Assembly: GCA_034521445.1 (NCBI GenBank)
Contig: JAXHMM010000003.1
Location: 124,001 to 188,000 of the forward strand
Origin: Balneolaceae bacterium
Lineage (GTDB): Bacteria > Bacteroidota > Rhodothermia > Balneolales > Balneolaceae
Direction of reading: 5' to 3'
Length of the DNA: 64,000 bases
The position numbers and the translations under genes are program-made. Below the pieces are notes generated by a model that was not told the DNA's origin, searched no databases, and saw only the letters and a program-made list of their open reading frames with translations. This document shows positions 1 through 64,000 of this stretch, piece by piece. Within the stretch, counting starts at the first letter, position 1. The number at the start of each line of letters is the position of its first letter.

Positions 1-109
1 GCGGTGCGCGCCTCCCCTTGAGAGTAGGCACTGTGTGATGATATCTACGTAGAAATCCCTATCTTCGAGCGCAAGAAAATCAACCTCTTAAATCGGCGGA
101 ATTGCAGGC

Positions 110-1642
110 ATGAAAGCACGGAGTAGACGCTTTCTGCCGGTTCTCCTGACGCTGTTATTGCTTCAGGCGGGCTGGTGGAATTACGCAAGGGCGTGGCAGC
201 AAACCGGCGAGGCGCAGCATGCATCCCATCCCCATCTCTCTTTGGAGGAGATCTACCGTGACGCCGACGGCGACGGCGCCTCCGACCGTATGGGCGATAC
301 CGTGCGCGTGAGCGGGATGGCCAACGCTCCCAGCGGCGTCTACCACGAGCGCTACCTGCAGATCTATCTGCAGAACGGCGCCACCGGACTCTCCCTCTTT
401 GCCGAGTCCATCGATCGGCCGGTCTCCATGGGCGACAGCCTTGAGGTGCTCGGTGTGGTGCAGGACTACCACGGGCTCCTGGAGCTGGAGGTGCTTGACT
501 ACCGCATCGCAGGACAGGTGCCGCTCGGCAGCCTGCGCACCCTTCCTCTCGACACTGTCTACGCGAATCCCGGGCGTTTTCTCGGCATGCAGGTAGCGGG
601 AACCGCCGTGGTGGTGGGCAAGGGCAACCGCTACAACGGCAAGTACCTGACCCTCGCGCCCGGTGAGTCCGGAAACCGCTCCCTGATGTTTTATGTGACC
701 AACTTCCACCGCAACTACGCCTCCTTCGACTTTGAACGGGTGAGCATAGGTGACCGGGTGCGGGTGGCCGGCGTGGTCAACCGCTACACCGACCCCAACA
801 GGGGCGGTTACATCTACAGCCTTTTTCCGCGAACGACCGACGACTTCGCCTTTACCGGGATTCCGCGCCACTACCTGCTCCTGGGCGCGCTGCTGCTGGG
901 AGGCGTACTGCTGGCAGTGGGTGCCTGGATCGTCTCCCTGCGCCGGCAGGTGCTCAGGAAGACCCGCAGCCTGGAGGAGGCGGTCGACCAACGTGACGCC
1001 CTCTTCCAGGAGATCCATCACCGCGTCAAGAACAACCTGGCGGTCATCTCCGGGCTCATCGACCTGCAGATGGACGGTACCCGGGACGAGTCCGCGCGGC
1101 GGGTGCTGCGCGACAGCCAGAAACGCATACAGTCCATGGCTCTGGTGCACGACAAGCTCTACCGCTCCGATGCCGTCACCGCCATCGGCATGGAGGCCTA
1201 CGTGAGAGACCTGGTGGAGTCCATCCGCCGTACCTTTGCCGAGAGAAAGGGCGACGTGCGCCTGGTACTGGAGGTGGAGGACCTCGATCTTGACATGCGG
1301 CAGGTTATTCCCTGCGGACTGCTGATCAACGAACTGGCGGTCAATGCCTTCAAGCACGCCTTCCTGCCGGAGCACGGGGAGGAGGGGGTGCTGACGATCC
1401 GACTGGAGGAAAGGGACGGGGCGGCGCTGCTTGTCATCTCGGACAACGGTCCCGGTCTGCCGGAGGATTTCGATCTGGCCTCCAGCGATTCCCTCGGCAT
1501 GATACTGGTACAGACTTTCGCCCGGCAGCTTTCGGCCGAGATGGAGGTGAACGGCCGCGATGGGACCGCCTTCCGTTTTACTTTTCCTCTTGAGCAGCAT
1601 GCCTCCGTACCGACCGCACCGGCGGAAACCCCCAGCCGCTAG
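110..1642 (+). CDS. Membrane sensor histidine kinase, HisKA_2 family
   Basis: A 510-aa membrane histidine kinase. Residues 8-24 form a signal anchor. A beta-rich extracytoplasmic region (about 30-245) looks like two OB-fold-like halves with repeated GD-x-V/L-x-V strands. A second membrane segment (about 253-276) and a short helical linker follow. The phospho-acceptor motif EIHHRVKNNL (His303/304) is typical of HisKA_2 kinases. The ATPase domain has the N box (LINELAVNAFKHAF) and a G box (DNGPGLP). No receiver domain is fused. Kinases of this class often signal through a single-domain response regulator, and an orphan one lies at 8271-8642. The pairing is an inference. The ligand is unknown. 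Confidence 0.9.
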   Translation: MKARSRRFLPVLLTLLLLQAGWWNYARAWQQTGEAQHASHPHLSLEEIYRDADGDGASDRMGDTVRVSGMANAPSGVYHERYLQIYLQNGATGLSLFAESIDRPVSMGDSLEVLGVVQDYHGLLELEVLDYRIAGQVPLGSLRTLPLDTVYANPGRFLGMQVAGTAVVVGKGNRYNGKYLTLAPGESGNRSLMFYVTNFHRNYASFDFERVSIGDRVRVAGVVNRYTDPNRGGYIYSLFPRTTDDFAFTGIPRHYLLLGALLLGGVLLAVGAWIVSLRRQVLRKTRSLEEAVDQRDALFQEIHHRVKNNLAVISGLIDLQMDGTRDESARRVLRDSQKRIQSMALVHDKLYRSDAVTAIGMEAYVRDLVESIRRTFAERKGDVRLVLEVEDLDLDMRQVIPCGLLINELAVNAFKHAFLPEHGEEGVLTIRLEERDGAALLVISDNGPGLPEDFDLASSDSLGMILVQTFARQLSAEMEVNGRDGTAFRFTFPLEQHASVPTAPAETPSR

Positions 1643-1660
1643 GCCTCCCTTCCGAGAACG

Positions 1661-2899
1661 CTAGAGCACCTGCGCCCCCTCGCCCTGCGCGATGAGCGAG
1701 GTGTAGCCGTCCAGGCGCTCCTGCACCTTCCCGTCGGTCAGGTCTACCGTGCGTCCCTCCTCCGCCGCAAGGTAGGCCGCCTGCACCAGGCGGGTAATTT
1801 CAAGTCCGTAGGACCAGTCCAGTGTCGCGTCCCGTCCCTCCAGGAATGCCCGGGTCATGTCGTCCAGCTCGCCCACGTAGCCGTACAGATCGGCCTCGTT
1901 GGGCTGCACCGCCATGAGGCCCCTGCTGGCCGTGGCCTTTTCCAGGGCTGTCTCCGCGTCGGCGGCGGCCTCCGCCGCTTCGTCTCCTATGAAGATCTCG
2001 AGGGGTGACTGCAGGGTGTTGATCTCCATGGCGTAGCCCGGTCCAAGTCCCTCCATGGTCAGCCGCAATCCCTGTTTGTCGTACATCCAGGAGTCGGTAA
2101 ACTGTCCCTTGACCCTCTGGCCGGTATCGGGGTTCTCGAAGGTGACGATGCCCGTGCAGAAATCCTCCGCCGGGGTCTCGCTGTAGTCCACCCCGTAGCG
2201 ATCAATCAATTGGTCGCGGTAGGTGGGCTGCCCCCATTTCAGCAGGCTGGTGTCGCACTGCATGGATACGGGACGCAGGAAGGAGGGGTCGCGGCCTGGA
2301 GGCGTGAGGATGTGGCGGGAAACGGCGATGCTGTGGCAGCCCATGTCGGAGAGCACTCCGCCTCCCTGCCTGCGGGGGTCCCAGAACCAGCCGTTATGCG
2401 GGCCGGCGTGCTCCTCGGTGCTTCGCGCCAGGGTCAGGTTGCCCATGGTCTCCATCTGCGGTTCGAGCTGGGCCAGGGCGTTGTTGATGGCGCGCATGAA
2501 GATCTGGTTTTCGAAATAGGAGGTGAGCAGGTCGGCCTTTCCGGCCAGCTCCACCAGCCTCTGCGCCTCGGCCACGGTACGCCCCAGCGGTTTTTCGCAG
2601 ATCACGCCCTTCAGCCCGGCGCCCTTGCGCACCGCCTCGGCGATTTCTTCCATGATCTCCACCCGCACGTAATTGGGCGCCAGGATGGCGACGGCGTCGC
2701 AGTGTTGACAGACCTCCTCCACCGTGTCGTAGACCCTGCAGTCGCCCAGGCCGCTCTTGCGGGCCTTCTCGGCCAGCTCCCCGGCGCCGCCCCGCCGGTA
2801 GACGGCGGTCAGTTCCACGTGGCGTACCTGCTGCATGGCGGTGGCCATGAAATGCGCGATGAATCCGGATCCGATGAATCCAACTCTTAAATGTTCCAT
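1661..2899 (-). CDS. Gfo/Idh/MocA family oxidoreductase
   Basis: A 412-aa NAD(P)-dependent sugar or polyol dehydrogenase-like protein. The N-terminal Rossmann motif is GFIGSGFIA (residues 7-15). The family's EKP motif is at 102-104 (CEKPLG). The catalytic-type Asp/His pair is in LSDMGCHS (D185, H189). There is no Tat or secretion signal, so it is probably cytoplasmic. The substrate cannot be told from sequence. It is convergent with the upstream kinase gene, and the stops are 19 bases apart. It stands alone on its strand. Confidence 0.9.
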   Translation of the reverse strand: MEHLRVGFIGSGFIAHFMATAMQQVRHVELTAVYRRGGAGELAEKARKSGLGDCRVYDTVEEVCQHCDAVAILAPNYVRVEIMEEIAEAVRKGAGLKGVICEKPLGRTVAEAQRLVELAGKADLLTSYFENQIFMRAINNALAQLEPQMETMGNLTLARSTEEHAGPHNGWFWDPRRQGGGVLSDMGCHSIAVSRHILTPPGRDPSFLRPVSMQCDTSLLKWGQPTYRDQLIDRYGVDYSETPAEDFCTGIVTFENPDTGQRVKGQFTDSWMYDKQGLRLTMEGLGPGYAMEINTLQSPLEIFIGDEAAEAAADAETALEKATASRGLMAVQPNEADLYGYVGELDDMTRAFLEGRDATLDWSYGLEITRLVQAAYLAAEEGRTVDLTDGKVQERLDGYTSLIAQGEGAQVL

Positions 2900-2974
2900 A
2901 TAGGGTTTATGCTTTCGGGTTCGGAGGAAGGCGGGGCCTGCCGCCCGGTTCAGAAGAGGATAAGCAAGAGCGGG

Positions 2975-3514
2975 CTAAATTGAAAAGCCGGAGGATAGGT
3001 CGAGCAGGAAGTCCACCTCCCGCTGATCGTCCGGTCGGGGGAGGGAGGTCGAAAAGGAAGGGGAGGCGCCGGACCGGGCGGCTTTCCACAGGCTCAGGTA
3101 CTGGCTGCACCGAAGCGCGCCCTGCCAGGCGTCGGGATTGACGCATTCGCGCGTGGCCAGGAAGGCGGGAGCGCCCGCGCTGCCCTGGCGAAGCCCTACC
3201 GTGTCGGTGGCCACCGCCATGCCCTCGGTCTCCTCGTAGAGGGAGGCGATCCGTTCCGCGCCGGTCTCTCCGTCGAGATGCGCCTCCGCGGCGCGCAGTA
3301 GCCTGCGCTGTACGGGCTTGATGGAGGGACTCATGCGCCGTGCGCACCAGACCGACCAGCGGCGAAGCTCCTTCCGCCGGCCGCCCTCCCGCAGCCAGCG
3401 GAGCAGGGACAGCACGCGGTCGTTTTCCCGGCTGACGGCCCGCCCGCTCTCCCGGTCAAACAGGATCACGGTCTGTCCGTCGGTATGATATTCGTAACGG
3501 TAGGAAGAACTCAT
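2975..3514 (-). CDS. Hypothetical protein
   Basis: A 179-aa hydrophilic, Arg-rich protein with no signal peptide or membrane segment. The start chosen is the ATG giving MSSSYRYEYHTDGQ. A longer frame exists, but its first 19 residues are basic and look like leader sequence. I do not recognise a domain. The middle part (about 60-110) is predicted mainly helical. The gene is divergent from the MFS transporter at 3674. It could be a poorly conserved lineage-specific protein. Codon usage is in line with its neighbours. Confidence 0.55.
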   Translation of the reverse strand: MSSSYRYEYHTDGQTVILFDRESGRAVSRENDRVLSLLRWLREGGRRKELRRWSVWCARRMSPSIKPVQRRLLRAAEAHLDGETGAERIASLYEETEGMAVATDTVGLRQGSAGAPAFLATRECVNPDAWQGALRCSQYLSLWKAARSGASPSFSTSLPRPDDQREVDFLLDLSSGFSI

Positions 3515-3673
3515 GTTTGCTATCTGATGGGTGCTCATCCAAAGGATACGAAGACGGCGCCGGCGGTACAAGTTCCAGGCACCGGCGCACTTGACAATGG
3601 AGCGCGGAGGACGTACCTATGGGATGCCGACCGCGGTCGGCATCGGTCCGCGCCGGCCTTCCCGTTCACCGAC

Positions 3674-4987
3674 ATGCAAGCCATGAACAGCGATTCCGAC
3701 GGAGCCTATTCCCGATCCGCCCTCTTCTCGTGGGCGATGTACGACTGGGCCAACAGCGCCTTCTTCGCGGTTATCCAGACCTTCGTCTTCGCAACCTTTT
3801 TCATCAATGCGGTGGCCGCCGACGAGACGGCCGGCAGTACCCTCTGGGGCAATACCATCAGCCTGGCCGGCCTGCTCATTGCCGTCGGTGGACCATTCCT
3901 GGGCGCCATCGCCGACCAGACGGGCCGGCGCAAACCCTGGATTGCCGCCTTCAGCCTGCTCTGCATCGCAGCCACCGCACTGCTCTGGTATGTGGCCCCG
4001 GGCCAGGAGTACCTGTGGCTTGCGCTGGGACTCATTTTCGCGGGCACCGTGGGTTCGGAGTGCGCCATCATCTTTTACAACGCCATGCTGCCCGACCTGG
4101 CCCCGCAGCGCGTGCTGGGACGCTGGTCGGGCTGGGCGTGGGGACTGGGTTACGCCGGGGGACTGGCCTGCCTGCTGGTGGCCCTCTACGTCTTCATCGA
4201 CGTGGAGCAGGCGCCCTTCGGGCTCGACAGGGCCTCCTCGGAGCACGTGCGCGCCACCTTCCTGCTCACCGCCGCCTGGTACCTGCTCTTCTCCCTGCCG
4301 CTCTTTCTGCGCACCCCCGACACGCCCCGCACGGGGGTTTCCCTGCGCAAGGCTGCCGCCCGCGGCTGGAAACAGCTCCGCACGTCGGTCCGCCAGGTGC
4401 GACAGTACCGCCATATCGTGCGCTTCCTGGTAGCCCGCATGATCTTCATTGACGCCCTCGCCACCGTCTTCGCCTTCGGGGGCATCTACGCCGCGGGCAC
4501 CTTCGAGATGAACGAGACCCAGGTACTGACTTTCGGCATTGGACTCAACCTGACGGCCGGCGTGGGGGCGGCCCTCTTCGCCTGGATTGACGACCGTCTG
4601 GGCAGTCGCCTGACCATTCTGGTCTCCCTGGCCGGGCTCATCGCCATGACCTCCGCCGTGCTACTGGTGGGTACGGAGACCCTCTTCTGGGTGTTCGGGC
4701 TCATCCTGGGCGTATTTGTGGGACCCGTGCAGGCGGCGGGGCGCTCCTGGATGGCGCGGGCCGCGCCCCCGGACCTTCGCAACCAGATGTTCGGGCTCTT
4801 TGCCCTCTCCGGCAAGGTGACCGCTTTCATGGGGCCCTTCCTGGTGGGCTGGCTCACCTGGCTGGCCGGCAGCCAGCGCATCGGCATGAGCGTGATCGTC
4901 GTACTCTTCTGCCTGGGACTTTGGCTGATGCTGGGCGTGCCCGAAGCGGAGCACGCCCTGGCCGAAGGGTCTGCCAATAAAAAATGA
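3674..4987 (+). CDS. MFS transporter, UMF1/Atg22-like
   Basis: An inner-membrane transporter of about 437 aa with 12 predicted membrane helices. The early motif SWAMYDWANSAF is the hallmark of the UMF1 branch of the major facilitator superfamily (related to the yeast vacuole effluxer Atg22). The loop after helix 2 has DQTGRRKPW, the MFS motif A. The open frame extends upstream to 3485, but the first 63 residues are hydrophilic and unlike the family, so the ATG at 3674 (or 3683) is preferred. No clear ribosome-binding site distinguishes them. The substrate is unknown; family members are suspected amino acid or small-molecule exporters. Confidence 0.88.
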   Translation: MQAMNSDSDGAYSRSALFSWAMYDWANSAFFAVIQTFVFATFFINAVAADETAGSTLWGNTISLAGLLIAVGGPFLGAIADQTGRRKPWIAAFSLLCIAATALLWYVAPGQEYLWLALGLIFAGTVGSECAIIFYNAMLPDLAPQRVLGRWSGWAWGLGYAGGLACLLVALYVFIDVEQAPFGLDRASSEHVRATFLLTAAWYLLFSLPLFLRTPDTPRTGVSLRKAAARGWKQLRTSVRQVRQYRHIVRFLVARMIFIDALATVFAFGGIYAAGTFEMNETQVLTFGIGLNLTAGVGAALFAWIDDRLGSRLTILVSLAGLIAMTSAVLLVGTETLFWVFGLILGVFVGPVQAAGRSWMARAAPPDLRNQMFGLFALSGKVTAFMGPFLVGWLTWLAGSQRIGMSVIVVLFCLGLWLMLGVPEAEHALAEGSANKK

Positions 4988-5093
4988 TGAAAAGTTGCTC
5001 CAAAGTGGTAAATTGGCCGGAGTTTCTACGAGACACGGGCCGTGATGGGCAGGTCTCACACATTCAATCCCAACAAATAAACGCGAGCATCAC

Positions 5094-5270
5094 ATGAGCA
5101 GATTCGACGACATCAAAGGACTGGTTGAAGGTTTTGAAGCCGACATGAAGAAATTCTATGGCAAAGGCAACAAGGCCGCCGGCACCCGCGCCCGCAAGGG
5201 ACTGCAGGAGCTGCGCAAACTGGCCCAGGAAGTACGCCTGGAAATCCAGGACATCAAGAACAAGGGCTAG
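5094..5270 (+). CDS. Hc1-like histone H1 family protein
   Basis: A 58-aa basic helical protein starting MSRFDDIKGLVEGFEADM and continuing with KGNKAAGTRARKGLQELRKLAQ. This layout (an acidic helix, then a Lys/Arg-rich helix with AGTRARKGLQ) is typical of the small histone H1/Hc1-like chromatin proteins of Bacteroidota and Chlorobi. It probably binds DNA non-specifically and helps compact the nucleoid. The gene is monocistronic and is followed 24 bases downstream by a strong intrinsic terminator, as expected for an abundant protein. Confidence 0.85.
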   Translation: MSRFDDIKGLVEGFEADMKKFYGKGNKAAGTRARKGLQELRKLAQEVRLEIQDIKNKG

Positions 5271-5294
5271 GCCAACCGTCTTTCCCACGTATTG

Positions 5295-5332
5295 AGCCCC
5301 TGTGCGCCTAACCGCTCGCAGGGGCTTTTTTT
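5295..5332 (+). terminator. Rho-independent terminator after the histone-like gene
   Basis: The hairpin arms are AGCCCCTG (5295-5302) and CAGGGGCT (5319-5326). They enclose a 16-base loop and run directly into a T tract (5326-5332). This is a textbook intrinsic terminator. It separates the histone-like gene from the PH-domain gene pair that starts at 5391. Confidence 0.9.
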
Positions 5333-5390
5333 ATTGGCGAGGTATGGCTATTCTGGAGGCCGGCCGCAATTTTTCAAACTATTTCCGTTC

Positions 5391-5873
5391 ATGAGACCCG
5401 CACCTGAAAACCAACTGCCCCGATCCGCCGTCCGCGCCTGGCGCATCAGCTCCGTGCTGGTGGGCCTGCTCATCCTGATGGTCCCCGTTTTCCTGTGGCT
5501 GCTTGGGTTGGGCGAGGATGGGCCGCCCCGATGGCTGGCCTACGGACTGGCGGGGGCCGTGGCGGTCTGCACGGGGGTGTGGACCCTGCTCATACCTGAA
5601 ATCCGCTGGCGGCGCTGGCGCTACCAGGTAGACGAGCACGAAATCGATCTGCGGCGCGGCGCCATTATTATCAGCCGCACATTGGTACCCGCCAACCGGG
5701 TGCAGCATGTGGACACCCGCCAGGGTCCCATCCTCCGCAATTACGGGCTGGCCGACGTAACCATCTCCACCGCAGCCACCACCCACAAGATTCCCGCCCT
5801 GGACGAGGAAACTGCCGAGCTGGTCCGCGACCGCATATCCCAATTCGCACGACTGGCCCAGGAAGATGTCTGA
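5391..5873 (+). CDS. PH domain-containing membrane protein (YdbS-like, bPH2)
   Basis: A 160-aa membrane protein with two N-terminal membrane helices (about 20-41 and 51-70), then one bacterial PH-like (bPH2) domain. The domain opens YQVDEHEIDLRRGAII and contains the typical RVQHVDTRQGPILR signature. The start is the ATG at 5391; the frame is open upstream as far as 5292, but only over the preceding terminator. Its last eight bases overlap the next gene, which encodes a larger protein of the same family. The pair matches the YdbS/YdbT arrangement found widely in bacteria. Its function is poorly known, and an envelope role is suspected. Confidence 0.88.
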   Translation: MRPAPENQLPRSAVRAWRISSVLVGLLILMVPVFLWLLGLGEDGPPRWLAYGLAGAVAVCTGVWTLLIPEIRWRRWRYQVDEHEIDLRRGAIIISRTLVPANRVQHVDTRQGPILRNYGLADVTISTAATTHKIPALDEETAELVRDRISQFARLAQEDV

Positions 5874-7401
5874 ACCCACCCGACAGCATCCTGTGGCCGC
5901 ACTGGCCAAGGTGGTGGACATCATCCGCCAGAATTTCCTCACCATACTGATAGTGGTTGTGGCAGGGGGGACCAGCGACGAGGCCATCTGGAACCTCGTC
6001 GGTCTGGGCGGCGTGGCCGTGGTGCTGCTGGTCTGGGGCGTGCTCGACTGGCTGCGCTTTACCTACCGGGTGGAAGAGGGCGAGCTGCGCATCCACCAGG
6101 GCGTCTTCGTGCGTAAAAAACTCTACCTGACGCCCGAACGCATACAGGTCATCAACATCACCTCAGGACTGGTGCAGCGCATGTTCGGACTGGTGGCCGT
6201 GGAGGTGAAGACGGCCGGCGCCTCCTCCAAGGAGGCGCGCATCAGCGCCCTGCACCGCGAACAGGCGGAGCAGCTGGAGCACATGCTCCGCAAGAAGGCG
6301 GCTCCCGCCTCGGAAGGAGAGGGTGTCCGGGAGGATTACTTCCCCGGTTCCGACCGCGCCACAGAGGAATCGGGGACCCGCAGCGACATCTACGAGCTGG
6401 GCCTGCGCGATCTGGTGGTCGCCGCCTCCACCTCGGGCAGTTTCGGCGTAGCGCTCTCTATCGTAGGGGGCTTTTTCTCACAGATCGACCAGCTGGTCTC
6501 CGAGGAGCAGATGATGGCCTGGGCGGAACGTTTCACCCCCAACATGCCCTCCACGAACCTGGTGATCCTGGGCGTGGCGGCGGTGATTGCCATCTCCTGG
6601 CTGCTGGCTTTCCTGGGTACCATCATCAAGTATTACGGCTTCCAGGTGGAGGTCAAGGAGGAGGAGCTGGTGATCGTGCACGGGCTTATTGAAAAAAAGC
6701 AGCTTACCATTCCCTACAATCGCATACAGGCCCTCTCCATGCGCGAGGAGCTGCTCCGCCAGCCTTTCGGCTACGTCTCCCTGCACCTGGAAAGCGCAGG
6801 CTACGGCGACCAGGGGAGCAATACCGCCACCCTCTATCCGCTGCTTCCCCGCGAAGATGCGCGCGACTTCATCCGGCGGGTGGTGCCGGAGTTCGATGCG
6901 GACCTGTCCGGGGGACGGGAGGGGCCTCCCCGCCGGGCCATGCGCCGCTACCTGCTACGTATGACCTGGCTGGGCCTGGGTTTCGCACTGCCCTTCTGGT
7001 TCTTCGTACCCTACGGGGGATGGGCCCTCCTGGCACTGCCTCTCGCCTGGCTGCTGGGATGGGCGCAGTACCGCGCGGCCGGCATCGGCGTGCGGGACGG
7101 CAGCCTCGTTATCTGCCGGCGCGTGCTGAGCAAGACTACCGCTGTGGTGAAGAGATACCGCGTGCAGGCCGCCGAACTCAAGCAGAACCCTTTTCAGCGC
7201 AGGCTGCATCTGCTGAGCTGCCAGGTGACGGTGGCTTCGGGGAGCCAGGGACAAAGCTTCAGTGTGCGCGAGCTCGACCGTGAAACGGCTCACCGTTACT
7301 GGCTGTGGTGTAGTTCGGCTACTAAGACTATTAAGTCATCAAAGTCTGAAAGTCTTAAAGTCGGAAAGTCCGAGGTCGGGAAGTCGGAAGTCGGGGGATG
7401 A
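5866..7401 (+). CDS. PH domain-containing membrane protein (YdbT-like, three bPH2 domains)
   Basis: A 511-aa protein carrying three bPH2 modules, each preceded by paired membrane helices. The module starts are near residue 65 (YRVEEGELRIHQGVF), about 262 (FQVEVKEEELVIVHG) and about 408 (GIGVRDGSLVICRR). Each contains a basic signature such as PERIQVINI or YNRIQALSM. It is translationally coupled to the YdbS-like gene (8-base overlap). The C-terminal 25 residues are low-complexity Ser/Lys/Glu/Val. They are encoded by an octamer repeat array that seems to have replaced or extended the original end of the gene. Confidence 0.88.
   Translation: MSEPTRQHPVAALAKVVDIIRQNFLTILIVVVAGGTSDEAIWNLVGLGGVAVVLLVWGVLDWLRFTYRVEEGELRIHQGVFVRKKLYLTPERIQVINITSGLVQRMFGLVAVEVKTAGASSKEARISALHREQAEQLEHMLRKKAAPASEGEGVREDYFPGSDRATEESGTRSDIYELGLRDLVVAASTSGSFGVALSIVGGFFSQIDQLVSEEQMMAWAERFTPNMPSTNLVILGVAAVIAISWLLAFLGTIIKYYGFQVEVKEEELVIVHGLIEKKQLTIPYNRIQALSMREELLRQPFGYVSLHLESAGYGDQGSNTATLYPLLPREDARDFIRRVVPEFDADLSGGREGPPRRAMRRYLLRMTWLGLGFALPFWFFVPYGGWALLALPLAWLLGWAQYRAAGIGVRDGSLVICRRVLSKTTAVVKRYRVQAAELKQNPFQRRLHLLSCQVTVASGSQGQSFSVRELDRETAHRYWLWCSSATKTIKSSKSESLKVGKSEVGKSEVGG
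7321..7396. repeat. Degenerate octamer repeat array (GACTTTNN family), copy 1
   Basis: On the minus strand the segment reads as successive units such as GACTTTCC, GACTTTAA, GACTTTCA and GACTTTGA, with decayed units at both edges (for example GACTTCCC). It lies at the junction of two convergent genes and forms the last codons of the plus-strand gene. A second array of the same unit is at 57330-57418. It has no spacers, so it is not a CRISPR. Confidence 0.8.
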
Positions 7402-7403
7402 TC

Positions 7404-7889
7404 CTAGGGGGTGAATAGGTAGTCGTAGGTGATCAGCGTGACCGCCCCGTAGGTCATGTGCAGCAGGAGCAAGGCGTAGGGCACACCGGCTCCCCATCTC
7501 CGGCCCATCATGCCCGGATCTGATAGGGCTCGTCCCTCGCCGATGTGCGGGTGGTTCTGAGAGAGGGTGCCCATGATCACGCCCACAAAAATACCGTGGG
7601 CGAATCCCCACAGCAGTCCAGCGGGCCAGTCCGGATGCACGCCCATGGCGGTCAGCAGGAAGACGTAGAGCACGCCCCATCCCGCGCCGGCCACCAGGTG
7701 GAGCACGACGCCCAGTCCGTAGACGCCACCCCGGTTGGAGGGGTCCACAAACCGGGAACCCAGCAGGTAGGGAATGTCGATCTTGACGCCCATGCCGCCC
7801 AGCAGGTAGATGAGAAGGGTGAGTATGAAAGCGCCCGCAAGTCCCGACAGGGCGCCGATGAACAGGTTGGCTTCCATGGCCATTTCCAT
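7404..7889 (-). CDS. Hypothetical multi-pass membrane protein
   Basis: A 161-aa hydrophobic protein with about four membrane helices (residues 8-33, 55-82, 85-110 and 135-158) and a short loop rich in His and Asn (SQNHPHIGEG, about 111-120). The start is supported by a good GGAGG ribosome-binding site seven bases upstream. The stop lies two bases from the stop of the convergent PH-domain gene. I do not recognise the family; it looks like a conserved small membrane protein of unknown role. Confidence 0.7.
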   Translation of the reverse strand: MEMAMEANLFIGALSGLAGAFILTLLIYLLGGMGVKIDIPYLLGSRFVDPSNRGGVYGLGVVLHLVAGAGWGVLYVFLLTAMGVHPDWPAGLLWGFAHGIFVGVIMGTLSQNHPHIGEGRALSDPGMMGRRWGAGVPYALLLLHMTYGAVTLITYDYLFTP

Positions 7890-7938
7890 AGGGAACCTCC
7901 GTTTTTTCGGTTTGGAAGGATGCGGGCTTGCCGCGGGG

Positions 7939-8136
7939 CTACTCCTCGTAGGAGAGCTTCACCTCAAAACGCATGGTGCGGGTGTCGTGAAGCGCGATGT
8001 GGTCTTCCGTGTCGATATTGGGCACGTCCAGGTTGGACACCTCGCAGCTGCACTCCTCGTTGAGGTATTCGCTCACTTTGCCGGCGATAAAACGTTCAAG
8101 CTGTGAGCGCGAGAGGGTTTTAAGCTTGTTGCTCAT
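7939..8136 (-). CDS. Small hypothetical protein
   Basis: A 65-aa soluble protein beginning MSNKLKTLSRSQLERFIAGK and ending in alternating charged beta strands (RTMRFEVKLSYEE). It has two cysteines close together (CSC, about residues 29-31). It precedes the small membrane-protein gene on the same strand with a 49-base gap, so the two may be co-transcribed. No domain is recognised. Confidence 0.6.
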   Translation of the reverse strand: MSNKLKTLSRSQLERFIAGKVSEYLNEECSCEVSNLDVPNIDTEDHIALHDTRTMRFEVKLSYEE

Positions 8137-8270
8137 AATGGAAGAACGATTGACTTCGGGTCTCCGTGATGCGGCATGGTAACGACAATAAATGCAGAAG
8201 GAAGCTAATTTTCAAAAGAGGGTGCCCCTGAGCGTCTGGCACAGCCGGACTTGCAGGCGTCCCGTTCCGA

Positions 8271-8642
8271 TCAGGCAAAGGCCTTCTGGATGGATCGCTC
8301 CAGGTCGCTCATCTGAATGGGTTTGACCAGGTAATCGATGAAATGGGTTTTTTTGGCCCGGCTGAGGTTGTACTGGTCGGAATTGCCGGTGATGTAGATG
8401 ACGGGCACTTCGGACCATTCCCGGATGGTCTGCATGGCAGCGATGCCGTCGATTTCGTCCTTGAGCTGAATGTCCATCAGGATAAGGTCGGGCTTCAGCT
8501 CACGGGTGGTTTCGATGGCTTTGGCGCCGGTGATCACCTTGTTGATCACCTTGTGGTTGAGCTTCATGATCATGCGCTCAAGCACCATCGATATAATCAT
8601 GTCGTCCTCGACAATGAGGATTTTTCTGGACTCGTCCATCAT
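8271..8642 (-). CDS. Single-domain response regulator (CheY-like)
   Basis: A 123-aa stand-alone receiver domain. The acidic pocket is E12-D13-D14 (IVEDD), the phospho-acceptor is Asp57 (LILMDIQL), the switch threonine is T85 (VIYITGN) and the conserved lysine is K107 (YLVKP). No output domain is fused. Receivers of this type with an IQLKDEIDGI motif are common partners of HisKA_2/HWE kinases. A kinase of that class is at 110-1642, but genes on both strands separate the two, so the link is an inference. Confidence 0.92.
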   Translation of the reverse strand: MMDESRKILIVEDDMIISMVLERMIMKLNHKVINKVITGAKAIETTRELKPDLILMDIQLKDEIDGIAAMQTIREWSEVPVIYITGNSDQYNLSRAKKTHFIDYLVKPIQMSDLERSIQKAFA

Positions 8643-8719
8643 CCATTATGACCGTTTTGCAACCTTTGTTCAGGGGCTGAAAAGAGCAATTCGTAACCAA
8701 TAAAGTAAAAAAAAGGGGA

Positions 8720-9550
8720 TTAACCTAAAGCCACGTCAAGCACCATCATGACACTGAAGCCCAGCATGGTGCCCAGGGTGGCGATGTCGGTGTTGCCGCG
8801 CAGCTGCGATTCGGGAATGAGTTCTTCCACCACCACGTAGATCATGGCGCCTGCCGCAAAGGAGAGGGCGTAGGGCAGCATGGGCTGCACCGTCAGAACC
8901 GCCCAGGCGCCGACGACGGCCGCGATGGGCTCGACTATACCCGAAAGCTGCCCGTACCAGAAACTACGTCGCACCGATATGCCCTCGCGTCGAAGGGGCA
9001 TGGAGACGGCCACGCCCTCCGGAAAGTTCTGGATGCCGATACCCAGCGCCAGGGTGATGGCGCCCATGACGGTGGCCGCCCCGGAAGGATCAACCCCAGA
9101 GGCCGCCGCCCCGAAAAGAACTCCCACGGCCAGTCCCTCGGGAATATTGTGGAGGGTGATGGCCAGCACCAGCAGGGTGGCCCTGCGCCAGGTGGTGGAG
9201 ATGCCCTCTGCCTCCTCCATGGGAAAGCCGATGTGCAGGTGAGGCAGGAACTGATCGCATATCCTGAGGAAGACTCCCCCGGCCAGGAAGCCGACCACTG
9301 CGGGAAACCACTCCACCAAACCCTGCGCGGCGGCCATGTCGATGGAGGGCACCAGCAGGGACCAGAAACTGGCGGCGATCATCACGCCGGCTGCAAAGCC
9401 CATCATGGCGTCCAGCACCTTGCTGTTGACGGTGCGGGTAAAAAAGACCAGTCCCGCGCCCAGGGCGGTCATCAGCCAGGTAAAGAGTCCCCCGGCCAGG
9501 CTCTGGGTAACGGGGGGGAGTCTCAGGAAAAAGTCGTGGATGTCAGCCAA
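8720..9550 (-). CDS. ZIP family divalent metal transporter
   Basis: A 276-aa ZIP (zinc/iron permease) with about eight membrane helices. Helix 4 carries the metal-binding signature [10 protein letters not shown], and helix 5 carries the matching [10 protein letters not shown]. The order and spacing fit bacterial ZupT-like importers of zinc, iron or manganese. It is the last gene of an apparent three-gene minus-strand operon, 12 bases after the stop of the Met-rich propeller gene, which suggests that operon handles a metal. Confidence 0.92.
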
Positions 9551-9562
9551 GACAGGAGGCTG

Positions 9563-10711
9563 TTAACGTTCGGTCTTCCAGTGGATGATGCCGCCCGCCT
9601 GCTTGCCCACTTCGATGACGGCGGTACGCTCCAGGCGCTGTAGGTCGATCACGTCCACCGATCCCGGTTCGCCGCCCTTGCCTTCCACGGAGATGAAGGC
9701 GAAACGGCTGTCGGGGGATATGCTCACTCCGTGGGTGACCGTGCGGCTGTTGGGGATGACGGCCACCTCCTCGCCGCTGTCGAGATTCCATACGCCCGTC
9801 GTACCGCCGCTCTTGTAGCTGGCCACCAGGTAGCGTCCGTCGTGGGCCACCTCCAGGTTATAGGGGGCGGAACCTTCAGGGGCCTGGAAACGGCGGGTGA
9901 CGCTCCACGACTCCCGGTCGATTTCCAGAATTTCGTCGGAGCCGTTGCCGGCCACATAGACCATGGGACGGTCGGGGTGGGGGTCGGCCCAGGTGGGCTT
10001 GACCTCCGGCTGCATGCCGGACATCCCGGAGCCGTCGGACATGCCGCCCATCTCCGCATGGCCGCTCATGCCGCCCTCGTCGACGGGGTGATCGGGTCCG
10101 CCGTCTCGGCGGAGTCCCAGCCGGCGGGAAATCTTCATGGTGGCGGTGTTGATCTCCATCAGCTCGTCGGTCATCATGGAGACGTGGTACTGCCGGCGTC
10201 CGTCTTCGGTGATGCGAGAGCCGTGGGGCATGATGCCCGTGGGGATCTTGGTAATCTCCTCCATCACCTCGGGATCCACCACCGAAACGGTGGAGGGCTC
10301 GTGGTCGCCGTGAAGGTTGAAGTTCACCACGTAGAGCAGGCCCGTGGCACGGGAGATCTCCATGCTGGCGGGAAACATGCCCAGCTCGGTGCGGGCCACC
10401 ATCTCATTGGTGCCCGTGGTGTACTTGTAGAGCCAGCCGTAGGGGTTGCCGTGGGCGATGGAGAGATACCAGTGCTCCCCGTCGGGGGAGATGTTGATGC
10501 CGTGGGGACCCTCGTTTTCGGTGGGCCACTGTCCCACGGCCACGGCGTCCTCCACCGCGCCCTCACCCGTTTGGGCATTGTAGGAGACCAGGTAGACCTG
10601 GTCGTCGGATTCGGCCGCCACGTAGACGTAGTAGGTCTGCGCCTGCGCCCCGGCCTGGGGCTGAAGGGTGAAGGCGATCAGCGCGGCAAGGAAAAGTAGT
10701 AATGTACGCAT
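9563..10711 (-). CDS. Secreted YncE-like beta-propeller with Met/His-rich insert
   Basis: A 382-aa secreted protein with a signal peptide cut after about residue 23 (AGAQA). The rest is a seven-bladed YncE-like propeller built of repeats such as VYVAGNGSDEILEID. Between blades, about residues 205-235, is an insert rich in Met, Gly and His (GGMSGHAEMGGMSDGSG). Such runs bind soft metals in copper proteins, so a metal-binding role is plausible but unproven. It lies 19 bases after the LVIVD-repeat gene and 12 bases before the ZIP transporter. Confidence 0.8.
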   Translation of the reverse strand: MRTLLLFLAALIAFTLQPQAGAQAQTYYVYVAAESDDQVYLVSYNAQTGEGAVEDAVAVGQWPTENEGPHGINISPDGEHWYLSIAHGNPYGWLYKYTTGTNEMVARTELGMFPASMEISRATGLLYVVNFNLHGDHEPSTVSVVDPEVMEEITKIPTGIMPHGSRITEDGRRQYHVSMMTDELMEINTATMKISRRLGLRRDGGPDHPVDEGGMSGHAEMGGMSDGSGMSGMQPEVKPTWADPHPDRPMVYVAGNGSDEILEIDRESWSVTRRFQAPEGSAPYNLEVAHDGRYLVASYKSGGTTGVWNLDSGEEVAVIPNSRTVTHGVSISPDSRFAFISVEGKGGEPGSVDVIDLQRLERTAVIEVGKQAGGIIHWKTER

Positions 10712-10730
10712 AGGTGCTTCTTTTGATGGA

Positions 10731-12764
10731 TCAGTTCGTGCCCTGGGCCGGGTCGACCAGTTTGAGGGCCCAGAGGCCGGAGTTCCAGTCGCTCATGAAG
10801 ATGTAGCCCTTGTAGGGCTGGGGTCCCCATGCCATCGGCGCATTGGGGACGCGTCCCTCGTGGTGGGTGGGAACGTAGTGGGCGATCTCACGCCCCTGCT
10901 CGTAGAGGTTGCCCATCAGCTCCCCGGAGATGTCCACTACCCGGAGTCCGGCGTTGTAATAGGCGATGTAGAGGGTGTCCCCCTTGACCCAGAAGTTGTG
11001 AGTGCCTGCTTCCGGGATCTGGTAGCGGGCCACCTCTTTCGGGCTGTCCCAGCCACCCTCGAACTTGATAAAGTGCATGTAGCCGGCGGGTACGGTGGGT
11101 TCGTTCTCCGTGTTGATGCCGTTGGGAAACGACTCGTCGCCCGCAATCACGTAGAAGTCGCCCGTCGATTCGCTCTTGAAGGGGAAGGCGGCGTGATTGC
11201 GTCCGCTGGGGTAGGCATAACTCCCAAGCTGCACGGGATTGGACAGGGAACCGGCGCCGACGGCATGCCCTTCGGGGCTCTGGGCCGCAGGCGTACTGCC
11301 CACGTCCACCGCCACCACACCGTCGCCCCAGTTGGAGCTGTAGGCGATGCCGTTTTCCACCCAGACATCGTGGATGGAATGGCCGGGCGTGTCGAGCTCG
11401 AAGCGGCTGACCCGGTAGGGGTTTTTGGGGTCCTCGATGTTGATAATGTCGTAGCGCCGCCCGTTGTTCACGGCAAACACATGGTCTTCGTAGATAAAGG
11501 CGTTATGCACGCCGCCGGTGAGGCCGTCTTCAAATTCCGAGTGCACGGTAACGTTGTGCGGGTCGGTAATGTCAAGAATGAATATGCCGTTTTTGCGGTC
11601 GGAGGCGCCCTCGCGGGTGATCACGGCCACGCGGCCGTCCTCGGAGACCTTCACATCGTTGACGGTGCGGGCGTCCACGGTCACCGTATCAATGATGCTC
11701 ATGTTGGCCGGGTCGGTGACGTCCCAGAAGTAGGCCTCGCCGTTGGCACCCCAGGTGCCGGTCAGGGCGTAGTCGCCCCCGTCCACGCCTTCCCATACCC
11801 AGAGGTCGGAGGTATGCACGTCGGAGACCAGGCCGTGTCCCACTACCTCCACCTCCTTCTGCACGTTGCGGGCGTCCACCCGGATGGTATGCTCGGCGGC
11901 CATGCCGCCCGCCTTGGCGGTCACGGTAAAGAGTCCCGTCATGTTGGCCACAAAGCGGCCGTCCTGCTTGATAAGTCCGCTGGAGCCCTCACCCAGGTCG
12001 TCGTCGGTCTGGGCGCTGAAGGAATAGCTCAACGGCATGTCGCTCACCGGGCTGCCCGAAGCGTCCAGGGGACGGGCCGTGAAGCGCACCACTTCGCCTG
12101 TGACGGCGCGGTCGGTGTTGCTGGTAAGCTCAATTTCAGTGACCGGGTTGGGCTGCACGGCAAGTTCCCAGGTGGTCTGCACGCCCTGCACGCTGGCAGT
12201 GAGGGTGGCGCTGCCCGCCTCGCCGGCCTGCAGCCGGTTGAAACGGTCTACCCTCGCCACGTCGGGATCGGAACTGCTCCAGGTTACCTGCAGGGTGTCG
12301 CGGTCGAAGCCCATCTGGTCGGTAATGTCATAGTTGATGGGCACCACGGTGCCGGCGTAGATGTTGCCGGGCTTGTCGGTGATGACGATCTCCTGAAGTG
12401 CGGGATAGCTCACCTCCACCGGAAAGCTGGCCGTGATCCGCTCGTCCCAGCCACCCACGGTCCTCGCGTAAAGGTCGAAAGTTCCGGGGCGCAGGGCGGT
12501 GACGCGGGCGGCGGATTTGCCGGTCTCCTCAACGCGGATGGACTCGCCGTCGCCGGTGTAAAAGATGACCGAATCGGCCAGGGCGTTGCCGTCGGCGTCA
12601 TAGGCGGTGGCGGACACCTCCACCGAGGCGTTTACCTGCAGGCTGATCTGCTCGGGCTCGAGGACAATGGTGCCGTCCTCGTCGTCCTGCGCCATTACGG
12701 CCGGGGCGGTGAGAAGCATCGCCAGGAGGAGGGTGAGAAGGGAGCTCGTTTGGAAGTTCTTCAT
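10731..12764 (-). CDS. Secreted Ig-like and LVIVD-repeat protein
   Basis: A 677-aa secreted protein with a signal peptide ending near AVMAQ (residue 25), then an acidic stretch (DDEDG). Three bacterial Ig-like modules occupy about residues 30-290, with the second being Big_2-like (WSSSDPDVARVD). The C-terminal part (about 300-670) is a propeller of LVIVD-type repeats (IFILDITDPHNVTVHSE, IINIEDPKNPYRVS). Such repeats are common on Bacteroidota surface proteins. It appears to be the first gene of the operon with the propeller and the ZIP transporter. Confidence 0.8.
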   Translation of the reverse strand: MKNFQTSSLLTLLLAMLLTAPAVMAQDDEDGTIVLEPEQISLQVNASVEVSATAYDADGNALADSVIFYTGDGESIRVEETGKSAARVTALRPGTFDLYARTVGGWDERITASFPVEVSYPALQEIVITDKPGNIYAGTVVPINYDITDQMGFDRDTLQVTWSSSDPDVARVDRFNRLQAGEAGSATLTASVQGVQTTWELAVQPNPVTEIELTSNTDRAVTGEVVRFTARPLDASGSPVSDMPLSYSFSAQTDDDLGEGSSGLIKQDGRFVANMTGLFTVTAKAGGMAAEHTIRVDARNVQKEVEVVGHGLVSDVHTSDLWVWEGVDGGDYALTGTWGANGEAYFWDVTDPANMSIIDTVTVDARTVNDVKVSEDGRVAVITREGASDRKNGIFILDITDPHNVTVHSEFEDGLTGGVHNAFIYEDHVFAVNNGRRYDIINIEDPKNPYRVSRFELDTPGHSIHDVWVENGIAYSSNWGDGVVAVDVGSTPAAQSPEGHAVGAGSLSNPVQLGSYAYPSGRNHAAFPFKSESTGDFYVIAGDESFPNGINTENEPTVPAGYMHFIKFEGGWDSPKEVARYQIPEAGTHNFWVKGDTLYIAYYNAGLRVVDISGELMGNLYEQGREIAHYVPTHHEGRVPNAPMAWGPQPYKGYIFMSDWNSGLWALKLVDPAQGTN

Positions 12765-13039
12765 GATCGGGTACTTGAATGGGTGGTTGGTATGTCAGGG
12801 CGGTAAGTAATCAAAGTAATCAAAAAATCGCGTGAATATGAAGTGCCCGCGTTGCATATCACATATTATTACAGTGCGTACGGCGAGCCGGCTGCCGGTC
12901 GCCGCTGGTACGGAGGGTCCGGGCGCGGCGGCGGAAGCCGGTAATTCGGGCCACCGGCGCCTGTGAAAAGAAGACGTTAATCCTTACCTTTACGCGCCTG
13001 TTACATCACGCCACCGGCAACCCTGAGACCATTCCTTTC

Positions 13040-15958
13040 ATGAGTATCCGCTTCGATAAAGAACGCTTCCTGAATCGCCACAACGGCTCCGACGGGCAGG
13101 CCCTGCAGGAGATGCTGGAGGCGGTGGGTGCGGAATCCCTTGACCAGCTGGTGGACGAGACCATTCCCGCCGGCATCCGCCTGAAGGAAGAGACCGGGCT
13201 GGAGGAGCCCATGAGCGAGCACCGCTTCCTGGAGGAGTTCCGCGCGATGGCCTCCGAAAACAAGGTGTACGACTCCTACATCGGCATGGGCTACCACGAC
13301 ACGATCACGCCCAACGTAATTCTGCGCAATGTGCTGGAGAATCCCGGCTGGTACACCTCCTACACACCCTACCAGGCGGAAATCTCCCAGGGACGCCTGG
13401 AGGCGCTTCTCAACTTTCAGACCATGGTCTCCGACCTGACCGGCATGGAACTGGCCAACGCCTCGCTGCTGGACGAGGGCACCGCGGCCGGCGAGGCCAT
13501 GTCGATGTTCTACTCCTCCCTGCGCGGACGCAAGCGCAAGGAGGCGAAGACCTTCTTTGTATCGGAGGGCTGCCACCCGCAGACCGTGGAGGTGGTGCGC
13601 GGCCGGGCCGAGCCGATGGACATCGAGATTGTGACCGGCGACCCGGAGGAGGTGGACGTGACCGATCCCGGTCTCTTCGGCATGCTGCTGCAGTACCCCG
13701 ACAGCGACGGCCGGGTGCGCGACTACCGCGGGCTTATCGCCGCGGCCACGGAGAACGAGGTCTACACCGTGGTGGCCGCCGACCTGCTCAGCCTCACCCT
13801 GCTTACCCCGCCGGGCGAGATGGGCGCCGACGCCGTGGTGGGCTCCAGCCAGCGTTTCGGCGTGCCCATGGGCTACGGGGGACCCCACGCGGCCTACTTC
13901 GCCACACGTGAGGATTTCAAGCGCCAGGTGCCGGGCCGCATTATCGGCGTGACGAAGGACGCCGAGGGCAACCCGGCCTACCGCATGGCCCTGCAGACGC
14001 GCGAGCAGCACATCCGCCGCGAACGGGCCACCTCCAACATCTGCACCGCCCAGGTGCTGCTGGCCGTGATGGCCGGCTTCTACGGGGTGTGGCACGGTCC
14101 GGAGGGCCTGCGCCGCATTGCCGAACGCATCCACGGCCTAGCGCGCACCATGGAGAGGGGACTCGCCGAACTGGATCTCGAGGTGGCGCACGATCACTAT
14201 TTTGACACCCTGAAGGTGCCGCTGGAAGCCTCCGCCGTGCAGGCCGTACGACGCGAGGCGCTGAAGCGGGAGATCAACCTGCGCTACTACGGCGAGGAGG
14301 CCGTGGGCATCGCCTTCGACGAGGTAAAGGACCTGGACGACGTGGATGCCCTGCTGGATATTTTTGCGAAGGCGGCCGCGCCCGATGGCGCCAAGGCCTC
14401 CCCGGCGGCCGAACTGTCGCAGGGACTTGAGGTGGAGCTTCCCGACGGGCTGGCGCGCACGAGCGCCTACATGGAGCACCCGGTCTTCACGTTCTACCAC
14501 TCCGAGCACGAAATGCTGCGCTATCTGAAAAAGCTGGAAAACCGCGACCTCTCCCTGGTGCACTCGATGATTTCCCTGGGATCGTGCACCATGAAGCTGA
14601 ACGCCACGGCGGAGATGATTCCCCTCTCGTGGCCGGAGTTTTCCAGGCTGCATCCCTTTGCCCCGCAGGAGCAGGCGGGGGGCTATCGCCGCCTCTTCGA
14701 GGGACTCCGGGAGCAGCTGCGCGCCATCACCGGCTTCGAGGCGGTCTCCCTGCAGCCGAACTCAGGCGCCCAGGGCGAATACGCCGGACTGATGACCATC
14801 CGCGCCTGGCACCGCAGCCGGGGCGAGGGACACCGCAACGTCTGTATTGTGCCCGATTCGGCGCACGGCACCAACCCCGCCAGCGCCGTCATGGCCGGCA
14901 TGGAGGTGGTCGTCACCAAATGCGACGAGCACGGAAATATCGACCCGGCCGACCTGCGCGAAAAGACCAAGAAGCACGCCGACCGGCTCGGGGCCCTCAT
15001 GGTCACCTACCCCTCCACCCACGGGGTTTTTGAAGAGGACATCCGCGAGATTTGCGAGATCATTCACCAGAACGGGGGACAGGTTTACCTGGACGGGGCC
15101 AACATGAACGCCCAGGTGGGACTCACCAGCCCCGCCGCCATAGGCGCCGACGTCTGCCACCTCAACCTGCACAAGACCTTCTGCATTCCGCACGGGGGAG
15201 GCGGCCCCGGGATGGGTCCCATAGCCGCCGCGAAGCACCTGGCGCCCTTCATGCCGGGCAACCCGGTGGTGAAAACAGGAGGCGACAACGCCATCCCGCC
15301 CATCTCCGCCGCGCCCTGGGGCAGCGCCAGCATCCTCACCATCTCCTACGCCTATATTCGGATGATGGGTCATGCGGGTCTGCGGGAGGCCACCCAGCTC
15401 GCCATCCTGAACGCCAATTACCTGAAGGAGCGCCTGAAGGACCACTACCCCATTTTGTATACGGGCAAAAGTGGGCGCACCGCCCATGAGTTCATCGTGG
15501 ATATACGTTCCCTGAAGCAGGAGACCGGCATCGACTCGGTGGACGTCGCCAAGCGGCTGATGGACTACGGTTTCCACGCTCCCACCATGTCCTTCCCGGT
15601 GCCGGGAACCCTTATGATCGAGCCTACCGAGAGCGAATCGAAGGCGGAACTGGACCGCTTCTGTGAGGCGATGATCGCCATTCGAGATGAGATCCGCGAG
15701 GTGGAGCGCGGCGAGGCCGACCCCGAAAACAACGTACTCAAAAACGCCCCCCACACCATGCGGGTCGCCCTGGAAGGGGAGTGGGACCGCCCCTATGCAC
15801 GCGAAAAGGCGGTGCTGCCGCTGGACTATCTGCGCTTCAACAAATTCTGGCCTGCCGTAAGCCGGGTGGACGACGCCTACGGCGACCGCAACCTGATGTG
15901 CAGCTGCGTGCCGATGGACGCCTACAGCGAGGGGCAGGAGCCGGCAGCCGTGGAGTAG
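13040..15958 (+). CDS. gcvP: Glycine dehydrogenase (aminomethyl-transferring), P-protein
   Basis: A 972-aa single-chain P-protein of the glycine cleavage system. It decarboxylates glycine and passes the aminomethyl group to the lipoylated H-protein. Both homologous halves are present. The pyridoxal-phosphate lysine is K712 in [16 protein letters not shown]. The glycine-rich stretch [14 protein letters not shown] lies in the N-terminal half. The length is usual for the full-length form. The other gcv genes are not nearby. No glycine riboswitch was recognised in the 275-base upstream gap. Confidence 0.97.
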
Positions 15959-15961
15959 CGG

Positions 15962-16453
15962 CTAGCTGCCCAGACTGTTTTCGATCTGTATCTCTCCCTT
16001 GAGTGTGCGGTGTACGGGACAGCGTTCGGAGATCTCCAGCAGCCGTTCTCTCTGGGCTTCATCCAGGTCGCCTTTCAGGATAAGCTCCACTTCAATATGG
16101 TCCATCTTACTGGCCGCATCGTCGCAGTTCTCGCAATCCTCAGCATGCCGCTTGTGGTGGCGAAGCTCCAGGTAGACCTCCTCAAGGGGCCATTCCTTAC
16201 GCCGGGCGTACATCTTCAGCGTCATGGCGGTGCAGGAGCCGAGGGACATCAGCAGGTAGTCGTAGGGATCCGGGCCGGTGTCCCTGCCGCCCTCCACCGT
16301 CTCCGGTTCGTCAGAGGTCAGTTCGTGGCGGCCAGCGGTGAGGGTGGTTTCGTAGACCGCGTCGGCGGGCAGGTGCACGTGCACGATCTTGTCCTTCGGT
16401 TCCTGGGGGGAGTTGCTCTCGGGTGGTGTCATGACGCGGGTTGGTCGGTTCAA
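15962..16453 (-). CDS. OsmC family peroxiredoxin-like protein
   Basis: A 163-aa protein of the OsmC/Ohr superfamily, which reduces organic hydroperoxides or detoxifies related compounds. The two cysteine motifs are [14 protein letters not shown] and [11 protein letters not shown]. An extra Cys pair (CENC, about 110-113) lies in a His-rich loop. The closest subfamily is the YhfA/OsmC-like group rather than Ohr. Its stop is three bases from the gcvP stop (convergent). Confidence 0.9.
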
Positions 16454-16469
16454 TAGGATGACGGCTAGT

Positions 16470-16946
16470 CTAGTCTGCCGCGTCCGGCAGGGGCAGTCCG
16501 TAGCGCTCGCGGAAGAGGCGAAGATGGTGCCGTTCGTGACCGGCTATGATCCACGCCAGTGCGCGTACGGTTACCTTCAGCTCGTTAGCCCGTCCGCCGC
16601 GCAGGGCGACCTCTTCCGAGAAGCTGTTGAAAAGATGCACGGTGGCCTCCCGCAGGGCGCGGTATTCCGCCGCCAGGGTCTCCGTGCTGCGCTCGTCAAA
16701 ATGTCCCTCCTCCACATAGTTGTCCTGGTCAAAGCCGGGCAATGATTTCTGCTCACCCCGCGCGATGCACATGGCGCGGTAGGCGAACACGCGCTCCGAG
16801 TCGACCAGGTGTCCCAGCACCTGCTTTACGGTCCATTTGTCCTCGGCATACCGGTGGCCGGCCTGTTCGGGCGAGAGCCCCTCGACCAGCCGGTGCACTC
16901 GATCGCCCTGCATGTGAAGCACCTCGAGTACGTTGCCGTCGGGCAC
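16470..16946 (-). CDS. DinB family protein (start codon uncertain)
   Basis: A protein of the DinB/YfiT four-helix-bundle superfamily, which are metal-dependent enzymes or thiol transferases. The metal-type histidines are in [12 protein letters not shown] and [10 protein letters not shown]. The only in-frame standard start is the GTG at 16944-16946. However, the frame stays open upstream and continues as RPQPGEYGDYYQGYIDQ, which looks like the usual N-terminus of this family. No ATG, GTG or TTG exists upstream before the in-frame stop at 17085-17087. The 5' end may have been replaced, or initiation may be non-standard and coupled to the preceding gene. Confidence 0.8.
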
Positions 16947-17032
16947 CTGGTCGATATATCCCTGGTAGTAGTCGCCGTATTCGCCGGGTTGCGGGCGCTC
17001 GGCGCCCCAGGCTGCGGTGTGTTGAAACTTTG

Positions 17033-17284
17033 CTAGTACGATAGGATCGCCTCTTTTATGTTTTTTAACTTCTCCTCGGAAAATTCATTCTTGTAGTAAC
17101 GCTCAAATCGTTCAGCTACGACCTCGCGCTCTGAAAGATGGGGATGTTCCTCCCGGATGCTGTTCGTTACCACCTTGCGAGCGCTTTCGATCATGTCCAC
17201 GCCCAGCAAGGCACGTTCCCTGTCCGTCATGGCGTGAATGATGTCGCGTTGCATCTGCCGGATTTCAGGCGGGGTGTCTTTCAT
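17033..17284 (-). CDS. Small partner protein of nucleotidyltransferase module
   Basis: An 83-aa charged helical protein (MKDTPPEIRQMQRDIIHAMT at the start, RYYKNEFSEEKLKNI near the end). Similar small proteins with a KDTPPEI opening often sit directly beside nucleotidyltransferase-like genes. Its start overlaps the stop of the upstream gene by four bases (ATGA), so the two are translationally coupled. The arrangement resembles a toxin-antitoxin or abortive-infection pair, but its function is not known. Confidence 0.7.
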   Translation of the reverse strand: MKDTPPEIRQMQRDIIHAMTDRERALLGVDMIESARKVVTNSIREEHPHLSEREVVAERFERYYKNEFSEEKLKNIKEAILSY

Positions 17285-17814
17285 GATTCAAGGAGGCCGT
17301 ATGTATTCAATGAAAGTTGGTTACACCAATCGTCAATGTATTCCCGATCCAGATCCTTACGGGTGAGCAAGTTCGAAATATCCCGTTTTTGGGTATCACT
17401 TTCCAGATCCTGTATCCATTTGAGCTTGGAAACAATCAGGTCCTCGGCGGTCACCACCCACACATCAAAGCCGAAAGCCGATGATCGCACTCTTCTGTCA
17501 AATTCAGTGATATGAAAATCCGAACTTTTTCGAATGATAAAATCGATCTTGTTGCCAGTCTCATGGTCGACCACATTGAACATGCCTTCGTTGGCAACTG
17601 CGGAGGCGATTACCTCCGGATCGATGTAATATCCGGTATGGAACAGGGAGGCCAATCGTTCGATATGAGACCGGTCCATATGAATGACAAGATCGATGTC
17701 CCGGGTCATCCTGGGGACGGTATAGATATTCATCGCCAGGCTGCCGGAGAGCATATAGGGTATTTCCGCCTCTTCCAGCTTCCGAGAAACCCGATCCAGC
17801 AATTTAAGAATCAT
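17281..17814 (-). CDS. Nucleotidyltransferase-like protein (DUF6036/AbiEii-like)
   Basis: A 177-aa protein with the nucleotidyltransferase-fold signature: GSLAMNIY (the GS motif, about residues 22-29) and TRDIDLVIHM (the DxD motif, about 37-46). The third acidic position may lie in NKIDFII. It is followed by a charged helical region typical of DUF6036-type proteins. These relatives of AbiEii and MenT toxins are usually paired with a small partner, as here. Base composition is visibly more AT-rich than the flanking genes, which fits recent acquisition. Confidence 0.78.
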   Translation of the reverse strand: MILKLLDRVSRKLEEAEIPYMLSGSLAMNIYTVPRMTRDIDLVIHMDRSHIERLASLFHTGYYIDPEVIASAVANEGMFNVVDHETGNKIDFIIRKSSDFHITEFDRRVRSSAFGFDVWVVTAEDLIVSKLKWIQDLESDTQKRDISNLLTRKDLDREYIDDWCNQLSLNTYGLLES

Positions 17815-17952
17815 TATACCGATATTGGTTATGCGGCTTTTTTCTCGAAAATTACCATCGGGAACCGGAGAGAGTATTCACGACTCCCGCCACGCAACAT
17901 TATAACCAATCCCCGGCGAAATACCTGTTCATGTCAAGGCATCGCCGAACTA

Positions 17953-20900
17953 TCATTTCAGCTCCGAGGGCGACTGTCCCGTCACCTTCTTGAAACTCCT
18001 GGAGAAGTAGCTGGGATCGGCATAGCCGACGGCGCATGCGGCCTGCTGCACATTAAATCCACGCTCGGCGATCAACACCCGGGCCTCCTCCATGCGCCGC
18101 TCCACGATATAGTCGTTCAGGGTCTTCTCGCCGGTTTCGCTCCACTCCCGGTAAAGCTTGGACCGGCTCATGTAGAGGGCGTCGGCCAGCAGTTCCACGG
18201 AGAGGTTGGAATCGGCCAGGTGGCGGTAGACAATCTGCCGGACACGGGCAACCAGATCCGGTTCTTCCGAAACCCCATACCCTGCTTCCTGTTTCCTGAG
18301 AACGCGTTCACGCCGCAATATCGCACGTACCTGGGAAAGAAGCATGCGGCTTTGGATCGGTTTGGTCAGGTAGACGTCGGCCCCTGATGAGAGGCCTTCC
18401 CGGATGTCGGCCTCGTGGTTTTTCGCCGAGAGAAAGAGGACCGGCAGCGTACGCAGGTCGTGCATATCCCGGAGTCGGTCCACGAACTCAACTCCGCCCA
18501 TGCCCGGCATCATGACGTCGGAGATGACCAGGTCGGGCCTCCACTCCTCCAGCAGTTGCAGGGCCTCATGGCCCTCGGCTGCCAACCGAATCTGGTAGGA
18601 CCCGGAGAGTATGGAGGCGAGATAGTCCCGGAAGTCGGTGTCGTCTTCCACCACCAGGATACGCGCCGACGGCCCGCCGCCATGCTCCTGCAGGCTTTCC
18701 CCGCGCGCCTGCTCATGTCCTGCCCCCTGCATCGGCGCGAATGCCTCATCCGGAGCTGGAATCCAGGGTACGTGCGTTACCCTATCGGCCGCGGAGAAAT
18801 GGGCATCGCCCAGGCGGAGCCGCACGGTAAACTCCGCCCCCTCGCCTTCGCGGGAGCGCAGGGCGACCGATCCGCCCATATGCTCCGCCAGTCCCCGAAC
18901 AAGGTAGAGTCCGATGCCGGTACCCCCGCGCGAGTATTCCCCCTCCGCCTGGTAGAGGTAGTTGAACACCTTTTCCTGTTCCGCTTCGGGGATGCCCTCA
19001 CCCTGGTCGCGCAGGATGAGGGCCGCGTGCCCATCCTCCTCCCGTATGTCCAGGAAGATACGTCCGCCCCTGGGCGAATGGCGAATGGCGTTGGACATCA
19101 GGTTGAAAACAATGCGCTCCCACGCGTCCAGGTCCACATATACAGACACTGGCGGGCCGGTCTCCATCTCCAGGCTGATCTCCTGCTGCTGCAACAGCGA
19201 GCGAAACTGTCCGCAGATGCTGAGGGTCAGTCTGCGGAGGTCAGCCGGCTGCAGGGTGAGTTGAAGGGCGTTGGCGTTGAGGCGGCTCACGTCGAGAATC
19301 TGGTTCACCATCTGCTGCAGGCGCCGGCTGTTGCGGCTCATCACCCGCAGGCGGTTGGTTTCCACTGCGGGACGATCTCCGGAATGTTCCAGCAGCATGT
19401 CGTCGAGGGGACCGACGATGAGGGAAAGGGGAGTCTTCAGGTCGTGGGTAATCCTGCTGAAGAAACGGGATTTCTCCTCAGCGGCCCTACGGAGCTCGGC
19501 AGTCTGCTGCTCAACCCTGTGCTGCAGGCGTTGCTCCTGCCGCTTCAGCGTCCCCACGCGGTACCGGTGTCCTCCGTAGGCCATAAGTCCGGCCAGAAGG
19601 GCCATGGCAGCATAAAAAAGGGTAGTTTCGTAGATGTAGGGAGGTACCGACACGATGAGGGCGGCGGTGGTGCGGGTACCATCGGGACGTTCGGCCGCCA
19701 CTTCGAAGGTGTGGTTGCCTGGCGGGAGGTTGGTGTAGCTTGCCGTGCGCCCGCCGGCCGTCCATGCTTCGTCCGCTCCGGTGAAACGGTGCCAGAAGGT
19801 CATCTGCCCGGGCAGCGCGAAATTCGGGGCGGTGAAGGCGAATTGGATGTTTCGCTCTCCGAGTGGCAGGCGTAGGCGGTCTCGTCCACCCACCAGGAGG
19901 GTGCTGTCAGACAGGCTTACCTCCTCCAGCAGTACAGGGGCCACGGGCGGCATATCCTGTTGCCCGGTTTCCAGGACGGTGATGCCGGCCTGGTTCGGAA
20001 ACCAAACCGTGCTGTCGGAACGGAGCATGCCCGCCGTCTGCACGCCCCCGTTGGCTTCACGGTTGATCATGCCGGACTGTTCGTCGAAATGAAGCAGGCG
20101 AAGCGGACCCGTCCCGCTGTCGGCATAACGGTTCAGATCGGACAGGGGGATGCGCATGATGCCGGCGTTGGAGCTGATCCAGAGGTTTCCGTGCGGTCCC
20201 TCGATGATGCGGTGGAGGGCATCGTTGACCAGCCCATCGGCCGCTCCCACGTGAACCACCGAGTCCACCCGGCCGGCGTCGTCCAGCACTAGTCGGTTCA
20301 ATCCGCGGTCCTGGGTGGCCACCCAGAGCGTGTCGTCGGACTGCAGGTAAATATCGCGTATGTAGCTGCTGGCCAATCCGTTTTCCAGGTCGGCAAAACG
20401 CCGCAGGAGATCGCCTTTCATCCGGTAGATGCCGTTGCCGTTGCTGCCCAGGTAAAGCGTGCCCCGGCTGTCTTCGCGGATGACGCGGACGCCGTTCACG
20501 GATTCGTCCCTGTCGGTGCGCAGCCGTTGCCAGGTATCCCCCTCCTTGACGGCCATTGCCGAGAGCGAACCGACCAGCAGTCGCCCCCGGCGGTCCCGGT
20601 ACATGGACTCGACCGTCAGATCGGACGAGCCCATCACACGGTCCAATTCCGCCACCCTGACCCACGTGTCTCCGGTGTATTGCCACAGACCGTGCGCCCA
20701 GATGCCCGCATAGACGGTGCCGTCGGTATCTTGATGCAGGTAACGAACCACATCGGCCGACAGGTTGCTGTTGCCGGTATGCCAGTTGTCGGTTTCGCCC
20801 TCTCTTAACCGGAATATGCCGTACCGAAAGCTGCCCGCCCAGACAGCGCCGTCCTTCGTTTCAATGATAGGATAAATGTTTTCCAGGGGGCGACCTCCCG

Positions 20901-22020
20901 CTGACGTGAGGTTGAGCACCCTGTTCCGCCGTATCTGGTAGACGCCGTCGGTCCACGAGGCCACCCAAATGGAACCGTCGTTATCCACGTAGCCTTCCTG
21001 GATCTGATCGGCCCGGAAAACGATCTCGTCGTTCACGAGCACCTCGTCATCTCCCAGCAGGATGCGTTCCCCGTCCGGACCGGTATGCAGGCTGCCGCTG
21101 GCGTTGCCTGTGTTGACCTGCACAGGAAGGGCGGTTACCGTACCGGCCGCGGGGTCGGCCTCCATAAAACCCGCCGTGGTGGAGAAAAGTCGCGATCCCG
21201 CGGGGCCTGCCATCGATTCCATGACGTTGAAGTTCCCCTCTCCCGTACCGGGCAGGTACGAAGATGACCCGGAGACGACCCCATCCACCACGAGGAAGAA
21301 TCCGCCGAGTCCCATCAGCCAGAAGGAATAGTCATCCCTGACGGCAATGCCGGAAATATTCTCCATCGGCAAGGGGGAATCTCCGGGTGCCAGCAAAAGG
21401 TCGGCTTTCCCGTTCTCCCAGTGCAGCAGCCCGTGACGGTTAACCGCCAGCACGCCACCGGAGGCCGTGGGTTCGAGCGCCCACGTGTCGGCAGCGAAGC
21501 GCGGCTCGGGCAGTGCGTGGAAGCGGCGCGCTTCTCGATCGTACCGGAAGACGCCCCGGTCGGTGCTCACCCAGACAGTCCGGATGCCCTCGCGTATCCT
21601 GGAGACTGCTCCAGGCAGGCCTTCTTCGGCCCCGATCGGAGTGAATCCGTACGCCGGACCGTCGTAGCGGACCAGCTTCAACTGTTCGTTCAGCAGCCAG
21701 AGGGATCCCCATTGGTCAGCCATGATGCCCGTGATGCGGTTGCTTATGAGTCCGGGACTGTTGCTGACATTGAAGGTCACAAACCGGTACCCGTCGTAGC
21801 GTGCAATCCCGTTCATCGTGGAAAAGTAGATATAGCCCTGCCGGTCTTTGGCGATGCCGGTCACCGCGTTTACGGGCAGCCCCTCCTCAACCGTAAAGAG
21901 CCGGGTCAGGAACTGCTTCGGCGGCAGATCCGGTCCACTACTCAGATCCTGGCCAGCCAGGGGAAACGTCCCGGTCACGAGGATAAAAAGGGCGGTATAG
22001 CGTAGTATGAGGGGCCTCAT
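17953..22020 (-). CDS. Hybrid two-component system regulator (HTCS)
   Basis: A 1,355-aa one-protein two-component system. The order is: signal peptide (1-22), two seven-bladed RegProp propellers (about 35-690), Y_Y_Y domain (about 735-800), membrane helix (about 806-828), coiled coil, HisKA with the phospho-acceptor His859 (ITHDLKTPLSL), HATPase (DQGEGIPE, GTGIGLYLV), receiver with Asp1168 (VISDVMMPG), and a C-terminal AraC-type helix-turn-helix (about 1255-1355). HTCS regulators normally sense glycan fragments and drive polysaccharide-utilisation loci. No SusC/SusD or glycosidase gene is present here. The divergent neighbour is the GLUG surface protein, the likeliest target. Confidence 0.95.
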   Translation of the reverse strand: MRPLILRYTALFILVTGTFPLAGQDLSSGPDLPPKQFLTRLFTVEEGLPVNAVTGIAKDRQGYIYFSTMNGIARYDGYRFVTFNVSNSPGLISNRITGIMADQWGSLWLLNEQLKLVRYDGPAYGFTPIGAEEGLPGAVSRIREGIRTVWVSTDRGVFRYDREARRFHALPEPRFAADTWALEPTASGGVLAVNRHGLLHWENGKADLLLAPGDSPLPMENISGIAVRDDYSFWLMGLGGFFLVVDGVVSGSSSYLPGTGEGNFNVMESMAGPAGSRLFSTTAGFMEADPAAGTVTALPVQVNTGNASGSLHTGPDGERILLGDDEVLVNDEIVFRADQIQEGYVDNDGSIWVASWTDGVYQIRRNRVLNLTSAGGRPLENIYPIIETKDGAVWAGSFRYGIFRLREGETDNWHTGNSNLSADVVRYLHQDTDGTVYAGIWAHGLWQYTGDTWVRVAELDRVMGSSDLTVESMYRDRRGRLLVGSLSAMAVKEGDTWQRLRTDRDESVNGVRVIREDSRGTLYLGSNGNGIYRMKGDLLRRFADLENGLASSYIRDIYLQSDDTLWVATQDRGLNRLVLDDAGRVDSVVHVGAADGLVNDALHRIIEGPHGNLWISSNAGIMRIPLSDLNRYADSGTGPLRLLHFDEQSGMINREANGGVQTAGMLRSDSTVWFPNQAGITVLETGQQDMPPVAPVLLEEVSLSDSTLLVGGRDRLRLPLGERNIQFAFTAPNFALPGQMTFWHRFTGADEAWTAGGRTASYTNLPPGNHTFEVAAERPDGTRTTAALIVSVPPYIYETTLFYAAMALLAGLMAYGGHRYRVGTLKRQEQRLQHRVEQQTAELRRAAEEKSRFFSRITHDLKTPLSLIVGPLDDMLLEHSGDRPAVETNRLRVMSRNSRRLQQMVNQILDVSRLNANALQLTLQPADLRRLTLSICGQFRSLLQQQEISLEMETGPPVSVYVDLDAWERIVFNLMSNAIRHSPRGGRIFLDIREEDGHAALILRDQGEGIPEAEQEKVFNYLYQAEGEYSRGGTGIGLYLVRGLAEHMGGSVALRSREGEGAEFTVRLRLGDAHFSAADRVTHVPWIPAPDEAFAPMQGAGHEQARGESLQEHGGGPSARILVVEDDTDFRDYLASILSGSYQIRLAAEGHEALQLLEEWRPDLVISDVMMPGMGGVEFVDRLRDMHDLRTLPVLFLSAKNHEADIREGLSSGADVYLTKPIQSRMLLSQVRAILRRERVLRKQEAGYGVSEEPDLVARVRQIVYRHLADSNLSVELLADALYMSRSKLYREWSETGEKTLNDYIVERRMEEARVLIAERGFNVQQAACAVGYADPSYFSRSFKKVTGQSPSELK

Positions 22021-22188
22021 GGGATGATTTTACCTAAAAATGGGACGTTATCAAAGATGAAATTCACTATTGTGGTAGCGGGTAAATAACTGAAAGGGAG
22101 CAAGAGAGCAGAAAGAGGCCGTTTGTTGCCTCCGTCGCCCATTTCTCACTCCAGACACACAGTCAAGATTGACAGAGGAACACCTCAT

Positions 22189-23763
22189 ATGAAGAACAAG
22201 AGAGTTGCCATAGCATCTATGATTCTGTCCCTGGTCGGTATCTGCCTGCCTGCGGTGGCGCAGTTTTCAGGCATGGGTTCCGGTACGCCTGGGTCTCCCT
22301 ACCAGGTTGCAAACGCCCAACAGCTTGACGAAATGCGTAACAACCTGGATGCCCATTATATCCTGGAGCAAGACATCGATCTTTCCACGGCTACAGGTCC
22401 CGGCGGGGCCTTTTATGATGGCGGGGCCGGCTGGGAGCCTATTGGAACGCTGGGAAGTGGATTCACTGGCAGCTTGGACGGAGACGGGTATGTAATCACC
22501 GGGATGTTTATCGCCCGCTCAGGAGATTATTTTGTCGGGCTGTTCGGAGACCTTTGGCCGGGGGGCTCGGTCTCGGACCTGGGGGTGGAAGCGGCGGACG
22601 TGACCGGTGATCAGTACGTCGGTATCCTGGCCGGATACTCCGAGGGTACGGTGACCGGCAGCTACGCCACCGGCACAGTGAATGCCCGTACCGCAGTCGG
22701 TGGATTGGTGGGGAGAACTGGTTCAGGATCCTCGATCACCGGCAGCTATTCCGGGGCTTCGGTGAGCGGCGACTTCGCCGGCGGCCTGGTGGGAGACAAT
22801 TACGGCTCGATTTCTGAGAGTTACGCTACGGGTTCGGTGAGTGGCAGCTACTATGTCGGCGGCCTGGCGGGAAGCAACGATGGATCAGTCACAGACAGCT
22901 ACGCCACGGGTTCTGTGAGCGGAAGTGGAGGCAATGTCGGCGGCCTGGTGGGAGAGAATTTCGCCGCGATTTCCGCGAGTTACTGGAACACCGAGACCAG
23001 CGGGCAGGAGGGGGGCGTGGGCGATGGCTCGGCTACGGGTATGACCGGCCTGACCAGCGCCGAGATGCGTCGGGTGGCGAGCTTCGGAGGCTTCGATTTC
23101 ACCGATACTTGGCAAATAGACGAATACCTCTCCTTTCCCACGTTGCAGGACAATCCCCAGGACCCGGCGCCGGGTTTTGCTTTTGCCGATGGCGATGGCA
23201 CGTCCGGGACTCCCTACGAGATCACCACGTCTGCACAGCTTGATGCCATCCGGGGTGACCTTGATGCCCATTACATCCTGACGGAAGACATCGAACTTTC
23301 CACGGCTACAGGATCCGGCGGGGTCTTTTACCACGGTGGGGCCGGCTGGGAGCCGATCGGGGAGAATGGCGACGAATTTACCGGCAGTCTGGACGGCAAC
23401 GGCCATACCATCTCCGGACTTTATATCGACCGCTCAGGAGATGATTATGTCGGGCTGTTCGGGTCCCTTGGATCGGGGAGCTCGGTCTCGGACCTGGGGG
23501 TGGAAGAGGCGGACGTGACCGGTGATCGGCACGTCGGTATCCTGGTGGGAGAAACGGATGGCTCGATTACTGGCAGCTATGCCACGGGTGAAGTTAGCGG
23601 TAATAATCGTGTCGGTGGCTTGGTTGGGATTACTTCTTCTTCAGGATCCTCGATCACCGGCAGCTATTCCGGGGCTTCGGTGAGTGGAGGCGACTGGGTC
23701 GGCGGCCTGGTGGGATCAACAGTTATGGCTCGATTTCTGAGAGTTACGCCACGGCTTCGGTGA
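22189..23763 (+). CDS. GLUG-repeat surface protein, N-terminal part (frameshifted)
   Basis: The N-terminal portion of a giant secreted adhesin-like protein. The ATG at 22189 follows a GAGGAA ribosome-binding site and opens a signal peptide (MKNKRVAIASM, cut near VAQF). Then come repeats of the GLUG type (VGGLVGxN, GSITGSYATG), which build beta-helical surface proteins. The frame goes wrong within 23709-23717 and stops at 23763 after about 18 out-of-frame residues. Comparison with the second copy of the same repeat (24538-24560) indicates loss of one base, probably a T from GGATTCAAC. With one base restored, the reading frame joins the next entry into a protein of about 2,128 aa. Confidence 0.85.
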   Translation: MKNKRVAIASMILSLVGICLPAVAQFSGMGSGTPGSPYQVANAQQLDEMRNNLDAHYILEQDIDLSTATGPGGAFYDGGAGWEPIGTLGSGFTGSLDGDGYVITGMFIARSGDYFVGLFGDLWPGGSVSDLGVEAADVTGDQYVGILAGYSEGTVTGSYATGTVNARTAVGGLVGRTGSGSSITGSYSGASVSGDFAGGLVGDNYGSISESYATGSVSGSYYVGGLAGSNDGSVTDSYATGSVSGSGGNVGGLVGENFAAISASYWNTETSGQEGGVGDGSATGMTGLTSAEMRRVASFGGFDFTDTWQIDEYLSFPTLQDNPQDPAPGFAFADGDGTSGTPYEITTSAQLDAIRGDLDAHYILTEDIELSTATGSGGVFYHGGAGWEPIGENGDEFTGSLDGNGHTISGLYIDRSGDDYVGLFGSLGSGSSVSDLGVEEADVTGDRHVGILVGETDGSITGSYATGEVSGNNRVGGLVGITSSSGSSITGSYSGASVSGGDWVGGLVGSTVMARFLRVTPRLR

Positions 23764-24662
23764 GCGGAAGTGGAGGCTATGTCGGCGGTCTGGTGGGAGA
23801 GAATTTCGCCGCGATTTCCGCGATTTCCGAGAGTTACTGGAACACCGAGACCAGCGGGCAGAGCAGCTCCGAAGGCGGCTCCGGTCTGACCAGCGCCGAG
23901 ATGCGTCGGGTGGCGAGCTTCGGAGGCTTCGATTTCACCGATACTTGGCAAATAGACGAATACCTCTCCTTTCCCACGTTGCAGGACAATCCCCAGGACC
24001 CGGCGCCGGGTTTTGCTTTTACCGTCGGCGATGGCACGTCCGGGACTCCCTACGAGATCACCACGTCTGCTCAGCTTGATGCCATCCGGGGTGACCTGGA
24101 TGCCCATTACATCCTGACGGAAGACATCGAACTTTCCACGGCTACAGGATCCGGCGGGGTCTTTTACCACGGCGGGGCCGGCTGGGAGCCGATCGGGGAG
24201 AATGGCGACGAATTTACCGGCAGTCTGGACGGCAACGGCCATACCATCACCGGACTTTATATCGACCGCTCAGGAGATGATTATGTCGGGCTGTTCGGGT
24301 CCCTTGGATCGGGGAGCTCGGTCTCGGACCTGGGGGTGGAAGAGGCGGACGTGACCGGTGATCGGCACGTCGGTATCCTGGTGGGAGAAACGGATGGCTC
24401 GATTACTGGCAGCTATGCCACGGGTGAAGTTAGCGGTAATAATCGTGTCGGTGGCTTGGTTGGGATTACTTCTTCTTCAGGATCCTCGATCACCGGCAGT
24501 TATTCCGGGGCTTCGGTGAGTGGAGGCGACCGGGTCGGCGGCCTGGTGGGATACAGTTATGGCTCGATTTCTGAGAGTTACGCCACGGCTTCGGTGAGCG
24601 GAAGTGGAGGCTATGTCGGCGGCCTGGTGGGAGAGAATTTCGGCGCGATTTCCGAGAGTTAC
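23050..24662 (+). repeat. Tandem duplication of a GLUG block (about 836 bases per copy)
   Basis: Copy A (23050-23885) and copy B (23886 onward) are nearly identical: the same motifs recur 836 bases apart (for example 23221 and 24057). The copies differ by scattered substitutions and small indels. One of these lies at the frameshift: copy A reads GGGATCAACAGTTATGG, copy B GGGATACAGTTATGG. 836 is not a multiple of three, so the two copies are read in different frames, which itself shows the broken frame. Confidence 0.85.
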
Positions 24663-27600
24663 GCTTCGGCTTCGGTGAGCGGAAGTGGAAGCTATGTCGG
24701 CGGCCTGGTGGGATTCAATCAACCCAGCGGTACGGTCACAGACAGCTACGCCACGGGTTTGGTGGGTGGCACCAGCCTGTTCGGCGGCCTGGTGGGAAGG
24801 AATATCGGTTCGGTATTCGAGAGTTACTGGAACCGAGAGACCAGCGGGCAGGAGGGTGGAATAGGACTTGGCTCTGGCGATGTGACTGGCCTGAACAGCG
24901 CCGGGATGCGCCGGGTGGCGAGCTTCGCCGGCTTCGATTTTGGGGGCACCTGGCAGATAGAGGAGTACCTGGGCTTCCCGGTGCTGCAGGCCAACCCCCA
25001 GGATCCCCCGCCGGGGGACGTGCCGGCTTCGGCGGCCTCGGCTGCTGTGGGCGGCGGGACGGCGGGGCAGGCGACGACGGTGACCGTGACGCTCCGGGAT
25101 GCGGCGGGCGATCCGGCGACCGGCTCGGGCGGGGCCCTGGCGCTGTCGGTGGCCGGAGCCAACGCGGGGGCCTCCTTCGGGGCGCCCGTGGACAACGGGG
25201 ACGGCACCTACGCGGCCTCCTATACGCCCACGGTTGCCGGCACTGATGAGATTGCCATTACCCTGGGCGGAGTGGCCATCCCGGGGAGTCCGTTTTCCAG
25301 CACGGTCACGGCCGGCCCGCCGGCGAGCGTGACCCTGTCGGGCCCGGCCTCGACCGTCGCCGGACAGGTGGCCGGGCCCTTTACGCTGGAGCTGCTGGAT
25401 ACGGAGGGCAATGCAACGACGGCCGGCGGCCTCACGGGCTTCGGGCTCACGTCCACGGGCACTACCTTTTACGCGGATGCGGCCGGGCAGACCGAGATTG
25501 GCGAGCTGACGTTGGCCGGCGGGGCGAGCACCGGCCTGTTTTACTACGCCTCCCCCTCGGCCGGGGAGCACGCCATCACGGCGGACTGGTCGTCCGGCCC
25601 GGACGGGGACCTGGGGCAGGCCACCCATGACATTACGGTCACGGCCGGGACGGCCGGAGCGCTGGTCTTCGCCGGACAGCCGTCGGGCGCGGTGGCCGGG
25701 CAGGTGTGGGCCCCGGCCCCGTCGGTGCGCATCGAGGACGACTCGGGGAACCTGGTCAGCGGCAGCGCCGCCGAGGTCACCCTGACGCTGTCGGGCGGTC
25801 CGGCCGGGGCGATCCTGTCGGGAACCCTCACCGTGGCCGCCGAGAGCGGGGTTGCCACCTTCGGCGATCTGAGCGTGGCCGCCGCCGGGGAGGGCTATAC
25901 CCTGGCCGCCTCGGCCGACGGGCTGGCGGGGGCGAGCTCCACTTCGTTTGAGATCACGGCCGGCCCGCCGGCGAGCGTGACCCTGTCGGGCCCGGCCTCG
26001 GCCGTCGCCGGACAGGTGGCCGGGCCCTTTACGCTGGGGCTGCTGGATACGGAGGGCAATGCAACGACGGCCGGCGGCCTCACGGGCTTCGGGCTCACGT
26101 CCACGGGCACCACCTTTTACGCGGATGCAGCCGGGCAGACCGAGATTGGCGAGCTGACGTTGGCCGGCGGGGCAAGCACCGGCCCGTTTTACTACGCCTC
26201 CCCCTCGGCCGGGGAACACGCCATCACGGCGGACTGGTCGTCCGGCCCGGACGGGGACCTGGGGCAGGCCACCCATGACATTACGGTCACGGCCGGCACC
26301 GCCGGAGCGCTGGTGTTTGCCGGGCAGCCGTCGGGCGCGGTGGCCGGGCAGGTGTGGGCCCCGGCCCCGTCGGTGCGCATCGAGGACGACTCGGGGAACC
26401 TGGTCAGCGGCAGCGCCGCCGAGGTCACCCTGACGCTGTCGGGCGGGCCGGCCGGGGCGATCCTGTCGGGGACCCTCACTGTGGCCGCCGAGAGCGGGGT
26501 TGCCACCTTCGGCGATTTGAGCATAGCCGCCGCCGGCGAAGGCTATACCCTGGCCGCTTCGGCCGACGGGCTGACGGGGGCGAGCACCACTTCGTTTGAC
26601 ATCACGGCCGGCCTGGCTGATGCGGGCGCCTCTTCTGCGGAGGTGCCGGCCGAGGGGCTGCGGGGCACCCCGACCACCCTTACGGTGACGCTGCGGGACG
26701 CGGCCGGGAACCTGGTGGCCGGCGAGCCGGGGCAGCTGGCTGCCGCCGTAGTCTCCGGCCCCAACAGCGGCGCGGCGTTCAGCAAGGTAACCGGCCACGG
26801 GGACGGCACCTACACCCTCAGCTATACCCCCAAGCAGGCGGGCGCCGACCAGCTGGCCGTCACGGTGCGCGGGGAGGCGGTGGATGGCAGCCCCTTCCCG
26901 CACCAGGTGGCCTGGGAGGTGGACCCGCCCGGGGCCCCGGGCGTTCCGGCCCCCACGCCCGGCGACCGCCGGGTGGCTCTGGCCTGGTCCGCGCCCGCCA
27001 GTGGCGGCGGGGCGCCGGTGACCGGCTACCGGGTGCAGGTTTCCTCGAACGCCGGATCCGGTTGGAGCGAGGCCGGCGGGACCCTTGCCGGCACGTCCCG
27101 TACCGTTCGCGGCCTGGACAACCAGCGGGGCTACCGCTTCCGGGTGGCGGCGGTCAATGCGGTGGGCCCCGGCCCCTGGTCGCCGCCTTCCGCGGTGGCC
27201 GTGCCCACGGCTCCGCCGCCGGATCCGGGCGGCCCCGGCGGCTCGCCCCCGCCCCCCGGAGACGCTACAGGCACCCTCGACGGGGAGCCGATCGAGCTGA
27301 CCCTGCAGGTCACCGACGACGGGGAGCTGCTGCTTACCGACGCCACGGGGACCTTCCGGTTGACGCTGGCGGCCCTGGGGCTGACCGGGGACCGCTTGCC
27401 GGTCTCCTCGCTGGACCAGATCCTCCGCTTGCTGGCCGCCCAGGGGGCCTCCGTACGGATCAGCGGGGACGGCTTTGCCCCGGGCAGCTGGGTGACGGTA
27501 TGGCTGTTCTCCGAGCCGCTGCTGCTGGGCAAGCTGGAGGTGGGGGCTGGCGGGACCATGGGCGGAGACCTTCCCCTGCCGGCGCAGATCCCGGTCGGGG

Positions 27601-28574
27601 CGCACACGCTGCTGGTGAGCGGGCTGTCGCCCTCCGGGGCCCTGCGCACGGTGAGCGCGGGTGTGGAGGCGGCTCACCTGGCCCCGCCGTCGCTGCTGGC
27701 CCCGCCGTCCATTGCCGGGGAGGCCCTGGAGATCGGGGCCGAGCTGGCGGCGGACCCGGGCACGTGGGGCGGGGAGCCGGCCCCCGCACTCACTCCGCAG
27801 TGGATGCGCTGCCCGGATGACCAGACGACCGCCGCCTGCGTCCCGATTGCGGGGGCGACGGGCGCGCAGTACCTGCTCGCCTCGGCGGACCTGGGCTCCC
27901 ACCTTCGGGTGCGGGTGGTAGCCGACAACGGGATTTTTGCCGCCGACACGGCCTGGTCGGCCCCCACGGCCTCGGCGGTGACGCCGGGGGCGGGCGTGGC
28001 GTCCGGATCACGCGCCGAGGTGCCGGCGGGCGTGGCCGGGGAGCCGACCACCGTAAGGGTGACCCTGCGGGACGCCCACGGGACCGCGGTGGACGGGGCG
28101 GCGGGCTACCTGGCGCTGTCGGTAGCCTCCGGCCCCAACGCCGGGGCCCCGTTCGGGGAGGTCGCCGCCCATGGGGACGGGGTCTACAGCGCCGCCTACA
28201 CCCCCGCCCGGCCGGGCACCGACCGCATCGAGGTGATGCTCTCGGGCATGCCGGTGGACCAGGGGATCTACGCCAGCCAGGTGGGGCCGCTGAAAAACGA
28301 GCTGCTCCCCAACTACCCGAACCCTTTTGCCGGCCCCACGAGCATCGCCTACGCGGTGGTGGCCCCGGCGCGGGTGACCCTGCAGGTCTACGACGTGCTG
28401 GGAAGGGTGGTGCGCACCCTGGCCGACATCGAGCGGCAGTCTCCCGGCGAGCACGTGGTAGAATGGGCCCCCGAGCGTCTGGCCGGCGGGGTCTACTACT
28501 ACCGGCTGGTGATCGTCCCCGAAGGCGGCGGCGAGCCCTTCACCAAAACCCTGCCGATGACCTATATACGGTAG
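23760..28574 (+). CDS. GLUG-repeat/Ig-like/Fn3 surface protein with T9SS C-terminal signal (frameshifted remainder)
   Basis: The downstream frame of the same gene. The apparent GTG start is a valine codon inside a repeat. The frame is already open through 23715. In order it holds further GLUG repeats (to about 24920), filamin/invasin-type Ig modules including two copies of a 216-aa unit, a fibronectin type III domain (about 26925-27215), a Gly/Pro-rich linker, more Ig-like modules, and a C-terminal type IX secretion sorting domain (LLPNYPNPF, VYDVLGRVVRTL, GGVYYYRL). The product would be exported through T9SS and fixed to the outer surface. Very high GC leaves long shadow frames on the other strand. 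Confidence 0.85.
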   Translation: MSGSGGYVGGLVGENFAAISAISESYWNTETSGQSSSEGGSGLTSAEMRRVASFGGFDFTDTWQIDEYLSFPTLQDNPQDPAPGFAFTVGDGTSGTPYEITTSAQLDAIRGDLDAHYILTEDIELSTATGSGGVFYHGGAGWEPIGENGDEFTGSLDGNGHTITGLYIDRSGDDYVGLFGSLGSGSSVSDLGVEEADVTGDRHVGILVGETDGSITGSYATGEVSGNNRVGGLVGITSSSGSSITGSYSGASVSGGDRVGGLVGYSYGSISESYATASVSGSGGYVGGLVGENFGAISESYASASVSGSGSYVGGLVGFNQPSGTVTDSYATGLVGGTSLFGGLVGRNIGSVFESYWNRETSGQEGGIGLGSGDVTGLNSAGMRRVASFAGFDFGGTWQIEEYLGFPVLQANPQDPPPGDVPASAASAAVGGGTAGQATTVTVTLRDAAGDPATGSGGALALSVAGANAGASFGAPVDNGDGTYAASYTPTVAGTDEIAITLGGVAIPGSPFSSTVTAGPPASVTLSGPASTVAGQVAGPFTLELLDTEGNATTAGGLTGFGLTSTGTTFYADAAGQTEIGELTLAGGASTGLFYYASPSAGEHAITADWSSGPDGDLGQATHDITVTAGTAGALVFAGQPSGAVAGQVWAPAPSVRIEDDSGNLVSGSAAEVTLTLSGGPAGAILSGTLTVAAESGVATFGDLSVAAAGEGYTLAASADGLAGASSTSFEITAGPPASVTLSGPASAVAGQVAGPFTLGLLDTEGNATTAGGLTGFGLTSTGTTFYADAAGQTEIGELTLAGGASTGPFYYASPSAGEHAITADWSSGPDGDLGQATHDITVTAGTAGALVFAGQPSGAVAGQVWAPAPSVRIEDDSGNLVSGSAAEVTLTLSGGPAGAILSGTLTVAAESGVATFGDLSIAAAGEGYTLAASADGLTGASTTSFDITAGLADAGASSAEVPAEGLRGTPTTLTVTLRDAAGNLVAGEPGQLAAAVVSGPNSGAAFSKVTGHGDGTYTLSYTPKQAGADQLAVTVRGEAVDGSPFPHQVAWEVDPPGAPGVPAPTPGDRRVALAWSAPASGGGAPVTGYRVQVSSNAGSGWSEAGGTLAGTSRTVRGLDNQRGYRFRVAAVNAVGPGPWSPPSAVAVPTAPPPDPGGPGGSPPPPGDATGTLDGEPIELTLQVTDDGELLLTDATGTFRLTLAALGLTGDRLPVSSLDQILRLLAAQGASVRISGDGFAPGSWVTVWLFSEPLLLGKLEVGAGGTMGGDLPLPAQIPVGAHTLLVSGLSPSGALRTVSAGVEAAHLAPPSLLAPPSIAGEALEIGAELAADPGTWGGEPAPALTPQWMRCPDDQTTAACVPIAGATGAQYLLASADLGSHLRVRVVADNGIFAADTAWSAPTASAVTPGAGVASGSRAEVPAGVAGEPTTVRVTLRDAHGTAVDGAAGYLALSVASGPNAGAPFGEVAAHGDGVYSAAYTPARPGTDRIEVMLSGMPVDQGIYASQVGPLKNELLPNYPNPFAGPTSIAYAVVAPARVTLQVYDVLGRVVRTLADIERQSPGEHVVEWAPERLAGGVYYYRLVIVPEGGGEPFTKTLPMTYIR
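25311..26606 (+). repeat. Tandem duplication of a 648-base (216-codon) Ig-like unit
   Basis: Unit 1 is 25311-25958 and unit 2 is 25959-26606. Both begin GCCGGCCCGCCGGCGAGCGT and encode two Ig-like modules each. Only a few substitutions separate them (for example LELLDTEG versus LGLLDTEG), so the duplication is recent or kept alike by recombination. The length is a multiple of three, so the frame is kept. Confidence 0.9.
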
Positions 28575-28596
28575 GCGGGGAACCGTAGCCGCCAGT

Positions 28597-30667
28597 TCAG
28601 TGCACGGTATGGCTGGTGAATGTAGCCTGGCTGGCCTGGTTGCCGTCCTGGTAGGTAGTCACCGAGTAGGCATAAGCCACGCCGTCCACCACGGTCCAGT
28701 CGGAATAGTGCTCCTCGATGGTCACCTGCGAGCCGGCCTGCGGCACGAACTGCTGGTAGCGCATGATGTTGGGATAACCGGTCTCCGGATTGATCATGTA
28801 GGTGATGTCCGTTCCCCCGAGATTGAGGCGCACCTTGGCCAGCTCGGTACCGTCGACCTCTTCCATGCCGGTGAACTCGGGACTCGAGTTCAGAAACTTT
28901 CTGGGCCACGGCGAGGTAGTCGCGGTTGAGAGTCTGCCGCAGCGACTGCACGTAGGGCTGGGGCAGGGGCTGCGACTGTCCGCCTACGCTCAGGGTGCCC
29001 TGGCCGCCGGAATAGGACATGGTCAGCGTACCGGTGGGCGCCTGGACGGTCTGGCGTATGGCGTCGGGATAGTTGATGGTAAGGGAAGACTGCATGGTCT
29101 GTCCCTGGAGGGTGACCTCACCCTGTACGCTCAGGCTGTCTATTTGCGTGCCGGGGGCGATCAGGGCTTCGGACATCTGGCTGAGCAGCTCGGCTCCCCG
29201 CACCGGGTCGCCTGCCGGAGCGGCCTCGGCTGAGTCCTGTCCCGGCTGTGGAATGCTGATGTCGATTTCGTTGACCTCCCCGTACTTCTGCAGCTGGTCG
29301 CCCAGCCCGCTCTTGTTGCCCACCACCAGAATTTGCAGGGAGTCGGGATGCATGTACTCCTGCGCCACCCGCTGCACGTCTTCCACGGTGGTGTTGCGGA
29401 CGCCCTCCACGTATTCGTCAAAGGTATCTTCGGGAAGGCCGAGATACGCGTAGGACATGCGCTCGTTGAGAACGTCCTCGTAGCTGGTGTAGCGAAACAC
29501 CAGGGAATTCAGAAACTGCTCCTTGGTTTCCTGCAGCTCCTGCTGCGGGATGGGTTCCTGCCGCAGGCGCTCGATCTGTTCGATGACCGCGTCAATGGCC
29601 TCCGCGGTGGTGGAGGTCTGCGTGCCCACGCCCGCCGTGAAAACGCCGGGGTAGTTGGTGTTGCCCATGCCGTAGGAGCCGCTCACGGTGTAGGCAAGTC
29701 CCATTTCAGTGCGGACCACCTGCATGAGACGTCCGCTGAAGCCCCCGCTGAGTACCTGGTTCATCACCTGTACCTCGGGGTAGTCGGGGTTGTCGCGCAT
29801 GCCACCGATGTGTCCCATGATCACGGTGCTCTGCGTCACGTCGGGCTTGTCCACCAGATTGATGCTGTTCTCCCAGTCGTAGTCGACCTCGGGAAATTCG
29901 AGGGTGGTTTCCTCTCCTGCGGGGAGGGCGCCGAAAGCCTGTTCGAGCTGACGGCGCATCTCGGAGGTTTCAAAATCGCCGATGACGCCCACCATCATGT
30001 TCTCGCCCGTGAAATGCTCCTCGTGGAACTGCATCATGTCCTCGCGCGTGATGTTGTTCACCGTCTCATACTCGGTGTTGCGAGCGTAGATTGATGACTC
30101 CCCGTAGATGACCTGCTGAAAGACGCGGCTGGCCACCTGCTGCGGGTTGTCGTTGCGGCGGGAGATGTTGCTCTTGGTCTGGGTCTTGGCCAGGTCAATT
30201 TTGTCCTGCGGAAAGGCCGGGTTGCGCAGCAGGTCGATGAAGATGGGAAGCAGCTCCCCAAAGTCTTCTTTGAGCACATTCATGGAGGCCGAGCCCGAGG
30301 AGAATCCGATACCGGTCTCCATGCTGGCCGCCCGGTACTCCAGGATCTGGTTGAGAGTATCGGCCGGGTAGTTTTCCGTGCCGCCCGAGCGCATGACGGT
30401 GCCCGTCATCGATGCAAGGCCCGTCTTCTCGTCGGGCACCAGTACCTCCCCGGTGCGGATGCGCACGCTGAGGTCGATAAGTGGTAGCTCATGGTCCTCC
30501 ACCAGAAAGAAACGGATGCCGTTGGCGGTGGTGAAGGTGGTCACATCGGGCTGCTGGAACTCGTTCAGTTCGGGGAATTCCAGTTCGTCGTAGCTGCGCT
30601 GCTGGCCCAGGGCGGAGCCGATGGATAAGCCAAACAGCAGGCAGAAAATGCTCAGTCGTTTTAACAT
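28597..30667 (-). CDS. M16 family peptidase, inactive-type subunit (frameshifted)
   Basis: A periplasmic M16 (pitrilysin-like) protein of about 689 aa after correction, with a signal peptide (LSIFCLLFGLSIGSALG). The ATG at 30667 has AGGA upstream and is preferred over 30685. The N-terminal domain lacks the HxxEH zinc motif (GLASMTGTVMRSGG stands in its place), as in the non-catalytic partner of two-gene M16 systems. Near 28900 the frame shifts by one extra base (around CAGAAAGTTTCTG). The true C-terminus (FLNSSPEFTG, then MEEVDGTELAKVRL, to the stop at 28597) is in the other frame. The uncorrected frame runs on to 28562. Confidence 0.85.
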
Positions 30668-30705
30668 GGTTTTTCCTGTTTTCATGATAGCGTAGATCCT
30701 GATGA

Positions 30706-32238
30706 TTACCGGGAAGTATTGTCTGCGGAGGTGGTGTCGGACTCGGGCTGCTCAATGGTGCCTACCGTGAGGTTGTCCTCGGTCAGATAGGTCCGGGCCA
30801 CGCGCTGCAGGTCCTCCAGGGTAACCTCCTGCAGGTCGTCGATGCCGGTAAATACGGTCCGCCAGTCGCCCCGCTGGGCCTCGGCGGCCGCGAAAGACTG
30901 GGCGAGTCCCATATTGCTGTCGAGGCTGCGGATCAGTCCGGCGCGTATGTTGGTGCGGGCGCGGTCAAGCTCCTCCTGGGTGAGGACGCCCTGTTTTACT
31001 TTCTCGATCTCCTCGTGGATCACCGATTGCAGGGTGTCCACCGATACGCCCTGGTTGGGAATGGCCAGGGTCATGAACATGGTCTCGAACTTGGTACCGG
31101 GGAAGCCGTTCAGGGCCTGCACGCCCAGTGCCAGCTGCTCCTCCTCTACCATGCGCTTGTAGAGACGGGAGGTGCGTCCCTGGCTGATGACGGCTCCCAG
31201 GAGCTGCAGGTCGTCAAAATCGGGATGGTCCTGGGCCACCGCGTGGTAACCCATGAGTAGAACGGGTTGCGACTGCTCGCGGATGGTGAACTGCCGCTTT
31301 CCGAGCTGCTCAGGCTCCTTGGTGTAGACGGGCGGGGGTTCCGGTCCGCGCGGGATGTCCCCGAAGTAGGTTTCGGCCAGCTCCCGGGCCCGATCGGCCG
31401 TAATGTCGCCCGCGATGCCAATGGTAATGTTGGAGGGCACGTAATAGGTCTCATAGAACTCGCGCGTGTCCTCCATGGTGGTGGCGGTGATGTCGGAGGG
31501 CCAGCCGATGATAGACCTGCCATAGGGATGCGCGGTATAGGCTACGGCCAGGAACTCTTCCACCAGGCGTCCGGTCGGCTGCGATTCACGGGCCCGCCTT
31601 TCCTCGCGCACGGCATCTTTCTCCTTGTAGAACTCGCGGAAGACGGGGTTCTTGAAACGGGCCGACTCCAGGCTGAACCATAGCTCTGCCCGATTCTCGG
31701 GCAGGCTGTAGAAGTACATGGTCTGGTCGGCGCTGGTGGAGGCGTTCATGCCCGTGCCGCCGTTGCGCGATACAATCTCACTGAACTGGTTGTTGACCAC
31801 GTATTGGCCGGCCTCCTCCTGAAGGGAGTTGAACTCAGCCATCAGTTCCTCCATTCGTGCGCTGTCGGGCGAGGGGCTGTAGCTCTCCTGCAGCCACTCC
31901 TGGTAGACGGCGTCCATCTCCTCCAGGAGATCCTGTTCGGCTTCCCAGTTGCTGGTGCCGATCTCGTGGGTACCCTTGAAGGCCATGTGCTCGAAGATAT
32001 GGGCGATGCCGGTGTGTCCTACAGGTTCGTTGGCCGCCCCCACGTCCACGAAGGTGACGAAGCTGACCACCGGGGCCACGGGACGGTTCACCACCACGAA
32101 GGTCAGTCCGTTGTCCAGCGTGAATTCGGTGACTTTCTGCTCGAACTCCTGCAGGGACTGGGCGTCGGAGGGTTGGGTGCCGGTCAGCAGCACAAGGACC
32201 GCCAAAACGGGCAGACTGCGAAGAATGGATGTTTTCAT
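30706..32238 (-). CDS. M16 family zinc metallopeptidase, catalytic-type subunit
   Basis: A 510-aa periplasmic pitrilysin-type peptidase with a signal peptide (residues 1-26). The zinc motif is H80-I-F-E83-H84 (GIAHIFEHMAFKGT). A further Glu-rich helix downstream (ELWFSLESAR) supplies the third ligand. An insert of about 60 residues follows the zinc motif. It precedes the inactive-type gene by 38 bases (to the preferred start). Such pairs form a heterodimeric chamber that degrades peptides in the periplasm. Confidence 0.92.
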   Translation of the reverse strand: MKTSILRSLPVLAVLVLLTGTQPSDAQSLQEFEQKVTEFTLDNGLTFVVVNRPVAPVVSFVTFVDVGAANEPVGHTGIAHIFEHMAFKGTHEIGTSNWEAEQDLLEEMDAVYQEWLQESYSPSPDSARMEELMAEFNSLQEEAGQYVVNNQFSEIVSRNGGTGMNASTSADQTMYFYSLPENRAELWFSLESARFKNPVFREFYKEKDAVREERRARESQPTGRLVEEFLAVAYTAHPYGRSIIGWPSDITATTMEDTREFYETYYVPSNITIGIAGDITADRARELAETYFGDIPRGPEPPPVYTKEPEQLGKRQFTIREQSQPVLLMGYHAVAQDHPDFDDLQLLGAVISQGRTSRLYKRMVEEEQLALGVQALNGFPGTKFETMFMTLAIPNQGVSVDTLQSVIHEEIEKVKQGVLTQEELDRARTNIRAGLIRSLDSNMGLAQSFAAAEAQRGDWRTVFTGIDDLQEVTLEDLQRVARTYLTEDNLTVGTIEQPESDTTSADNTSR

Positions 32239-32422
32239 GGGTCTCCCTATAACTCTTTTGATTGCTCTATTTATGGGGTTTTGAGAGCGTTTAAAATGTG
32301 ACTATATACGGAAAGACACAAGCAAATATTAGTCCCTTCGTTTTACCGGGAGGTCGTCGACCCGACGAAAGGCTGGAGGAAGGGGATGAGGGAATGCTGG
32401 GAGATGGGCGAACTGTAGGGGG

Positions 32423-32629
32423 TCAGGAACCTTCGTCATGCAGGAATTCGCGAACGATCTTCATGGTCTGGTCTGCTCCCATGTACTTCTCAAGGTCGTA
32501 CATGGTAACCATTTTCTCCCCTTCGTGATAGGTGTAGGAGAGGGTGCCGCCTTCAATCTCTTTTTGTACCTCCGACGGCTTCATGCTGAGCATTTCCCCG
32601 ATCTCCTCAATTGAGAACATGGAGCGCAT
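32423..32629 (-). CDS. Small helix-turn-helix-like protein
   Basis: A 68-aa protein with the pattern MFSIEEIGEMLSMKPSEVQKEI followed by a short beta wing (GTLSYTYHEGEKMVTMYDLE). This resembles the winged helix of MerR/excisionase-type DNA-binding proteins. The start could be the first or fourth residue (Met). It stands alone between the M16 genes and the tag gene. No target is evident. Confidence 0.6.
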   Translation of the reverse strand: MRSMFSIEEIGEMLSMKPSEVQKEIEGGTLSYTYHEGEKMVTMYDLEKYMGADQTMKIVREFLHDEGS

Positions 32630-32712
32630 GATACAGGGCTTTTAGAATGATGATGAACAAGTTGATCCCGTTTCTGGTGTAAGCCTTAAAATAGTAAAAA
32701 TGAAGTTTTTAT

Positions 32713-33294
32713 CTATCCCGAATGCACCTCGCCATGGCGGAAGCAGTCCAGCAGGTGGTCGTTAACCAATCCAGTTGCCTGCATGTGGGCATAGACGATG
32801 GTGCTTCCCACGAATTTAAAGCCCCTCTTTTTGAGATCTCGGCTGAGGGCATCCGATTCGGGGCTGGTGGCCGGCACCTGGTCCATCGTCTTCCACCGGT
32901 TCACGATGGGATGGCCTCCCACGAAACCCCATATGTAGTCGCTGAAGCTGCCCTCCTTTTCCTGCAGCTCAAGGAAGGCGCGGGCGTTGGATACGGCGGC
33001 GCGCACCTTGAGGCGGTTGCGCACGATGCCGGGGTTTTCAAGCAGGCGGGCGATGCGCGCCTCGTCAAAGCGGGCCACCCTTGTAGGATCAAAACCTGCG
33101 AAGGCTTCGCGGTAGCCCTCCCTTTTTTTGAGGATGGTACTCCAGCTGAGGCCGGCCTGTGCGCCTTCCAGGATGAGAAATTCGAAATGGGTGCGGTCGT
33201 CGCGCACCGGAACGCCCCACTCCTCGTCGTGGTAGGTCACGTAGTCTTCAAAGGTGCCGAGGCACCAGTCGCAGCGATCAAGGTCATCGTTCAT
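32713..33294 (-). CDS. tag: DNA-3-methyladenine glycosylase I
   Basis: A 193-aa base-excision repair enzyme that removes 3-methyladenine from alkylated DNA. The zinc-site residues known from the family are present: an N-terminal Cys (RCDWC), a His in TYHDEEWG, and the C-terminal His and Cys (NDHLLDCF). The substrate-pocket region ILKKREGYREAFAGFDP matches Tag. The frame is open far upstream to 34269, but similarity begins at MNDDLDRCDW, so the ATG at 33294 is chosen. It lies 65 bases downstream of a uracil-DNA glycosylase gene, forming a repair pair. Confidence 0.93.
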   Translation of the reverse strand: MNDDLDRCDWCLGTFEDYVTYHDEEWGVPVRDDRTHFEFLILEGAQAGLSWSTILKKREGYREAFAGFDPTRVARFDEARIARLLENPGIVRNRLKVRAAVSNARAFLELQEKEGSFSDYIWGFVGGHPIVNRWKTMDQVPATSPESDALSRDLKKRGFKFVGSTIVYAHMQATGLVNDHLLDCFRHGEVHSG

Positions 33295-33359
33295 GGCATG
33301 AAACCGGCGGTAGGGGGGGGCGGGGCGGCGCCAGCAGCATGTGCGGCGGCGCGGAACTT

Positions 33360-34049
33360 CTAGCCGGGCAGCTCCCCATGGTTGACAATGGAGGAAAACT
33401 GGCGGCGGAACTTGGGGGCTCCGCCGTTGGCAGGATGGCGAACCGGCAGGTAGTCCACCCCAAAACGGTCGAGGCACTGCTCGGCCTTGCGTCCCACAGC
33501 GATCACGCGTCCCTCCGGAAACAGCTCCAGGAAACATCCCAGCGCCTGGCCTCCGGCTTCCAGTTCGGTGTCGGTGGGCGTTCGGTTGCTGAGCATGCCC
33601 TCCGAGCGGTCGAAGGGATGCCAGGCGAGGGCGTTCCAGAGCACCACCTCGTAGGGGTCCACCCCCAGTTCGTAGAGAGCTTTCCACATGATGGTGGCGG
33701 TGGGCTCGGACATACCCTTGGCGTTGACCGACTCCCTGCTGGTGCGCCGGGCCGGGATGCCACGGAAGGCGCCGTCGGCGGGTATGCCATGCACCGGTTT
33801 GTGGTGGCCGAGCAGGATGCGCTCGGAGGTCATGGCGATCCCGGTAAAGTGCCCGCCCTGGTAGCCCAGGGCCTCCGCTACGCAGAGGTAGCGGGCCCGG
33901 CCGGTACGCTCCTGCAGGTAGGCGCTGAGCTGGCGCTTGCGGATGGCGGGCGCCTCGCTGCTGCGGTCGTTCTGCGGGTCGCGGTCGTACCAGGGGTTGA
34001 AGAAGTCGCCTTCGGGCGTCTGTTTGAGGGCGTCGAAGAGTTGGTCCAT
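33360..34049 (-). CDS. Uracil-DNA glycosylase superfamily protein
   Basis: A 229-aa protein of the uracil-DNA glycosylase fold. Motif 1 appears as VAEALGYQGGHFTGIAM, where the usual GEAPG has become AEALG. The central motif LWNALAWHP and the C-terminal VRHPANGGAPKF supply the family's Asn and His. SEPTATIMW is a further family-typical element. It probably removes uracil or a related damaged base from DNA. It is in the same direction as tag and probably co-transcribed. Confidence 0.82.
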   Translation of the reverse strand: MDQLFDALKQTPEGDFFNPWYDRDPQNDRSSEAPAIRKRQLSAYLQERTGRARYLCVAEALGYQGGHFTGIAMTSERILLGHHKPVHGIPADGAFRGIPARRTSRESVNAKGMSEPTATIMWKALYELGVDPYEVVLWNALAWHPFDRSEGMLSNRTPTDTELEAGGQALGCFLELFPEGRVIAVGRKAEQCLDRFGVDYLPVRHPANGGAPKFRRQFSSIVNHGELPG

Positions 34050-34237
34050 AGGACCGGAATATGATTATAGCCGGGACCAGATGCAACGGCGGCGGGATGG
34101 TCCCGCCCGGCGCAACTATGGCCGACATCAAGCGGTATGATGAAGCCCCTCCACCAAAAGTGGTCCGGGACCGCAGCTCATGCTTTATGGAAAAATTGTC
34201 TACCTTACCCGCAACGTAACGAGCAGAACCCGAAGAG

Positions 34238-35317
34238 ATGAAGACCATGAATTCAACCAGCCTGTTCAACCTCGTGCGAACACAGCAAAGCCGTCTCCCG
34301 GAGGTGGACCTGGAAAACCCGGGCTTCGGAAGGATCTTCTCCGATCACATGCTGGAGGTGGAATACCAGGGGGACGCCTGGCAGGAGGGCACCATCAAGC
34401 CCTACGGCCCCATCCAGATTGAGCCCTCCCTGAATACGCTTCACTACGGGCAGTCGGTATTCGAGGGCACCAAGGCCTACTATGCGGGCGACGATACGGT
34501 AAATCTGTTTCGCCTGGAGATGAATTACGAGCGTTTTTGCAACTCCTGCGAGCGTATGTGCATACCTCCGGTGGATCGCGAGGTCTTCATCGAGGGCATC
34601 CGCGAGCTGGTCCGCCTCGACCACGAGTGGGTACCCCGCAGTCCTGAGAACGCCCTCTACATCCGTCCCCTGGCCTTTGCCTTCGATATGCTTATCGCCG
34701 CCCGGGTCTCCCCGAAGTACCGTTTTTACATCATCACCTCACCCGTGGGGTCCTACTACTCCGACCCGGTGCGCCTGATCAGCTCCCTCAAGTACGTGCG
34801 TGCGGTCAAGGGCGGGGTAGGCGCCGCAAAGACGGCGGCCAATTATGCCGCCAGCCTCTACCCGGCGCAGAAGGCCAAGGCCATGGGTTACGACCAGGTG
34901 CTCTGGCTGGACGCCATGGAGCACCGCTACGTAGAGGAGGTGGGCACCATGAATATTTTCTTCGTCATCGACGGGACGCTGGTCACCGCGCCTCTCGGCG
35001 GTACCATCCTGCCCGGGGTGACGCGCGACTCGGTGCTCAAGCTTGCGCGGCACTGGGACCTCGACGTCGAGGAACGTCCCCTGCCCATCGACGAGGTGAT
35101 GAAGGCGGGGCGCGAGGGGCGCCTGCAGGAGGCCTTCGGGGCCGGCACCGCTGCGGTCATCGCCCCGGTCGGGCTCATTCACCACGACGGGGAGACCGTA
35201 GAAGTTCACGAGGAGAGCAGGGGACCTATCGGAAAGCGGCTCTACGATGCCATTACGGGCATCCAGCGGGGCGAGCGGGAGGATCCCTTCGGTTGGATTA
35301 CTACGATCCGAATTTAA
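34238..35317 (+). CDS. ilvE: Branched-chain amino acid aminotransferase
   Basis: A 359-aa fold-type IV PLP enzyme of the BCAT class II (eukaryote-like length). It interconverts leucine, isoleucine and valine with their 2-oxo acids. The region AAKTAANYAASL carries the PLP lysine, and the family motifs GYDQVLWLD and VGTMNIFFV are present. The start could be 34238 or the ATG at 34247; only the second has a purine-rich stretch at good spacing. Its TAA stop overlaps the stop of the convergent dehydrogenase through one palindromic TTAA. Confidence 0.95.
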   Translation: MKTMNSTSLFNLVRTQQSRLPEVDLENPGFGRIFSDHMLEVEYQGDAWQEGTIKPYGPIQIEPSLNTLHYGQSVFEGTKAYYAGDDTVNLFRLEMNYERFCNSCERMCIPPVDREVFIEGIRELVRLDHEWVPRSPENALYIRPLAFAFDMLIAARVSPKYRFYIITSPVGSYYSDPVRLISSLKYVRAVKGGVGAAKTAANYAASLYPAQKAKAMGYDQVLWLDAMEHRYVEEVGTMNIFFVIDGTLVTAPLGGTILPGVTRDSVLKLARHWDLDVEERPLPIDEVMKAGREGRLQEAFGAGTAAVIAPVGLIHHDGETVEVHEESRGPIGKRLYDAITGIQRGEREDPFGWITTIRI

Positions 35318-36243
35318 TAGCCCTTTTCCCTATCCACCCCGTGCAGGGGCGCCATCCCCGATAAGACGCGCTTGTAGTTTTCCACGATCTGCGCGGCCGC
35401 CTCGTCCGGCGGGGTGATGCTGGCGGCGTGCGGGGTCACCATGATCCTTTCGCGGTTCCAGAACGGGTGTTTCTCCGGCAGGGGTTCCTCCCCGAATACA
35501 TCCAGGAAGGCGCCTGCAAGCCATCCCTTGTCGAGTGTGTATACCAGGTCCTCCTCCACAAGGTGCTCGCCCCGGGCCACGTTGACCAGGCAGGCCGGAC
35601 GCACCAGGCGGCGCATCAGCTCCAGGTCCAGGATGCCTTCGGTTTCGGCCGTCAGCGGGAGCAGGCAGACCAGCACGCGTGTCTGTTCCGCGAAGGCCTC
35701 CAGGGATTCCCTGCCCGACAGGCAGCGCACCCCCTCCAGCTCCCCCGGGGTGCGCGACCACCCAAGCACCGGATAGCCGGACTGCGCCAGGAACTCGGCC
35801 ACCGGTCCGCCGATGGCTCCCAGTCCCATGACCCCCACCGGCAGCTCCCCGGCCGGTATGTTCGGGTGCACGTTCCACTCGGAACGCTCCTTCTGGCGCA
35901 GGTAGCGCAGGGTGTGGCGCTGAAAGTTGAGCACCGCCGCCAGTACGTACTCCTGCATCTGGCGCACCAGGGAGGGGGCCACCACCCGGCAGATGGACAC
36001 CGACTCCGGCAGGTCGGGATCTCCGAGCAGGTGATCTGCGCCCGCTCCCAGCGAGGAGACGGCCTTGAGATTGGGAAAATCGCCCAGCAGATGGCGGGGA
36101 TGATTCCAGGTGACCGCAAACTGTACCCTCTTTTTGTTCGGGACCGCAGGCCAGAGGTCGACGTCCAGGTTCGGGTCCACCTCCAGCAGGCTCTCTTTCA
36201 GACTTTTCATGTCCCTTTCGGGGGCAACCAGCAACAGCGACAT
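35314..36243 (-). CDS. D-2-hydroxyacid dehydrogenase (glyoxylate/hydroxypyruvate reductase A-like)
   Basis: A 309-aa NAD(P)-dependent dehydrogenase of the GhrA subgroup. The Rossmann motif is GVMGLGAIGGPVAEFL, the substrate-binding SLGAGADHLL precedes it, and the catalytic residues lie in NVARGEHLVEEDL (Arg), DVFGEEPLPEKHPFW (Glu) and TPHAASIT (His). It probably reduces glyoxylate or hydroxypyruvate. It is divergent from the amidoligase operon, with a 35-base gap between the starts. Confidence 0.9.
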   Translation of the reverse strand: MSLLLVAPERDMKSLKESLLEVDPNLDVDLWPAVPNKKRVQFAVTWNHPRHLLGDFPNLKAVSSLGAGADHLLGDPDLPESVSICRVVAPSLVRQMQEYVLAAVLNFQRHTLRYLRQKERSEWNVHPNIPAGELPVGVMGLGAIGGPVAEFLAQSGYPVLGWSRTPGELEGVRCLSGRESLEAFAEQTRVLVCLLPLTAETEGILDLELMRRLVRPACLVNVARGEHLVEEDLVYTLDKGWLAGAFLDVFGEEPLPEKHPFWNRERIMVTPHAASITPPDEAAAQIVENYKRVLSGMAPLHGVDREKGY

Positions 36244-36278
36244 GCGATGGCGTTCAGGATTGGGTTTGGAGTTGATAC

Positions 36279-36791
36279 ATGGGGAAGGTAAAATATTTGA
36301 CGAGGGAATGCGTATTCCTCGTAATATACCGATCTACCCAACAGGCGACCGCCTCCCCCGACGATGAAATCATTGCTTCCCATGCGCATGCCCTGGGGAG
36401 GGGATACCGGGTGGCTATCTACACCTATAATCTCACCCTTTTCGATCCCACCTGGTTCGGACACGAATCTTTCTACATCAAGAACAAGCTCATGCAGCAG
36501 GCGGCCCTGAAAGACGATCCCAAGCTTGGGGAGGCCACCGAGGCCTACGGGGCCTTCCTGGACCGGGGCGGGGAGCTGCGCTACGAGGTGCTGCGCCCCT
36601 GGCTGGTCCGACGTGAGCTTGAGGAGGGCAGGCCGGTGCTGGCCGACCCCCTGCGCGGCAATCCGATGGGAGGGGAACAGATTTACGAGACGGACATCGA
36701 CCGGGTGTTGAATGCCATCCTGCTGGGCATCGTGACCTACGACGCCAACCTTATACTCATAACGCCCCCCGAAGGAGGGACGACGGACTGA
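36279..36791 (+). CDS. Degenerate C39-peptidase-like protein of the amidoligase operon
   Basis: A 170-aa protein matching parts of the C39-like peptidase that usually opens RimK/GCS2 operons: HALGRGYRVAIYTYN, DPTWF, ADPLRGNP, and DIDRVLNAILLGIVTYDANL. From memory of the family, two parts are missing. The N-terminal segment with the catalytic Cys (CGPT-type motif) is replaced by unrelated sequence after the ATG. The central segment with the catalytic His (GHFVV-type) is deleted between PVL and ADP. A GGAG site eight bases upstream supports the start, and an in-frame TGA at 36273 rules out a longer protein. It overlaps the next gene by one base (TGATG). Confidence 0.75.
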   Translation: MGKVKYLTRECVFLVIYRSTQQATASPDDEIIASHAHALGRGYRVAIYTYNLTLFDPTWFGHESFYIKNKLMQQAALKDDPKLGEATEAYGAFLDRGGELRYEVLRPWLVRRELEEGRPVLADPLRGNPMGGEQIYETDIDRVLNAILLGIVTYDANLILITPPEGGTTD

Positions 36792-38278
36792 TGCGAAATA
36801 TCGTGGTGGTGAACCAACCGAAACACTGGCCGCTCGACCTGCCCGGGGTTGAGGTGGTGGCGGTGCGCGCCTACCTGGGCGATCCCGAATGGAGCCGCGT
36901 CCGACGGGTTCGGGTCTTTAACATGTGCCGTTCGTACCGCTACCAGTCGGCCGGCTACTACGTCTCCCTGCTGGCCGAGGCCAGGGGACACAAGCCGCTG
37001 CCGGGGGTGATGACCATTCAGGATCTGAAGTCGCAGACCATGGTGCGTTTCGTCTCCGACGAGCTCATCGAACTCATCCAGAAGAGCCTGCGTCCCATTC
37101 AGGGCGACCGCTTCGTGCTGAGCATCTATTTCGGTCGCAACACCGCCCGCCGCTACGACCGCCTCAGCCGGAAACTCTTCGCGCAGTTTCGCGCCCCGCT
37201 GCTGCGCGCCCACTTCCTGCGCGGGGCGGGAGGATGGGGCCTGCAGTCCATCGGACCCATCCCTGCCGGTGAGGTGCCTGAAAGCCACCGCGACTTCGTG
37301 GGACGCGTGGCCCGGGAGTATTTCGAGGGGAGGCGTTCGGAGTTGGCGCCGGGACGCGAGACCCGTTTTGACCTGGCCATCCTTCGCAACTCTGAAGAGA
37401 AGTTCCCGCCCTCCGACGAGAAGGCCATCCGGGCGTTCGTGAAGGCCGCCGAGCAGCTTGACTTCTACGTCGAGCAGATCGGCCGGGAGGACTACGCGCG
37501 GCTGGCCGAGTTCGATGCGCTTTTTATCCGGGAGACCACCAGCGTAAACCACCACACCTACCGCTTCGCTCGCCGTGCGGCGGCCGAGGGACTGGTGGTG
37601 ATCGACGACCCGGAGTCCATCCTCCGCTGCACCAACAAGGTTTACCTGGCGGAGCTGTTGCAGCGCAACCGCATCCCGGCCCCGAGCACCATTATCCTGG
37701 GCGAGGGACAGGAGGAGCGGCTGGAACGGGAGATCGGATTTCCCTGCATCCTCAAGCAGCCCGACAGCTCATTTTCACAGGGCGTCGTGAAGGTGGACGC
37801 CCGCGAGGACCTGCAGCCTGCCCTGGAGCGGCTCTTTGACAAGTCCGAACTGCTCATTGCCCAGGAGTTTCTGCCCACCGAATACGACTGGCGGGTGGGC
37901 GTGCTCAACCGGCAGCCCTTCTATGCCTGCAGATACTTCATGGCGCGCAAACACTGGCAGATCTACGAGCAGCACGCATCGGGACGCGTGTTTGCCGGCA
38001 GGGCGGAGGCGGTGCCGGTGGAGGAGGCGCCCCCGGAGGTGATCGAAACGGCCCTGGCCGCCGCCAACCTGATCGGGGACGGTTTGTACGGGGTGGACCT
38101 GAAACTCACCGGCGGGAAGGTTTACGTCATCGAGGTGAACGACAATCCCAGCATCGACAGCGGCTGCGAGGACGCCTGTCTGGGTGAGGAGCTCTACCGC
38201 AGGGTCATGGAAGAGATGCTGCGCAGGGTGGAGCAGAAAAAGGAGCGCAGCACACGCTCCAGGAACGGCGCGCCATGA
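36791..38278 (+). CDS. RimK-like ATP-grasp amidoligase with N-terminal RLAN domain
   Basis: A 495-aa ligase. The N-terminal RLAN domain (about 1-165; FNMCRSYRYQSAGYYVSLLA) marks the RimK branch found in GCS2/FGase operons. The ATP-grasp domain (about 255-480) includes the nucleotide-binding LKQPDSSFSQGVVKV and the metal-binding VIEVNDNPSIDSG. It should join an amino acid or peptide to a carboxylate through an acyl-phosphate. The gene overlaps both neighbours (1 base before, 4 bases after), so production is tightly coupled. The substrate is unknown. Confidence 0.9.
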   Translation: MRNIVVVNQPKHWPLDLPGVEVVAVRAYLGDPEWSRVRRVRVFNMCRSYRYQSAGYYVSLLAEARGHKPLPGVMTIQDLKSQTMVRFVSDELIELIQKSLRPIQGDRFVLSIYFGRNTARRYDRLSRKLFAQFRAPLLRAHFLRGAGGWGLQSIGPIPAGEVPESHRDFVGRVAREYFEGRRSELAPGRETRFDLAILRNSEEKFPPSDEKAIRAFVKAAEQLDFYVEQIGREDYARLAEFDALFIRETTSVNHHTYRFARRAAAEGLVVIDDPESILRCTNKVYLAELLQRNRIPAPSTIILGEGQEERLEREIGFPCILKQPDSSFSQGVVKVDAREDLQPALERLFDKSELLIAQEFLPTEYDWRVGVLNRQPFYACRYFMARKHWQIYEQHASGRVFAGRAEAVPVEEAPPEVIETALAAANLIGDGLYGVDLKLTGGKVYVIEVNDNPSIDSGCEDACLGEELYRRVMEEMLRRVEQKKERSTRSRNGAP

Positions 38279-39516
38279 GCACGAACTCCCCCCTTCATCT
38301 TTTCCAGGCCTTCGGCATCGAGCTGGAGTATATGATCGTGGACCGCGACAGCCTCGACGTGCGGCCTGTGACCGACCGCCTGCTGCACAAGCTGGCAGGG
38401 TCGTATATCAATGAGGTGGAGCGCGGCGACCTGGCCTGGTCCAACGAACTGGCCCTGCACGTGCTGGAATTCAAGACCAACGGCCCAGCTGCCGGACTGG
38501 GCGGCCTCCACCGTTCATTCCAGCGGGAGGTGGAGGAGGCCAACCGCCTGCTGGCCGGGGAGGGCGCCTGCCTGATGCCCACGGCCATGCATCCATGGAT
38601 GGACCCCTACCGCGAGCTGAAGCTCTGGCCCCACGAGTACAACCCCATCTACGAGGCCTACAACCGGATCTTTGACTGCAGGGGACACGGGTGGGCCAAC
38701 CTGCAGAGCATGCACCTCAACCTGCCATTTCAGGGCGACGAAGAATTTGGGCGCCTGCACGCGGCCATTCGGGTGGTGCTGCCCCTGCTTCCGGCCCTGG
38801 CTGCCAGCTCTCCGGTGGCGGACGGCGAGCTCAAGTCTTTTGCCGACTACCGGCTGGAGGTCTACCGCGGCAACTCCCATGCCGTACCCTCGGTGCTGGG
38901 CTGGGTGGTGCCGGAGGCCGTTTCCAGCCGGGCGGAGTACCAGCAGAAAATTTTCCAGCCCATGTACCGCGACATTGCTCCGCACGATCCCGAGGGTATA
39001 CTGGCTGACGAATGGCTCAACTCGCGCGGAGCGATTGCCCGTTTCGACCGAGGCAGTATCGAGATACGGCTTGTTGACGTGCAGGAGTGTTCCCTGGCCG
39101 ACCTGGCGCTGGCCCGGATGGTCACCGACACGGTTCGGGCCCTGGCCGACGAGCGATGGGCAGGTCTGGAGGAGCTGAATGCGTGGGACGAGAAGGAGCT
39201 TTTCGGGTTGATGATGGAGGCGGCGCGCGAAGGGGAAGAGGCCCGGATTGACAGCCCCGGCTACCTGGCGCTCTTCGGAATGGAGGGCCGCACCGCGACA
39301 GCCGGAGAGGTCTGGCAACATCTCCACGAACGTATCTACGGGGACCGTCGGGGGAAAGCGGACGAGCAGCTTGCGGCCCTGGCGCGCATCCTGGAGGCGG
39401 GCACCCTCTCCACGCGCATCCGCAGGCGAGTTGGACCGGCCCCGGATCGTCCCCGACTGAAGCAGGTCTACCGGGAGCTTACGGAATGCCTGGGTGAAGG
39501 ACGCCTGTTGGAATAG
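38275..39516 (+). CDS. GCS2-family carboxylate-amine ligase (glutamate-cysteine ligase-like)
   Basis: A 413-aa member of the GCS2 (YbdK-like) family in the glutamine-synthetase-fold ligases. The glutamate/ATP-binding start FGIELEYMIVD and the later SMHLNLPF and SRGAIARFDRGSIEIRLVD are family-typical. It probably makes a gamma-glutamyl or other amide bond, but glutathione synthesis is not implied, since no gshB is present. It sits in the middle of the operon, with a 4-base overlap with the RimK-like gene and three bases before the amidohydrolase. Confidence 0.92.
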   Translation: MSTNSPLHLFQAFGIELEYMIVDRDSLDVRPVTDRLLHKLAGSYINEVERGDLAWSNELALHVLEFKTNGPAAGLGGLHRSFQREVEEANRLLAGEGACLMPTAMHPWMDPYRELKLWPHEYNPIYEAYNRIFDCRGHGWANLQSMHLNLPFQGDEEFGRLHAAIRVVLPLLPALAASSPVADGELKSFADYRLEVYRGNSHAVPSVLGWVVPEAVSSRAEYQQKIFQPMYRDIAPHDPEGILADEWLNSRGAIARFDRGSIEIRLVDVQECSLADLALARMVTDTVRALADERWAGLEELNAWDEKELFGLMMEAAREGEEARIDSPGYLALFGMEGRTATAGEVWQHLHERIYGDRRGKADEQLAALARILEAGTLSTRIRRRVGPAPDRPRLKQVYRELTECLGEGRLLE

Positions 39517-39519
39517 GTC

Positions 39520-40236
39520 ATGGAAGCCCAACTCGTACTGACTTGCGAACACGCCGGCAACAGGGTGCCGGAACGCTACACGGACGTATTCCGGAATGAC
39601 GCCCCGGTGCTGGAGACGCACCGCGGCTACGACATCGGCGCCCTTGAGCTCACGCAGGCCATCGCGGAGGCCTGTGAGGTGGAACCGCACCTGCATACGG
39701 TCACCCGTCTGCTGGTCGACCTGAACCGCTCCCTTCACAACCCCACCGCCTTTTCGGAATATGTGAGGGATTTTGAGCAGGAGGATCGCAGCGAGCTGGT
39801 GCGCCGCTACTACCATCCCCACCGCAACAGGGTGGAGGAGATCATCCGCTCCCTCCTTGCCCGCGGCGAGCAGGTGCTGCATCTCTCCGTTCATACCTTT
39901 ACGCCTGTCATGAGGGGCGAGGAGCGCCAGGCTGACGCAGGTCTGCTTTTCGACCCTTCCCGCGCCCTGGAGAAAGATTTCTGCAGGGCCTGGAAGGCCT
40001 CCATCCTGCGGAAACGTCCGGAGCTGAGGGTCCGCTACAACTACCCGTACAGGGGAACCATGGATGGATTTTCCACCGCCCTCAGGAGGCGCTACGGACC
40101 GGCGGAGTATATGGGCGTGGAGCTGGAGGTCAACCAGAAGTTCCCTCAGCAGGGCGACCCCGCCGGCTGGAAGAAGCTGCGGGAGGACATGGGACAAAGC
40201 CTGAAAGAGGCGCTGCGGAACGAATTGGACTCCTAA
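39520..40236 (+). CDS. N-formylglutamate amidohydrolase family protein
   Basis: A 238-aa FGase-family metal-dependent hydrolase. Visible family motifs are LTCEHAGNRVPERY (metal ligands), RGYDIGALELTQAI, LLVDLNRSLHNP, LSVHTFTP and the C-terminal GVELEVNQKF. Members hydrolyse N-acyl or amide bonds of glutamate derivatives. In the RLAN-RimK operons the enzyme is thought to trim or recycle the ligase product. Here it is the last enzyme gene, three bases behind the GCS2 gene. Confidence 0.9.
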   Translation: MEAQLVLTCEHAGNRVPERYTDVFRNDAPVLETHRGYDIGALELTQAIAEACEVEPHLHTVTRLLVDLNRSLHNPTAFSEYVRDFEQEDRSELVRRYYHPHRNRVEEIIRSLLARGEQVLHLSVHTFTPVMRGEERQADAGLLFDPSRALEKDFCRAWKASILRKRPELRVRYNYPYRGTMDGFSTALRRRYGPAEYMGVELEVNQKFPQQGDPAGWKKLREDMGQSLKEALRNELDS

Positions 40237-40281
40237 GGTTGTCCTTTTTACTTTCCGCTCAACCCAAACGGCTTCGTGTCC

Positions 40282-41058
40282 ATGTCCGACGGCGACCCCC
40301 ACAACAACGGCGTCAGCTACAAGCGCGACGCCCTCTTTCTCACCCTTGCCGGCATCTTCCTTACCGCGCTGGTCCTGGGTAATGTCATCGGCACCACCAA
40401 GTTCGTGGATCTTTTCTCCCTGGAGCTGCCGGGCTGGCTGCTCTCCATTACCCCCGAACTGGTGCGCAACGACCGGATCTACACCATGAGCGTGCCTGTG
40501 GGACTCATCGCCTATCCCTTCACCTTCCTTGCCACCGACCTGATCTCTGAACTTTACGGGAGGAGGAAGGCGCAGCTGCTGGTGTGGGTGGGTTTTTTCA
40601 TGAATGTTTTCATGCTTTTCCTGATGAGCGTGAACCACTGGCTGCCCAACAGTGCGGGGGTGAGCGGGGGACTCAGCCTCTTTGAGCAGGTCTATGAATT
40701 TATGGTGGGCAATACCATCGGAAGCATGATTGCCTACCTTGTCGCACAGACGGTGGACGTGCGCCTCTTCCATTTCTGGAAGCGGCTGACCAAGGGCAAG
40801 CACCTGTGGCTCCGCAACAACGCCTCCACCATGGTGAGTCAACTGGTAGACTCCACCGCCATTCTTTCCATACTTTATATGGCCGGCAACCTGGGTTCGG
40901 ACGTAACCACCATCGGGGCACTGGTCATCCTTATTATAAACTCCTATCTCTTCAAGTTCTTTTTCGCCCTCTTTGACACCCCGCTTTTCTACCTGGGCGT
41001 GCGGCTGTTCAAGCGCTTCGACGAAGACCCGTCCGGCTACGCTCTTCACGATTCCTGA
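40282..41058 (+). CDS. Queuosine precursor transporter (YhhQ/VUT family)
   Basis: A 258-aa inner-membrane protein with about six to seven helices. It has the YhhQ/VUT hallmarks LVLGNVIGTTKFVD, PFTFLATDLISELYGRRKA and RNNASTMVSQLVDSTAILSI. The family imports queuosine precursors. The ATG at 40282 is chosen; a GTG six bases upstream is possible. It follows the amidohydrolase by 45 bases and precedes the rRNA leader. The tgt gene at 48138-49265, which inserts the precursor into tRNA, makes a functional pair, though the two are not co-transcribed. Confidence 0.92.
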   Translation: MSDGDPHNNGVSYKRDALFLTLAGIFLTALVLGNVIGTTKFVDLFSLELPGWLLSITPELVRNDRIYTMSVPVGLIAYPFTFLATDLISELYGRRKAQLLVWVGFFMNVFMLFLMSVNHWLPNSAGVSGGLSLFEQVYEFMVGNTIGSMIAYLVAQTVDVRLFHFWKRLTKGKHLWLRNNASTMVSQLVDSTAILSILYMAGNLGSDVTTIGALVILIINSYLFKFFFALFDTPLFYLGVRLFKRFDEDPSGYALHDS

Positions 41059-41108
41059 GGGGCCGGGGAGCCCCCGGGGGAGAGAGGAAAAATTAATCCG
41101 GAAAAACA

Positions 41109-41140
41109 TTGACACTGTCACCGCTATAGCCGTATATTTG
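41109..41140 (+). promoter_or_regulatory. Bacteroidota-type promoter of the rRNA operon
   Basis: A TTG at 41109-41111 (-33 region) is followed 21 bases later by TATATTTG (41133-41140), a full match to the TAnnTTTG -7 element used by the Bacteroidota primary sigma factor. Position and orientation fit rrn transcription. Transcription should start a few bases after 41143. Confidence 0.75.
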
Positions 41141-41157
41141 AAATCCGTTTTCGACGA

Positions 41158-41201
41158 GGGGTTGAGCACAACACCTGGTGTTGCACTCAACCCTATTTTT
41201 T
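41158..41201 (+). promoter_or_regulatory. Terminator-like hairpin in the rRNA leader (possible attenuator)
   Basis: Arms GGGTTGAG (41158-41165) and CTCAACCC (41186-41193), plus an inner stem CAACACC with GGTGTTG, form a hairpin of about 15 pairs. It is followed directly by TATTTTTT (41194-41201). It starts roughly 12-15 bases after the predicted transcription start and well before 16S. It looks like an intrinsic terminator inside the leader, so it may act as an attenuator or as a roadblock against upstream read-through. Confidence 0.65.
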
Positions 41202-41234
41202 GCTCTGAGAATTGGGCAATGCGAAAGGGGAAAT

Positions 41235-41250
41235 AAGTTCTTTGACATGC
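41235..41250 (+). promoter_or_regulatory. boxA-like antitermination site, rRNA leader
   Basis: AAGTTCTTTGACATGC resembles the TGCTCTTTAACA boxA and the GTTCTTTGACAT element found ahead of 16S in Bacteroidota. A second copy (TGTTCTTTGACGTA, 43333-43346) stands before 23S. This pattern fits NusB/NusE-dependent antitermination. Confidence 0.65.
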
Positions 41251-41280
41251 TGGAATACAGAGACGATCGCACGTCGAGCC
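41251..41280 (+). other. 5' arm of the pre-16S processing stalk
   Basis: This segment (starting TGGAATACAG) is complementary over 30 bases to 42925-42954, just after 16S, with a handful of wobble or mismatched pairs. Such a stalk brackets 16S in the precursor and is the usual RNase III substrate. Its presence supports the 16S limits given. Confidence 0.85.
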
Positions 41281-41364
41281 CTTGTCATCCCGACAATAGT
41301 TGGGAGCGACATAGGAAAACGTTACGGGCTGGGTTCAACACTCTATATTAAGGTGTACTCTTAC

Positions 41365-42903
<1,539 letters not shown>

Positions 42904-42924
42904 GAGGGAGAACCGGCCCGTAGC

Positions 42925-42954
42925 GGCTCGTCGTGTGATCGTCTGTGTATTCCA
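42925..42954 (+). other. 3' arm of the pre-16S processing stalk
   Basis: It begins GGCTCGTCGTGTGATCGTCT and pairs with the leader segment 41251-41280. It lies 22 bases after the 16S end, at the start of the internal transcribed spacer. Confidence 0.85.
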
Positions 42955-43003
42955 GCCAGGCCGGCCTGCCGGCCCCAAACCGGTCGGTTCCCGCCACGCA
43001 TTT

Positions 43004-43078
<75 letters not shown>

Positions 43079-43087
43079 CTTACGGCC

Positions 43088-43120
43088 GGCTCTAGCTCAG
43101 CTGGCCAGAGCGCCTGCTCG
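43088..43120 (+). pseudogene. Truncated tRNA-like fragment (5' half)
   Basis: GGCTCTAGCTCAGCTGGCC and the following AGAGCGCCTGCT look like the acceptor, D arm and first anticodon-stem strand of a tRNA (Ala-like). After this the sequence turns into an unrelated GC-rich stretch with no anticodon loop or 3' half. It lies 18 bases before the full tRNA-Ala, and may be the remains of a duplication or an assembly artefact. Confidence 0.6.
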
Positions 43121-43138
43121 GCCAGCCGGGGCGCCCCT

Positions 43139-43214
43139 GGGGCTATAGCTCAGTTGGCTAGAGCACCTGCTTCTGCAAGCAGGGGGTCGTCGGTTCGAAT
43201 CCGACTGAGCTCCA
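43139..43214 (+). tRNA. tRNA-Ala (TGC), aberrant: two single-base insertions
   Basis: Acceptor GGGGCTA, D arm GCTC/GAGC, anticodon stem CCTGC/GCAGG and T arm GTCGG/CCGAC identify spacer tRNA-Ala. Two oddities are seen. The anticodon loop is TTCTGCAA, eight bases instead of the usual seven (TTTGCAA). The 3' acceptor strand reads TGAGCTCC, with an extra G compared with TAGCTCC. It would fold with a bulge and an enlarged loop. It may be non-functional or a sequencing error. Confidence 0.8.
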
Positions 43215-43332
43215 GCACGGTAGGTCCGCGCCGGAGGGTATGTGTTGGTTGTTGATGTGTTGCCAGGCGCCGACGTTGAGGGCGGGATCTTCCTGGAGAA
43301 GCGTCCCGCGCCGGAAGCATCCGTGCTCCAGG

Positions 43333-43346
43333 TGTTCTTTGACGTA
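43333..43346 (+). promoter_or_regulatory. boxA-like site before 23S
   Basis: TGTTCTTTGACGTA repeats the leader element at 41235-41250 (TTCTTTGACATG) and lies about 115 bases before 23S, the place where a second boxA is found in many rrn operons. Confidence 0.6.
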
Positions 43347-43459
43347 GTGGAATAGCTGATAGGTTATGAAGGTTAAGATCGAAGCAAGTCGATCGAGCAA
43401 GATGACGTCTGACAGACGAACTGCTCAGGCTGCCCGCCGATGGTGGATGGCAAGTCATA

Positions 43460-46396
<2,937 letters not shown>

Positions 46397-46540
46397 TATG
46401 ACTTGCCAGGCCCTCGCCCGGCCGGCGACCGGTCTTAACCGGCAACCCCCTTCAGCTATTCCCCTGGGTCAAAGCACGCCTTGCGCGCGGCCCCGTTCCC
46501 TTCTTTGTACATACATACTGACAGTCCCTCCTTCCAAGGC

Positions 46541-46662
46541 TTTGGAGGAGGCGAGCCAAGCGCGGAGGTTCCACCCGTTCCCATCCCGAACACGGCCGTT
46601 AAGCTCCGCAGCGCCGATGGTACTGCCTCTGGCGGTAGAGTAGGTCCTCGCCTCCTCCAAAG
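46541..46662 (+). rRNA. 5S ribosomal RNA
   Basis: The core CACCCGTTCCCATCCCGAAC and GTTAAGCTCCGCAGCGCCGA are diagnostic. The ends are closed by a perfect stem of about 20 pairs (AAGGCTTTGGAGGAGGCGAG and its complement, 46536-46664), longer than the mature 5S helix I and probably part of the precursor. Confidence 0.95.
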
Positions 46663-46693
46663 CCTTCCTTTATTACTATTGGCCAACCATTGA

Positions 46694-46722
46694 AAGCCCG
46701 AAGCTCACCTGCGGGCTTTTTT
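46694..46722 (+). terminator. Rho-independent terminator of the rRNA operon
   Basis: AAGCCCG (46694-46700) pairs with CGGGCTT (46712-46718) across an 11-base loop, followed by a T tract to 46722. It lies about 30 bases after 5S. Confidence 0.88.
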
Positions 46723-46824
46723 ACGTATGCAATTCTGAGATTTTCACTCATTTTGAATTAAGAACCTATATACGTAACTATTAGTAAGAGGATTGCCTAC
46801 AACTTTCTTATAAGGTCAACGATC

Positions 46825-48099
46825 ATGGTCATGGAACTGTCTCCAATGAGAAGTCTCCCAATTGCAGTAATATTGTGTACTTGTTTGGCCCTTCTAAGCT
46901 GCGAAATGGGAACATCACCGGTACCTACTAATACTCAAAAGGTGCCTGCTTATATCGACTCTCTGGACAATGTAGATATTGTTTCCATAAGAGAAGAAGG
47001 TCTTGATACGGCCGAAATAGAAAAAGTGGGTATCTATCAAAGCAATGAAGAAGTGTTTATCAAGGGATATCCGGGTGAAGTCATGGTCGATATGAAAGGC
47101 CAGGTTTATATTGAAGCATTTGTACCAGGAGAAGCTGGTATATATGTGTTCGACTCAGATGGAAAGTATGTTACGACCATAGGACGACATGGTAAAGGTC
47201 CGGGAGAGTTCCTTACTCTGGCAGCATTGAATCTCAAGAACGGTCGTTTATATATCTATGATGCGCATCAGGAGAAAATTTCGGCCTTTTCCACAGATAC
47301 CTTCGAGCTAGTATATGAAGAAACCATAAAAAGAGATTCACTTGAGAGCAAGGATCTGTTGGCTATGCAACCAAGAAATGAACTATTCATCAAGGAGGAC
47401 AGCTCATTCGTAATGAATTTTTTCCGTGCTGTAAACTCCAATGAATACAGAAATATTCATTATTTGGCAATATCATCCCGGGGCCAGATTAAGCCCCAAA
47501 AATTGATTACGGTCAAGCGCTCTACAATATATGAACCGGCAACCTCGCATAATTCAGGAGGGTACTTCAGGGTAGCTAGAACATTGCCCTTTTCCCGCGG
47601 ATCGTTGGTTGCTTTATCCAGCAATGGAACATTCTATACAAACTGGAATGATGATTTTTTAATTAAGGAATATGCGCCGGATGGTAGCTACAGGCGAGCC
47701 TATTACTATCCCTATGTGCGAAGTGAATTATCCGTATCTGAAATTGAGGTCGGCGATGGCATGAGATCATTAATTGACGATAATCGAGATGTCTTACCGG
47801 ATACCTGGCCTGCAGTTCATACCATTGAAACCGATGACCAGGATCGTTTATGGATATCAACCATAACAGAAAGTGATTCAACTTTTCAATGGTGGGTATT
47901 GAACGGCCATGGTAAATTAGTAGCTCGATTCAGATGGAAAGGAAGTAGGGACGACCGAAGTGGGATGCTCAAGCCTATGATTACAATCCACAATAATCAT
48001 ATTTACACTCGAAAACTCGACTTCAGGAATGAAGTCTATCAGATTATAAAATACCGGGTTTCCTTCAAACCGCATCCGCATTTTCAGCCAAGGCGGTAG
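46825..48099 (+). CDS. 6-bladed beta-propeller lipoprotein, AT-rich
   Basis: A secreted lipoprotein of up to 424 aa. The signal peptide ends in a lipobox (ALLSC). The body is a six-bladed propeller of the NHL-like type frequent in Bacteroidota (GIYVFDSDGKYVTTIGRHGK, GKGPGEF, LYIYDAHQEKISAFS). The start may be 46825, 46831 or 46846; the last gives the most typical signal peptide (MRSLPIAV). Base composition is strikingly AT-rich compared with every neighbour and its codons differ, so it was probably acquired by transfer. The role is unknown. Confidence 0.82.
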   Translation: MVMELSPMRSLPIAVILCTCLALLSCEMGTSPVPTNTQKVPAYIDSLDNVDIVSIREEGLDTAEIEKVGIYQSNEEVFIKGYPGEVMVDMKGQVYIEAFVPGEAGIYVFDSDGKYVTTIGRHGKGPGEFLTLAALNLKNGRLYIYDAHQEKISAFSTDTFELVYEETIKRDSLESKDLLAMQPRNELFIKEDSSFVMNFFRAVNSNEYRNIHYLAISSRGQIKPQKLITVKRSTIYEPATSHNSGGYFRVARTLPFSRGSLVALSSNGTFYTNWNDDFLIKEYAPDGSYRRAYYYPYVRSELSVSEIEVGDGMRSLIDDNRDVLPDTWPAVHTIETDDQDRLWISTITESDSTFQWWVLNGHGKLVARFRWKGSRDDRSGMLKPMITIHNNHIYTRKLDFRNEVYQIIKYRVSFKPHPHFQPRR

Positions 48100-48137
48100 T
48101 AGTTCCGTTCAGCCCATGGAGCTGCCCTCCGCAGGTA

Positions 48138-49265
48138 TCAGATCTTCTGCGCCACCTGCTCGGCCGTCCCGGCGTACCAGCCGGCGAAGGTGTCCTCCCG
48201 GATCTGCTCGCGCATCTGACGCATCAGCCACATATAAAAGGTGAGATTGTGCAGGGAGGCGAGCTGCAGTCCCAGCAGCTCGTCGTTGCGGAACAGGTGG
48301 TGCACGTAGGCCATGCTGTAGTCCCGGCATAGGCTGGTGGGAAACTCCTCGTCCAGCGCCTTATGGTGGTTCTTCCACTTGGCGTTCTTGAGGTTGATCA
48401 CCCCGTTACGCGTGAAGATCTGTCCGGTCCGGGCGTTACGCGTGGGAATCACGCAGTCGAACATGTCCACTCCCCGGGCCACGGCGTGCAGCAGGTTGGC
48501 GGGCGTGCCCACCCCCATCAGGTAGCGCGGCTTGCCGGCGGGGAGGTCGTCCGTATTCAAGTCCGTCATTTCGTACATCAGCTCGGTCGGCTCGCCTACG
48601 CTGAGTCCCCCGATGGCGATGCCCTCGAAGCCCATCTCCGCCACAGCCAGCGCCGACTCCCGGCGCAGGTCGCGAAAGGTGCCCCCCTGCACGATGCCGA
48701 ACTGGAACTGCCGGTGTCCATACTGGGGCTCAGTGTCCAGGAAGGCCTGCCTCCCCCGCTCTTCCCACCGGTGGGTAAGCCGCATGGATTCCTTCACGTA
48801 AGAGCGCTCGGCGGGGTAGGGCGGACACTCGTCGAGCACCATCATTATATCGGAGCCCAGCACGCGCTGGGTTTCCACCACATTTTCGGGAGTGAACCAG
48901 TGCTCGGAGCCGTCCAGGTGGCTCTTGAACCGGGCCCCCTTCTCCGTCAGCTCTCGGTTGTCGGAGAGCGAGTAGACCTGGTAGCCGCCCGAATCGGTGA
49001 GAATGGGACGCTCCCACGACATAAAGCGATGCAGTCCTCCGGCCTTGCCAATAATTTCGTTGCCTGGACGCAGGTATAGATGGTAGGTATTGGCGAGTAA
49101 GATCTGTGCCCTGACCCGCTCCGCCAGCTCATCCTGGCGGACGGCCTTTACGCTGGCGTGGGTGCCGACGGGCATGAAAAAGGGGGTTTGGATCGTGCCG
49201 TGGTCGGTGGTCAGCTTCCCGGCGCGGGCCTTGGTGGAGCTGGCGACTGTCTCTAATTCAAACAA
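48138..49265 (-). CDS. tgt: tRNA-guanine transglycosylase
   Basis: A 375-aa enzyme that exchanges guanine-34 for a queuosine precursor in tRNAs for Asp, Asn, His and Tyr. The active-site regions DSGGYQVYSL and FDCVIPTRNARTGQ are intact. In the zinc site the usual C-x-C is missing: FPTSLCRDYSMAYVHHLF keeps only one Cys, and the later His (SLHNL) remains. Loss of these cysteines is typical of Bacteroidota Tgt. The YhhQ transporter at 40282 supplies the precursor. Confidence 0.95.
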   Translation of the reverse strand: MFELETVASSTKARAGKLTTDHGTIQTPFFMPVGTHASVKAVRQDELAERVRAQILLANTYHLYLRPGNEIIGKAGGLHRFMSWERPILTDSGGYQVYSLSDNRELTEKGARFKSHLDGSEHWFTPENVVETQRVLGSDIMMVLDECPPYPAERSYVKESMRLTHRWEERGRQAFLDTEPQYGHRQFQFGIVQGGTFRDLRRESALAVAEMGFEGIAIGGLSVGEPTELMYEMTDLNTDDLPAGKPRYLMGVGTPANLLHAVARGVDMFDCVIPTRNARTGQIFTRNGVINLKNAKWKNHHKALDEEFPTSLCRDYSMAYVHHLFRNDELLGLQLASLHNLTFYMWLMRQMREQIREDTFAGWYAGTAEQVAQKI

Positions 49266-49395
49266 TTTCGGTAAGGGATGGCTTTTCAGGGCTACCTATA
49301 GGATACGCCTCAATGCTTCGTTAAAGCGTATCAAGGCCAATTCAAATACGTATTGAGCAGGAGTATAACCAAAATTTCGTGTTAAATTAACGCCA

Positions 49396-49403
49396 TAATT
49401 TTG
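49396..49403 (+). promoter_or_regulatory. Candidate -7 element (TAnnTTTG) for the polyprenol-phosphate glycosyltransferase operon
   Basis: TAATTTTG is a full match to the Bacteroidota -7 consensus, 23 bases before the ATG at 49427. The matching -33 element is weak (TTTCG near 49375). Confidence 0.45.
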
Positions 49404-49426
49404 TATTCTTTTCCTTATTCCATAGC

Positions 49427-50194
49427 ATGGAAGCCCGAATTCCGAGCATATCCGACCAAGTCCTGATGCGTTCCGATACTCTCATCATCGTCCCCACCTA
49501 CAACGAGTCGCACAACATCGTGCGGCTGATTGAGATGGTGTTCGGGCTGGACACAGAGATGGATCTGCTGATCGTGGACGACGGCTCGCCTGACGGGACG
49601 GCCGAACTGGTGGAGGAGAAACAATCCGACTACCCGGACCGCCTCCACATGATCCGCCGGGAGGGTAAGCTTGGATTGGGTACGGCCTACGTGCGGGGTT
49701 TCGAGTTCGCCCTGGAGCGGGATTATATCTACATATGCGAAATGGACGCCGACTTCTCCCACAACCCTGAAGATCTCCCCCACCTGGTCGACGAGGTCAG
49801 GGAGAACCGGGCGGATCTGGCCATCGGCTCCCGCTATTCCAAGGGTATAAGCATCGTCAACTGGCCGCTGAGCCGGCTCATTCTTTCGTTCACCGCCAAC
49901 CTCTATGCGCGCTTCATCACCGGCCTCCCCATACACGACACCACCGCGGGCTTCAAATGCATTCACCGCAGGGTGCTCGAGAAAATCTCCGTGGGCAACA
50001 TTCGTTCCAACGGCTATGCCTTCCAGATCGAACTGCATTTCCGTGCCTGGCAGGCCGGATTCCGCCTGAAGGAGGTCTCCATCATCTTCCGGGAGCGCGA
50101 GGAAGGGGTCTCCAAGATGTCCAAGGCCATCGTATGGGAGGCGATCTGGAGGGTCTGGACCCTGAAGGTGCAGAGTATCGTGGGGACGCTCTAG
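49427..50194 (+). CDS. Polyprenol monophosphomannose synthase-like glycosyltransferase (GT2)
   Basis: A 255-aa GT2 glycosyltransferase of the dolichyl/polyprenyl-phosphate mannose synthase type. The nucleotide-sugar site is [10 protein letters not shown], and the metal-binding motif is [19 protein letters not shown] and the C-terminal REEGVSKMS are family-typical. There is no membrane domain, as in the soluble bacterial form. The product would be a lipid-linked sugar for protein or glycan glycosylation. The start could instead be the Met at 49466. It is the first gene of a nine-gene collinear cluster. Confidence 0.88.
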
Positions 50195-50237
50195 TTCTTA
50201 TATTCCAAGACATTTATACCAAAGAACAAGGACATTC

Positions 50238-51209
50238 ATGCAGTACCTGGATTTCGAACAGCCCATAGCGGACCTTGAGAACAAGATCAAGGAGCTCAAC
50301 GAGATCAGCGTGGCCGATGACGACGTACTCGCGCCCGAGATCGAACGCCTCCAGGAAAGGGTGGACGAACTGCGGGAGTCGATTTTCACCAATCTCACAC
50401 GCTGGCAGAAGGTGCAGCTGGCGCGACATCCCGACCGGCCCTATACCCTGGACTACATCTATCGCATCACCGAGAATTTCGTGGAACTGCACGGCGACCG
50501 TTACGAAAGTGACGACAAGGCGATCGTCGGGGGACTGGCCACCATTGAAGGGCGCTCTGTGATGATTATGGGTCACCAGAAGGGTCGTGACACCCAGGAT
50601 CGCAAGTTCCGCCGTTTCGGCATGGCCAACCCGGAAGGGTACCGCAAGGCCTACCGCCTGATGAAACTGGCTGAGAAGTTCGGCATCCCGGTGATCACCC
50701 TGCTCGACACCCCAGGCGCCTTTCCCGGATTGGAAGCCGAGGAGCGGGGACAGGCCGAGGCCATCGCCAGAAACCTCAAGATGATGGCTACGCTCAAGGT
50801 ACCCATTATCACTGTGGTCATCGGGGAGGGGGCCAGCGGGGGCGCCATCGGCATTGGCATGGGCAACGAAGTCTACATGATGGAAAATACATGGTACTCG
50901 GTCATATCGCCCGAATCGTGCTCGTCCATTCTCTGGAAAACCTGGGATTACAAAGAGCAGGCTGCCTCCGTGCTCAAACTGACGGCCGCCGACCTGGAAG
51001 AGATGGAGGTAATTGACGGGATCATTAAAGAGCCGCTGGGAGGCGCCCACCGCGATCCCGATGCGGCTGCCGAAGCTGTACGCGGGCAGCTGGTGAAGTC
51101 CCTGAAGAAAATGGGCCGCCTGAAAGCCGAAACACTGGTGTCGCGGCGCATCGAAAAGTATTCTTCCATGGGCGAGTGGAAAGAGGCTTCCCCAACCAAA
51201 AAGAAATAA
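50238..51209 (+). CDS. accA: Acetyl-CoA carboxylase carboxyltransferase subunit alpha
   Basis: A 323-aa alpha subunit. It forms malonyl-CoA for fatty acid synthesis together with AccD. The crotonase-like core has [38 protein letters not shown] and [10 protein letters not shown]. The N-terminal coiled region ([18 protein letters not shown]) is normal. The length is usual. It follows the glycosyltransferase by 43 bases and precedes the thioesterase by six. accD is not in the window. Confidence 0.97.
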
Positions 51210-51215
51210 CCCCCC

Positions 51216-51656
51216 TTGCTGCCCGACCGAGAACCCGCATTTACCTATCGCCACACCCTGCGCAGCCGGTACGGGGAGACCGACAAGATGGGCTTCGTCT
51301 ACTATGGACGCTACCTGGAGTACTTCGAGGAGGCCCGCACCGAAATGATCCGTTCGTTGGGCATGCCCTACAGCCAGCTGGAAGAGGAGGGTTTTATGCT
51401 TCCTGTGGTGCATGCCTCCATCGACTATAAGGCGCCTGTATTCTACGACGAATTGATCCACGTGCACGTGTATCTCTTCGAGCTGCCTTCCGTAAAATTG
51501 GAAACCTGGTACCGGATTTATACCGATCGGACTGATGCAGCCCACGCTGCGGGTAAGGTGACGCTCTGTTTTATGAAGGCCGACAGCCGCAGGCCTTGCC
51601 GAGCCCCTGACTCGTTTTTGAAGGGTCTGGAACCGCATTTTGACGAAGCAACCTGA
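51216..51656 (+). CDS. Acyl-CoA thioesterase (YbgC/4HBT family)
   Basis: A 146-aa hotdog-fold thioesterase. The active-site motif YGETDKMGFVYYGRYLEYFE holds the conserved Asp. The start is a TTG at 51216; no ATG lies near the expected N-terminus. It is placed six bases after accA, and it hydrolyses short or branched acyl-CoAs, or has a role with envelope lipids. Confidence 0.88.
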   Translation: MLPDREPAFTYRHTLRSRYGETDKMGFVYYGRYLEYFEEARTEMIRSLGMPYSQLEEEGFMLPVVHASIDYKAPVFYDELIHVHVYLFELPSVKLETWYRIYTDRTDAAHAAGKVTLCFMKADSRRPCRAPDSFLKGLEPHFDEAT

Positions 51657-52211
51657 GTGACGCACGTCGTATCTGAGCCAAGCCCGACACCAAGCAATCA
51701 ACTTATGCCCATTGGCCGACACCATTACGGACTCTATACCTATGTGGCGGGTGCCGTGACTTTCGTGGCTGTCGCAGCCCTGGGAGGAGGACTTTGGGGA
51801 CAGCAGACCCACTGGATGCTGCAGTGGCAGCACACCATGTTTGAACTGCTTTGCCACCAGATACCCGACCGCTCCTTCTGGCTGGGCGGGCAACCCATGG
51901 CCGTCTGCAGCCGCTGCATGGGCGTGTACGGCGGCATGCTGGCGGGCGTGCTGATCGTCCCCATGGCCGGAAGCGTGTTTCCCACGGTGCGGCGCCGGTT
52001 GCGATTTGACTTCCTCAAATGGGCCGTCGCCGGGACCGCAGCGCTCAATGGGGCGGACATACTTGGAAATATGCTCTCTTTTTGGCAAAATACCCTGCAC
52101 TCGCGCCTGGCCCTCGGGCTCCTGGTAGGCGTAGCAGTCTCGGCCCTGATTATATCGGCAATGACAACCCATAACGAAAAAAAGGAAATCCTGCACTATG
52201 GAACAGCATAA
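51657..52211 (+). CDS. DUF2085 family membrane protein
   Basis: A 184-aa protein with three to four membrane helices and the DUF2085 motif CHQIPDRSFWLGGQPMAVC with SRCMGVYGG following. The GTG start directly adjoins the preceding stop; an ATG at 51705 is a possible alternative. The Cys/His motif may bind a metal or heme. Its last 14 bases overlap the next gene. Confidence 0.82.
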   Translation: MTHVVSEPSPTPSNQLMPIGRHHYGLYTYVAGAVTFVAVAALGGGLWGQQTHWMLQWQHTMFELLCHQIPDRSFWLGGQPMAVCSRCMGVYGGMLAGVLIVPMAGSVFPTVRRRLRFDFLKWAVAGTAALNGADILGNMLSFWQNTLHSRLALGLLVGVAVSALIISAMTTHNEKKEILHYGTA

Positions 52212-52773
52212 CGAATCGGAAATTCCCTCATACTGGCCATCGGTTGGGGTGGCAGGCCTCCTCTTCGGGGTCATTTTCTTCATCGTGGCCACAGGCGGCG
52301 CCTACATGACCATCGGCAGCGAACCTGTCGGGTCCTTTTTCTCCACCCAGACGGTGGGATACTGTCTGGCCTGCCTGCTCGGCGCCTTCGCTGGCATGAC
52401 CGCCATCTGGCACTACAATCGGGAGACGGGTATGAAACTCACCCTGGGCAAAGGCGCGCTCATTGGATTCTATTCCGGGGCGCTTATTGGAGTGATCGGC
52501 ACTCTGCTGAGTCAGATCTGGTATATAATCGATCCCGCCTTCACCGAGGAGCTGATGAACTGGACCATTGCAAATTTTGAGGCTATGGACCAGATGCCTG
52601 ATGAACAGCGTCAGGCCATGATTGACAGCACCTATTCCCAGTTTCAGAACATGCACTCCCTCTGGAATATCGTGCAGGGACTTCTCATGTACTCCATTGG
52701 GATGGGAATCCTTAATTCGCTGAGTGGACTGTTGGGCGTAATGTTCTTCGCTCGCAAGAAAGAGGACATCTGA
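52198..52773 (+). CDS. DUF4199 family membrane protein
   Basis: A 191-aa protein with four membrane helices and a charged loop (about 115-145), matching the Bacteroidota DUF4199 pattern of paired small-residue helices (GALIGFYSGALIGVIGTL). The function is unknown. Its stop abuts the start of the CPBP gene with no gap. Confidence 0.78.
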   Translation: MEQHNESEIPSYWPSVGVAGLLFGVIFFIVATGGAYMTIGSEPVGSFFSTQTVGYCLACLLGAFAGMTAIWHYNRETGMKLTLGKGALIGFYSGALIGVIGTLLSQIWYIIDPAFTEELMNWTIANFEAMDQMPDEQRQAMIDSTYSQFQNMHSLWNIVQGLLMYSIGMGILNSLSGLLGVMFFARKKEDI

Positions 52774-53781
52774 ATGACCCCCACCTCTGATCCCCTTTAC
52801 GGCGTCTACCGACCCTGGGTGGAGCGCAACGGCTTCGCCCACTGGGCCATGGCGCTTATCTGGCTGATTCTCGCCTTCGTTCTATTCCAGGTCATCGCCT
52901 CCATCGTGGCCGTCGCGCTTATTTTCGCGCGCACCGGGCTGGAGCTGAACATGGACGACACCATGGAGATGATGATGGCCAACCTGGACCTGCTTTTCGT
53001 GGGTAACACCCTCGGGCAGGTCTTCTTCCTGGGACTGCTGACGTGGTTTGTGAGTCGTTTTCACACCTCTTCATTTGAGCGTCCTTCTTTCTTCCGATTC
53101 CGTTGGCGGTCGAACACTCTCCAGATCACGGCCCTGACCGTCGTGCTGGTACTGGTTATGCAGCCGGCCGTCTGGTTTCTCTCCTGGCTGAACGCAATGA
53201 TACCGGCGCCTGAATTCTTTGAGTCCATGCAGGCCTCCCAGATGGAAATGATCGAGATGTTTCTGAAGGGGGACCATATCATCTGGCTGACGCTTTTTCA
53301 CGTGGCGCTGGTGCCGGCCGTTTGCGAGGAGGTGCTTTTCCGCGGGTATGTCCTGCGCGCCTTCCAGAAGAGCTGGGGCGCCTGGACGGCCATCATCGTC
53401 TCCGGAATTCTTTTCGGCATGTACCACATGCAACTCACCAACCTGCTGCCACTGGCGGCCATCGGCATACTTCTGGCCTTCCTCACCTGGATTTCCGGGA
53501 GTATCGTACCGGCCATGGTGGCCCACTTTGTCAACAACGGGAGCAGTGTCCTTCTGGGCTCCTATTTTCCGGAATCGGCCCTGGCCGAGATCACCCCGGA
53601 GACCATGCCGCCCCTCTGGGCAGTGGTCCTGAGTCTAGTAATCTCGGGCTATATTCTGCACTATCTGGCCAGTAAGGGGGTGCCGGAAGAAGAACGGACC
53701 GCAGGGACGTCGGATGCCGACCCAGACACGTTCGGTAACAAAGACCAGTCCGGCACGACCGGGGAGGACCGCTATGTTTGA
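52774..53781 (+). CDS. CPBP family intramembrane glutamic protease
   Basis: A 335-aa intramembrane protease (CaaX/Rce1-like). The motifs are E185-E186-x3-R190 (CEEVLFRGY), F214-x3-H218 (FGMYH) and H251-x-x-N254 (AHFVNN). It has about eight membrane helices and a hydrophilic C-terminal tail. It probably cleaves membrane peptides. Its end overlaps the DUF2007 gene by eight bases. Confidence 0.92.
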   Translation: MTPTSDPLYGVYRPWVERNGFAHWAMALIWLILAFVLFQVIASIVAVALIFARTGLELNMDDTMEMMMANLDLLFVGNTLGQVFFLGLLTWFVSRFHTSSFERPSFFRFRWRSNTLQITALTVVLVLVMQPAVWFLSWLNAMIPAPEFFESMQASQMEMIEMFLKGDHIIWLTLFHVALVPAVCEEVLFRGYVLRAFQKSWGAWTAIIVSGILFGMYHMQLTNLLPLAAIGILLAFLTWISGSIVPAMVAHFVNNGSSVLLGSYFPESALAEITPETMPPLWAVVLSLVISGYILHYLASKGVPEEERTAGTSDADPDTFGNKDQSGTTGEDRYV

Positions 53782-54046
53782 AGGACCCGATCCCGAAGAG
53801 ATTGAAGACTGGGTCTGCGTGCTGGAGGGCAGTACGGAGCACGAGGTGGCCATGGCGCAAAATTTCCTGGCCAACATGGAGATCCCCTCCAACATCCTGT
53901 CGAAGCGCGACTCCGCCTACAGCTTGAACGTGGGCGAGATGGCCCTTGTCTACCTCTACGTGCCCAAGGAGTACGCCGCTGAGGCCAGGGAGGCCCTGGA
54001 CGAACTGAACGATATGGACCTGCCGCCCGGCGGGGAAGAGGAGTAG
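53774..54046 (+). CDS. DUF2007 domain protein (putative signal-transducing)
   Basis: A 90-aa acidic soluble protein with the DUF2007 ferredoxin-like fold: WVCVLEGSTEHEVAMAQNFL, then VYLYVPKEYAAEAREAL. The ATG at 53774 follows a GGAGG site. The frame extends upstream only within the CPBP gene. It overlaps that gene by eight bases and precedes cdsA by three. Confidence 0.82.
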   Translation: MFEGPDPEEIEDWVCVLEGSTEHEVAMAQNFLANMEIPSNILSKRDSAYSLNVGEMALVYLYVPKEYAAEAREALDELNDMDLPPGGEEE

Positions 54047-54049
54047 ATC

Positions 54050-54871
54050 TTGTCCGAACTCGCCACACGCATAGCGACGGCCCTCCCGGCAGCGGCGCTG
54101 CTGCTGTTTGCCGTCTGGATGGGCGGCTGGATTTTGTTCGGGGCGGCCGCGCTGCTCGCCCTCCTGGGCGTCCGTGAACTCCACCGGATCTGCAGCATGG
54201 CCGGATGGCAGGGCGATCCCGTCCTGGCGGCGCTGTTGGCCCTCTGGCTGCTGTCCGCGCCCATCAATCCCCACATGATGGCGACCGGCTTCGCGCTGAT
54301 GCTGCTGCTGGTCATCCGCGACCTGATGCGGGGCAGACCCGCCGACCTCGACCGACTGGTCGCCACCCCCTTTGTGGCTTTCTATCCCTCGGCCGGACTG
54401 CTGGCGTTGCTGCTCATCCGTGATACCGCTGCCGGCGACACCGGCTTCGCCCTGGTCGTGACACTTCTGCTGATGGTATGGGGCAACGATGTATTTGCTT
54501 ATTTCGGAGGCAAAGCCTTCGGCCGCCGGCCCATGGCGCCCCGCATCAGTCCCAGGAAGACCTGGGAGGGATTCGGATCGGGTCTGCTGGGAGCGGTGAC
54601 GGGCGTGATGCTGTCTTGGTGGCTGCTGCCCGGCCTGGACGCGCTCTCCTGGCAATTCCTGTTACCGGCCGCCGTGCTGGTGAGCCTCTTCGGACCTGCG
54701 GGCGATCTAACGGTGAGCCGCCTGAAGAGGGCGGCCGGCGTGAAGGACTCCTCCGGCCTGCTCCCGGGTCACGGTGGGGTGCTCGACCGCCTCGACGCAC
54801 TGCTGCTGGCCGCCCCGGTCTTCTGGCTTTACCTCCACCTGGCCCTGGAGGCAGGTTATGCCGCGATTTGA
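54050..54871 (+). CDS. cdsA: Phosphatidate cytidylyltransferase
   Basis: A 273-aa membrane enzyme that makes CDP-diacylglycerol for phospholipid synthesis. The signature SRLKRAAGVKDSSGLLPGHG, with GGVLDRLDALL behind it, sits near the C-terminus. PRKTWEGFGSGLLG is also family-typical. The start is a TTG. The gene overlaps the epimerase by 14 bases. Confidence 0.95.
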   Translation: MSELATRIATALPAAALLLFAVWMGGWILFGAAALLALLGVRELHRICSMAGWQGDPVLAALLALWLLSAPINPHMMATGFALMLLLVIRDLMRGRPADLDRLVATPFVAFYPSAGLLALLLIRDTAAGDTGFALVVTLLLMVWGNDVFAYFGGKAFGRRPMAPRISPRKTWEGFGSGLLGAVTGVMLSWWLLPGLDALSWQFLLPAAVLVSLFGPAGDLTVSRLKRAAGVKDSSGLLPGHGGVLDRLDALLLAAPVFWLYLHLALEAGYAAI

Positions 54872-55916
54872 ACGCAGGCTGGCCGTACGCAGGCTCCCCC
54901 TCCGGCACACCTTCCGCATTTCCCGCAGCTCCCGTGAGGCAGTGCACAACGTCTTCATGGCCCTGTCGGATGGACAGGTGACCGGCTACGGGGAGGCCGC
55001 TCCCAGCGCCCGATACGGCGAGGATCCCGGGGCGGTCCTGGATTGGATGGACGCTTTGCCCCTGGAGGCACTCGGGGAGGCTGGAAGTCCCGGCGAGCTG
55101 CGCGAGATCCTCGACCGCCACAACAGCGGCCGCCCGGTCTACGCCGCACGCGTGATGGCCGAGATGGCCTGGCTGGACTGGCATGCGCGCAGCGAGGGGA
55201 GGTCGCTTGGGCGCACCTGGTCGCCGGATCACGCCCGCACCCCGCCCACCTCCTATACCATCGGAATGGGGAGTCCGGAGGAGATTCGCAGAAAGGTGAG
55301 GGAGGCGGAAAATGCCGGGGCGCCCCTGCTCAAGGTGAAACTGGGGGACGCACACGACGAGGAGACCATCCGAACGGTCCGGTCGCTCACCGACAGGCCC
55401 CTGCGGGTGGACGCCAACGAGGGGTGGGGCGACCTGGATCTTGCGCACCGGCGCATCGCCTTTCTGGAGGGGCAGGGGGTGGAGATGGTTGAGCAGCCCA
55501 TGCCGGCCGGTATGGAAGAGGCCATGCGCGAGCTGAAGGCGTGGTCACCGATTCCCCTCTGCGCCGACGAGAGCTTCCGGGGAAGCGAATCCCTGGAGGA
55601 GCTGGCCGGGTCCTTCGACGTGGTCAACATCAAGCTGATGAAAATCGGAAGCCTGCTGGCGGCCCGCCAATCACTCCACCGCGCGCACGATCTGGGCTTG
55701 AAGGTGATGATAGGGTGCATGGTGGAGAGCTCGCTGGCCATAGCGGCGGGCGCGGCAGTGGCGCTGGAGGCGGACTACGCCGACCTGGACGGTTTCCTGC
55801 TGGTGGAGGGAGACCCCTTTGAAGGTCTTCACCTGAATGAGGATTACCGCATTGGCGTTGGGGAGGAGGCCGGCCTGGGCGTCAGTCCTTCCAGGGAGGC
55901 TGAAGTCTGGCGTTGA
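54858..55916 (+). CDS. Dipeptide epimerase (enolase superfamily)
   Basis: A 352-aa enzyme of the muconate-lactonising/enolase superfamily. The catalytic KxK is in LLKVKLGD, and the metal ligands lie in VDANEGW, MVEQPM and CADESF. The second lysine is in NIKLMKIG. The pattern fits L-Ala-D/L-Glu epimerases that recycle murein peptides. The frame is open upstream, but the ATG at 54858 gives the usual length. Its last 35 bases overlap the convergent MauE/DoxX gene. Confidence 0.9.
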   Translation: MPRFERRLAVRRLPLRHTFRISRSSREAVHNVFMALSDGQVTGYGEAAPSARYGEDPGAVLDWMDALPLEALGEAGSPGELREILDRHNSGRPVYAARVMAEMAWLDWHARSEGRSLGRTWSPDHARTPPTSYTIGMGSPEEIRRKVREAENAGAPLLKVKLGDAHDEETIRTVRSLTDRPLRVDANEGWGDLDLAHRRIAFLEGQGVEMVEQPMPAGMEEAMRELKAWSPIPLCADESFRGSESLEELAGSFDVVNIKLMKIGSLLAARQSLHRAHDLGLKVMIGCMVESSLAIAAGAAVALEADYADLDGFLLVEGDPFEGLHLNEDYRIGVGEEAGLGVSPSREAEVWR

Positions 55917-56340
55917 GCCAGAGCCCTGTTCCGGCCAGCACCAGGAGCACGGCATTGCGTATAAGGGTGAATTCAATGCCGGAGGCAAAGCCGAAGGCGC
56001 CGAAACAGCCGCAGTTTTCAACGCTCATGCCTTGCAGGTAGAAATAGCCGAGCACGCCGATAAAGAAGAGAAAGAGGACGATGGAGCCCGTCAACGCGGT
56101 GCGCAGCAGCCTGTTGAAAATAAGCAGCAGGCCCAGGAGCAGTTCCGCGACCGAGATGGCCAGGACGATGGGCCAGGTATACTCTATGAGCCAGTAGAAT
56201 TCCGTGGCCATCAGTTCCACCAGGTAGCGCGCGTCGCTGCTGTTGATGAGCTTCCCGATGCCCGAGAAGATGAAAAGCACGCCGAGGAAGGCGCGGATGG
56301 CGATGAGGGACCAGTGCTTGACGGGGAATCGGTGCTTCAT
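55882..56340 (-). CDS. MauE/DoxX family redox-associated membrane protein
   Basis: A 152-aa protein with four membrane helices. The start MKHRFPVKHWSLIAIRAFLG suits the family. The motif NCGCFGAFG (a C-x-C pair just after the third helix) is typical of MauE-like proteins that support disulfide formation or quinone-linked redox. The frame is open upstream, but those residues are not hydrophobic. Divergent from the TIGR01777 gene. Confidence 0.82.
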   Translation of the reverse strand: MKHRFPVKHWSLIAIRAFLGVLFIFSGIGKLINSSDARYLVELMATEFYWLIEYTWPIVLAISVAELLLGLLLIFNRLLRTALTGSIVLFLFFIGVLGYFYLQGMSVENCGCFGAFGFASGIEFTLIRNAVLLVLAGTGLWLNARLQPPWKD

Positions 56341-56431
56341 GGACTCGGGATTAGACGAATTTCCTTTCGGCCGTGGAATGGTTATATACGGAGTAATGTA
56401 ATGCTTTGCAGATTGGATCAAAACGAATGAT

Positions 56432-57331
56432 ATGAAGATAGTTATAAGCGGCGGGACTGGTTTTATCGGTACCCGCCTGACCGACCAGCTGCTCAAGGAG
56501 GGACACCTGGTGACCATCGTCACCCGAACGCCCGCCACCTACGAGAAGGAAATGGCGCGCAACCAGCAGTTTGTCTCGTGGGAGCCCCAGGAGCTGCACG
56601 CCGCCGTGGACGGCTCGGATGTGGTGATCAATCTCGCGGGGGAGTCCATTTTCGGGCAGCGCTGGACCGAGGAGATCAAGGAGCGCATCCGCAGCAGCCG
56701 GCTGGAGACCACCTCCTCGCTGGTGGAGGCTATCGCCGCCGCCGGGGAACCCCCCTCGCTTATGGTATCGGTGTCGGGGGTGGATTACTACGCCGACGGG
56801 GGCGAAAAGGTGTTAGACGAATCGGCTCCCCCAGGCGACTCCTTTCTCTCGCAGGTCACGCAGGAGTGGGAGGCGGAGGCCCGCAAGGTGACCGCCACGG
56901 GTACCCGGCTGGCCATCCCGCGCCTGGGTATAGTCCTTGAAAAAGGGGGCGGGGCCCTGCAGCAGATGCTTCCGCCCTTCCGCTATTTTGTGGGGGGACC
57001 CGTCGGAAGCGGCCATCAGTATTTTCCCTGGATCCACATGCACGACCTGTGCAGGGGACTGCTCTATCCGGCTACCGACCCCGATTTTGAAGGACCCTAC
57101 AACCTGAGTTCACCCGAGCCGGTGACCATGAGGGAGTTTGCGTCGGTGCTGGGTGAGGTCATACGGCGCCCCTCCCTGTTCCGCGTGCCGGAGTTCGCGC
57201 TGCGCCTGGCGCTGGGCGAGGCCGCCGAGCCCATTCTTGGGAGCCACCGCGTGAAGCCCCAAAAGCTGCAGCAGGCGGGCTTCCGTTTTCACTATGAATC
57301 TCTCCGCGAAGCGCTGGCCGACATCCTCTGA
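56432..57331 (+). CDS. TIGR01777 family epimerase (SDR superfamily)
   Basis: A 299-aa extended short-chain dehydrogenase. The NAD(P)-binding motif is SGGTGFIGTRL (residues 6-16). VINLAGESIF, RLGIVLEKGGGAL and the C-terminal DUF1731 part (LFRVPEFALRLALGEAAE) define TIGR01777. The substrate is unknown. It is convergent with the propeller lipoprotein, with an octamer repeat array between them. Confidence 0.92.
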   Translation: MKIVISGGTGFIGTRLTDQLLKEGHLVTIVTRTPATYEKEMARNQQFVSWEPQELHAAVDGSDVVINLAGESIFGQRWTEEIKERIRSSRLETTSSLVEAIAAAGEPPSLMVSVSGVDYYADGGEKVLDESAPPGDSFLSQVTQEWEAEARKVTATGTRLAIPRLGIVLEKGGGALQQMLPPFRYFVGGPVGSGHQYFPWIHMHDLCRGLLYPATDPDFEGPYNLSSPEPVTMREFASVLGEVIRRPSLFRVPEFALRLALGEAAEPILGSHRVKPQKLQQAGFRFHYESLREALADIL

Positions 57332-57418
57332 CTCCCCGACTCCGGACTTTCCGACTTATTAGACTTTTCGACTTTCCAGACTTTAAGACTTTCCGACTTT
57401 AAGACTTTCCGACTTTAC
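57330..57418. repeat. Octamer repeat array (GACTTTNN family), copy 2
   Basis: Units alternate: GACTTTCC, GACTTTAA, GACTTTCC, GACTTTAA, with decayed units at the left edge. The same unit makes up 7321-7396. Both lie between convergent genes. There are no spacers. Confidence 0.85.
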
Positions 57419-57440
57419 GGCGACATCAGTCGCCGTAAAG
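57413..57440. terminator. Perfect 12-bp palindrome at the 3' end of the lipoprotein gene
   Basis: CTTTACGGCGAC (57413-57424) and GTCGCCGTAAAG (57429-57440) flank four bases and contain the stop codon of the minus-strand gene. It may serve as a two-way terminator between convergent genes, although no T tract follows on either strand. Confidence 0.55.
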
Positions 57441-60080
57441 CGTCCAACAACGCAGCCCTTCACGCGTCCGGGCGATGAGCTCCACATAGCCGTCCCCGTT
57501 CAGGTCCTCAAGCACGGGGAATTCCATGCCCGCAGTCGGAAGACTTATGCGTTCCCCGGTCACCGTATCCCAGGCGTAGAGCCTGCCGAAATTGGCCAGG
57601 GCCACGATATCGGGCCGGCCGTCGCCGTTGACGTCCGCCAGGGTGGGCGAGGTGTCCTGTGAGATGGGCTGGCCCATACTTCCGGTGAAGAGAAGTTCGC
57701 CTCCGAGTCCCAGCAGGAAGACCGATCCATTGGAGCTGGAGGTCAGGATCACCGGGCGGGTAACAGGATCCTCTTCAGGGTTGGGTCGAACGGTAAGGGT
57801 GTGTACCGCCGGGGTGCCGCTGAGGCTGCTGTTGGAAACGTAAACGGCCTGCGGGGTCTGACCGGAGACTCCGAAATCGTTATACACGTCCAGGGAGTCT
57901 TGGAAAAAGGGACCTGGTCCCATGGCGTAGAGATAACCGTCGGCGCCTCCGCCCAGGATATGATTTTCGTGGAGCACGGGGGAAGATGTCAGGGAGGCGT
58001 TGATGAATTTGGGATAACCCTCGCGCGGGCTGCCGTCGGCATTCCAGGCGTGTACGGTGTTCTCGGAGAAAGCCGCTACAGTCTGCTCCCCGTCGATTTC
58101 CGCCACAAGAGGCGTTCGGGTCATGCTGGTGTTGGTGGAAACCGGCCAGCCCTGGATGTTGTTGCCCCGGCCGTCCAGGGCGTGCAGACGGCGGTCGGCC
58201 GTACCCACAATGGCCTCCGGCTGTCCGTCGCGGTTCACGTCGCCCACCATCAGCGGGGTGGTGACCTGTTCGTCAAGCTGCATGGGAAACTGCGGAAGGG
58301 GGCTTCCGGTATCGTTCCAGCCGTAGATTTTGTTGCCGGCTGCCAACAGAATTACGTTCTGCCCGGTACCGTACCAGTCGTAGACCACCGGCGCCCCTAC
58401 GGGCGTGTCCGAGCCGGTGTTGACGCGAAGCACCTCCGTACCGTCGGATGCGGCCAGTGCCATGACACTTCCGCTCCGCGTCGCGACGATCACCTCGCTG
58501 CGGGGACTCCCCCCTAAGTCGGCCAGCACAGGGCGCCCGCTCAGGTCCGGTCCGATGTCGGGTTTAATCCAGTTTTCCTCGTAGGGTGAGGTGCGTTGCT
58601 GCGTACGGAAGGTTTCCACCTTCAGGTCCAGCTTGTTGCCGTCGTCCGCGCGCCGGGCGCTCAGGGCAAGCAGATCGAACTGGTCAGTAAGGACGTCTAT
58701 ATAGGTATCGGGGGCGAGGTAGGAGGAGATGAAGGACGAAAAGTCGGGACCCGTCACCACCAGGCCGCTCACCTCGTCGGGGAGACCTTCCCGTATGGAG
58801 GTATAGTTGGCGTCGTAGTACATCACGCGCCTCCGGTCGCGGTCGGAGGCCACCACTTCGGTAAGTCCCCTGCGCTTGGAAATTACGGCCGCCTCCCCAG
58901 TGATGTTCAGGTAGTATTCGTCGTAGGAGCCGAGTCCGGAACCGATCAGACCGGAGAGTAGGCGCCCGGAGGCCAGCCATACTCCGTCCCGCAGTTCGAT
59001 GACTCCCTTGTCGCGCAGTCTCTGCAGCTGCTGTCGGAACTGGCCGGGATTGGCGAGACGCCTAAGAAAGAGATGTTCGCCCACCGATTCATAGCCCGAC
59101 TCGGCATACATGACCATGGCGAATTCCGGCGACATGCTCTGGGCCAGCAGGGGATAGAGGCCGGGATCGGTCACCAGGGCGGAATCCAGCGGTGTGGGGT
59201 CAGAGAGCGTGTCGGGAGGCGAGGAGGGCGGCTCCAGGCGGAAAATACCGAAGGCGGCCGCGTCGGAGGAGATGTAGCGGTCCAGCAGCAGAGGGCGGTT
59301 CTCTGTGGACAGGGCGGAGACCAGCTCGCTGCGGCCGCCTCCCCCGGTCAGGTCCATGGAAGCCGAAAAGCGAAGCATCAGGTTGTCGCCCGCCGCGGCG
59401 GTATCCATGCGCATGACCATGGGGGCCGAACCTCGGAAACTGCCCAGCAGGGAGGGGCGGTACATAATGCGGGCCACTTGCTCCGCCCAGCGTCCCAGGC
59501 TGGGCGTATTAAGCACAAAGGAGCCCGGGGGAGCGGAGAGCGCGCGCAGGTCCAGCGCATCCTGCTCGCCGCGGTAGGTGCGCAGCATGTTTTCCAGCGC
59601 CAGGCTCGACTCCGATAGCAGCAGGGAGCCGCGGTGGATGGCCGCGAAAATCACCCGCTCGCTGACGTGCAGGCGGTGGATGCGCACCCCGTGGAAGGTA
59701 TATTCGTTCTGGGTGAAATCACGGTAGAAATGTTCGCGGAAGGCGTCGGGGAGTCCCCCGGGCGCCTCGGCCACCCAGACCGGCTGCAGGGCGTTGCCGG
59801 TGCCGGGATAGAGCAGCACGGCGCGCAGCGCGGGGTCGCTTCCGGACAGGCGGGCGACTTCGCCCACCAGGTTGATGGCGGATCCGGTCACGTCGTCCAG
59901 GAAGGGGATGTAGGGCGCCTCCAGGGCCGACTGCAGGGTGGCGTCCTGTGCAGGCATGAGCACAAAAGGCGTCTTGGCCGGCACGGCCTGGTCCCACTCC
60001 CTCCCGCCGGAGCAGGAAGCAAGCAGGAAACTCATCAGCAGCAATGCAGCGAAACGTGCCGGTTGTAAGGGGCGGACCAT
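57426..60080 (-). CDS. Lipoprotein with FG-GAP/VCBS-type propeller
   Basis: An 884-aa lipoprotein: signal peptide with lipobox (LLASC), then an N-terminal region of about 450 residues of unknown fold. The C-terminal half is a propeller of FG-GAP/VCBS-type repeats with calcium-binding loops (DVNRDGQPEAI, DVNGDGRPDIV, DLNGDGYVELI). It is probably anchored at the outer membrane or cell surface. The ligand is unknown. It is divergent from the BatA-like gene. Confidence 0.8.
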   Translation of the reverse strand: MVRPLQPARFAALLLMSFLLASCSGGREWDQAVPAKTPFVLMPAQDATLQSALEAPYIPFLDDVTGSAINLVGEVARLSGSDPALRAVLLYPGTGNALQPVWVAEAPGGLPDAFREHFYRDFTQNEYTFHGVRIHRLHVSERVIFAAIHRGSLLLSESSLALENMLRTYRGEQDALDLRALSAPPGSFVLNTPSLGRWAEQVARIMYRPSLLGSFRGSAPMVMRMDTAAAGDNLMLRFSASMDLTGGGGRSELVSALSTENRPLLLDRYISSDAAAFGIFRLEPPSSPPDTLSDPTPLDSALVTDPGLYPLLAQSMSPEFAMVMYAESGYESVGEHLFLRRLANPGQFRQQLQRLRDKGVIELRDGVWLASGRLLSGLIGSGLGSYDEYYLNITGEAAVISKRRGLTEVVASDRDRRRVMYYDANYTSIREGLPDEVSGLVVTGPDFSSFISSYLAPDTYIDVLTDQFDLLALSARRADDGNKLDLKVETFRTQQRTSPYEENWIKPDIGPDLSGRPVLADLGGSPRSEVIVATRSGSVMALAASDGTEVLRVNTGSDTPVGAPVVYDWYGTGQNVILLAAGNKIYGWNDTGSPLPQFPMQLDEQVTTPLMVGDVNRDGQPEAIVGTADRRLHALDGRGNNIQGWPVSTNTSMTRTPLVAEIDGEQTVAAFSENTVHAWNADGSPREGYPKFINASLTSSPVLHENHILGGGADGYLYAMGPGPFFQDSLDVYNDFGVSGQTPQAVYVSNSSLSGTPAVHTLTVRPNPEEDPVTRPVILTSSSNGSVFLLGLGGELLFTGSMGQPISQDTSPTLADVNGDGRPDIVALANFGRLYAWDTVTGERISLPTAGMEFPVLEDLNGDGYVELIARTREGLRCWTLYGD

Positions 60081-60210
60081 GGGTGCGTTTAGAATTTCCT
60101 CGTAATAATGTTAATTACAAGCTGTTTATTTTATAGCTTATGAGACGACATTCAAAGAGCCTTCCGGAAGCCGGCCGCCGGCGGGGCTTAAAGTAATGAA
60201 TTTCGAGTAA

Positions 60211-62337
60211 ATGAATTTCCTCAACCCGCTCTTTCTGCTGGGACTCCTGGCGGTGGCTGTGCCCGTGGTGATACACCTGATCAATATCCACCGCCCGCGG
60301 ACCGTAGCATTCTCCACGCTTGCCTTTTTTCGTGAGCTCCAAAAGAGCACCTTGCGGCGCATCCGCATTAAGAGGTACCTGCTGATGGCGTTGCGGGCGG
60401 CCGCCGTGCTGCTGCTGGCCCTGGCTCTTGCCCGCCCCTTTCTACCTCCTACGCTCAGCAGCACTTCAGGTTCCGGCGAGGCGCGCATACGGGTGCTGCT
60501 GGTGGACAACAGTCCCAGCATGAGCCGCGTGGGTCCTTCGGGTCCCCTGATCGATCGCGCCCGTGAGGTGGCCGGGATGATCCTCGACCGTGCCGGTGCC
60601 GGCGACCAGTTTATGGTGGCCACCACCAACGGGGAGGGACGTGCAGGCACCCTGGTGAACGCCTCCCGCGCCCGGGAACTCGTCAACGAAATCGAGCCGG
60701 TGCCCCGGGGCAACTACCTGCCGCAGGTGCTGGAAGGCATCGCGGCGAGCCTGGAAGAGTCCACAGCCACCGGGGTGGTTCTCTACCTGATCAGCGACGG
60801 TCAGGCCTCCCAGTTTGCCGGCAGCGGGGAGGTCGAACTGGGCGACCACGCCTCCGATCACATGGTGATACAACCCGTACTGCTGGACGAGGCCGACCAG
60901 CAGAACGTCTCCATCGCCTCGGTGGAGCTCGGGGGACAGATGGTCAACCAGGGCTCGCCCGTGGAGCTGCTGGTGGACGTGCGCAACGAGGGCGATCAAC
61001 CCGTGACCAACCAGTACCTGTCGCTGGAATCGGGCGGGGAGATCCGCGGGGAGTACGAATTCGGCCTGCAGCCCGGGGAAGACCGCACCTTCAGCTTTGA
61101 CTACATACCCGGGCAGACCGGCGACAACACCGGTCGGGTCATGCTGGAAGGTGATGAACTGGCCTACGACAACGTGCGCCATTTTGTGGTGCGCGTGCCC
61201 GAGTCGCGTTCGGTCACCGTACTACGCCGCGAGGGAGAGGGCGAAAGCTCCTTTCAGTCCTACCTGCGTCCCGCCCTGGAAGCGGCGCAGCTCACCGACA
61301 TGCAGCTGGAGGTACAGCTTAACACCTTTGCGGAGGCCGAGCCCGCCGACTGGGAGACGTCGGGCGTGCTGGTGCTCGACGGACCGCAGCACGTGCCCGA
61401 ATACTGGTTCGACGCGCTGCAGCGCTACGTACAGGAGGGCGGGGGACTTCTCTTCTTCCCTTCCGAGCAGGGCGACGTGACGAACTACAACGCCTTCTTT
61501 GAACTCTTCAACGGGGGAAGCTACGACGACGTGAGCGGAACCTATGCCTCCTTCGAGTCCGTGGCGCAGATGGCCGGCCTGGTACAGGGGCACCCGGTGC
61601 TGGACGACCTTTTTGAAACGGAGGAAGGGGAGGACATCCGCCTGGATATGCCGCAAATCTACTACCACTACCAATACGACGAGCCCTCCAACACCGGTTC
61701 CTACGTGCTCCTGGAGACGGAGGACGGCGACCCGCTCTTCACCGAGCAGCGTTTTGGGGAGGGCACCGTGCTCATCTCCGCCATAGGCTCCGACCCGGGA
61801 TGGAGCAATTTCCCGGTCAGCCCTCTCTATGCCCCCTTTTACTACCGCAGCCTGCTCTACGCGGCCTCCGGAGAGCAGGGAGGCATCGTGCAGCACACCC
61901 TGGGCCGCCCCTTCGACCGGCAGACCGACCTCACGGGCAGCATGGCGACCCTTTCCCTCAACGACCGGGAGGCGCGTCCGCAGGTGAGCAACCGGCCCGA
62001 GGGCATGCGCCTTCAGTATGCGGGCCGCGAATGGGAACCCGGCATCCTCGAAATAGCCGCGGGGGAGCAGACTCACCGGGTGGCGGTAAATCTGGACATA
62101 ATGGAATCACGTTTCGCTACGTTAGGAGAACAGCAGCTGCGGTCCTACTACGGAGAGCAGGCGGCTGTTTCCGGCGTCATATCAGCCGAGGAGCTCAGCG
62201 CCGATCAGCTTGACGCGCAGCTCCGGTCGGCCGGTTTTGGCCGCGAAATCTGGAACTGGTTTGTGTGGGCCGCACTTTTGCTGTTACTTACTGAATCTCT
62301 GGTCTCACGCCTCTACCGGGCGGAAACCCTCTCATGA
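60211..62337 (+). CDS. BatA N-terminal and VWA domain membrane protein
   Basis: A 708-aa protein. The N-terminal BatA domain carries a conserved helix pair (FLNPLFLLGLLAVAVPVVIH and a second helix at about 57-77). A VWA-like domain follows with the metal motif D99-N-S-P-S (LLVDNSPSMS). The large C-terminal region (about 330-600) looks like a glutamine amidotransferase-like/DUF4159 fold, and a last membrane helix is at about 690. Such proteins are common in Bacteroidota near MoxR genes, but none is here. The role is unclear (envelope stress or aerotolerance is suspected). Confidence 0.85.
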   Translation: MNFLNPLFLLGLLAVAVPVVIHLINIHRPRTVAFSTLAFFRELQKSTLRRIRIKRYLLMALRAAAVLLLALALARPFLPPTLSSTSGSGEARIRVLLVDNSPSMSRVGPSGPLIDRAREVAGMILDRAGAGDQFMVATTNGEGRAGTLVNASRARELVNEIEPVPRGNYLPQVLEGIAASLEESTATGVVLYLISDGQASQFAGSGEVELGDHASDHMVIQPVLLDEADQQNVSIASVELGGQMVNQGSPVELLVDVRNEGDQPVTNQYLSLESGGEIRGEYEFGLQPGEDRTFSFDYIPGQTGDNTGRVMLEGDELAYDNVRHFVVRVPESRSVTVLRREGEGESSFQSYLRPALEAAQLTDMQLEVQLNTFAEAEPADWETSGVLVLDGPQHVPEYWFDALQRYVQEGGGLLFFPSEQGDVTNYNAFFELFNGGSYDDVSGTYASFESVAQMAGLVQGHPVLDDLFETEEGEDIRLDMPQIYYHYQYDEPSNTGSYVLLETEDGDPLFTEQRFGEGTVLISAIGSDPGWSNFPVSPLYAPFYYRSLLYAASGEQGGIVQHTLGRPFDRQTDLTGSMATLSLNDREARPQVSNRPEGMRLQYAGREWEPGILEIAAGEQTHRVAVNLDIMESRFATLGEQQLRSYYGEQAAVSGVISAEELSADQLDAQLRSAGFGREIWNWFVWAALLLLLTESLVSRLYRAETLS

Positions 62338-62915
62338 TCGACACCGAATTCAATATCACTCTCTGGGTCCTATTGGGCATTTTCACCGCGGGATCGGCGG
62401 TGCTGGCCGTCGACACCGGCGTGAAGGTGATCCGACTGCGCAACATCCGGATGAGCTGGAGGGCCGGCAAACTGAAGGGCTATCCCCTCTTTTCCACCCT
62501 CTTCCTGGGACTCACCCTCCTGCTGATGGGTGTGGCCCTCTACCGCGGGCAGAGCAACGAAATCCTTCTGGCCGGTTCCTATATGCTGCTCGGACTGAGC
62601 TGGTTTGTGACGAGTTACCTGGCCTCCAAACGATTCATCACCGACCACGGCATCGTCAAGAACATCAACGAGCTGGTGCAGACGGTGGCCTGGCACCAGG
62701 TGCGCGACATAGTGGAGAAGGAGCTGGACGGGGCCACCCGCTTTGTGTTCATCTACGTCAACGACGAAGATGCCACTCCCCCCGATCTTGTTCGTCTGGA
62801 ACTGGATGTGCCCGCATCCCACCTGCCCTCATTCCGTAAGCTGATATCGCATAAACTTGGAAGGCGGATCAGTTGTTATAAGCATGAACTGTTTCGGATT
62901 GAACAGTTCGATTGA
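62334..62915 (+). CDS. Hypothetical membrane protein
   Basis: A 193-aa protein overlapping the BatA gene by four bases (ATGA). It has three membrane helices (residues 7-30, 50-70 and 76-96), followed by a soluble C-terminal part with RFVFIYVNDEDATPPDL. The last part slightly resembles a PH-like sheet, but I cannot assign a family. Coupled translation suggests a link with the BatA-like protein. Confidence 0.65.
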   Translation: MIDTEFNITLWVLLGIFTAGSAVLAVDTGVKVIRLRNIRMSWRAGKLKGYPLFSTLFLGLTLLLMGVALYRGQSNEILLAGSYMLLGLSWFVTSYLASKRFITDHGIVKNINELVQTVAWHQVRDIVEKELDGATRFVFIYVNDEDATPPDLVRLELDVPASHLPSFRKLISHKLGRRISCYKHELFRIEQFD

Positions 62916-62957
62916 TACCTTTCCTGACAAGCAAGACCCACAGAGGCGGACAAGCTA

Positions 62958-64000
62958 TTGCTAGACGACGTACGTAATGCTGACTTACAACAGGAACGGG
63001 CCATACTGGTGGGCCTTTACGGGCCCGATACGGCCCGCATTCAGGCCGAGGAGTACCTGGACGAGCTTGAAAGGCTGACGCACACCGCGGGCGGCATCGT
63101 GGTGGACAAGATCCTTCAGAACAAGATCCATCCCGACCCCTCCACCTTCATCGGTGAGGGCAAGCTGCGCGAGTTGAAGGGCCAGGTGGGAGAGAGCCGC
63201 GTCACCACGCTCATCTTCGATGACGACCTGTCGCCCACCCAGATCCGCAACATTGAGAAGGAGACCCAGGCCAAGGTGCTGGACCGCAGTGGACTCATCC
63301 TGGATATCTTCGCCACACGGGCGCAGACCTCGGCCGCCAAGACGCAGGTGGAGCTGGCCCAGCTTCAGTACCTGCTGCCGCGCCTTACGCGCTTCTGGAC
63401 CCACCTTTCGCGCCAGCAGGGTGGTATCGGCACGAGGGGACCCGGTGAAACCCAGATCGAGACCGACCGGCGCCTCATCGACAAGCGCATCTCCTCGCTG
63501 AAGGAGAAGCTGGAGAAACTGGACCAGCAGCGGCAGACCCAGCGCAAGGGGCGCTCCAACCTGATCCGCATCTCCCTGGTGGGCTACACCAACGCGGGGA
63601 AGTCCACCCTCATGAACGCCCTTACCGATACGAGGGTGCTGACCGAGGACCGGCTCTTCGCCACCCTTGACTCCACCGTTCGCCAGTACGAGGTAGGCAA
63701 CTACGACGCGCTGCTCTCCGATACGGTGGGATTTATCAGGAAACTGCCCCATGACCTCATCGAAAGCTTTAAGTCCACCCTCGACGAGGTGCGGGAGTCG
63801 GACATCCTGTTGCACGTGGTGGATGCCGGCGCGCTGATGCTCGAGGAGCAGATCGAGGTGGTCAACGAGACCCTCGAGGAGCTGGGGGCCGGCGACAACA
63901 AGACGCTGCCGGTCTTCAACAAGATCGACCGCATCGAATCGCACCGCATCTCCGAACTCAAGTCGGCGTGGCCCGGGGCGGTATTCGTTTCCGCCCTACG
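62958..64000 (+). CDS. hflX: GTPase HflX (3' end beyond window)
   Basis: A partial gene; 347 codons are visible with no stop before the window end. The start is a TTG at 62958, with AGAGG upstream, giving LLDDVRNADLQQERAILVGL. The HflX N-terminal domain (PSTFIGEGKLREL, GLILDIFATRAQT) and the conserved GGIGTRGPGETQIETDRR are present. The G domain begins at about residue 209: P-loop GYTNAGKST, switch region TLDSTVRQ, DTVGFIRKLP and NKID. It binds and splits stalled ribosomes. It follows the small membrane-protein gene by 42 bases. Confidence 0.95.
   Translation, partial: MLDDVRNADLQQERAILVGLYGPDTARIQAEEYLDELERLTHTAGGIVVDKILQNKIHPDPSTFIGEGKLRELKGQVGESRVTTLIFDDDLSPTQIRNIEKETQAKVLDRSGLILDIFATRAQTSAAKTQVELAQLQYLLPRLTRFWTHLSRQQGGIGTRGPGETQIETDRRLIDKRISSLKEKLEKLDQQRQTQRKGRSNLIRISLVGYTNAGKSTLMNALTDTRVLTEDRLFATLDSTVRQYEVGNYDALLSDTVGFIRKLPHDLIESFKSTLDEVRESDILLHVVDAGALMLEEQIEVVNETLEELGAGDNKTLPVFNKIDRIESHRISELKSAWPGAVFVSAL

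What the first reader, a model, noticed from the sequence alone, without database searches (positions are those of the whole stretch)
36279..40236. Amidoligase operon whose peptidase member has lost both catalytic regions
The sequence shows four coupled genes: C39-like protein, RLAN/RimK ATP-grasp, GCS2 ligase and FGase. Operons of this content are known and are predicted to make and trim an unknown amide-linked metabolite or peptide tag. Here the C39-like protein is only 170 aa. As I remember the family, it lacks the N-terminal Cys segment and the central His segment (joined between PVL and ADP), yet it keeps a good ribosome-binding site and tight coupling. The C39 partner may have become a non-catalytic subunit, or the gene is decaying.
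Basis: partly seen in the sequence, partly recalled or inferred. Interest (0 to 1): 0.7.

Follow-up and report, generated by a model that had tools for sequence, protein, structure and literature searches.

The report
Amidoligase operon with truncated peptidase gene
In one Balneolales-type bacterium a widespread four-gene operon for an unknown amide-linked product keeps both ligases and its hydrolase intact, but its peptidase gene has lost both segments that carried the catalytic cysteine and histidine, most likely a recent loss of function.

Summary
ORF 36279-36791 (170 aa) is orthologous to a 210-262 aa C39_2-like papain-fold family, but only in two blocks (residues 37-121 and 122-163). The Cys segment (58 aa in the nearest ortholog) is replaced by 36 unrelated residues, and 47 residues holding the His are cut out in frame. 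All 95 distinct full-length homologues keep both motifs. In a 395-genome phylum sample, 26 other genomes have the gene and all are full length. The genome has no second copy and no displaced piece. RLAN/ATP-grasp, GCS2 and FGase keep 71/72, 56/56 and 31/31 invariant residues. The locus lies in conserved synteny with G011, and no other gene compared there shows an internal deletion of this kind.

The retained part keeps 37/37 near-invariant residues. Any unselected period must therefore be very short (under about 0.035 substitutions per site) or selection continues. The 36 N-terminal codons look non-coding (GC3 0.58 against 0.81), and the AlphaFold2 model shows no intact papain core.

Best reading: recent loss of catalytic function in a gene whose frame still overlaps and may couple to RLAN. 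Less likely: a maintained non-catalytic subunit, or a misassembly or strain variant. No congeners or reads were available, so these cannot be fully separated.

The parts
36279..36791 (+). 170-aa ORF, truncated C39_2-like (papain-fold) protein
36279..36386 (+). 36 N-terminal codons with no homology to the family; GC3 0.58 (genes 0.81); probably former intergenic or rearranged DNA that happens to be open
36387..36641 (+). retained block A (HALGRGYR...PVL, 85 codons), ungapped against G011
36641..36642 (+). in-frame junction PVL|ADP where 47 residues including GHF (catalytic His) are missing
36642..36767 (+). retained block B (ADP...ITP, 42 codons) with the family-invariant Asp and LLGIVTYDANL
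36791..38278 (+). RLAN + RimK-like ATP-grasp ligase, intact; its ATG overlaps the stop of the short ORF (TGATG)
38275..39516 (+). GCS2 (YbdK-like carboxylate-amine ligase), intact
39520..40236 (+). FGase (N-formylglutamate amidohydrolase-like), intact

Best explanation
This is an ordinary C39-like/RLAN-ATP-grasp/GCS2/FGase amidoligase operon whose first gene has recently lost its catalytic function by deletions that removed the Cys helix and the His strands. Inferred mechanism: the two ligases build an amide (gamma-glutamyl or isopeptide-like) product, the C39-like enzyme normally cuts or transfers it, and FGase hydrolyses a related N-acyl amide. In this genome the C39 step is lost. What remains is an open frame ending in a TGATG overlap with RLAN, and such in-frame loss may be tolerated because translation still runs into the RLAN start. 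Shown: the deletions, the absence of any other C39_2 protein in the genome, the intact partners, and the synteny. Inferred: recent loss of function, translational coupling, and the chemistry.
For: Cys and His segments missing, Asp kept. No second PF13529 protein and no displaced piece in the genome. Short form unique: 95/95 distinct homologues have both motifs, and 26/26 other positive genomes in a 395-genome phylum sample are full length. The N-terminal extension is not homologous and compositionally unlike coding DNA (GC3 0.58, P=0.0014). AF2: full-length ortholog pLDDT 92.8 against 72.5 here with residues 1-26 below 50; the deleted parts hold helix 18-29 and strands 173-182 and 187-191. The short model has no significant PDB fold match, while the full model matches C39 peptidases, PeiR and Alr0975. 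Some relatives keep RLAN+GCS2 with no C39 or FGase (L165, L166). Mildly faster evolution: C39 branch 2.0x its sister, against 1.2x for RLAN and 1.5x for GCS2 and FGase.
Against: No decay is visible in the retained part: 37/37 near-invariant residues kept, no stop, no frameshift, codon-position pattern like RLAN. The unselected period must be under about 0.035 substitutions per site. Two in-frame events with nothing else damaged is a small coincidence. The SD-like GGAG before ATG 36279 arises in only 7% of shuffles.
Confidence: 0.6

Rival explanations
1. The short protein is a maintained non-catalytic subunit: the C39 fold lost its active site but the family-specific insertion and C-terminal part still bind the ligases or their product.
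For: 37/37 near-invariant residues and an ungapped frame retained; neutral drift limited to under about 0.035 substitutions per site; GGAG before the ATG and TGATG overlap with RLAN; partners intact.
Against: Found in one genome only. The N-terminus looks non-coding. AF2 gives no intact papain core, and residues 1-26 and 123-126 fall below pLDDT 50. The same data fit a very recent loss.
Confidence: 0.22
2. Misassembly, or a minority strain's deletion allele chosen by the assembler; the population carries a full-length gene.
For: Single genome, no congeners held, reads not available; a 37/37 intact retained part is what an artefactual cut would give.
Against: No other ortholog compared with G011 in this window shows an internal deletion of this kind. 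The locus lies inside a 656-kb contig with a complete rRNA operon 1.1 kb downstream, suggesting a good assembly. The in-frame junction and the altered N-terminus are not typical collapse products.
Confidence: 0.15
3. A different catalytic residue (C11, H35 or H37) replaces the lost ones and the short protein is an active enzyme.
For: C11, H35, H37 and D123 exist in the ORF.
Against: C11 lies in the non-homologous, disordered extension (pLDDT about 32-45); no relative supports it; the core strands are gone.
Confidence: 0.02

Closest known systems
C39_2-like protein of the RLAN/GCS2/FGase operon (e.g. G011 C1:1010915-1011625; Balneolales, Bacteroidota, Planctomycetota, deltaproteobacteria)
   Same: same operon position, 66.9% identity over the retained 127 codons, same synteny
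   Different: relatives keep CG[PVA]T and GHF; here both segments are missing and the N-terminus is unrelated
Amidoligase operons with RimK-like ATP-grasp, GCS2 and papain-like peptidase (Iyer et al. 2009, doi 10.1039/b917682a, not held here and known to me from memory; cited in PMC4431377 and PMC10318531)
   Same: gene content and order as I remember them
   Different: peptidase member catalytically broken here
C39 double-glycine peptidase domains (PCAT1, ComA), pseudomurein endoisopeptidase PeiR, phytochelatin synthase Alr0975
   Same: the full-length ortholog's fold matches them
   Different: the short protein no longer has the Cys helix or the His strands and gives no significant match

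Membership tests
C39_2-like peptidase of amidoligase operons | sequence homology outside the active site | tested here: met
   two blocks, 66.9% identity, 37/37 near-invariant residues
C39_2-like peptidase of amidoligase operons | catalytic Cys in CG[PVA]T | tested here: not met
   segment absent; 95/95 distinct homologues have it
C39_2-like peptidase of amidoligase operons | catalytic His in GHF | tested here: not met
   47-residue segment absent
C39_2-like peptidase of amidoligase operons | Asp of ADP motif | tested here: met
   D123, invariant column
C39_2-like peptidase of amidoligase operons | papain-like fold | tested here: not met
   AF2 model partial, no significant PDB match; full-length ortholog matches
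RLAN/GCS2/FGase amidoligase operon | intact RLAN-ATP-grasp, GCS2 and FGase in this order | tested here: met
RLAN/GCS2/FGase amidoligase operon | makes an amide-linked product | not testable with these tools
   no biochemistry available

The most novel reading that the evidence does not exclude
A papain-fold peptidase stripped of both catalytic segments has been kept as a small non-catalytic partner of two amidoligases, showing that the family-specific insertion plus C-terminal part has a function of its own (binding the ligases or the product).
Probability: 0.2. Interest if true: 0.5.

Novelty: new variant of a known kind. Interest (0 to 1): 0.3.

Why it matters
The operon type is widespread (Balneolales, Bacteroidota, Planctomycetota, deltaproteobacteria) and I found no paper here stating its product. 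A natural strain that keeps both ligases and FGase but lacks the C39 step is a ready-made knock-out: comparing its metabolites with a relative holding the full operon could reveal the uncut intermediate. As a gene-level finding it is probably a recent pseudogene-like truncation and of modest interest.

Tried and rejected
Frame-shifted or relocated Cys segment: a PSSM scan of 36244-36387 gave no significant hit (69/300 shuffles as good; only PDDE in frame), and full-length and PF13529 searches of the genome found no other piece. Upstream DNA imported from elsewhere: no match in the genome or relatives beyond chance. Promoter scan: nothing above chance. Long direct repeats at the deletion edges: none found in the present sequence. 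General assembly erosion: other orthologs compared in the window do not show it. Selenocysteine reading of the TGA at the Cys codon in G044: no SelB above cut-off. A first codon-position count for C39 was misaligned by a join error and was redone. Searches for the primary literature: Iyer 2009 is not held; other searches found only citations.

Full report
Observation. The window holds a + strand operon at 36279-40236: a 170-aa ORF, RLAN/ATP-grasp (495 aa), GCS2 (413 aa) and FGase (238 aa). The window lies in contig 3 (656 kb) of a 3.2-Mb, 97.8% complete genome; its nearest named relatives in the searches are Balneolales. The stop of the short ORF overlaps the RLAN start (TGATG).

Homology. The short ORF alone reaches no Pfam, NCBIfam or PHROG family, but it pulls in C39-like proteins at the same operon position from Balneolales, Bacteroidota, Planctomycetota, deltaproteobacteria and others. 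The G011 ortholog hits Peptidase_C39_2 (1.8e-11). Its AlphaFold2 model (pLDDT 92.8) matches PeiR endoisopeptidase, PCAT1/ComA C39 domains and phytochelatin synthase Alr0975. The family is therefore a papain-fold peptidase or transferase.

What is missing. Against G011 the match is two ungapped blocks of 85 and 42 codons, 66.9% identical; between them 47 residues including GHF are missing, and the 58-aa Cys-bearing N-terminus is replaced by 36 unrelated residues. C18, G19, T21, G173, H174 and F175 are invariant across 45 relatives and absent here; D192 is kept as D123. All 95 distinct homologues scored have both motifs and are 210-262 aa; one further locus, L094, has a TGA in place of the Cys codon. 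In 395 genomes of the phylum, 26 others have the gene, all full length. The genus holds only this genome. No other C39_2 protein or displaced fragment exists in the genome.

Context. G011 shares the gene order on both sides, and the C39 gene is the only one compared there with an internal deletion of this kind. In G011 a DUF4174 gene and a 5' leader lie between the GhrA-like gene and the C39 gene; here only 35 bases separate the GhrA start from ATG 36279. The first 36 codons have GC3 0.58 against 0.81 in the retained part and 0.84 in RLAN (P=0.0014), and a profile scan finds no significant trace of the family there. The likely history is that former intergenic or rearranged DNA was joined to the remainder of the gene (inference).

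Is it decaying or kept? The other three genes keep 71/72, 56/56 and 31/31 invariant residues. The retained C39 part keeps 37/37 near-invariant residues and has a codon-position pattern (0.31/0.18/0.62) like RLAN (0.28/0.20/0.68). Simulation shows that 0.04 unselected substitutions per site would leave all 37 untouched in only 3.5% of cases. So either the loss is very recent or the remnant is selected. The branch to this gene is 2.0 times its sister's, against 1.2 (RLAN) and 1.5 (GCS2, FGase), a mild acceleration. The AF2 model of the short protein has pLDDT 72.5, a disordered first 26 residues and no significant PDB match; the deleted parts contain the Cys helix and two or three strands of the papain sheet. 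Two relatives in the same family keep RLAN+GCS2 with neither C39 nor FGase (L165, L166), and another lineage has a GNAT-RLAN fusion without C39 (L164), so the ligases can exist without it.

Mechanism. From family knowledge and the fold match (inference): ATP-grasp and GCS2 form amide bonds, the C39-like enzyme cleaves or transfers at a gamma-glutamyl or isopeptide-like bond, and FGase hydrolyses an N-acyl amide. In this strain the C39 step is most likely absent. The in-frame remnant may persist because an open frame running into the RLAN start preserves coupled translation, or simply because the loss is young.

Verdict. Observation confirmed; interpretation partly supported. Most likely recent loss of catalytic function (0.6); maintained non-catalytic subunit 0.22; assembly or strain artefact 0.15. 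Reads or congeners would settle it and were not available.

Noticed in passing
L094 reverse complement 1381 (G044:C73, same order): A full-length relative has an in-frame TGA exactly at the catalytic Cys codon (QPDDYT*GPTCLHAIY). No SelB above cut-off in that genome, so a nonsense mutation or assembly error is more likely than selenocysteine; RLAN and GCS2 follow it.
   Followed up: partly
L165 and L166 (G086, G105): RLAN-ATP-grasp + GCS2 pair without C39 and FGase in the same family as the window genome.
   Followed up: partly
L164:3600-5564 (G075) and other genomes of genus g4: GNAT-RLAN-ATP-grasp fusion protein without C39, GCS2 or FGase next to it.
   Followed up: partly
window 41363-46656: Complete rRNA operon (16S, two tRNAs, 23S, 5S) about 1.1 kb downstream of the FGase gene, inside a 656-kb contig.
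   Followed up: no
window 40276-41058: Vut_1 (putative vitamin uptake transporter) directly downstream, 82% identical to G011 and syntenic.
   Followed up: no
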